DNA of 26,014 nucleotides from a virus. Each line of letters starts with the position of its first letter. Position 1 is the first letter of the stretch. Both the position numbers and the translations under genes were made by a program. The stretch spans positions 1-26,014 of IMG/VR virus record IMGVR_UViG_3300020171_000121, one strand, 5' to 3'. Of this stretch, positions 1 through 26,014 are shown in pieces. Below the pieces are notes generated by a model that saw only the letters and a program-made list of their open reading frames with translations, did not search any database and was not told the origin of the DNA.

Positions 1-1447
1 CTAATGCTTCCCAATTTACTGGTGTAGTTGTGGTGGTTGGTTTTGGCTTTTCTTGTCCTAAAATCTTATAAATTGGTTTCACTCGGTCAAACACATCAAG
101 CACAACAGGGTCAAGCCCTATATTTCTTAATCCCTGCCTTATTTCTTCTAAACTAATTCCTCGTTGAATTGCTTGGTAAATATCAGTTGCTGTTTCTGCG
201 TCTAATCCGCCAGCGTGAAATTCAGCCAATTCTGATTTAGAAAATAATCCGCTTATTATTTCTCCACCTTCCTTAACCCCTCCGCCACTCGGAGTTGCAC
301 CACTCAAAACTTCGCTTTTCACCACATTGCCATATTGGTCATAACTCACTAACTTATAACCAGTAGTCGCAGACCCGATTGTTTCTGTTTTTACTACCTG
401 TGGCGCACTCATATCCTGCACATTGCTCAAATCTGCTCTAACTCCGGCTTTGGTGGCTTCTTCCATTGAGCCAAAAAGATGTCCATCCAAAGTTCTGTAT
501 ATCTGGTCGCCTACTTTATAGTATGGTTTGGTGATGTTATTGCTTAAAGCAAAGTTTAGGTTGGTTTTTTGTTGTTCTTTCTGTTCGGCGATTTTGGTTT
601 TTTGGTCGTTCAAGTAAGCTGTCAAAGCGTTAGCTCTTTCCTGTTCTTCTTTATTCATCCTTCCTTCTAAAAGCCCTAATTGTTTGAGTTTTATATTTAT
701 CTGGTCTAAAGTATCTTGATATTTTAAATCAACAGCCCTATCAGCGCTTCTCTGGGCGGCATCCAGTTGTCCCTGTAATCCCAAACCTCTGGCTTGTAAA
801 AGTCCCATTTCCGAACCCATCTGGTTTTTCTGATGAACAATTTCCCCGTAAATAACATCTGTGGTGGTTTGCCGTTGTTTGGTTTTTTGCTCTAACACTT
901 TATATTCGGCTTGCTTGGTCAGCATTTCTCCTTGAATTTCAGCCAATTGCCTGTCTAAATCCGTTACGCCGTATTGCTGTTCAGCTGCTAATTGAGCCGC
1001 CCCCCTGCCTCCTGCTTCCGGCAATAAAGAAGTTATTTCTTTCATTAAAGTATCGTATTGCGTGGAGGTTTCTGTTTTGGGAGTGGTAAACATTTTCAAA
1101 TAATCCGCGTAAGAAGCCGTACCTGCGGCAATAGAATCAGCCAAAGAGGAATCTGCTTGCTGTTGAGGAACTTGAATCGGTGCTTCGGGTTTTAAAGAGT
1201 CCGAAGTTAAAACCCCGTATAAGTCGGGTGAGCTGGGTTTTGAAACCACATTAGTATATTGCCCCATAACATCCATTGAAGGGATGTAAGTTGAACCTGC
1301 TGGCGGTTGCCATCCAGTTGCTGGGGTTGTTGCCGGATTATAACCCGAAGCCACTGGCTGTCCGGTTGCCGCATATTGTTCGTATGTTTGTCCGGCGCTC
1401 CATTGTCCTTCCGGACTTACCCACGCTGGTCTTGTATAAGTTGCCAT
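1..1447 (-). CDS. Large phage virion-associated protein, 3' end beyond window
   Basis: An open frame of 482 codons starts at ATG 1447 and runs off the left edge without a stop. The N-terminus is rich in Pro, Gly, Tyr and Gln (starts MATYTRPAWVSPEGQW). A long Gln/Glu/Lys-rich helical stretch at about residues 130-290 looks like a coiled coil, followed by a compact part with YYKVGDQIYRTLDG. It begins 1 nt after the connector stop, in the late operon after capsid and connector genes, where tail or internal virion proteins usually sit. I cannot name a family; a tail-tube, tape-measure-like or ejection protein is possible. It is certainly coding, but the function is unknown and the C-terminus is missing. 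Confidence 0.8.
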   Translation of the reverse strand, partial: MATYTRPAWVSPEGQWSAGQTYEQYAATGQPVASGYNPATTPATGWQPPAGSTYIPSMDVMGQYTNVVSKPSSPDLYGVLTSDSLKPEAPIQVPQQQADSSLADSIAAGTASYADYLKMFTTPKTETSTQYDTLMKEITSLLPEAGGRGAAQLAAEQQYGVTDLDRQLAEIQGEMLTKQAEYKVLEQKTKQRQTTTDVIYGEIVHQKNQMGSEMGLLQARGLGLQGQLDAAQRSADRAVDLKYQDTLDQINIKLKQLGLLEGRMNKEEQERANALTAYLNDQKTKIAEQKEQQKTNLNFALSNNITKPYYKVGDQIYRTLDGHLFGSMEEATKAGVRADLSNVQDMSAPQVVKTETIGSATTGYKLVSYDQYGNVVKSEVLSGATPSGGGVKEGGEIISGLFSKSELAEFHAGGLDAETATDIYQAIQRGISLEEIRQGLRNIGLDPVVLDVFDRVKPIYKILGQEKPKPTTTTTPVNWEAL

Positions 1448-1448
1448 A

Positions 1449-2420
1449 TTATTTAAATAATCTTCGTTTAAATGTCATCTGCGACCTTGTGTCTTTGTCT
1501 CGGTGAGCCCAGTATTTCAAAATTGCCACTTCGTCTGTTTGAATGAGAGAAGCAATGTCGTTTTTCCTGCCCATTTCATTGGCAATTAAAAAAGGCAAAG
1601 ACGCTTGCCTTGCCAAGTAAGGATGATGAATAACAGGAATACCAGGTTCTTTATTGGCTTTTAAAAACTTATGATTGCCGGATTGCGAACCAGAAGTATT
1701 AACTGCTGTTCCGCCCAGAGTGGTAGAAACTTGAAAAGCATCAGCAGTTAAACCGGTAGAAATTACATAATAAAGCGTGGTGTCGGCTGTCAGTCCAGTG
1801 GGTAAAGCTCCGTCTGTTTCAAAAATCAAAGCGTCATTTAATGCCAAGCCGTGCGTTGCGGCTGTGAAAACTCCTGGCGTGGCAATGGTAACCGTAAAAG
1901 TAACAAAAAGATATTTAGCCATTTCCCGATTAACATAAGCTCTTAATCCGTCAGTTTCGGAATAATCAGGGCAAGGGCGGATATAAATATAATCCCCCAT
2001 TTTTGTCCAGTATTGGGGTATGCCTCTGCTGGCGGTGTCGGTTGAGTAAAGCTCATAGAAATCGCTCAGGTCGTCAAATTCTTCCCTGCCTAAATCAAAT
2101 TCTGTAGCGTCATCATCCAAAATAGACATTTTCAAAATCTGCAAAACTTCATTGGTGAAAGCAGATATTTTATAGTAATTAGTTCCGGCAACAAGACTTT
2201 GCTTTTCCAAGGGCAGGGCGGTCTGGTTGGTGTCGTCAAAAGTTCCCTTAAGGGCTGATTCGGAAGCCAAGAACCAGTATTTGTCTAACGCGTCATTTAT
2301 TCTGGCTACTTTGGCTTTGTTGGAATAAGAAGCATTGCCCACCGCTCCTTCGGGCAAACCGCACAAGCGGTTGATTTCCTCGCTCAATCCTGAATTGTCA
2401 ATAACATCTGAGTATTTCAT
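1449..2420 (-). CDS. Head-tail connector-like structural protein with inserted beta domain
   Basis: This 323-residue protein is the second gene after the major capsid protein and the paired glycosyltransferases, the usual slot of a head completion or adaptor protein. Residues 1-170 are mostly helical and hold a strand-rich stretch with YIYIRPCPDYSETDG, seen in adaptor-like proteins of uncultured phages. Residues about 173-253 are a separate Thr/Gly-rich beta module (ALPTGLTADTTLYYVIS, then AFQVSTTLGGTAV), a repeat type widespread in phage structural proteins. The helical core then resumes with an Arg-rich tail. The start overlaps the preceding stop as ATGA. Adaptor function is inferred from position. 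Confidence 0.7.
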   Translation of the reverse strand: MKYSDVIDNSGLSEEINRLCGLPEGAVGNASYSNKAKVARINDALDKYWFLASESALKGTFDDTNQTALPLEKQSLVAGTNYYKISAFTNEVLQILKMSILDDDATEFDLGREEFDDLSDFYELYSTDTASRGIPQYWTKMGDYIYIRPCPDYSETDGLRAYVNREMAKYLFVTFTVTIATPGVFTAATHGLALNDALIFETDGALPTGLTADTTLYYVISTGLTADAFQVSTTLGGTAVNTSGSQSGNHKFLKANKEPGIPVIHHPYLARQASLPFLIANEMGRKNDIASLIQTDEVAILKYWAHRDKDTRSQMTFKRRLFK

Positions 2421-3016
2421 ATTATTACTTCGCCGATATGCCCGACTTTGGGTCGTGGGTCGGCGTGTGTTTTAATTCCATACTTTTTGGCTTTTTCGCA
2501 AAACCACCAATCCTCTCCAAGTTTGCAACAGCCATTGTCGTGATATTCAAACATAAACCACGGCTGGGGGACTTTTTTAAAGACCTCGCATTTAATAAGG
2601 ATTATTCCCGTGCCGGTGGCGTGGCATTCAAAAACTGTCTGATACTTTGGGTTCTTTTTTATTTCAGGGTCTTCCAATCTTACGGCGTGGGTTTCGTCTA
2701 AAAACTTGATAATCTGGCCGGTTTCTGCCCGAGGATGATAGGCAGTTCCGCAGATGTCTTTGTTGTTGGCTATCAGTCTCTCTAAAATGTCCGGCTCAAA
2801 AGTCATATCGTCATCTATCATCAGTAAGTAATCAGAGCCGCTTTTGACCGCTTGAGCGGAGATATAACTTCTGTTCTCAGCAATGGTGTATCCTTCACTG
2901 GCAACTATAATATTCAAGTCGTATTTTTTGTTTGAATGAGCAACCATCTCTAAAAGGCATTGCATTGTGAGGGCGTTTATCCCGCGATTTGTCGGTATGG
3001 CGATTGTTGTCTTCAT
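2417..3016 (-). CDS. GT-A fold glycosyltransferase (family 2-like)
   Basis: The 199-residue protein starts with a Rossmann-like strand (TIAIPTNRGINALT) and carries the acidic metal and nucleotide-sugar binding signature IDDDMTF at about residues 67-73, typical of GT-A transferases. ENRSYISAQA at about 47-56 matches the nucleotide-binding region of family 2 enzymes. Near the C-terminus, GEDWWFCEKAKKYG supplies the acidic catalytic-base region. It is clearly paralogous to the gene at 3296-3868, with similar length and motif order. It overlaps both neighbours by 4 nt. The acceptor is unknown; virion protein, cell wall or modified DNA glycosylation are options. Confidence 0.8.
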   Translation of the reverse strand: MKTTIAIPTNRGINALTMQCLLEMVAHSNKKYDLNIIVASEGYTIAENRSYISAQAVKSGSDYLLMIDDDMTFEPDILERLIANNKDICGTAYHPRAETGQIIKFLDETHAVRLEDPEIKKNPKYQTVFECHATGTGIILIKCEVFKKVPQPWFMFEYHDNGCCKLGEDWWFCEKAKKYGIKTHADPRPKVGHIGEVII

Positions 3017-3276
3017 AAAAATTCTTGGTTATCTTTGCAATCGTATTCTCGGCAAACATTCGGTCTCCTTTTATAAATTGAACATTTGCCGCCAATAAGT
3101 TTTGAGCATTGCCTGTCTATGTCAACATATAATTCCCCCCTAACTTTTTTAAGCGACAATCCGTGATATTTTATCCATCTTTTAGTGTCAGCGTCTGTGC
3201 CTTTCCAAATAAGCGGCAGGCAAATACTTTCGCAACACTTTGTGCAATTTGAAATTAAACATTTATTCTTTTCCAC
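3013..3276 (-). CDS. YkgJ-family cysteine cluster protein
   Basis: This 87-residue protein has the YkgJ layout: an N-terminal CTKCCESIC cluster and a C-terminal part with QCSKL, KCSIY, RRPNVCREYDC. These Cys residues are expected to bind zinc or an Fe-S cluster. Biochemistry of the family is poorly defined. Here it lies between two paralogous glycosyltransferases and overlaps the downstream one as ATGA, so co-translation with it is likely. A helper or modifier role with the glycosyltransferases is inference from position. Confidence 0.75.
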   Translation of the reverse strand: MEKNKCLISNCTKCCESICLPLIWKGTDADTKRWIKYHGLSLKKVRGELYVDIDRQCSKLIGGKCSIYKRRPNVCREYDCKDNQEFL

Positions 3277-3295
3277 TTTTCCATTGGCTCATAGG

Positions 3296-3868
3296 TTAAA
3301 ATACTTTTTGTCCGATATGCCCTATTTTTAACGAAGGATCGCACCACACATCAAATCCCAATTCCCTTGCGTTGTGGCAAAACAGCCAGTCGTGGCTCAT
3401 CTTAACGCTTCCATTGTCGTTCCAGATATAATTGAACCAACCTTTTTGACCTTTGTAATTCTGCGGGATTTTCTTGAATACATCTGTTTTAATCAAAAGG
3501 CAACCAGTTCCTAATGCTCCACACTTAAAAGGAACGCCTATTCCTTCGTTTTCCAAATATTCAATAACCGGAGCTTGAACCTCGTATTTGGTGTTGTAAA
3601 CAGCCCCTACAATGTCTTTGTTGTGGGAAAGCAATCTGTCTAAAGTGCCGGGCGGAAAAATCATATCATCATCTACAAAGAATAAATGTGTGCAATCATT
3701 TTTTATCGCCTGTGCCGCTATGTAATTCCTGTTTTCCGAGGTATTGAACCCGCGCGTAGAAACAATAAAATAATAGTCATGTTTTGAATTGGCAACCAAC
3801 CGCAATAAAGATAAAGCGGTTTTCGGTCTAACTAAGCGATTTGTCGGAACGCCCACGGCTATTTTCAT
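3296..3868 (-). CDS. GT-A fold glycosyltransferase, paralogue
   Basis: Paralogue of the 2417-3016 gene. It begins MKIAVGVPTNRLVRPK, has SENRNYIAAQA at about residues 44-54 and the metal-binding VDDDMIF at about 65-71, then GALGTGCLLIKTDVFKKIPQ and SHDWLFCHNARELG with the expected C-terminal acidic residue. I start at ATG 3868 because GGAG lies about 10 nt upstream; an in-frame GTG at 3892 would add eight residues. It is the first gene after the major capsid protein, suggesting late expression. Substrate and acceptor are unknown. Confidence 0.8.
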   Translation of the reverse strand: MKIAVGVPTNRLVRPKTALSLLRLVANSKHDYYFIVSTRGFNTSENRNYIAAQAIKNDCTHLFFVDDDMIFPPGTLDRLLSHNKDIVGAVYNTKYEVQAPVIEYLENEGIGVPFKCGALGTGCLLIKTDVFKKIPQNYKGQKGWFNYIWNDNGSVKMSHDWLFCHNARELGFDVWCDPSLKIGHIGQKVF

Positions 3869-3879
3869 AATCTCATCTC

Positions 3880-3904
3880 CGCTCCCAACCACAAGTAAGG
3901 AGCG
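3880..3904 (-). other. Hairpin between capsid and glycosyltransferase genes
   Basis: CGCTCC at 3880-3885 pairs with GGAGCG at 3899-3904 across a 13-nt loop, in the gap between the capsid stop and the glycosyltransferase start. There is no T-run, so it is not a classical terminator. It may stabilise the capsid mRNA end or damp translation of the next gene. Confidence 0.35.
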
Positions 3905-3912
3905 AAGGGAAA

Positions 3913-4803
3913 CTACGCTGCTACATTAACATTGATAAAGAACTGCGCCAGTTGAGCAGGCCAGTCGAAACCATAGTCCACTCGGCTTGCGATACCAAGT
4001 CCGGATTTCGGAGCGTTGGTAGTAACAGATGCCGGAGGGTCTTCAATAAACTTACATCTTCCGTAAGTTCCGCGAAGAATACCGATTTCGCCACATTTCT
4101 TAATACCTGCGAATACGTGAAGCGCGGTGTGCGAGTTTGAAAGATAATGGTCAACTCCCATATACCTGAATGCCTTTTGAACGGGGATGCCGTTCTTTAG
4201 GGCAATGTCAGCTTCGGTGAAGCCATTAGCCTGAACAAATGCCTCTAACAGTTCAAAATCTTGCGCTCGCCAAACAATGAAGAGTCCTCTTTCAACAGCC
4301 AAATCTACGCCATTATTGTAGTAAATCTTCCGCTTGATAGCCCTGATAATGTCATCAATGTTGGCAGCTGAAACCGTGATCGCAGTAGTATCGTCAGCGC
4401 CAGTGTTTGCAAGGTCAGTCACTCCAAAGTCTTTCCAGTTGGCGTATTGAGCAAGCACTAAAGACTCTAACTTTTCAACTGTTTTCTTGCCGTGATAATC
4501 AGCAATAGACATCTGGCTGACATAGTTCTGCTGAAGCCTGTCAGCTTCGTCAATGAAAATAGCGAGCTGTTGGATTGAGCTTATAGTCAGCGTTTCCGCA
4601 GTCAACGCAAAATCCTTATAGGCATAGGCAGTTCCTCTTGTGCCTGTTGCCAAGTCCGGCTCGGTTGACATATAAGCATTGATAATCGAATAGCTGTCGC
4701 TATACTTGACTGAAAGAACATCTGTCCAGCAAGTCGGCTTGTTGATTCGGTCGCGCATTCTTTGCACATAATCGTATTTATTCCAAATTACAGTATTAGC
4801 CAT
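3913..4803 (-). CDS. Major capsid protein (HK97-fold type)
   Basis: This 296-residue protein follows terminase, portal and scaffold in order and resembles capsid proteins of uncultured tailed phages. The N-terminal part (MANTVIWNKYDYVQRMRDRI) leads to a helical segment at about 85-135 (spine helix candidate). A mixed region follows, with VDLAVERGLFIVWRAQDFELLEAF at about 166-189, and the C-terminal beta part holds GIASRVDYGFDW. The C-terminus shows no cleavage or fusion domain. The scaffold is a separate gene 44 nt upstream. Assignment rests on context and overall look rather than a diagnostic motif, but the position makes it likely. Confidence 0.82.
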   Translation of the reverse strand: MANTVIWNKYDYVQRMRDRINKPTCWTDVLSVKYSDSYSIINAYMSTEPDLATGTRGTAYAYKDFALTAETLTISSIQQLAIFIDEADRLQQNYVSQMSIADYHGKKTVEKLESLVLAQYANWKDFGVTDLANTGADDTTAITVSAANIDDIIRAIKRKIYYNNGVDLAVERGLFIVWRAQDFELLEAFVQANGFTEADIALKNGIPVQKAFRYMGVDHYLSNSHTALHVFAGIKKCGEIGILRGTYGRCKFIEDPPASVTTNAPKSGLGIASRVDYGFDWPAQLAQFFINVNVAA

Positions 4804-4847
4804 TTTTGTTATTCAATTTTAGCTGAATCAAACGCGACCTTCCCAGA

Positions 4848-5474
4848 TTAGCCGGTATATGGCTCGTCAGCAAACTTATTGCCTGCTTCCTCCTTCTTAA
4901 TTCTTGCCTCTATGACTTTGCCCGCAAGTTCGGAATCACTGGGCGTGTCATAAGTTCCATCGTCTTTTTTCTTGTCTACCCAATAATCCACGTCTCCTTG
5001 GGTCTTGCCACTTGCACTGCCCCTGCCCTTTGGCATCCCAGCTTGAGCTTCGCGCTGGTTTTGGATGGTTTCTAATTGAGATTTAATATGTCCCATTTGA
5101 AGAATATCCGTTAAAGGCAGTTTCAAGCGATTTGCTTCATCCTGAACAATCTTTTGGTCGTCAGGATGAACAATCCCTTCTCCTTTGAGGAAAGCCAATT
5201 TGGCGTAATCTGGTTCGTTTGATTGCGGCGTTTCAAGCACGGGAGGTTCTGGTTTCGCCTCTGGCTTTGGAGTTTTCACCCATTTTCCTTCGGCGTTTTT
5301 TTCAAAACCTTCCGCTTTTTTAGCCCGTTCAAAGAGTTGCTTATTCTTGCCGCTAAGTTCATTCATTTTCTCTTTGAGAGCATTGACATCTTCGGTTTCC
5401 GAAGTGCCAGTTTCGAGTTCCTGCTCGTCAGTTTCCTCATTTGGAGAGTCGAGGGTCTCATTTGCATTTTCCAT
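4848..5474 (-). CDS. Capsid scaffolding-like protein
   Basis: The protein has about 208 residues from ATG 5474 and lies directly before the major capsid gene. It is very acidic at the N-terminus (Glu/Asp/Thr-rich, first 45 residues), then has a Lys/Glu helical segment, a Pro-rich linker (TPKPEAKPEPP), a coiled-coil-like middle and a charged C-terminus. This composition and position are typical of phage scaffolds. No protease motif is visible. An upstream in-frame TTG at 5498 would add eight residues, but AGGA lies only 1-2 nt before it, so ATG is preferred. Confidence 0.75.
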   Translation of the reverse strand: MENANETLDSPNEETDEQELETGTSETEDVNALKEKMNELSGKNKQLFERAKKAEGFEKNAEGKWVKTPKPEAKPEPPVLETPQSNEPDYAKLAFLKGEGIVHPDDQKIVQDEANRLKLPLTDILQMGHIKSQLETIQNQREAQAGMPKGRGSASGKTQGDVDYWVDKKKDDGTYDTPSDSELAGKVIEARIKKEEAGNKFADEPYTG

Positions 5475-5531
5475 AGTTTTAGCTCGTATGGTGAGCAAGT
5501 CCTTTTTAAGAGTGGGATAACTCTAATTTAA

Positions 5532-6146
5532 TTAATCTGCTGGTGAGAATTCGGTAACAGTAACAATTACATCTAAGTTGGATTCAAAACCTTTCGGCAT
5601 GCGGAACATTTCAATCCACGCCCTGTTCAGACCGCCAATTTCAACATCAAAGGCGCTGCCGTCATCCGGCTCCATTATATCTCCGCCCGCTCCTGCGACA
5701 ATCTGTGTAGTTGTAGCCGCGGTGGGAGAAAGATTAACAAACCAAAATCCAACACTCGCTCCTTCTTCTTTTAAACATTCAGAAAATAAAGTGGAAGTTG
5801 CCGGTAAGGTTACATCCAGCGAAGCGGCTGATAATGTTCCAGCCACTGCCGCGCTGTTAACCGAGATAACTTGATTTTCACAGACTTGCTTGGCTGTTAA
5901 GGTTTTTGCCGATGTCATTGTGGTAGAAGCATTGAGATATTTTCCGCCCAAGACCACCTTGCCGTGAAAGGTTGTAATATCATTATAAATATCCGTGCCG
6001 GGACTCACGCCAACTTTATCCAATACTTTCGCAATGATTGAATTTTCATCCAAAGTAGTCGGAACTTTAGCGGGCATACTAAAGTAAACAACGCCTGCTA
6101 AAATTACCACGACCACTAAAATACCTATTACAATTTTGTTGTTCAT
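5532..6146 (-). CDS. N-terminally membrane-anchored protein in head module
   Basis: Residues 4-23 are a clear hydrophobic helix (KIVIGILVVVVILAGVVYF) with a short positive N-terminus, so the protein is likely anchored or exported. The remaining 180 residues are Thr/Ser/Ala-rich and beta-like, with SVGFWFVNLSP near 132-142 and a C-terminal FRMPKGFESNLDVIVTV segment. The SVGFW stretch recalls MVGFW in the 6916-7320 protein, which has the same layout. Location between portal and scaffold suggests a decoration, spike or surface protein, but a membrane anchor is unusual for a tailed-phage head protein. Function unknown. Confidence 0.75.
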   Translation of the reverse strand: MNNKIVIGILVVVVILAGVVYFSMPAKVPTTLDENSIIAKVLDKVGVSPGTDIYNDITTFHGKVVLGGKYLNASTTMTSAKTLTAKQVCENQVISVNSAAVAGTLSAASLDVTLPATSTLFSECLKEEGASVGFWFVNLSPTAATTTQIVAGAGGDIMEPDDGSAFDVEIGGLNRAWIEMFRMPKGFESNLDVIVTVTEFSPAD

Positions 6147-6274
6147 TTCTTTTTACTCTTTTTTGTTTCCTTCGACCTTTTTGGCTCTCTGCCAGCCGTT
6201 TTTTTCTCTTTTTTGGGCTTTAAAGCCATTGCTTCCTTCTCTAAAATTTTATCTTTCAAGGAAGGAAGTCGCAT
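6143..6274 (-). CDS. Small basic Lys-rich protein (43 aa)
   Basis: ATG 6274 opens 43 codons (starts MRLPSLKDKILEKEAMALK) ending in a Lys-rich tail, and its TGA overlaps the next start as ATGA. An in-frame TTG at 6292 overlaps the TGA of the upstream HNH gene and would add six residues (MTTLND), so coupling on both sides is possible. Highly basic; nucleic-acid or scaffold binding is conceivable. No family recognised. Confidence 0.55.
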   Translation of the reverse strand: MRLPSLKDKILEKEAMALKPKKEKKTAGREPKRSKETKKSKKK

Positions 6275-6288
6275 ATCGTTTAGTGTAG

Positions 6289-6900
6289 TCAAATTATCAC
6301 TTTTGATACTTGCATTAATTCTTGAAAAATAGGAATTAATGCTTTTTCTTCAGCTCTTTTCCTCGGATGATGAGCTGGGCACAAAGTAATGCCATTGTTA
6401 ATGTTATACCTTAATTCGGGATAATCTCGCCAAGGCAAAATATGGTGAGCAATTATTTTTCCAGAACAATCTTGATTATTTATTTTGCATTTAAAACCAT
6501 CTCTTACCCAAACATTTATTCTCCAAGCTTGATAAGCACTATCATTTCTTTCTTGCCGTTCTTTATAATTTCCGTTAACCCATTTATGATTATTTTCGCC
6601 ACTATTATATTTACCCCAACATTTCATTGAGCAAAATCTTTGATTTTGAAAATTATAAGAGGTAAATATTTTTCTGCAATTTGAACATTCTTTTTCTACT
6701 ACACCCTTTCCCTTATTCCAAGAATATACACCAACAGCAATTTTATGTTTGGAACAACTTTTAGCTTCGCGTCTTGCCAATTTCTTTCCGCAAATAGGAC
6801 AATTTGGCTTTCCGCCTTTCCAATTTGGATTATTTTTGCCCCTAAATTTCTGTTTAAATCCTTCCGACCTTGGTTTGCGTTGATAAATTCCCGTAGGCAT
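6289..6900 (-). CDS. HNH homing-type endonuclease with zinc ribbons
   Basis: The 203-residue protein begins with a NUMOD3-like element (KFRGKNNPNWKGGK) and two zinc ribbons (CPICGKKLARREAKSC; CSNCRKIF with RFCSMKCW). A C-terminal HNH domain follows: WVRDGFKCKI, HHILPWRDYPELRYNINNG and LCPAHH supply the His-Asn-His residues at roughly 150-180. Free-standing HNH genes of this type are common phage mobile elements that nick DNA near their own insertion site. It separates the two paralogous membrane-anchored genes of the head module, so it looks inserted there. Confidence 0.88.
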   Translation of the reverse strand: MPTGIYQRKPRSEGFKQKFRGKNNPNWKGGKPNCPICGKKLARREAKSCSKHKIAVGVYSWNKGKGVVEKECSNCRKIFTSYNFQNQRFCSMKCWGKYNSGENNHKWVNGNYKERQERNDSAYQAWRINVWVRDGFKCKINNQDCSGKIIAHHILPWRDYPELRYNINNGITLCPAHHPRKRAEEKALIPIFQELMQVSKVII

Positions 6901-6915
6901 AATTTTGTTTAGTTA

Positions 6916-7320
6916 TTAGAATTCGGCGGTTGTGATAGTTGTTGATGCGGATGACCAGCCAAACCACCTGCCGCATCCATAGAGTTCGGCATCATAAGCG
7001 ATTGTGGTTGAAGCCGCCTGCCAGAAGCCAACCATATTGGTAAGAGTTGAGCTGGAGATATTGGTAGGATTGCGGTCGTCAAAAGTCAGCATTATCGCCG
7101 TAGCTTTAGTGGAGATGACTCTTGTGGCGCAAGAAGGAAGTTTGGCGAATACTTGTGTAATTACCGGACCAATATCTGTGGAAGTTGCTGTCTGTTGGAA
7201 CGCCGCCAGACCAGACGCTCCTTTAAATGTGGTTGGATTTGAAGCAAAACCCAAATAAAAAGCTCCAGTGAAAACTATTGCTACCACTACACTGCCGATA
7301 AGAAATGATTTCGTGTCCAT
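6916..7320 (-). CDS. Second N-terminally anchored small protein in head module
   Basis: The 134-residue protein has a hydrophobic helix at about residues 6-26 (FLIGSVVVAIVFTGAFYLGF), then a short Thr/Ser-rich domain with Cys residues (LPSCATRVIS, LYGCGRWFGWSS) that could form a disulfide. TNMVGFWQAASTT is similar to SVGFW in the 5532-6146 protein, supporting shared ancestry. It may be an exported or virion-surface protein. No database family recognised. Confidence 0.72.
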   Translation of the reverse strand: MDTKSFLIGSVVVAIVFTGAFYLGFASNPTTFKGASGLAAFQQTATSTDIGPVITQVFAKLPSCATRVISTKATAIMLTFDDRNPTNISSSTLTNMVGFWQAASTTIAYDAELYGCGRWFGWSSASTTITTAEF

Positions 7321-7359
7321 ATTTTTTGTTTTGTTAGAGTTATTTTCCGACCTTTACCC

Positions 7360-7614
7360 CTATCTTTCTTTGCGAAAAGTTTTGACTGGGGCTTTATTGG
7401 CTTTATACAACAACAAGTCCACAAAGCTTTTCTCTATAAATCTTTTGCCTTGTTCGTAAGCTCGGTATTTTTCGCCCAATAAGAAATTGTCATCTGTATC
7501 ATTGGTCTGGGGTTTTTCTTTTTCTATCCTCTCGTCAAAAACAGCTTTCAAAGCTTTGATAAACAAGTCGTCATTGACTATTTGTTGAAGTTTGTCTTTA
7601 AATAGGTCGTTCAT
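7360..7614 (-). CDS. Hypothetical helical protein after portal
   Basis: An 84-residue, mostly helical, charged protein (MNDLFKDKLQQIVNDDLFIK) lying in the head operon between portal and decoration-like genes. It overlaps the preceding small gene by 17 nt in another frame. No motif recognised; a portal-associated or minor head role is only inferred from position. Confidence 0.6.
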   Translation of the reverse strand: MNDLFKDKLQQIVNDDLFIKALKAVFDERIEKEKPQTNDTDDNFLLGEKYRAYEQGKRFIEKSFVDLLLYKANKAPVKTFRKER

Positions 7615-7783
7615 TCAATTTATATTTTTCTTCATAATATCTTTGTCTTTTATATCCCCATTTTCTAAAAAGTTGGAATTCCCGATATAGAAAACTTTTA
7701 AAACAATAGATAAAATTTCGTCTTTGTCTAATTTCTTCTACTCCTGCTAAAATTTTTAAAATCAATAAATTTTCTTTTTTCAT
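7598..7783 (-). CDS. Small basic hypothetical protein coupled to portal
   Basis: A 61-residue basic protein rich in Arg, Lys and aromatic residues (RQRRNFIYCFKSFLYREF). Its ATG overlaps the portal stop as ATGA, which supports real translation by coupling. No family recognised. The overlap with the next gene lowers confidence slightly. Confidence 0.5.
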   Translation of the reverse strand: MKKENLLILKILAGVEEIRQRRNFIYCFKSFLYREFQLFRKWGYKRQRYYEEKYKLNERPI

Positions 7784-9534
7784 ACCATTGCTGTTTGCTG
7801 ATTAGCTTGACCTAATTGTTTCAAGGGTTCAGTTCCGCCTTGTTGTGGTTGTTGCATCATAGACGAAGAGGGAAACATAATCGGCGACATACCGGAGCTT
7901 TCCAGAATAACATTCAGAAGTTTAACCATTTCGGGGTCTTGGCGGATTTGGGGAGTGGCGATAAACTGCCTCAACACATTGACCAATTTGTCAGTTAATA
8001 AAGCCAAGTTCTTCTGCTTGCCTGCGATATTGGTCATTACAGACAAAGTGATGTCTTTCATTTCATCTTTTAAGATTTTGATAAACTTCTTATTGCCGTG
8101 TTTTATAAAGCCGTCTTTGATAGTTTGTTTAAGCATTTCCACATCTTCTCGGCGGACTATCCTGCCGGACAGAATCTCCTCTTTGATGACTTTATTGGTT
8201 TCGTTGGTCATCACAGCTTCAGACACGCTCTGCATTTCATCAGCCGACAACTCGCTCAAAAAGGCGTGGTCTTTGGTTATCTCTCTGGCAAGATGTGGCA
8301 ATACCCAGTCCCTGTAAATCTCGTCCATAAAGACAGCTATTTGACCCTGCCGGTAGCGGTGCATTGATTTGGCTTCTATGTTTTGGGCTTCGTAAAGCTT
8401 AAAAGGAGTGCCAGATGACGGAGCTTCGCCCAATAGCCCCTCTGAAGCCGCTCCTATCAGTTGGGCGTGGCTTTCCCAACGGTTCAAAGCGTCATTAAAA
8501 ACTGCGAGGTTTCTGGGATAAGTGTCTAAAATTCTTGCTTCTTTACCTTCACCAACTTCCAAAAACTCCATATTGTCCATTCCTTTCATTCCAGTGGGAT
8601 GTTTGGCTTTCAGGGTCGGGTCATTGGTAACTCCTATCATCTTTGAAGCTGACTCCAGCATTTCGGTAATTTTGACTTCAGTCCAGTTTGTCCAAATTAT
8701 TGGGTCAAACAACTCCTCTATGCCGCCCCGTCCTAAAGCCCTGCCGACTATCTTGTCTCTGGCAAGAAACTTAAAAGGAAGCTTGGGCATTTTTCTTCTG
8801 AAGAGCGTTACGCCGATTTCTTGTTTGTTTTGGTCTTTGTAATAAGCCACTACTTGAATTTGCCGGATGTCTTTTTTGCTTTCTTCCCTTGTTTGGTCGT
8901 CAGTAAGCCATTCTTTCGGCAGAGAGCCGTGCAGTTCGTAAACCTCTATGTCCTTATCGTCCTTGCAGAGCGTGATTAAGGCCTCTATGCTGGTGTTCGC
9001 TCCGTTCTCATCCAAACCCCACTTGTCCATTTCTCTTAACTGGGAAGGGCTGAATTTATGCTTAATGCAAAAAGGATAATCTAAAATGTTCGTCTGGTTG
9101 CAAAAAGCCAAGCTTCTCAAATCAACAACCTCCGGGCGGTTCTTGCTGGTGTCCCTGACCAATACCCCGCCGTAATCGCCGTAAGAAACAATCATATCGT
9201 CAATGAATGTGTCTATGGAGTTTTCCAAAGCCCATTTATTGTGGAATTTCTTGATAACGAATGACTTATAATAATCATCAGGGTCGTCAGCGTATAAATC
9301 TATGTCTTTGACATCAAACCCTTCGGTGCGGTATTGAACATTCATTATGGCCAAAATGATATTCTTGTTCGGCCGCAAGTCCCTGTCTTCGTTTTTTTCC
9401 TCAAATTGCGAGTTCTTATACAAAAAAGACCGGCGCAAATGGTTCTTCATTGACCAATCCCAGCCGTCTTCTAAAGTAACGGGCTTTGTATATCCAATCT
9501 CTTCTTTTTTGACAAAACTATAAATTGTTTCCAT
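7780..9534 (-). CDS. Portal protein
   Basis: This is the largest head protein, about 584 residues from ATG 9534, downstream of terminase. It has the layout of phage portals: an N-terminal mixed domain, a central part with LGRGGIEELFDPIIWTNW (about 275-295), and long helical segments near VGVTNDPTL and EAQNIEAKSMHRYRQGQI for clip, stem and wing. The C-terminal tail is Gln/Met-rich (MMQQPQQGG), often seen in portal barrels. Portals form the dodecameric DNA channel that docks terminase. A TTG at 9549 would add five residues; neither start has a clear Shine-Dalgarno site. Confidence 0.85.
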   Translation of the reverse strand: METIYSFVKKEEIGYTKPVTLEDGWDWSMKNHLRRSFLYKNSQFEEKNEDRDLRPNKNIILAIMNVQYRTEGFDVKDIDLYADDPDDYYKSFVIKKFHNKWALENSIDTFIDDMIVSYGDYGGVLVRDTSKNRPEVVDLRSLAFCNQTNILDYPFCIKHKFSPSQLREMDKWGLDENGANTSIEALITLCKDDKDIEVYELHGSLPKEWLTDDQTREESKKDIRQIQVVAYYKDQNKQEIGVTLFRRKMPKLPFKFLARDKIVGRALGRGGIEELFDPIIWTNWTEVKITEMLESASKMIGVTNDPTLKAKHPTGMKGMDNMEFLEVGEGKEARILDTYPRNLAVFNDALNRWESHAQLIGAASEGLLGEAPSSGTPFKLYEAQNIEAKSMHRYRQGQIAVFMDEIYRDWVLPHLAREITKDHAFLSELSADEMQSVSEAVMTNETNKVIKEEILSGRIVRREDVEMLKQTIKDGFIKHGNKKFIKILKDEMKDITLSVMTNIAGKQKNLALLTDKLVNVLRQFIATPQIRQDPEMVKLLNVILESSGMSPIMFPSSSMMQQPQQGGTEPLKQLGQANQQTAMV

Positions 9535-9778
9535 CGAGTAAAATTGCAAGGCGCTTGCCCCACATCATTCTGGTCAACTTATTGGCGAAAATCCGCCTTA
9601 ACTGGTTCATTGAAAATAAATGCTCGTATGCGTCCTTGCCTTTTGAAACCGTAACAACTCCCTTGGCTTTGATGTTATGCCATTCCAAACCTAAGCTTCC
9701 AAGGGCTTCTTCAACGCTTTCTCCTTGGGCTTGGTATTTAAGACCTGATGTTTCTAATACTAATTTAACTTTTGGCAT
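9518..9778 (-). CDS. Conserved-looking hypothetical protein upstream of portal
   Basis: An 86-residue protein with an N-terminal beta part (MPKVKLVLETSGLKYQAQG) followed by helices rich in Arg and Met (QLRRIFANKLTRMMWGKR). It overlaps the portal start by about 17 nt and the preceding zinc-site gene by 14 nt, fitting a tight packaging operon. I have no firm family name. Confidence 0.6.
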   Translation of the reverse strand: MPKVKLVLETSGLKYQAQGESVEEALGSLGLEWHNIKAKGVVTVSKGKDAYEHLFSMNQLRRIFANKLTRMMWGKRLAILLDGNNL

Positions 9779-9968
9779 TTTTTAATAATTTAGAAATGTG
9801 AGTGTAATAACAGCCCTTGCAAATAAAAATTGCTTTTTTGTGCTTTTCCTCCATGGGTATCATATCTGCGCCGGTCAACTGAGTTTTGATTTCAAATATT
9901 ACCGCCTCAAAGGAGAAATCGCGGTCAGTAGGTTCTTTTAAACAAATGTCGCATTTCACAATAATCAT
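9765..9968 (-). CDS. Small zinc-binding hypothetical protein
   Basis: A 67-residue protein with two Cys pairs, CDICLKE at residues 6-12 and CKGCYYTH near 50-57, expected to hold one zinc ion, with a helical C-terminus. It sits between terminase and portal and overlaps its downstream neighbour. The role is unknown; a small DNA or protein-binding adaptor is possible. Confidence 0.6.
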   Translation of the reverse strand: MIIVKCDICLKEPTDRDFSFEAVIFEIKTQLTGADMIPMEEKHKKAIFICKGCYYTHISKLLKNAKS

Positions 9969-10222
9969 AAGCTTTGTCCCAATACTTCCCTTAACTCCGT
10001 GACCTTTTGTCTGTCTTTAAAGAAATTGTCCGGATCCATGCTATTTTCCGGCTTGTTCTTCTTCCATTTGACTATTAGCTTAAGTAAGCGAGGGTCTTGG
10101 GCGAAAATTCTCCTGCCCACTATTTGTGAAACCTCCTTGTCTACAGCCGGTTCTAATCTGGGAGCAACGCGAAATCTATCTCTGGCGTTTATAACTTCTG
10201 CTTTTGAAAAATCTATGTTCAT
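9965..10222 (-). CDS. Hypothetical protein between terminase and portal
   Basis: An 85-residue charged protein (MNIDFSKAEVINARDRFRV) beginning right after the terminase stop, with its own stop overlapping the next start (9965-9968). It is mostly helical, with no Cys motif. No family recognised. Its place in the packaging cluster suggests a late role. Confidence 0.6.
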   Translation of the reverse strand: MNIDFSKAEVINARDRFRVAPRLEPAVDKEVSQIVGRRIFAQDPRLLKLIVKWKKNKPENSMDPDNFFKDRQKVTELREVLGQSL

Positions 10223-11428
10223 TTATCTTCCTTTATTAAAAAATTGCTTCTTTTTAGTCGGGTTTAACTCATCCTTAAAAATCCTGTCCCAGTAGCTTTC
10301 CTCTTGTTTCAAGCGACCCAATGTTTCTAAAGCGTATCTGGCAGCGTCTAAGAAATGGTCATTGCCCTGTTCCGGGTCGTTCAATACCTTGCCGTTCTTG
10401 TCCACTATCCACAAGTAATTCCGGTATTCCTTAATTCCATTGACGCTTTGTTTGGTAATGCTGATGGGCTGGTCTTGGATAAGCTGTATTCCGCTTCTTA
10501 CGCTATCTGCTCCTTTTTTGGTAGCTTGGACATTCAGTCCATAACCGCGGATTTCGTCTATGCTTTTAGGTTCGGCTGAATCTGCTATAACCAGCTTTTC
10601 CGGTAAAGTTTTTAAAGTATCGGCTATTTCCTTATTGCTCATTCCTTTCCTGTAAACTTTCTCGTCCAGTATCCACCCGCCGTTATAGTAATAAACAGCC
10701 ATGATAGCCGTGGGGTCGTTGGTATAGCCAAAGTCCAGTCCGTATCTCTCTAATCGCGCTTCGTGGGGAATCTCATCTATTATCTTCCAGCCGGTGTAAA
10801 TCTTTCCTTCAAGTTCTCCCAGCTCTCCCAACCCGTAAACTTTCCACCAGTCCTTTCTTCCTTTTCTCTGTTCAATGGATTTCTTGGTTTCTTTATCTAA
10901 TGCCTCGTTATCTAGATAATTCAGAATGATGTGGGTAATATCATCCCGTTTTTCTTTTACTTCGGTATAGAACCAAAATTCCGAAACCGGATTCCAGTCA
11001 AGATAAATTATCTCTCTGGTTCTGACTTCTAATTCCTCAAACGCCTGAAAAGAAACATTGTTGCATTCATTGATAAAAAGCCGGTCTCTTCTGCCTCCTC
11101 TCAATTTGTCGGCTTGGTCAGCTCCGAAGAATTCTATCTGCGAGCCGGTTTCAAAAGTATAAATCAAGTCCGTAGCCATCCATCTCGCGTCTTTCCAGTA
11201 GTTATGTTCTTTCATGATGTTCTTGAAATCCCTAATGCATCCCTTTTTCAGGTGAGGTATTGATTCGGAAACAATAGAAGTTAAAGTGGGCTTTTTGTCT
11301 TGCTGGGCTAAATCAATCAGTATCTGAATTATGCTGATGGTCTTGCTCGCTCCTGTCCCTCCCTGCGCCGCCTTGATTCTCTTGCCCATCTTTAGAATCT
11401 TTTTCAATGCTGTTGTGATGATAAACAT
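10223..11428 (-). CDS. terL: Terminase large subunit (PBSX-type ATPase/nuclease)
   Basis: The 401-residue protein from ATG 11428 carries a Walker A P-loop GGTGASKT at residues 23-30. A Walker B-like acidic segment DRLFINECNN follows near 110-120, and a C-terminal RNase H-type nuclease has GLDFGYTNDPT, LVIADSAEPKS and DHFLDAARYAL as its metal-binding acidic clusters. It packages and cuts phage DNA at the portal. The start region (FIITTALKKILK) matches the segment before the P-loop in related terminases, so ATG 11428 is preferred over ATG 11389 or TTG 11434. It overlaps the upstream small gene by 116 nt. Confidence 0.92.
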   Translation of the reverse strand: MFIITTALKKILKMGKRIKAAQGGTGASKTISIIQILIDLAQQDKKPTLTSIVSESIPHLKKGCIRDFKNIMKEHNYWKDARWMATDLIYTFETGSQIEFFGADQADKLRGGRRDRLFINECNNVSFQAFEELEVRTREIIYLDWNPVSEFWFYTEVKEKRDDITHIILNYLDNEALDKETKKSIEQRKGRKDWWKVYGLGELGELEGKIYTGWKIIDEIPHEARLERYGLDFGYTNDPTAIMAVYYYNGGWILDEKVYRKGMSNKEIADTLKTLPEKLVIADSAEPKSIDEIRGYGLNVQATKKGADSVRSGIQLIQDQPISITKQSVNGIKEYRNYLWIVDKNGKVLNDPEQGNDHFLDAARYALETLGRLKQEESYWDRIFKDELNPTKKKQFFNKGR

Positions 11429-11669
11429 TTGCAAGAAGGGGAATGGGATTTGGATTGTCTCCCTGTCCTCCTAAATTAACATTCTGTGCTGGCTTGCCGA
11501 AAACTTGTTCAACTACCAGCTTTAAAATCTCTGGGCGTTTTTTGTAATCTCTTTTAACTATCTTAACTAACTCGTCTATTTCTTTCTCGCCAAAATAATC
11601 CCTGAAGGTTTTATGCCTTGGGCGTCCATTTTTATTTCCGTTCCACTTTCCTCCTTTTTGAAAAGGCAT
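11313..11669 (-). CDS. Probable terminase small subunit (DUF5681-like)
   Basis: The 118-residue protein starts with a basic Gly/Asn segment (FQKGGKWNGNKNGRP) like that of DUF5681-type proteins found just upstream of phage terminases. A helical part (EKEIDELVKIVKRDY, EVFGKP-like) follows. The final 40 residues are hydrophilic (QENQGGAGRDRSEQDH) and coincide with the 116-nt overlap onto terL, so they are probably out-of-frame read-through of terL sequence with little structure. DNA recognition for packaging is the expected role. Confidence 0.65.
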   Translation of the reverse strand: MPFQKGGKWNGNKNGRPRHKTFRDYFGEKEIDELVKIVKRDYKKRPEILKLVVEQVFGKPAQNVNLGGQGDNPNPIPLLANVYHHNSIEKDSKDGQENQGGAGRDRSEQDHQHNSDTD

Positions 11670-11696
11670 AGTTTTTTTATAGTTTTACTTAAAAAA

Positions 11697-11867
11697 TTAA
11701 ATACCAAACCCCTTGGGTAATTTTAATAATTCTTTAAACATTTTTTTTGAAAGCACTACAAACTTGCCCCCTTGTTCTTTTCGGGGTATTTGTTTTATCG
11801 CATTCTTCACAATCTTTAATAATTCTTTTGGGTCTTCTGGTAAAATATATGCTTTTTCTTTTTTCAT
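11697..11867 (-). CDS. Small basic hypothetical protein (56 aa)
   Basis: ATG 11867 opens 56 codons (starts MKKEKAYILPEDPKELLKIV, ends LPKGFGI). The protein is Lys-rich with two probable helices, in the late operon just upstream of the terminase genes. No motif recognised. Codon use is like its neighbours, and it fills the gap between the promoter leader and terminase. Confidence 0.55.
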   Translation of the reverse strand: MKKEKAYILPEDPKELLKIVKNAIKQIPRKEQGGKFVVLSKKMFKELLKLPKGFGI

Positions 11868-11871
11868 ATTT

Positions 11872-11988
11872 TCAAAAAATTAAATACAAAACTACTCCTA
11901 TAACAATGACAATTCCCATTCCTATTCCAAAAGCCACTAAACCTAAAATAGTGTGGTCTAAACTTCCTAATTTTTCTTTTTCATCCAT
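11872..11988 (-). CDS. Single-pass membrane micro-protein (38 aa)
   Basis: ATG 11988 opens 38 codons: an acidic N-terminus (MDEKEKLGSLDHTIL) followed by one transmembrane helix rich in Gly, Ile and Val up to the C-terminus. It is the first gene after the late leader hairpin. It could be an inner-membrane regulator of lysis or superinfection; no family recognised. Confidence 0.5.
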   Translation of the reverse strand: MDEKEKLGSLDHTILGLVAFGIGMGIVIVIGVVLYLIF

Positions 11989-11991
11989 AAC

Positions 11992-12013
11992 AAAAAAACA
12001 CTCGCTATGAGTG
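11992..12013 (-). terminator. Short hairpin plus T7 in late leader (attenuator candidate)
   Basis: On the minus strand CACTC, loop ATAGC and GAGTG (11999-12013) are followed by seven T (11992-11998). The stem has five Watson-Crick pairs plus possible G-U extensions, so it would be weak. It lies between the late promoter and the first gene of the operon, as an attenuator would. Confidence 0.45.
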
Positions 12014-12073
12014 CCTTAAAAATTCCTTTAAGGATTTAAAATCAAGCAAAATTTTCTGAAGAAGAGATTTCAT
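12005..12073 (-). CDS. Candidate 22-codon leader peptide
   Basis: ATG 12073 lies about seven bases after the -10 box, so the transcript would start almost at this codon. The frame encodes MKSLLQKILLDFKSLKEFLR plus two residues and stops with TAG inside the loop of the downstream hairpin. This is the layout of an attenuation leader or of a leaderless micro-protein. Speculative. Confidence 0.25.
   Translation of the reverse strand: MKSLLQKILLDFKSLKEFLRHS
12014..12033 (-). other. Second hairpin in late leader
   Basis: CCTTAAA at 12014-12020 pairs with TTTAAGG at 12027-12033 across a 6-nt loop, directly upstream of the T-tailed hairpin in the late transcript. It may form alternative structures with it. 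Confidence 0.4.
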
Positions 12074-12080
12074 TGCTCAT

Positions 12081-12109
12081 AGTGTATCAGAAAAATTAGC
12101 GAATGTCAA
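12081..12109 (-). promoter_or_regulatory. Sigma70-type promoter for late (head) operon
   Basis: On the minus strand a perfect TTGACA -35 box (12104-12109), a 17-nt spacer and a TACACT -10 box (12081-12086) preceded by TG (extended -10). It reads into the terminase and head genes. TTATCCCCA lies 11 nt upstream of the -35 box. Confidence 0.75.
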
Positions 12110-12130
12110 TTCCTGTGGAGTGGGGATAAC

Positions 12131-12331
12131 TTATTCTAAAAATAAAATATCTTGGTATCTTTTTTTAAAATCTTCCGGCGTTCTTTCGTGAAAATCCCTG
12201 TAAAAAATATATAAAAAATCTCTTAACTCTTCGCCGGTTAAAGTCAAAACATCATCTGGTCTCAAATGCTTTGTATAGTTTATATAAATAGCTCTTGATG
12301 TGAGTTTGGTTTTAGGGATTTTGTATCTCAT
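12131..12331 (-). CDS. Hypothetical protein (66 aa)
   Basis: A 66-residue basic and aromatic protein (MRYKIPKTKLTSRAIYINYT) with a probable helical C-terminal half (EELRDFLYIFYRDFHERTPE). It is the last gene before the late promoter and overlaps the gene upstream by 20 nt. No family recognised. Confidence 0.55.
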   Translation of the reverse strand: MRYKIPKTKLTSRAIYINYTKHLRPDDVLTLTGEELRDFLYIFYRDFHERTPEDFKKRYQDILFLE

Positions 12332-12539
12332 TTAAATTCTTTTTTTTAAACAATGGTTCGCCGGGTTTGTAAATCGCAAAACCATGTATTGCTATTCTTT
12401 TTCCTTTTTCAAAAGCTAAATATCCGATTATTTTAGGTTTTTTCTTTTCATTTTTTTCAAGTTTTTTTCTCATTAACCGAATAATCTTATCAATGTTTTT
12501 GGTATTTATAATTATATTAGTTTTCTTTTCTTTTTTCAT
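12312..12539 (-). CDS. Small basic protein with GY...IHGF motif
   Basis: A 75-residue protein: Lys-rich helix first, then a beta-like tail KIIGYLAFEKGKRIAIHGFA followed by IYKPG. The same tail pattern (K-I-x-G-Y, then I-x-I-H-G-F, then K-x-G) appears at the end of the 19467-19706 protein, where it follows a zinc ribbon. The two share a small domain I do not recognise from any described family. Its start overlaps the upstream micro-protein stop as ATGA. Confidence 0.6.
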   Translation of the reverse strand: MKKEKKTNIIINTKNIDKIIRLMRKKLEKNEKKKPKIIGYLAFEKGKRIAIHGFAIYKPGEPLFKKKNLNEIQNP

Positions 12540-12673
12540 TTAAAAATTAAAAACATTATTTTAAGCGCCAGCCAGAAGAACCCGCCCAAAGTAGCAAAGA
12601 CGATAAAGATTATCAGGCCTATCCAGAAGAGCAAAAGGAAATCTTCAAATAGTTTACTTAGATATTTTTTCAT
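12536..12673 (-). CDS. Membrane micro-protein (45 aa)
   Basis: ATG 12673 opens 45 codons: a short basic N-terminus (MKKYLSKLFEDF) and a long hydrophobic helix (LLLFWIGLIIFIVFATLGGF). The stop overlaps the next start as ATGA, and its own start overlaps the preceding stop the same way, which strongly supports translation. A single-span inner-membrane protein of unknown role. Confidence 0.6.
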   Translation of the reverse strand: MKKYLSKLFEDFLLLFWIGLIIFIVFATLGGFFWLALKIMFLIFK

Positions 12674-12798
12674 AAAAGCTTCTCTATTTCTTCTAACTTA
12701 CCACTTCCACGAAGATACCGACCATTATCTTCGTTAATCCACCAAAACCATAATTTTCTTAAAAGCCATCTCTTAAATTGTTTTATTTTCTCTCTCAT
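12670..12798 (-). CDS. Small Trp/Arg-rich protein (42 aa)
   Basis: ATG 12798 opens 42 codons (starts MREKIKQFKRWLLRKLWFWW). The N-terminal half is an amphipathic, basic, Trp-rich helix likely to lie on a membrane; the C-terminal half is hydrophilic. It is ATGA-coupled to the following membrane micro-protein, so the two may act as a pair. Confidence 0.55.
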   Translation of the reverse strand: MREKIKQFKRWLLRKLWFWWINEDNGRYLRGSGKLEEIEKLL

Positions 12799-12799
12799 A

Positions 12800-13141
12800 T
12801 CAAGATATTTTTTCATAAATTATTTCTAAATCTTTAATGCCTAAGGGTCGTAGATTATTCACTTCTTTTATCAGCCATTTGTAAATCTCTATTCCCTTTA
12901 TTTTTTTAACCTGTTCGGCGAATACTATCGGTTTGTCGTGGGCGTGTCTGTGGCATTTAGCGCAAAGACATAAAGCGTTCTTTTCTTCCCAGCGTAGCTT
13001 TAAGATTTTACGGGTTATGATGTGGCACGCCTGCAAGGTATCTCTCGCTCCGCACCATTCGCATCTTCCCTTGCTTCGTATCTTCTCACTGAATAATTTA
13101 TCCAGCTTTCTTTTTAGATTTTTTTTGCTTTGCTTTTTCAT
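12800..13141 (-). CDS. HNH nuclease, NinG/Rap-like layout
   Basis: The 113-residue protein has a Lys-rich N-terminus, a Cys pair CEWCG near residue 27, ACHIITRK as the first His motif, and NALCLCAKCHRHAHD completing the HNH site with its zinc ligands. AAGGA six nt before ATG 13141 supports the start. Size and the QACHI...LCAKCH order resemble phage recombination-associated HNH proteins such as NinG more than homing enzymes, but a homing nuclease cannot be excluded. Confidence 0.8.
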   Translation of the reverse strand: MKKQSKKNLKRKLDKLFSEKIRSKGRCEWCGARDTLQACHIITRKILKLRWEEKNALCLCAKCHRHAHDKPIVFAEQVKKIKGIEIYKWLIKEVNNLRPLGIKDLEIIYEKIS

Positions 13142-13244
13142 AAAAATCCTTATAGAACTTTAATTCATCTAAATACTTGCATAGAATTTTCATACATTCC
13201 TTACATAGTCTTTTTTTATTTGGTTTTCTTTTTGAAACACTCAT
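13098..13244 (-). CDS. Small Lys-rich protein with CxxC (48 aa)
   Basis: An open frame of 48 codons from ATG 13244 (starts MSVSKRKPNKKRLCKECMKI) with one Cys pair. A second ATG at 13193 has TAAGGA just upstream and would give 31 residues. It overlaps both the preceding gene and the HNH start in other frames, so it may be a shadow. Confidence 0.35.
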   Translation of the reverse strand: MSVSKRKPNKKRLCKECMKILCKYLDELKFYKDFYEKAKQKKSKKKAG

Positions 13245-13407
13245 AGCAATAATGCGGAACTTCGGTGCAATACTCGCACCATTTTAGTTTTTTCTTTCCG
13301 CCTTTATGAATAACTTGCGAATAATTTTTCCCGCACATAAAGCAATAAACATAATGCCAGCCCGCCTTGATATTCTTAAAACTTTTTTTGCTTTGTTTTT
13401 TTGACAT
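13216..13407 (-). CDS. Zinc-ribbon small protein
   Basis: A 63-residue, very basic protein with three Cys pairs: CFMCGKNY, CEYC and CYECFKKK. At least one zinc site is expected. It overlaps the preceding gene by about 30 nt. A nucleic-acid-binding accessory protein is likely, but no family is recognised. Confidence 0.6.
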   Translation of the reverse strand: MSKKQSKKSFKNIKAGWHYVYCFMCGKNYSQVIHKGGKKKLKWCEYCTEVPHYCYECFKKKTK

Positions 13408-13594
13408 AAGGTTTATATCCTTTAGATAACACTTTTAAATCTTCAGCATCTAAATCGCTTATTTTACACGCATAGCATTCGCTTTTTTCCGGCAACTTAC
13501 CCAACTCAAAAGCAATATCACTATCACCAAATTTCCGACCGCATCTTCGGCATTGGATTTTGTCAAAATCGTATTTTTTGCTTGGTTTCTTCAT
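13376..13594 (-). CDS. Zinc-ribbon small protein
   Basis: A 72-residue protein with Cys pairs CRRCGRKF (about 15-22) and CYACK (about 40-44), then a Lys-rich tail. It overlaps the upstream stop by 4 nt (ATGA) and the downstream gene by 32 nt. The role is unknown; one of many small Cys-pair proteins in this phage. Confidence 0.6.
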   Translation of the reverse strand: MKKPSKKYDFDKIQCRRCGRKFGDSDIAFELGKLPEKSECYACKISDLDAEDLKVLSKGYKPYVKKTKQKKF

Positions 13595-13941
13595 AATTCC
13601 TCTATCAATTTTATCACCTCGCTAACAGGTAAAGTCCAGTCAATAATTTCTTCCTTATTTTTTTTCTTTTGGGTCATAACCATAAAAGCGGGAATTGTAT
13701 CTTTGGATTTCAAAAGTTTAGAAATTATGTTTTTCTTTAGTTTTTGTTTTTCCTGCTCAAATAATTCTAACGTTTGGTCGGCAATTTCTTCTATCAATTT
13801 TGGGTATCCTTCATCTATTGTAATAATTTCGTGTTCATTTGAAATTATATCTCTTTGATAATCTGAAACTACATCAATTTCACTATTCAAAATATTTCCA
13901 ATTATCTTAATTATTTTCTCTCTAATTTCTTTGTTATTCAT
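13591..13941 (-). CDS. Hypothetical helical protein (116 aa)
   Basis: A 116-residue acidic/basic helical protein (MNNKEIREKIIKIIGNILNS). Residues 70-90 are Lys-rich and coiled-coil-like (LFEQEKQKLKKN). No Cys motif or transmembrane segment. Its stop overlaps the zinc-ribbon start. No family recognised. Confidence 0.6.
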   Translation of the reverse strand: MNNKEIREKIIKIIGNILNSEIDVVSDYQRDIISNEHEIITIDEGYPKLIEEIADQTLELFEQEKQKLKKNIISKLLKSKDTIPAFMVMTQKKKNKEEIIDWTLPVSEVIKLIEEL

Positions 13942-13952
13942 TGTTTTTTTAG

Positions 13953-14225
13953 TTAGATTTTTTTTGCTGGGTTTTTCATTGACTTAGATATTGCACCTAA
14001 CACTTTTTCTATGGGGTGCGAACCATCGCCGACAATTTCATAACGAATATCATATTGGCAACCACCATAGATATTTTTATCAAATTCATTTCTAACCCAC
14101 CAACCAGCCCCACTGCCAGCTATAAATCCACCTGATGGATAAAATTTAGCCAAATGAAATCCATGTTTTTCTTTTTTCTTTTTTTCACACTTTTTACACA
14201 CAAGCCACAATCTATTGTTTGCCAT
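13953..14225 (-). CDS. Hypothetical protein with CxxC and Gly/Trp-rich core
   Basis: A 90-residue protein with CKKCEKKKKEKHG at residues 10-22 and a Gly/aromatic core (FIAGSGAGWWVRNEF, GGCQYDIRYEIVG). The core may be a small beta domain, and there may be a zinc site with an additional Cys near 56. It lies directly downstream of the transglycosylase gene. No family recognised. Confidence 0.6.
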   Translation of the reverse strand: MANNRLWLVCKKCEKKKKEKHGFHLAKFYPSGGFIAGSGAGWWVRNEFDKNIYGGCQYDIRYEIVGDGSHPIEKVLGAISKSMKNPAKKI

Positions 14226-14231
14226 AGATTT

Positions 14232-14822
14232 TTAATACCAATTATTGCCGTTTATTTGTGGAGCTATGTAGTTCCAGAAATAAAGAGCGTTAGTTGGCGT
14301 TTTATATCTTTGTAAAATATAATTATTCATCCAGTCCAATTCGCACTCTGCGTTATATAGGCAACCGACCGGCATTTTATTGCAAGGTAAACTTTGCCCT
14401 AAGCCACAAGCGCCTGAAATTGGATTGATGTTTCCCACTTTCCAGCCAGCTTCTTTGACCTCTAAATCGTAAAATGCTTCCCACTCTTTTTCACCCCAGA
14501 TTTTTACAACCTTCCCATAAGCCAATAAAATCACTTCTTCTTTACCGACTGAAATGCGATTAAAGGTGCTTATTTGCCCCTGTGGCGGGTTTTGAGGGTC
14601 AAAGACGACCTCTGGGGCGTTTTGTCCCAGCAAAGCTCCCTGCGTCAAAATAAGCTGGTCTTCCGGCGCCGACCCGAAATTCATCACAGCTTCCTGATAA
14701 GCCAGAGCCGGAGAGGCGATAACATTCTGGATTTCAAAACTTTTTGTTTTGGTTAGAAAAAAAATCAATAACCAAGCAAAGATAAGAATTAGCCAGAAAA
14801 TATTTAATGATATTTTGTTCAT
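14232..14822 (-). CDS. Membrane-anchored lytic transglycosylase-like protein
   Basis: The 196-residue protein has an N-terminal signal anchor at about residues 6-24 (LNIFWLILIFAWLLIFFL) and a linker. The C-terminal lysozyme-like domain has KEAGWKVGNINPISGACGLG (Glu124 as expected catalytic acid), then SLPCNKM, DWMNNYILQRYKTP and a terminal NNWY. That order matches the aggregation-promoting-factor type transglycosylase domain, which cleaves peptidoglycan glycan strands. Extra Cys residues (139, 147, 154, 160) may form disulfides outside the membrane. It could be an exported endolysin or a wall-remodelling enzyme. Its start overlaps a repeat-encoded 17-codon mini frame. Confidence 0.8.
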   Translation of the reverse strand: MNKISLNIFWLILIFAWLLIFFLTKTKSFEIQNVIASPALAYQEAVMNFGSAPEDQLILTQGALLGQNAPEVVFDPQNPPQGQISTFNRISVGKEEVILLAYGKVVKIWGEKEWEAFYDLEVKEAGWKVGNINPISGACGLGQSLPCNKMPVGCLYNAECELDWMNNYILQRYKTPTNALYFWNYIAPQINGNNWY

Positions 14823-14831
14823 ATTCTCATT

Positions 14832-14872
14832 CCCACGGGCGTTCGTGGGTTAGTTTTTGAGAGTTTAGTCAT
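14832..14872 (-). repeat. 41-bp repeat with start-proximal hairpin, copy A
   Basis: Identical to 15556-15596 over 41 bp. It contains the hairpin CCCACG-(6 nt)-CGTGGG (14832-14849) and, on the minus strand, an ATG (14870-14872) reading MTKLSKTNPRTPVG. It sits between the 58-residue gene and the transglycosylase start. Confidence 0.8.
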
Positions 14873-15048
14873 TATTGGTTGATTGTTTTTTCAAAATCTT
14901 TATACCATTTAGCTTTTAATTTTGCTCTTGTTTTAATATTTCCTTTACTTTCAAAAAATCTTTTAGCGTTTTCCCAATTAGAAACCCAAAATCTCCAAAT
15001 TACAGCTTCACTTTTCTGTGATAAAAATTTTTTAGTTAATTTTCTCAT
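14872..15048 (-). CDS. Small basic Trp-rich protein (58 aa)
   Basis: ATG 15048 opens 58 codons (starts MRKLTKKFLSQKSEAVIWRF). It is Lys/Trp/Phe-rich, probably two or three helices, with a pattern WRFWVSNWENAKRFFESKG that looks like a small helical fold. GGGGATGAGAAG directly precedes the start, supplied by hairpin copy B. No family recognised. Confidence 0.6.
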   Translation of the reverse strand: MRKLTKKFLSQKSEAVIWRFWVSNWENAKRFFESKGNIKTRAKLKAKWYKDFEKTINQ

Positions 15049-15056
15049 CTTCTCAT

Positions 15057-15075
15057 CCCCTTGGCTTTAAAGGGG
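15057..15075 (-). repeat. Start-proximal hairpin, divergent copy B
   Basis: CCCCTT (15057-15062) pairs with AAGGGG (15070-15075); the loop on the minus strand contains AAAGCC like the other copies. The stem bases differ from the other copies but still pair. It ends 9 nt before ATG 15048. Confidence 0.65.
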
Positions 15076-15087
15076 GGTTAGTTTAAG

Positions 15088-15324
15088 TTAAAGAAGTGTT
15101 TTTAAATCCTCAATGCTTGCGGGTTCAAATTGTTCTAATAAAAACTTTTCCACTAATTTAACCTCATCTTCTTTTCCTGCCCTTTTAAGAAAACGTTTGT
15201 AAAGTTCCAAAGCACAAATTAAAGCATCAAATTGCCATTCAGTTGCAAGTATAAAAAATAGTCGCTCATCACCTATAAGTAATTTCTTAATTGGATTTGG
15301 TCTTAATTTAAGTTCTTTTTCCAT
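15088..15324 (-). CDS. Hypothetical protein (78 aa)
   Basis: From ATG 15324 the protein begins MEKELKLRPNPIKKLLIGDE, with a helical centre (EWQFDALICALELYKRFLKR) and an acidic helical end. A GTG at 15339 would extend it into hairpin copy C and is not preferred. Possibly a small helical bundle; no family recognised. Confidence 0.6.
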   Translation of the reverse strand: MEKELKLRPNPIKKLLIGDERLFFILATEWQFDALICALELYKRFLKRAGKEDEVKLVEKFLLEQFEPASIEDLKTLL

Positions 15325-15333
15325 TTTATTTTT

Positions 15334-15353
15334 CCCCACGGGCTTTCGGGGGG
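15334..15353 (-). repeat. Start-proximal hairpin, copy C
   Basis: CCCCACG (15334-15340) and CG plus a run of nine G (15347-15357 region) with a 6-nt loop. Same position as the other copies: between an upstream stop and ATG 15324, with GGGGAAAAATAAA before the start. Confidence 0.65.
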
Positions 15354-15356
15354 GGG

Positions 15357-15545
15357 TTATTTAACTCTTTTAATTTCAGCAATAGTCCATTTTTTACCCT
15401 CTGGTTCTTTTTTATTCTTTTCTTCTAATTTTTTATTTTTATCTTTAATAATATTCCATAAACCATAACCAAATCTTGTTCTCCAGAAACTATAATTATA
15501 TAGCATGCCATCTTCTCTTGTTGATTTTATTTGATAGATTTTCAT
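15357..15545 (-). CDS. Hypothetical protein (62 aa, repeat-encoded extension possible)
   Basis: From ATG 15545 the protein begins MKIYQIKSTREDGMLYNYSF and has a Lys/Glu-rich second half. An in-frame ATG at 15596 with GGGAG nine nt upstream would add 17 residues encoded by repeat copy D, including the hairpin. The first two residues and beta-like start resemble the 15645-15845 protein (MKIYYITEKK). No family recognised. Confidence 0.6.
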   Translation of the reverse strand: MKIYQIKSTREDGMLYNYSFWRTRFGYGLWNIIKDKNKKLEEKNKKEPEGKKWTIAEIKRVK

Positions 15546-15555
15546 TTTATTTTTC

Positions 15556-15596
15556 CCCACGGGCGTTCGTGGGTTAGTTTTTGAGAGTTTAGTCAT
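15556..15596 (-). repeat. 41-bp repeat with hairpin, copy D
   Basis: Perfect match to copy A, with hairpin CCCACG-(6 nt)-CGTGGG at 15556-15573, followed on the minus strand by GGGGAAAAATAAA and ATG 15545. Here the repeat's own ATG frame is open into the downstream gene. Confidence 0.8.
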
Positions 15597-15644
15597 TTAT
15601 AATTTCTCCCTCTACAATCTTCATCTTGATATAGGGGTTAGGGA

Positions 15645-15845
15645 TTAGTTAATCCTCATGCTTCTAATAACCATATCTGTTTCTTCTTCTCCCTGTTTTT
15701 TGAGATATTCTTTGTATTTCTCAGCAAATTCCTTTTCATAGAAAAACGCCAAACAACTCAACATCTTTCCACCGACCCTCATATCGGCATCCCAGAAGAA
15801 AATATCTCTCTTATCTTTTTTTTCTGTAATATAATATATTTTCAT
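15645..15845 (-). CDS. Hypothetical protein (66 aa)
   Basis: A 66-residue protein: beta-like N-terminus (MKIYYITEKKDKRDIFFWDA), then a helix rich in Lys and Glu (YEKEFAEKYKEYLKKQGEEE) and a final strand (DMVIRSMRI). The strand-helix-strand layout suggests a small ferredoxin-like fold of the type found in phage accessory proteins. No hairpin copy precedes this gene. Confidence 0.6.
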   Translation of the reverse strand: MKIYYITEKKDKRDIFFWDADMRVGGKMLSCLAFFYEKEFAEKYKEYLKKQGEEETDMVIRSMRIN

Positions 15846-15849
15846 AATT

Positions 15850-16062
15850 TTAATTTAAGATTTTAATTTTCACCTTAACAATTTTATTTCGAACTCCTTT
15901 TGTTGTGGGGTTAGGTAATTTATTCAATGCTTTCAGCTCTTTTTGAGCATCTTTTTTGGTATCAAAAATGCTTACGCTTGGATGTTTAATTCCCCCGCCC
16001 CAATCAGTTATCGCCCACGCATTTATTGTTTTGGCTTCATTGTTAGTTTTTTCTTTTTTCAT
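15850..16062 (-). CDS. Hypothetical protein (70 aa)
   Basis: A 70-residue basic protein with INAWAITDWGGGIKHPSVSI, then FDTKKDAQKELKALNKLPN, typical of a small alpha/beta domain, and a Lys/Val/Ile-rich terminal strand. Preceded by hairpin copy E and GGGGAAAAACAAA before the ATG. No family recognised. Confidence 0.6.
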   Translation of the reverse strand: MKKEKTNNEAKTINAWAITDWGGGIKHPSVSIFDTKKDAQKELKALNKLPNPTTKGVRNKIVKVKIKILN

Positions 16063-16071
16063 TTTGTTTTT

Positions 16072-16091
16072 CCCCGCGGGCGTTCGTGGGG
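16072..16091 (-). repeat. Start-proximal hairpin, copy E
   Basis: CCCCGCG (16072-16078), 6-nt loop GGCGTT, CGTGGGG (16085-16091). On the transcript strand there is one A-C mismatch in a 7-bp stem. It lies between the stop at 16097 and ATG 16062. Confidence 0.7.
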
Positions 16092-16096
16092 GCTAG

Positions 16097-16324
16097 TTAG
16101 TTAATCTTTTTAAGCCGAAATGCATCTGCTAATCCTTGCTTGCGACCTTTCCTTGCTCCTTTAATATAGCCTTTGTTATAGGATTTTTCTTTTTCTTGTT
16201 CAATAAAATCAAAAAGGGGTTGCAATTTCCAACCACGACCTTCTGTGTGTTCTTTAACAAACTCTGTCCAAAACTCGTGAGAAAATATTTCGTTAAACTC
16301 CTCCTCCCACAATTTTTTAGACAT
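16097..16324 (-). CDS. Hypothetical protein (75 aa)
   Basis: From ATG 16324 (MSKKLWEEEFNEIFSHEFWT) a charged helical protein with a Gly/Lys/Arg-rich segment (KGYIKGARKGRKQGLADAF) near the end. An in-frame ATG at 16348 lies inside the upstream gene and is less likely. No family recognised. Confidence 0.55.
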   Translation of the reverse strand: MSKKLWEEEFNEIFSHEFWTEFVKEHTEGRGWKLQPLFDFIEQEKEKSYNKGYIKGARKGRKQGLADAFRLKKIN

Positions 16325-16715
16325 AATTTTCTTTAAATTTTTTACCATATTTACTAACTCTTATTTTTTTAGTAAACCAATATAAATTTTTAATAGCCAT
16401 TTCTCTTTTTTTATCATCCCAGTCATATTTCCTATGACAACTACGACATAATCTTAAATAATCTTTTCTATTATGGCTATATGTTTTTCCCTTTTTCAAG
16501 CACCATTCAAATATTTTGCTCCTATCTTGACAATAAGGATTTTCACAAATCATAGATTTCCCAAAGTTTTTATTGAGCCATTTATGTTTAGCGGTCTTTC
16601 CCGCTAAAACCCCTTTCCATCTTGGCGTTTCTTTCCCTCTTTTATTAATCATTGACTTGTAATAATTTATTTGAGATAGGGTTTTGCCCTCCCAATTTTT
16701 TGTTTTTTTGGTCAT
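16317..16715 (-). CDS. HNH-like zinc endonuclease
   Basis: The 132-residue protein is very basic. An N-terminal part with TPRWKGVLAGK recalls the WKGG element of the other HNH proteins here. It is followed by CENPYCQDRSK, FEWCLKKGKTYSHNRKDYLR and LCRSCHRKYD, which give Cys pairs and the His-Asn-His pattern. Probably a free-standing homing-type nuclease. A G-rich hairpin precedes it. Confidence 0.7.
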   Translation of the reverse strand: MTKKTKNWEGKTLSQINYYKSMINKRGKETPRWKGVLAGKTAKHKWLNKNFGKSMICENPYCQDRSKIFEWCLKKGKTYSHNRKDYLRLCRSCHRKYDWDDKKREMAIKNLYWFTKKIRVSKYGKKFKENYV

Positions 16716-16724
16716 AAATTTTAA

Positions 16725-16789
16725 TCAGGGGGGAAATAGGGCTAAAAGATAGCTCTATGTAATGATGTTCCCAAATTTCCGCCCCCTGA
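16725..16789 (-). other. Long imperfect hairpin upstream of HNH gene
   Basis: TCAGGGGG-GAAAT at 16725-16737 pairs with ATTTC-CG-CCCCCTGA at 16775-16789 (13 bp with a 2-nt bulge). A nested small stem in the loop (AGGGCT with AGCTCT, one wobble) sits inside it. It fills the gap before the HNH gene. The structured RNA is of unknown role. Confidence 0.5.
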
Positions 16790-16866
16790 CACACCGCAAC
16801 CCGCGCCGGAGCCCAGAGAAGGGTGTTAAATTGAACATAAGCTTCTAAAATAAGCGGGGAAGTCGT

Positions 16867-17151
16867 CTATGGTTTTTTCCAATCATATTTTTCTATCATA
16901 TCTTGGCGGATTTTCTTTATCCAAGCACGAGCTTTCTCATAATTGCTTTCATCTTTCGGGGCTTCTAATTTGGGAATATCTGGCTGGTCTTCGTAATGGG
17001 TTATTTTAGAAATTGAGCTGGTGTGTATCATACTATCGCCTAATTGCACGATAGCTTTCTTTGCCCACGCTTGCATTAACCTTTGGCCCTGTTCGTCCGT
17101 AATAAAAATTGGCGGATCATCATCGCGAAAAAATGTTAGTTTAAAGCTCAT
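16867..17151 (-). CDS. Hypothetical protein coupled to replication gene
   Basis: A 94-residue protein: beta-rich first half (MSFKLTFFRDDDPPIFITDE, then VQLGDSMIHTSSISKITHY) and a helical, charged C-terminus (ARAWIKKIRQDMIEKYDWKK). Its ATG overlaps the replication protein stop (ATGA), so it is probably co-translated with it. It ends in TAG, after which the frame remains open for 73 codons. Role unknown, possibly replication-associated. Confidence 0.65.
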   Translation of the reverse strand: MSFKLTFFRDDDPPIFITDEQGQRLMQAWAKKAIVQLGDSMIHTSSISKITHYEDQPDIPKLEAPKDESNYEKARAWIKKIRQDMIEKYDWKKP

Positions 17152-17858
17152 ATTTTAATTATTTGTTTATTTTTCTGTCTATCACTCCACGCTTTTAGTT
17201 TGCCCATATTTTTCTCAAGCTCTAATGGCGTGGTGGTGGTCGGGGCGTATTCTTGTTTATTTATAAACTCAAGGGCTTTAATCATTTCTGTCAACTTGTC
17301 GCCGTGTTCTTTTAACATCCGCTCTAATACCGCGCGCTGGGTTTTATTTTTGTATAATTGCTTATAAGAAGGATTTATCGGTTCAAATAATTTTATCAGT
17401 TCATTTATTGGCAAATCGTTAGATTTGCTATGTAATATAATATCCTTATTTATTTCCTTATCTAGTTCCTTATCTAATTGGTATGCACAACTTGCATAGT
17501 TTATTGTCGTATCTTGCATAGTTTCCGGTCGTATCTTGCACCCTTTAGAAACTATGCACAACTTGCACCCTTTGGGAACTTTAAGTAATTGATAGATATT
17601 TGCTTTTCCGCGACCCCCACCCGTAATTTTTAACACATAACCTCTTTTTATAAGTATATTTATTGAAAATATAGCTTTTCTAACACTTACGCTTGCTCGT
17701 TCCGCTATTAGTTCAAAACTTGGTCTTATTTCTTTACAACCGGCAAAGGTGCATAGAGCAGAATAAACTACTTTATCAAAAGGATTTATATGTGGACAGG
17801 CGATAACAGCATTATTTACCCAGTGCCATTCGCCATTTCTTGTATCTCTTATTTCCAT
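17148..17858 (-). CDS. Winged-helix replication initiator-like protein
   Basis: From ATG 17858 (MEIRDTRNGEWHWV), about 236 residues. The N-terminal domain has the winged-helix order NPFDKVVYSALCTFAG, RPSFELIAERASVSVRKAIF and LIKRGYVLKITGGGRGKANI. A variable Cys/Lys linker follows. The C-terminal domain, LPINELIKLFEPINPSYKQL and then HGDKLTEMIKALEFINKQEY, resembles the end of phage O-type/DnaD-like initiators. Such proteins bind origin repeats and recruit helicase or loader. The linker DNA carries five repeat copies, as in lambda O where the origin lies inside the gene. GAGAG eight nt upstream is the likely ribosome site; an upstream ATG/GTG at 17873 is not preferred. Confidence 0.75.
   Translation of the reverse strand: MEIRDTRNGEWHWVNNAVIACPHINPFDKVVYSALCTFAGCKEIRPSFELIAERASVSVRKAIFSINILIKRGYVLKITGGGRGKANIYQLLKVPKGCKLCIVSKGCKIRPETMQDTTINYASCAYQLDKELDKEINKDIILHSKSNDLPINELIKLFEPINPSYKQLYKNKTQRAVLERMLKEHGDKLTEMIKALEFINKQEYAPTTTTPLELEKNMGKLKAWSDRQKNKQIIKI
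17482..17573. repeat. Iteron-like repeats inside replication gene (origin candidate)
   Basis: CTTGCATAGTTT at 17491-17502 and 17513-17524, CTTGCACCCTTT at 17535-17546 and 17562-17573, and an inverted AAACTATGCA at 17549-17558. Two flanking 13-15 bp repeats (GTCGTATCTTGCA, TATGCACAACTTGCA) occur twice each. Spacing of the first three is 22 bp. They coincide with the linker-coding part of the initiator gene. Confidence 0.65.
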
Positions 17859-17879
17859 AATTTTTACTCTCAACTACAA

Positions 17880-17933
17880 AAGCCAGTCCGGCTCTTCGCT
17901 AAAAGTAGTGGACTGGCTTCTGTAGCGAAGAGC
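17880..17933 (-). promoter_or_regulatory. Interleaved double stem in replication gene leader
   Basis: AAGCCAGTCC (17880-17889) pairs with GGACTGGCTT (17910-17919), and GCTCTTCGCTA (17891-17901) pairs with TAGCGAAGAGC (17923-17933). The two stems (10 and 11 bp, perfect) interleave as A-B-A'-B', giving either a pseudoknot or two mutually exclusive hairpins. It lies between the promoter and the ribosome site of the replication gene. Confidence 0.7.
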
Positions 17934-17950
17934 ACTGTATGTATACCTAT

Positions 17951-17980
17951 ATCTTAATACTTTAACAATGAACTTGTCAA
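17951..17980 (-). promoter_or_regulatory. Sigma70-type promoter for replication gene
   Basis: TTGACA (17975-17980) and TAAGAT (17951-17956) with an 18-nt spacer on the minus strand. It would start a leader of roughly 85 nt containing the interleaved stems, then the initiator gene. TTATCCCCA on the opposite strand (17986-17994) lies 5 nt upstream. Confidence 0.55.
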
Positions 17981-18051
17981 GTAAGTTATCCCCAGATTTC
18001 CTTTTGGGCCAAGATGACTTCCGCCACCCTGGCCCAGAAAGAAACCTCATA

Positions 18052-18210
18052 TTAAAACCTTTCCCTTTTCCAATTTTCAACCTTTGATAAATTTATTTTT
18101 AATTGGCACTTCGGATTTTCGCAAATAAAGATAGGGTTTGTTCTTTTAATTTTTGTTTTTTCTTGACGGCAAACAGGACAGAATTTGTTTGTGTCTAAAT
18201 CATCTTTCAT
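18052..18210 (-). CDS. Small zinc-ribbon protein (52 aa)
   Basis: ATG 18210 opens 52 codons (starts MKDDLDTNKFCPVCRQEKTK) with CPVC at residues 11-14 and CENPKC near 30-35, a complete four-Cys zinc ribbon, then a basic tail. The start overlaps the upstream stop (ATGA), supporting expression. A small nucleic-acid-binding or transcription-factor-like protein; no family assigned. Confidence 0.65.
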   Translation of the reverse strand: MKDDLDTNKFCPVCRQEKTKIKRTNPIFICENPKCQLKINLSKVENWKRERF

Positions 18211-18506
18211 AAACTTATAGGGATTTTAAACATTTTAACTTGTTCTCTTTTAAATTCCGGCAACATCTTGGGCGGTTCTATCCACTGGTAACCAACCACA
18301 GCGCCGCCTTCTTTGACCGGAGATACAAGCATAATCTCTCGTAATCTTCTTTCGGCGGTGGTTATTCTGTAGTATTTGCCAAAACTTCTATCCTCGCAGG
18401 ATTTCTTGATGTCGTTATAGGATACATAGCCCTCTCGTTGTATCCAATTATTTAATTGTTTTTTGAGTGAAGTTTCTATTTTATTTAATAAGTTCTGAGT
18501 GTTCAT
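18207..18506 (-). CDS. Hypothetical helical protein (99 aa), HTH-like
   Basis: A 99-residue protein. The centre (SYNDIKKSCEDRSFGKYYRI, then TTAERRLREIM) looks like a winged-helix or HTH arrangement, followed by a strand pair with GGAVVGYQWIEPP typical of a wing. DNA binding is possible. It overlaps YopX by 26 nt and the zinc ribbon by 4 nt. Confidence 0.6.
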   Translation of the reverse strand: MNTQNLLNKIETSLKKQLNNWIQREGYVSYNDIKKSCEDRSFGKYYRITTAERRLREIMLVSPVKEGGAVVGYQWIEPPKMLPEFKREQVKMFKIPISL

Positions 18507-18801
18507 AGATATTTCCGATAATTTCAGTAGTATTATTTACAAAAGGATACCATCCCTGATTTTTCCAAATAACTTCTACTGGTTCTTTTTGCCCTTTCCA
18601 AATAATCAAATCAGATTGATAAATCTCTTTTCCTTGCTTATCTTTTAAGCCGGTGTATTGTATAATGGTATATTCTTGTGGATTTTCCATGCAATGAGCA
18701 AAAAAATTCCAATCATCATCAATTTCCCACATCTTCCCTTTAAACTTTTCTGGATTTGATGGTTTTTCCCATGCTTTAAATTTATAGATTCTTTCCTGCA
18801 T
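18481..18801 (-). CDS. YopX family protein
   Basis: The 106-residue protein begins ERIYKFKAWEKPSNPEKFKG and contains the family hallmark IIQYTGLKDKQGKEIYQSDL, followed by a short SH3-like beta part and the terminal IIGNIYEHSEL. YopX proteins are common in phages and prophages; function is poorly known. Length fits the family. It overlaps the HNH gene end by 20 nt, and GGAAA precedes the start. Confidence 0.85.
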   Translation of the reverse strand: MQERIYKFKAWEKPSNPEKFKGKMWEIDDDWNFFAHCMENPQEYTIIQYTGLKDKQGKEIYQSDLIIWKGQKEPVEVIWKNQGWYPFVNNTTEIIGNIYEHSELIK

Positions 18802-19219
18802 ATGTTTCCGTCAACTTATGACATTTCTTGCAAAGAGTAATTCCATTGTCTATATTCCATAACTCCTTGCATCGAATGGCACCTGCTGAACTTTTAAGAT
18901 TATTATTTTTAATAATTTCTTTTAGCGACTTTATATGATGTGGTTCTAAATAGACCCCAACTGAATGACAATCCTGACAAGTCCAGTTGTCTCTTATGAA
19001 AATCTTTGTTCTCCATTTTTTATAATTATCGAGTGAATGGATACATCTTGTTAAATCAGTTAAGCCCCCCTTCCAGGCTCGTGCCAGTTTTCCAGTTCTT
19101 CCTAAAATAGAATTTCTAATCAATTCAATTGATTCTTTTCTATGTTTACTTCCCTTGATGAATCCACCAATCTTTTTGTGCCCTTTCTTAAAAGAAGTTT
19201 TGTTTGCTTTATTATTCAT
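18782..19219 (-). CDS. HNH homing endonuclease with NUMOD3-like N-terminus
   Basis: The 145-residue protein has an N-terminal basic segment (FKKGHKKIGGFIKGSKHRKE), then ARAWKGGLTD, the WKGG element shared with the other HNH genes here. The HNH domain follows: WTCQDCHSVGVYLEPHHIKS, NIDNGITLCKKCH. His, Asn and His residues and both Cys pairs are present, so it should be active. It is a likely mobile free-standing nuclease next to YopX. Confidence 0.87.
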   Translation of the reverse strand: MNNKANKTSFKKGHKKIGGFIKGSKHRKESIELIRNSILGRTGKLARAWKGGLTDLTRCIHSLDNYKKWRTKIFIRDNWTCQDCHSVGVYLEPHHIKSLKEIIKNNNLKSSAGAIRCKELWNIDNGITLCKKCHKLTETYAGKNL

Positions 19220-19231
19220 AATCCCTAAATT

Positions 19232-19462
19232 TTATTTCTCTGTTTTTGTTTTCCATTTTTTTGTTTTTAACTTTTCGTAAAAATACATTTCAACATTGGT
19301 GCAAATCTCGGCTTGCAATTCACCCAAAAGATAAGCACATTTTTTGAAATCTTTATCTAATTTTCTTGCCTGTTTTTTATCACCACAGAAAAATGTAGCT
19401 TTACTATTAGTGATAATTTTAACTACATCATTAGTGATTTTTTTTAATTCTTTGTTTTCCAT
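19232..19462 (-). CDS. Hypothetical helical protein (76 aa)
   Basis: A 76-residue basic, helical protein (MENKELKKITNDVVKIITNS) with three Cys and a Lys/Thr-rich tail (LKTKKWKTKTEK). It sits between HNH and zinc-ribbon genes in the recombination cluster. No recognised family. Confidence 0.55.
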   Translation of the reverse strand: MENKELKKITNDVVKIITNSKATFFCGDKKQARKLDKDFKKCAYLLGELQAEICTNVEMYFYEKLKTKKWKTKTEK

Positions 19463-19466
19463 TTTA

Positions 19467-19706
19467 TTAAAAGTCCTTTTCTTTTACTACAAAATCCTTA
19501 TCGCCGCCTTTCCACATTTTAAATCCGTGGATTGGAATTTTTATATTTCCTCCAACCATATATCCGAGAATTTTTTTCTTCTTTTGTTTTTTTAACTCAA
19601 TGCAAATTGATTTCCCGCACCATTCGCAAACTAAACTCTTAATCGTTTTGGCGGTTATGGGGACTTTGCAATGAGGGCAAGTTATGTTTTGGGTGGATGA
19701 AATCAT
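19467..19706 (-). CDS. Zinc-ribbon protein with GY...IHGF tail domain
   Basis: From ATG 19706 (MISSTQNITCPHCKVPITAK) about 79 residues. A zinc ribbon (CPHC and CEWCGK) is followed by a Lys-rich linker and KKILGYMVGGNIKIPIHGFK plus MWKGG. The tail matches the 12312-12539 protein. The ribbon-tail combination suggests nucleic-acid binding coupled to an unknown small domain. Further upstream starts overlap the preceding gene. Confidence 0.65.
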   Translation of the reverse strand: MISSTQNITCPHCKVPITAKTIKSLVCEWCGKSICIELKKQKKKKILGYMVGGNIKIPIHGFKMWKGGDKDFVVKEKDF

Positions 19707-19708
19707 TT

Positions 19709-20053
19709 TTAAAGATTTTTTATTTCGTATTCCCACATTAGTTCTTCCTCGCTGGGAAAAGGAACGAATACTTTAGTCCTTTCGCCAATCGTCCTGTTGA
19801 TTACATCATAGATTTTATCAATATCAGTGGTAGTCAATTCCGTTGTGCTTCTCTTGCCATATAAAGCCCTCTGGACAGGTCGCCAAAGGTTTTCCTTGAT
19901 ATTATAGGGTGTCCAAGGAATATCTACATCCTCCCGCAGGGTTTTTTTCATATCATAGCCCGCCTCGTTAAGGGCTTCGGCTAATTTGGTGAACCACAAG
20001 TGCATTGCGGCGTTTTGCTGAAGTGTCCGTTTTTTTTCAGAATGGTTGGTCAT
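19709..20053 (-). CDS. NinB/Orf-like recombination protein (tentative)
   Basis: From ATG 20053 (MTNHSEKKRTLQQNAAMHLW), 114 residues. RTLQQN...LWFTKLAEALN recalls the SLDQN...LW start of lambda NinB (Orf), and DVDIPWTPYNIKENLWRPVQ with TTTDIDKIYDVINRTIGERT matches the helical remainder of proteins placed beside single-strand annealases. Orf proteins help load recombinases on single-stranded DNA. It follows and slightly overlaps the Rad52-type gene, which supports the call. Remote similarity only. Confidence 0.5.
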   Translation of the reverse strand: MTNHSEKKRTLQQNAAMHLWFTKLAEALNEAGYDMKKTLREDVDIPWTPYNIKENLWRPVQRALYGKRSTTELTTTDIDKIYDVINRTIGERTKVFVPFPSEEELMWEYEIKNL

Positions 20054-20690
20054 TTTCAATAATCGGCAATTCTTGTTCTAAATCCTTTTGGAATATCGGT
20101 TTGGGTTTTTCGCCTTTTTCTTTATGTTCTTTCCACAACTCCTTGCACCCCCAGAAAGTGGCATTGCCCCATTTTTTCTGTTCCATTGCTCCTCCGCAGA
20201 TATCGCAAGCCGGAATTTCTATCTTTTTGGTATCGGAAATCTGTATGACATCGCCGACCTTTGGCTCTTTAGCCATTGGCTTATCACTTAATCCTTTATA
20301 AACATCCATTCCCACATAAAGATAAGAGCCGATTTTAGTTAAAGCGTCTGTGCAAGCTCCCTTGTAAGCGTCACCCAAATCGTCATTGTCGTTCCCGCCA
20401 TACATTTCAACTTCAATACCATATTCGGGCACTTGTAGGATTGATTTTATAACTACCATTTCAACTTCATAGGGTTTGCCAGTTTTTTTATCAATCCGCA
20501 TAGCTTTAACCTTTTCAATAAATTCGTTTTTAATAAACCACCCGCCCAGTCCAAAAACTTCGTTAAACCTTTCAACTACATAAATCGCTTTAATGGTAGA
20601 GAGATAAGATTTAGTGGGATGTTGGGCAATAGCTTCCGGTGCAAGCGGTTTTTTAAGTTCTTCTATTAAATTTTGAGGTAGTTTGTTCAT
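20037..20690 (-). CDS. Rad52-family single-strand annealing protein
   Basis: The 217-residue protein has the Rad52/22 core: KSYLSTIKAIYVVERFNEVF then GLGGWF (27-52), a beta part with YEVEMVVIKSILQVPEYGIE, and GGNDNDDLGDAYKGACTDAL with TKIGSYLYVGMDVYKG (98-132). These form the DNA-binding ring domain of phage annealases. A C-terminal zinc ribbon, CDICGGAMEQKKWGNATFWG with its last Cys, follows. It promotes recombination and concatemer formation in the cytoplasm. It lies beside the NinB-like gene and a small helical protein, an early recombination module. Confidence 0.85.
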   Translation of the reverse strand: MNKLPQNLIEELKKPLAPEAIAQHPTKSYLSTIKAIYVVERFNEVFGLGGWFIKNEFIEKVKAMRIDKKTGKPYEVEMVVIKSILQVPEYGIEVEMYGGNDNDDLGDAYKGACTDALTKIGSYLYVGMDVYKGLSDKPMAKEPKVGDVIQISDTKKIEIPACDICGGAMEQKKWGNATFWGCKELWKEHKEKGEKPKPIFQKDLEQELPIIENDQPF

Positions 20691-20701
20691 TGTTTTATAA
20701 C

Positions 20702-20974
20702 TTATTTATCTAACTGCCGGTCAATTTGTGCGGCCTCCAACCCCATTCTTTCCTCCCTTTGCCTCTCAAACTCGCTATCCTCTGGGGATAAAACCGCGAC
20801 ATCCTCTTTAATCGCCACCAGCATCAACTCCATTGCCCTGTCTGCTTGTCGGTAGATAAAATCCATAATATCAGCTTCTTCTAAATCAGCAATAGAATTT
20901 TCTTTCATTTTTTCAACCAGATTTTTTCTGGCTATTAAATTGCTTAATGTTTTTTCGTATTTTGTTAGAATCAT
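20702..20974 (-). CDS. Hypothetical acidic helical protein (90 aa)
   Basis: A 90-residue helical protein (MILTKYEKTLSNLIARKNLV) with an acidic middle (DLEEADIMDF) and Glu/Arg-rich end (EFERQREERMGLEAAQIDRQ). It is directly upstream of the annealase. A recombination partner is conceivable, but no family is recognised. Start ATGA-coupled to the membrane micro-protein. Confidence 0.55.
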   Translation of the reverse strand: MILTKYEKTLSNLIARKNLVEKMKENSIADLEEADIMDFIYRQADRAMELMLVAIKEDVAVLSPEDSEFERQREERMGLEAAQIDRQLDK

Positions 20975-21081
20975 AAATGTAATCCGCCAGCTATTTTGTC
21001 AGCCACCTCTATTGAGCCGACTAAACCCAATAGAAGCAGGAAAAGAGCCAAGCCGATTATAAAGTAAAGTGTGTCTTTCAT
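20971..21081 (-). CDS. Membrane micro-protein (36 aa)
   Basis: ATG 21081 opens 36 codons (starts MKDTLYFIIGLALFLLLLGL) with one transmembrane helix and a short polar tail (EVADKIAGGLHL). Stop overlaps the next start (ATGA). A G/C-rich hairpin (21093-21122) lies just upstream. Role unknown. Confidence 0.55.
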   Translation of the reverse strand: MKDTLYFIIGLALFLLLLGLVGSIEVADKIAGGLHL

Positions 21082-21092
21082 ATTTGTAAGTA

Positions 21093-21122
21093 GGGGGTCA
21101 AGAAGGGTCATTCTCAACCCCC
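21093..21122 (-). other. Hairpin before membrane micro-protein gene
   Basis: GGGGGT (21093-21098) pairs with ACCCCC (21117-21122), with an inner AGAA/TTCT stem. It lies between the acidic peptide stop and ATG 21081. No T-run, so likely a translation or mRNA-stability element. Confidence 0.4.
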
Positions 21123-21128
21123 GCATAA

Positions 21129-21260
21129 TTAAACTACTGCCGGTTCTCCGGCGTCTTCTTTTGATAGTTCTCCAGCATCTTCTTTGGTTTCTGTGCTTTC
21201 TGTATCTTCAACTGGAGTTTCCTCAACTTTTTCCTCTGGGGTTTCATCAATGTAAATCAT
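21129..21260 (-). CDS. Small highly acidic protein (43 aa)
   Basis: ATG 21260 opens 43 codons (starts MIYIDETPEEKVEETPVEDT) rich in Glu, Asp, Thr and Pro, with a near-duplicated EDAGEL/EDAGEP unit. TAAGGA lies about 7 nt before the ATG, a good ribosome site. Probably disordered; DNA-mimic or inhibitor roles are possible for such acidic phage peptides, but nothing here proves it. Confidence 0.55.
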   Translation of the reverse strand: MIYIDETPEEKVEETPVEDTESTETKEDAGELSKEDAGEPAVV

Positions 21261-21314
21261 TGGTTTTTCCTTACTTTATTTTTTAGCAAGTTTGGTTTGC
21301 CTGACCCGACTTTT

Positions 21315-21593
21315 TTATTTATCGTAAACTGACTTTCCTCCGTCTTTTGCTTGTAATACCTTACCTAATCTCATTCGCGCGTCTTCTAAATGACGATAGG
21401 CAAGCATAAAATTAGCGTGCATTTCTCCATACTGGTCTACAAATGTCCCGATTTTTTCTTGTTCATTTAAAAAACTACTGTGGTGTTTATTGACTCCAAA
21501 AATCAACCGAGCAATTTCTTGAATTTTCGTTCGTGAATCATTACATATTTCTTCAATTGTTAGTTCTCGTGTTGCTTGTGCTTGATTGTCCAT
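21315..21593 (-). CDS. Acb2/Tad1-type hairpin-domain protein (possible anti-CBASS)
   Basis: The 92-residue, all-helical protein ends with MLAYRHLEDARMRLGKVLQA, followed by a conserved-looking GGKSVYDK. The long helix pattern (L-A-x-x-x-L-E-x-A-R-M) resembles the hairpin domain of Acb2/Tad1 family proteins, small hexameric sponges that sequester cyclic oligonucleotide signals of CBASS and Thoeris defence. It lies second in an early operon behind a leaderless regulator, a sensible place for an early counter-defence gene. Recognition is from memory of the pattern, without alignment. It might instead be an unrelated helical protein. Confidence 0.5.
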   Translation of the reverse strand: MDNQAQATRELTIEEICNDSRTKIQEIARLIFGVNKHHSSFLNEQEKIGTFVDQYGEMHANFMLAYRHLEDARMRLGKVLQAKDGGKSVYDK

Positions 21594-21597
21594 TGAT

Positions 21598-21801
21598 TTA
21601 ACTTTTCTTTATTTTTAATTTCCAAGTTTGACCTGTGGTGGTTAACTTGGCTCGTTGGTGAGCCACCCCCGACCATTTAACTATTTGCCACACTCGTTGT
21701 CTTGTAATATTAAATTCTTTGCCAATTTTAACAATAGAACGCTTTTTTAAATATTCTTCGCAAACAAGTTTATTGCGATTGGTTTTTGCTGGGTTTCTCA
21801 T
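21598..21801 (-). CDS. Small HTH regulator, sigma region 4-like
   Basis: The 67-residue protein contains RSIVKIGKEFNITRQRVWQI (about 21-40), a helix-turn-helix close to sigma-factor region 4 and related regulators (x-x-F-x-x-x-R-Q-R-V-x-Q-I). N- and C-termini are basic. It is the first gene after a strong promoter, with only about six nt of leader and no Shine-Dalgarno site. An early transcription regulator of phage genes is likely. Confidence 0.72.
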   Translation of the reverse strand: MRNPAKTNRNKLVCEEYLKKRSIVKIGKEFNITRQRVWQIVKWSGVAHQRAKLTTTGQTWKLKIKKS

Positions 21802-21813
21802 ATATGTAAATAT

Positions 21814-21842
21814 ATACTATTATTTTTTAGGGAATGTGTCAA
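21814..21842 (-). promoter_or_regulatory. Sigma70-type promoter for early operon
   Basis: TTGACA (21837-21842), 17-nt spacer, TAGTAT (21814-21819) on the minus strand. The predicted start near 21807 is about six nt before the HTH gene ATG, so its mRNA is nearly leaderless. TTATCCACA lies 9 nt upstream of -35. Confidence 0.7.
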
Positions 21843-21843
21843 C

Positions 21844-21960
21844 ATCCAAATTGTGGATAAAAAAACCGCACAAACACAAGGTTATAGCTGTTTTCAAAAA
21901 AGTTTCTCCACAGAGGATTTTGCGATTTGTGGTTTTTTCTGGCTGTGGATAACTCTGGGA
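21844..21960. promoter_or_regulatory. Intergenic region with DnaA-box-like sites (origin or operator candidate)
   Basis: Perfect DnaA-box matches TGTGGATAA at 21852-21860 and 21944-21952, a weaker TCTCCACAG at 21905-21913, and a long inverted repeat AAAAAACC..ACAAA (21860-21874) with TTTGTGGTTTTTT (21926-21938). AT-rich, no open frame of note. Could be a replication origin or a regulator-binding region. Confidence 0.5.
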
Positions 21961-21970
21961 TAAAACCAAA

Positions 21971-21988
21971 GCCGCCACAAAGGGCGGC
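21971..21988 (-). terminator. Rho-independent terminator
   Basis: GCCGCC (21971-21976) and GGCGGC (21983-21988) form a GC-rich 6-bp stem; on the minus strand it is followed by TTTGGTTTTA. It closes the lysis and methyltransferase operon after the holin-like gene. A second small stem (21997-22010) precedes it. Confidence 0.65.
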
Positions 21989-22029
21989 GAGGTCAAGCGG
22001 ATGTTTCCGCATAATAAATTAAATTTAAT

Positions 22030-22236
22030 TTACTCCATCGGAGTATCCTCAAAATACTTTTTTACTGCAACCAAAACTACATTCACCAACGGTACTAACC
22101 AAGCATACTTTAGTGGCACATCTACATTCGGCAAAAGGTCTAACAAGCTAACCACCATTGCCGCCAAACCAGAATAAATTACAACCTTCAACAAGTTGCT
22201 TAAATCTGTTGTGCCAAGTGTCCATCTTTTAGCCAT
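22030..22236 (-). CDS. Holin-like two-span membrane protein
   Basis: From ATG 22236 (MAKRWTLGTTDLSNLL) 68 residues with two hydrophobic segments, about 16-32 (VVIYSGLAAMVVSLLDL) and 44-58 (AWLVPLVNVVLVAV), and a charged tail. This is the size and topology of small holins. A strong ribosome site AAAGGTGGTGAT precedes the ATG, which decides the start over GTG 22248. It lies in one operon with the CHAP-papain protein, which supports a lysis role. Unproven. Confidence 0.6.
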   Translation of the reverse strand: MAKRWTLGTTDLSNLLKVVIYSGLAAMVVSLLDLLPNVDVPLKYAWLVPLVNVVLVAVKKYFEDTPME

Positions 22237-22257
22237 ATGTATCACCACCTTTCTAAA

Positions 22258-22848
22258 TTAAAACCATTTAAGAATTGTATCGCCAGAATATCCCCTTTCC
22301 CAAATATACCAAGCAAACATCATTGGACTTCCATGTTTTATATCCTCAAATTTTCCATTTAAGGCACAAGATATTCTGCCAGACCATACATAAATTTTTT
22401 TAGGAGGGTATTTTTCAAATATTTTCTTGCGACTTTTACCTTCTAAAAATTGTATCTTTAAAAGCATTGCGACTTTATTGCCGATAGGAATTAACGATAG
22501 TGCTTGCTCTACAAATTGTTGTGCGAGGCGATATGGCGGATTAGTAATAATATCCCCTTTCCATTCCTTGCCTTCAAGTAAAAAATCAATTCCACCAATT
22601 CCATATCCTCTGTCAATCAAATCAGTAGAATAAACTTTTTTGCCAAGTTCTTCCATTCTTTTACTCAAATGTCCTTCGCCACAAGCACACTCCCAGATAT
22701 TATCACTAAATTTTTCTACCTTAAATAAATCATCTATTACTTTAGGCGGTGAGGCATAATAATCTCTTTGTTCTCTTTCTGTTTGGGCAAAATTTCTCGC
22801 ACCGATTTGCCCGAAAGCTGTTGCTTTATTTCCTTTCCAATCTTTCAT
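22258..22848 (-). CDS. SAM-dependent DNA adenine-type methyltransferase
   Basis: The 196-residue protein has motif I WECACGEGHLSKRMEELG (52-69) for SAM binding, an acidic motif II (STDLID), and the catalytic NPPY at 103-106, marking an amino-methyltransferase of N6-adenine or N4-cytosine type. An N-terminal RDYYASPPKVIDDLF resembles D12-class or phage orphan methylases. No restriction partner is adjacent, so protection against host restriction or self-marking is likely. Start ATGA-coupled to the lysis gene. Confidence 0.82.
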   Translation of the reverse strand: MKDWKGNKATAFGQIGARNFAQTEREQRDYYASPPKVIDDLFKVEKFSDNIWECACGEGHLSKRMEELGKKVYSTDLIDRGYGIGGIDFLLEGKEWKGDIITNPPYRLAQQFVEQALSLIPIGNKVAMLLKIQFLEGKSRKKIFEKYPPKKIYVWSGRISCALNGKFEDIKHGSPMMFAWYIWERGYSGDTILKWF

Positions 22849-24131
22849 ATAAAATATCCAATTATGCGAAGGTCTTTTGGACTGCCATTTCTTTTTGTCA
22901 AAAATCCCCTGCGGAAATTCGCCTCTTCAATTTCTATCCACGAAAAATCCTGTGTAAAAGAAGTAACAATTCCGCAATGCCCAACCCAACCAGTATTCAT
23001 TATAGCAACTGCTCCGATTTGTGGAATTTGAGAATTGATTATTCTTTTCTTTGACCATAGCGACCATAATCCCTCTGGTAAACTTGGATAGCGGGAACGG
23101 GCATATAATACGCAATTCCAGCCCAACCTGTGTCTGCCTAAAAACTCCATTCCTCCAAACGGCAAATACCCCAGCCAGTCCTTAATTCTTTCTATGACTA
23201 ACTGAAACAGACCAATAACTTTTTCCGGTATGGTGGGGGCGTATTTTAGTTTCCATTCTGCTGGACTGTCTGAAAAGAACTCTCTAAAATGTTCTATCCG
23301 GTCTTCGGTTATGGGCGAAGCCAGAGCGTATTGAGCCAGTTGCCATTCGGAAACTTCTTGAACTTCGTTCCAGTCCAGCCCTAACATATTAAATACTTTA
23401 TCTCCTACGATTTCAAACTTCATTCCGCAGTAAATAATCCAGCACTTTGCTTTGTTTTTGAGTTTTACAATTTTTTCAATATAAGCTGGCCGGTTGCGGG
23501 ACATTACATATTTCTGGGCGAAAACAAAATTTTGTCCCCATTCCTTAATAAAGGGTTCGTAGCTGTCAAAATACTTGTAGACCTGCGCGGGATTGGTGAA
23601 AGTAACCACCGCGTGTCCAGGAATACAAACCTGTATAGGCGACTGCTTTAGATGGTAAAGGATTGATTCCTTGGTCGGTTCAATAACCTCATAATTGATA
23701 AGCCATTCTCTGGGAAACTTTCGTCCTTTATTGATAATTTCTATCTTCGGCATTACATAATAATTTTCCCAAGTCAAAACTTCAGGCGTTGGCCAGTCCG
23801 CTTCGTCCACCAGTCCGTCTTTGCGAATGCTGTCCCCCACCTTCCACAGATAGTTTCCGTTCCGAGTTGTGCCGGACATAGTGGCAGTGAACCGGTCGCT
23901 GAAATTTCTTTGCTTGTTGGTCAAAAAATAATAAAGTATCTCTATTACATTAAGAGCGGAAAAAGTGACGCAGGCCTGCAAGTCAATATTCTGGATATAC
24001 TGCCATTCCCCTTGAGGCAACCATTTAGTCCAGTCGCCTGTCGGGTTTAGAACTTTGTAAGGGATAGTTCCGGCGATCCAGTCATCTGGTCTATTGCCAA
24101 GTAAAACTCCGTGGTTTTTAATTTGTTCCAT
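22845..24131 (-). CDS. Papain-like peptidase plus CHAP two-domain hydrolase (endolysin candidate)
   Basis: The 428-residue protein has two hydrolase parts. Residues 45-215 match a papain-like (C1) fold: QNIDLQACVTFSALNVIEIL with Cys54, PGHAVVTF with His173 and YKYFDSYEPF with an acidic third residue. Residues 330-428 are a CHAP domain: GWNCVLYARSR with Cys340, GHCGIVT with His385 and WIEIEEANF with Glu403. CHAP domains cut peptidoglycan peptide bonds. No signal peptide is visible, so export would need the holin-like neighbour. A virion-associated lysin is an alternative. It heads a three-gene operon. Confidence 0.75.
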   Translation of the reverse strand: MEQIKNHGVLLGNRPDDWIAGTIPYKVLNPTGDWTKWLPQGEWQYIQNIDLQACVTFSALNVIEILYYFLTNKQRNFSDRFTATMSGTTRNGNYLWKVGDSIRKDGLVDEADWPTPEVLTWENYYVMPKIEIINKGRKFPREWLINYEVIEPTKESILYHLKQSPIQVCIPGHAVVTFTNPAQVYKYFDSYEPFIKEWGQNFVFAQKYVMSRNRPAYIEKIVKLKNKAKCWIIYCGMKFEIVGDKVFNMLGLDWNEVQEVSEWQLAQYALASPITEDRIEHFREFFSDSPAEWKLKYAPTIPEKVIGLFQLVIERIKDWLGYLPFGGMEFLGRHRLGWNCVLYARSRYPSLPEGLWSLWSKKRIINSQIPQIGAVAIMNTGWVGHCGIVTSFTQDFSWIEIEEANFRRGFLTKRNGSPKDLRIIGYFI

Positions 24132-24175
24132 ATTTTGCGAGGTATATATCAGCTTTTGGATTTAAGAGGGCTTAA

Positions 24176-24191
24176 AACGCCTTGTGGCGTT
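24176..24191 (-). terminator. Short Rho-independent terminator candidate
   Basis: AACGCC (24176-24181), loop TTGT, GGCGTT (24186-24191); on the minus strand it continues TTTTAAG. It lies between the HAD gene and the lysis gene. The T-run is short, so it may be partial. Confidence 0.45.
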
Positions 24192-24231
24192 CCACAGAAC
24201 CATCTAAATGAGCCAAAGAGCCGAAATCACC

Positions 24232-24558
24232 CTAAATAAAGTAATTTAACATATCTTGCCAATTCCCTTGAAAACGGATGGCACGGTCATCCAAATATGC
24301 TATAGCTGGCGGTTTGATATTTGTTATTTTAACATCAAGCCCGTGAGATTTCAACCATTTTCTTATTAAAACATTTCTTTTTTCGCCTAAAGAACTTCGG
24401 GCGGTTAAAACAACAATTTCAAAATCCTTTTGTAATAATTTTATGGCTTCAATCGCACCGTCAACCGGTTCATCATAAATCTTTCCTTCCATCCAGCCTT
24501 TTGAATAACGATGAATGACACCATCAAAATCTATGCAAATTGTTTTTTTCTTCCCCAT
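24232..24558 (-). CDS. HAD-superfamily phosphatase-like protein
   Basis: From ATG 24558 (MGKKKTICIDFDGVIH) 108 residues. Motif I is DFDGV with the nucleophile and acid Asp10 and Asp12, VVLTARSS gives motif II, a Lys follows in RKWLKSHG, and IAYLDDRAIRF carries the motif IV acid pair. Small HAD proteins of this size in phages are often annotated as nucleotidases or polynucleotide 5' or 3' phosphatases. An in-frame GTG at 24606 would add 16 poorly folded residues. Substrate unknown. Confidence 0.72.
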   Translation of the reverse strand: MGKKKTICIDFDGVIHRYSKGWMEGKIYDEPVDGAIEAIKLLQKDFEIVVLTARSSLGEKRNVLIRKWLKSHGLDVKITNIKPPAIAYLDDRAIRFQGNWQDMLNYFI

Positions 24559-24666
24559 TTGCGAAGAACTTGTTTTCAGGTTGACTGAACGGGACTTTCG
24601 CCCCACAAATTCTTCGTAAGTGAGGGGCGAAATTTTGTTAATCTCGCCCTTGTGCCAGTTACTTTG

Positions 24667-24882
24667 TTAGTCCCCAGCATCGTTTTTTCCTCCATTCAGA
24701 GCAACGATAGCCATAAATAATTCATTATTGGCTTCCTGTAAAAACTCCATTGCCCTTTCAAGACGTTCAGGGACATGCTTCTGCCACTCGTGTTCTCTGG
24801 CTTTTCTCTCCCGTGCCAGTTCCAGCATAAGCTCGTCCAAGCGCCTCCGCTCGTGGTCAATTTTCCTTTTTAGTTTTTGCAT
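24667..24882 (-). CDS. Coiled-coil small protein
   Basis: From ATG 24882 (MQKLKRKIDHERRRLDELML), 71 residues, almost wholly helical with alternating charge. AGGAGG four nt upstream is a strong ribosome site and decides this start over one at 24918. It overlaps the preceding stop by 13 nt. No family recognised; structural or regulatory coiled-coil. Confidence 0.6.
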   Translation of the reverse strand: MQKLKRKIDHERRRLDELMLELARERKAREHEWQKHVPERLERAMEFLQEANNELFMAIVALNGGKNDAGD

Positions 24883-25220
24883 GTTCCCTCCTGCCCGCAT
24901 AAAGGGCAAACTTTCCATTTCAGCATATCATGAACCATCTCATAGCCGTCCGAACCTGCCAGCTGTTGCGCAATTTCAGCAACAACATGCTGGTAGATTA
25001 TCCGCAGGCATTCTTTCACGCTCTTTTGGTTAATCCGTCCAAGCAGGTGTTCTATCATAACATCAAACGCCATGCAGTCATACCAGCTTTGCCACGAATT
25101 AGCCATTAAAGAGATGATGGTAACAGCCCGCATAGCCATTTGATAGTCCACCTCGTCTTCCACCCGCAGGTTAATGATTTCCGGCGCAAGATTGACATGA
25201 ACCTTTATCTCTTTTGTCAT
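24870..25220 (-). CDS. Hypothetical helical protein with Cys motif end
   Basis: A 116-residue protein with a beta N-terminus (TKEIKVHVNLAPEIINLRVE), a helical body and a C-terminal CPLCGQEGTC that can bind zinc. AGGAGGAAAG before ATG 25220 is a very strong ribosome site. It overlaps a small Cys-rich gene by about 50 nt. No family recognised. Confidence 0.65.
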   Translation of the reverse strand: MTKEIKVHVNLAPEIINLRVEDEVDYQMAMRAVTIISLMANSWQSWYDCMAFDVMIEHLLGRINQKSVKECLRIIYQHVVAEIAQQLAGSDGYEMVHDMLKWKVCPLCGQEGTCKN

Positions 25221-25338
25221 CTTTCCTCCTGAAACTTATTGGGAATATTACCTTGCACCAATGGCAAGCATAGACATGCGTGTCTTGTTCCCAATTCACG
25301 CCCGATAGCCACATTAGGTATCCGCAATCGCATTTCAT
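25171..25338 (-). CDS. Small Cys-rich zinc protein (55 aa)
   Basis: ATG 25338 opens 55 codons (starts MKCDCGYLMWLSGVNWEQ) with CDC, CHWC and CQSC Cys pairs, followed by a basic end. AAAGGAG seven nt before the ATG supports it. The last 17 codons overlap the next gene in another frame, so the C-terminus may be constrained by that gene. Confidence 0.6.
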   Translation of the reverse strand: MKCDCGYLMWLSGVNWEQDTHVYACHWCKVIFPISFRRKDDKRDKGSCQSCAGNH

Positions 25339-25350
25339 AGTAGCTCCTTT

Positions 25351-25413
25351 TTAAAGGGGTTCAAGGAAAAACCAGACCAAAAACGAAATGAGCAAATCTT
25401 TTAAATACTTCAT
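25351..25413 (-). CDS. Membrane micro-peptide (20 aa)
   Basis: ATG 25413, coupled to the metallophosphoesterase stop as ATGA, encodes 20 residues (MKYLKDLLISFLVWFFLEPL), essentially one hydrophobic helix. AAGGAG about eight nt upstream is inside the preceding gene. Small, but coupling plus ribosome site makes translation credible. Confidence 0.4.
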   Translation of the reverse strand: MKYLKDLLISFLVWFFLEPL

Positions 25414-26014
25414 TGTCTCAGCTCCTTGTCCAGAAAGATTTTCCGCAGGAAGACCACTCCCAGCTTCGGATGCACGGAGAACAGAACCTGCCGCGGCGAG
25501 CCAGCCATGCCGATTTTCTTCAGCACATAGGCATCATCCGTGATAAAAGTCCCGTTCATGATGATTTCAATGTTATTGAACTCCCGCGCGTAGAAGGTAT
25601 GGAAGTGTCCAAGGCACAGATAATCGTAATGGCCAATGGACTGATACCACCGCATTGCTCTTTGCTCAATGCCGTAATGCGGTATGCCCATCCAGCCGCG
25701 GATGTCGTCCCCGTGAACCATCAGGAACTTCCAGCCCTCAATGGTCGCCAGTTGGTAGAAGTTGTCCGAGATATGGAATTTGATGTGGGTCGTGTCCTTG
25801 AAAGCGATTTCCAAGAAACGATAAGCCACATCATCCCAGTTGGTAGAGGTGGCGGCGAACTTGCCGTAAGCCCCGTGATTGCCCCTGACGCAGTAGATGT
25901 TGATTTCCTCAAATTCAGGGGCAAAGATTTGCAGGGCTTCGGTCATATAAGGTATAACCGCCCCGAAGAGCTGGTCTTTAACAGTGCATTCCAGTTCGTC
26001 CAAACTGACCAGTG
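25410..26014 (-). CDS. Calcineurin-like metallophosphoesterase, N-terminus missing
   Basis: The frame stays open to the right edge, so the start is outside the window. Visible motifs are CVRGNHGAYG (metal-binding GNH), FLMVHGDDIRG and YLCLGHFHTF (GHxH), the classic second half of metallophosphoesterases. The first motifs (D-x-H, GD) would lie upstream. In phages such enzymes act as nucleases or phosphatases. A TTG at 26003 is only an artefact of the edge. The C-terminus is followed by a coupled 20-residue membrane peptide. Confidence 0.85.
   Translation of the reverse strand, partial: LVSLDELECTVKDQLFGAVIPYMTEALQIFAPEFEEINIYCVRGNHGAYGKFAATSTNWDDVAYRFLEIAFKDTTHIKFHISDNFYQLATIEGWKFLMVHGDDIRGWMGIPHYGIEQRAMRWYQSIGHYDYLCLGHFHTFYAREFNNIEIIMNGTFITDDAYVLKKIGMAGSPRQVLFSVHPKLGVVFLRKIFLDKELRQ

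Follow-up and report, generated by a model that had tools for sequence, protein, structure and literature searches.

Introduction

The SAS and ESAS of Cluster K mycobacteriophages are short repeats found a few bases ahead of the starts of some non-structural genes, which belong to several families (PMC3203893). Nearly all SAS have one orientation, and about half of them have an adjacent inverted repeat, the consensus of which differs by phage subcluster (PMC3203893). The arms of ESAS are 17 bp long and lie upstream of SAS, and the authors saw little evidence that they form a hairpin in the mRNA (PMC3203893). In translational coupling by RNA unfolding, a downstream Shine-Dalgarno (SD) sequence lies in a hairpin that can be opened by the upstream ribosome (reviewed in PMC12548453). 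The attC hairpins of integrons can hinder translation of the next gene, an effect that can be lifted by a short ORF running across the hairpin (reviewed in PMC8876359).

We found five related hairpins (A to E) in a small-gene region of a 26,014-base virus record, hereafter called the window. They resemble SAS/ESAS in being repeated 8-10 nt before an ATG in one (coding-strand) orientation, and by position and repetition SAS/ESAS appear to be the nearest described kind (PMC3203893). However, the 6-bp stem itself holds the SD here. The 13-bp SAS core GGGATAGGAGCCC, at 3 mismatches, has three matches in the window against 3.3 expected, none of them at the hairpins, and the window hairpins are therefore not members of SAS/ESAS.

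Like coupling hairpins, the window hairpins have a predicted paired SD and short stop-start distances. Coupling hairpins are described for single gene pairs, whereas one presumed coupling device recurs here at successive junctions of unrelated small genes. An array of small genes separated by hairpins also recalls integron cassettes, and a mini-ORF at hairpin A might act as a relief ORF, but the stems are far shorter than those of attC and have the SD in the 3' arm. An integron cassette array was rejected: GTTRRRY core sites are absent at the hairpins (the sites were read directly), and no integrase domain was found among the ORFs scanned in this record, which may be a fragment.

In 2010, Arbiol et al. 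reportedly described mobile regulatory cassettes in T4-type phages, made of an early promoter and a stem-loop. Like the hairpins here, these cassettes are short intergenic units with a stem-loop, and they have reportedly been proposed to mediate the shuffling of small genes. The T4-type cassettes carry an early promoter, whereas the hairpins here have no coincident promoter-like site on the coding strand; since a scan of the - strand for sigma-70-like sites gave none at the hairpins, a promoter cassette of this type was rejected. A REP-type host repeat was also rejected, CCCACGAAMGCCCGTGGG having two unrelated matches in 84,980 GTDB species genomes, a search that diverged host versions may escape.

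Hairpins and their setting

The recognised genes of the window, encoding a terminase, a capsid protein, a Rad52-like protein and a CHAP-domain protein, are all on the - strand; no gene was recognised on the + strand of the window. A strong SD is missing from the starts of most genes of this virus. The nearest terminase in INPHARED is 45% identical, and the phages concerned are Flavobacterium phages. The small-gene run is flanked by an HTH_36 replication-type gene (17148-17873) and a transglycosylase-like gene (14232-14822). The features of the region are as follows.

14232..14822, - strand: transglycosylase-like gene at the downstream end of the cluster (PHROG 12661, E 1.7e-10)
14819..14873, - strand: 17-codon mini-ORF through hairpin A, MTKLSKTNPRTPVGMRI; putative, read from sequence only
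14832..14849, - strand: hairpin A, CCCACG-AACGCC-CGTGGG, 9 nt before the ATG of the transglycosylase-like gene 14232-14822
14872..16348, - strand: small genes joined by hairpins (14872-15048, 15088-15321, 15357-15596, 15645-15845, 15850-16062 and 16097-16348)
15057..15075, - strand: hairpin B, CCCCTT-TAAAGCC-AAGGGG, 8 nt before the ATG of gene 14872-15048
15335..15352, - strand: hairpin C, CCCCCG-AAAGCC-CGTGGG, with one C.U mismatch, 10 nt before the ATG of gene 15088-15321
15556..15573, - strand: hairpin D, identical to A, 10 nt before an inner ATG and inside ORF 15357-15596
15608..15637, - strand: sixth, weaker hairpin before ATG 15596, with CTAACC, a C-rich arm, and GAGGGAG in the 3' arm
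16073..16090, - strand: hairpin E, CCCACG-AACGCC-CGCGGG, with one A.C mismatch, 10 nt before the ATG of gene 15850-16062
17148..17873, - strand: HTH_36 replication-type gene upstream of the cluster, with relatives in the related loci L011 and L165

A preliminary description of this DNA had proposed five hairpins with an AA(C/A)GCC loop just before the starts of small orphan genes. We recovered all five where it had placed them, on the coding (-) strand. The 3' arm is separated from the ATG by 9, 8, 10, 10 and 10 nt (A to E), and the loops read AACGCC, AAAGCC or UAAAGCC. The small genes are orphans in that none gave a significant match in the family search, and no INPHARED phage has a DNA match to the cluster. 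The run of C in hairpin C extends as far as the upstream stop.

When up to 3 mismatches are allowed, CCCACGAACGCCCGTGGG finds 4 clear sequence copies in the window, namely A, C, D and E, each of them on the - strand, and none in 100 shuffles. The predicted folds of the 63-67 nt junctions A to E have energies of -12.7, -11.2, -9.4, -11.0 and -10.3 kcal/mol, corresponding to z-scores of -4.7, -1.9, -1.4, -2.8 and -2.1. A search of the window for additional good copies gave none beyond A to E, except for the weaker hairpin at 15608-15637, which has the layout of A to E but is an uncertain member with unremarkable folding energy (z -0.94). Among the Rfam covariance models, nothing came near the gathering score for the hairpins.

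Other repeated features occur elsewhere in the window. HNH-type genes are dispersed at 6289-6900, 12800-13141 and 18782-19219, the first and the last being related to one another. Two tandem glycosyltransferase-like genes (2417-3016 and 3296-3892) share 39% identity over 206 residues and appear to be a local duplication. A small glycosyltransferase-like gene that comes after the capsid gene has a strong hairpin in front of it (3862-3915 on the - strand; -22.5 kcal/mol, z -4.2), the 3' arm of which contains an SD. Hairpins with AGGAGG or GAGG and some compensatory pairs are found before the same type of gene in relatives (L023:8463-8505, L045:6642-6678 and L072:11677-11730).

Mosaic copies and reading frames

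Hairpins A and D share 42 identical nt, 24 nt of which are 5' flank. The 3' flank GGGGAAAAAYAAAATG is common to C, D and E, and another 3' flank, ATGAGAANATG, is common to A and B, indicating that the copies are mosaics. Thus, D has the 5' side of A and the 3' side of C/E. Such mixed flanks seem to fit the outcome expected from recombination or conversion between copies. One guess is that the 5' part common to A and D is the debris of a lost gene.

The placement of each hairpin between a stop and a start fails for D and is too simple for A. The ORF 15357-15596 starts 48 nt ahead of D's inner ATG, behind a strong SD (GAGGGAG), and passes in frame through the hairpin. The mini-ORF that crosses A overlaps both the preceding stop (TAATG) and the following start (ATGA). 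The preliminary description took the 3' arm of the copies to supply the SD-like sequence, and this is supported at C, at E and at the inner start of D.

Relatives at the same locus

A terminase search gave 80 related loci. The closest relative, L011, has a terminase 76% identical to that of the window and carries two hairpins, TTAACCACCCCTTAATGCGAGAGGGGGAAAACAAATG and CTAACCACCTCTTAATGTGAATAAGGGGAAATAAAATG, which are laid out in the same way. The first includes the stop of the preceding gene, and the second begins 3 nt past the preceding stop. Both lie between a rep-type gene and an SLT transglycosylase gene, an arrangement as in the window, and the small genes at this slot are wholly unlike those of the window. 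The transglycosylase genes of L011 and the window align poorly (22%), so that they correspond by type and place only. In another relative, L165, the neighbouring gene is 68% identical to that of L011 and is joined directly to the next ORF without a hairpin, and there are no small genes at the corresponding slot. The number of hairpins at the slot is therefore none (L165), two (L011) or five (the window). Together with the different genes, this comparison of only three genomes would fit insertion or exchange of hairpin-plus-gene units. The idea of hairpins as cassette boundaries gains support, since those of L011 flank different small genes and L165 has none there.

The expectation of matches before the starts of unrelated small genes was borne out in L011 only and not across phage collections. 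In IMG/VR, exact and gapped DNA patterns gave chance matches apart from L011, and no exact copies of the hairpins were found elsewhere in the searched collections. Several candidates were rejected. GGGGAAA-AAATG as a signature of the module is a start motif of many unrelated phages. The matches of one model (R1) in G044, G042, G019 and G031 were judged by inspection to be due to chance, and so were the weak matches of another (R2), except for L038 and perhaps L053.

Start segments in wider relatives

Among 79 records there are 110 separated repeat pairs, of which 10 have both members associated with a start, where 0.73 would be expected; the gene calls were simple, and the pairs are clustered in a few viruses and so are not independent. 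Hairpins were found in 12 of 180 short gaps of the relatives (2.7 expected from shuffled gaps) and in 3 of 12 short gaps of the window (0.32 expected), some of the counted hairpins being terminator-like. Surveys of hairpins ahead of starts were too strict when perfect stems were required and too noisy when the search was loosened.

L047 has two exact copies of a 26-nt hairpin unit, the genes behind them being unrelated, and further start segments in two to four copies. One of these, AATAATATACTTATATG, has four copies (922, 1673, 1823 and 1949) before different small genes. In L025, both a 28-nt hairpin unit (93% identity between the copies) and a 22-nt start segment occur twice, L038 repeats GAGGAATAAATAAATATG, and L053 has two weak hairpins at stops. 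The elements of L025, L047 and L053 have a layout like that of A to E, with no demonstrable common ancestry and folding energies that are not exceptional. These repeats suggest that reuse of start-associated segments between unrelated small genes is a wider habit of these phages. Two unrelated small genes of L025 have nearly the same final 37 bases (456-492 and 1338-1374, encoding LSVT-ASQDKE-stop), indicating that gene ends are recycled as well as starts. In two relatives, L026 (2142-2193) and L068 (11750), the junction that follows the terminase gene contains a terminator-like hairpin with a T run behind it.

Sequence and structure of the copies

Hairpin B had been described as still pairing in spite of altered stem bases, which would make it a copy by structure and not by sequence. 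In agreement with this, B escapes a profile built from the sequences of A, C, D and E alone and is recovered by a covariance model of these four copies (E = 9.1e-5). In the L011 locus, the two best matches of this model are the hairpins of that virus (E 0.014 and 0.085). The E-values of the models built here are rough. Several stem bases of B and of both L011 hairpins are unlike those of A, with pairing intact. The inner stem CTT/AAG, or one close to it, is common to B and the L011 copies, so their difference from A may be a single event. No covariation was found among A, C, D and E. Their sole variable pair (A-U) is broken in C (C.U) and in E (A.C), and thus pairing is not uniformly kept. Scans with the rep gene and its neighbour recovered only L011 and L165, and hence no larger set for covariation. 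Overall, these comparisons suggest selection on the structure of the stems.

One possible, though unlikely, explanation is that the hairpins are start-associated repeats without a folding role. Useful segments (spacer, GGGG, A-rich stretch and ATG) would have been duplicated with genes, and the palindrome would have arisen by accident or as a side effect of duplication and palindrome-correcting mutation. The disrupted A-U pair of C and E fits this, as do the 42-nt identity of A and D, a sign of recent copying, and the repetition of non-folding start segments in relatives (AACGAAAGGTAATAAGTATGG and AATAATATACTTATATG in L047, GAGGAATAAATAAATATG in L038). However, B and both L011 copies pair despite their other stem sequence and are found only with the structure term, and A is much more stable than its shuffles (z -4.7).

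The inverted repeat might instead act as DNA, either as an operator- or stoperator-like repressor site or as a site of DNA exchange between copies. Its six-base arms with a six-base spacer, single orientation and location in short intergenic gaps are like those of the mycobacteriophage L5 stoperators (named in PMC3203893), and the mosaic flanks suggest exchange there. We consider this improbable, as the fixed distance to the start codon and the SD in one arm fit RNA better, and the same is true of the stem sequence, which is not kept between viruses, and of the G-U pairs in both L011 copies.

Within the window, no part of the copies is as well conserved as the loop (AACGCC, AAAGCC and UAAAGCC), and a site common to several genes could be an RNA operator, in which a phage or host protein binds the hairpin with its AAMGCC loop and represses or coordinates translation of the cluster. 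This seems quite improbable: the L011 loops differ (AATGCGA and AATGTGAAT), and no candidate RNA-binding protein was found in the window. Transcription terminators or attenuators between the small genes are hardly credible, because the stems, although GC-rich and in A, B and D called terminator-like by a simple scan on the + strand, where no gene is recognised, are followed on the coding (-) strand transcript by an A-rich segment and not by the U run of a rho-independent terminator, and none of the five is called there.

Possible function of the hairpins

Our preferred reading, tentative and quite possibly wrong, is that the hairpins are virus-specific start modules, spread by recombination, which mask the SD until the upstream ribosome opens them (translational coupling). 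A module would consist of a C-rich 5' arm, often right after the preceding stop, a loop, a 3' arm ending in GGG or GGGG, a short spacer and the ATG. The GGG or GGGG end would serve as a weak SD. Modules would spread by short recombination or duplication between one another, so that the genes change, the junction stays and the copies within one virus are alike. The module and its spread are supported by the copies and their position, the mosaic flanks, the two L011 copies and the start segments that relatives use repeatedly.

In the mRNA, the hairpin would mask the SD. A ribosome ending the preceding gene, or crossing the mini-ORF (A) or the longer ORF (D), would unfold it; the next gene would then start, and the outputs of neighbouring genes would be coupled. 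Masking is predicted by the low unpaired probability of the G run in the 3' arm (0.002-0.25). When a ribosome was modelled at the upstream stop as covering 10 nt past this stop, the unpaired probability of the G run rose to 0.97-0.99 for the two hairpins of L011 and to about 0.55 for C and E, and A, B and D were not freed, the upstream stop of D being too distant. The mini-ORF of A and the longer ORF of D would bring ribosomes through the stem in such a model, which leaves B without explanation. The size of any masking effect is uncertain, as GGGG is a weak SD and most genes here start without a strong one. We infer that folding alters translation, as had been suggested for this locus, and that recombination at the hairpins moves genes.

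A broader version of this preferred reading, which we offer as a rather unlikely speculation, is that a group of uncultivated phages assembles its small-gene region from interchangeable units, each made of a gene and the virus-specific start hairpin before it. Recombination at the hairpins would swap genes and the hairpins would chain their translation, giving an integrase-free cassette array with built-in translational coupling.

Phage genomes have many tiny genes of unknown function that are gained and lost. If our interpretation is true, a reusable junction that provides every new gene with a start signal, and keeps it masked as long as the preceding gene is untranslated, would explain how tiny genes without their own promoters are taken up, and this junction would be a handle for finding newly gained small phage genes. 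Moreover, the start-associated sequences of mycobacteriophages, which still lack an explanation, would gain a counterpart in unrelated phages, and its mechanism could be tested by simple reporters.
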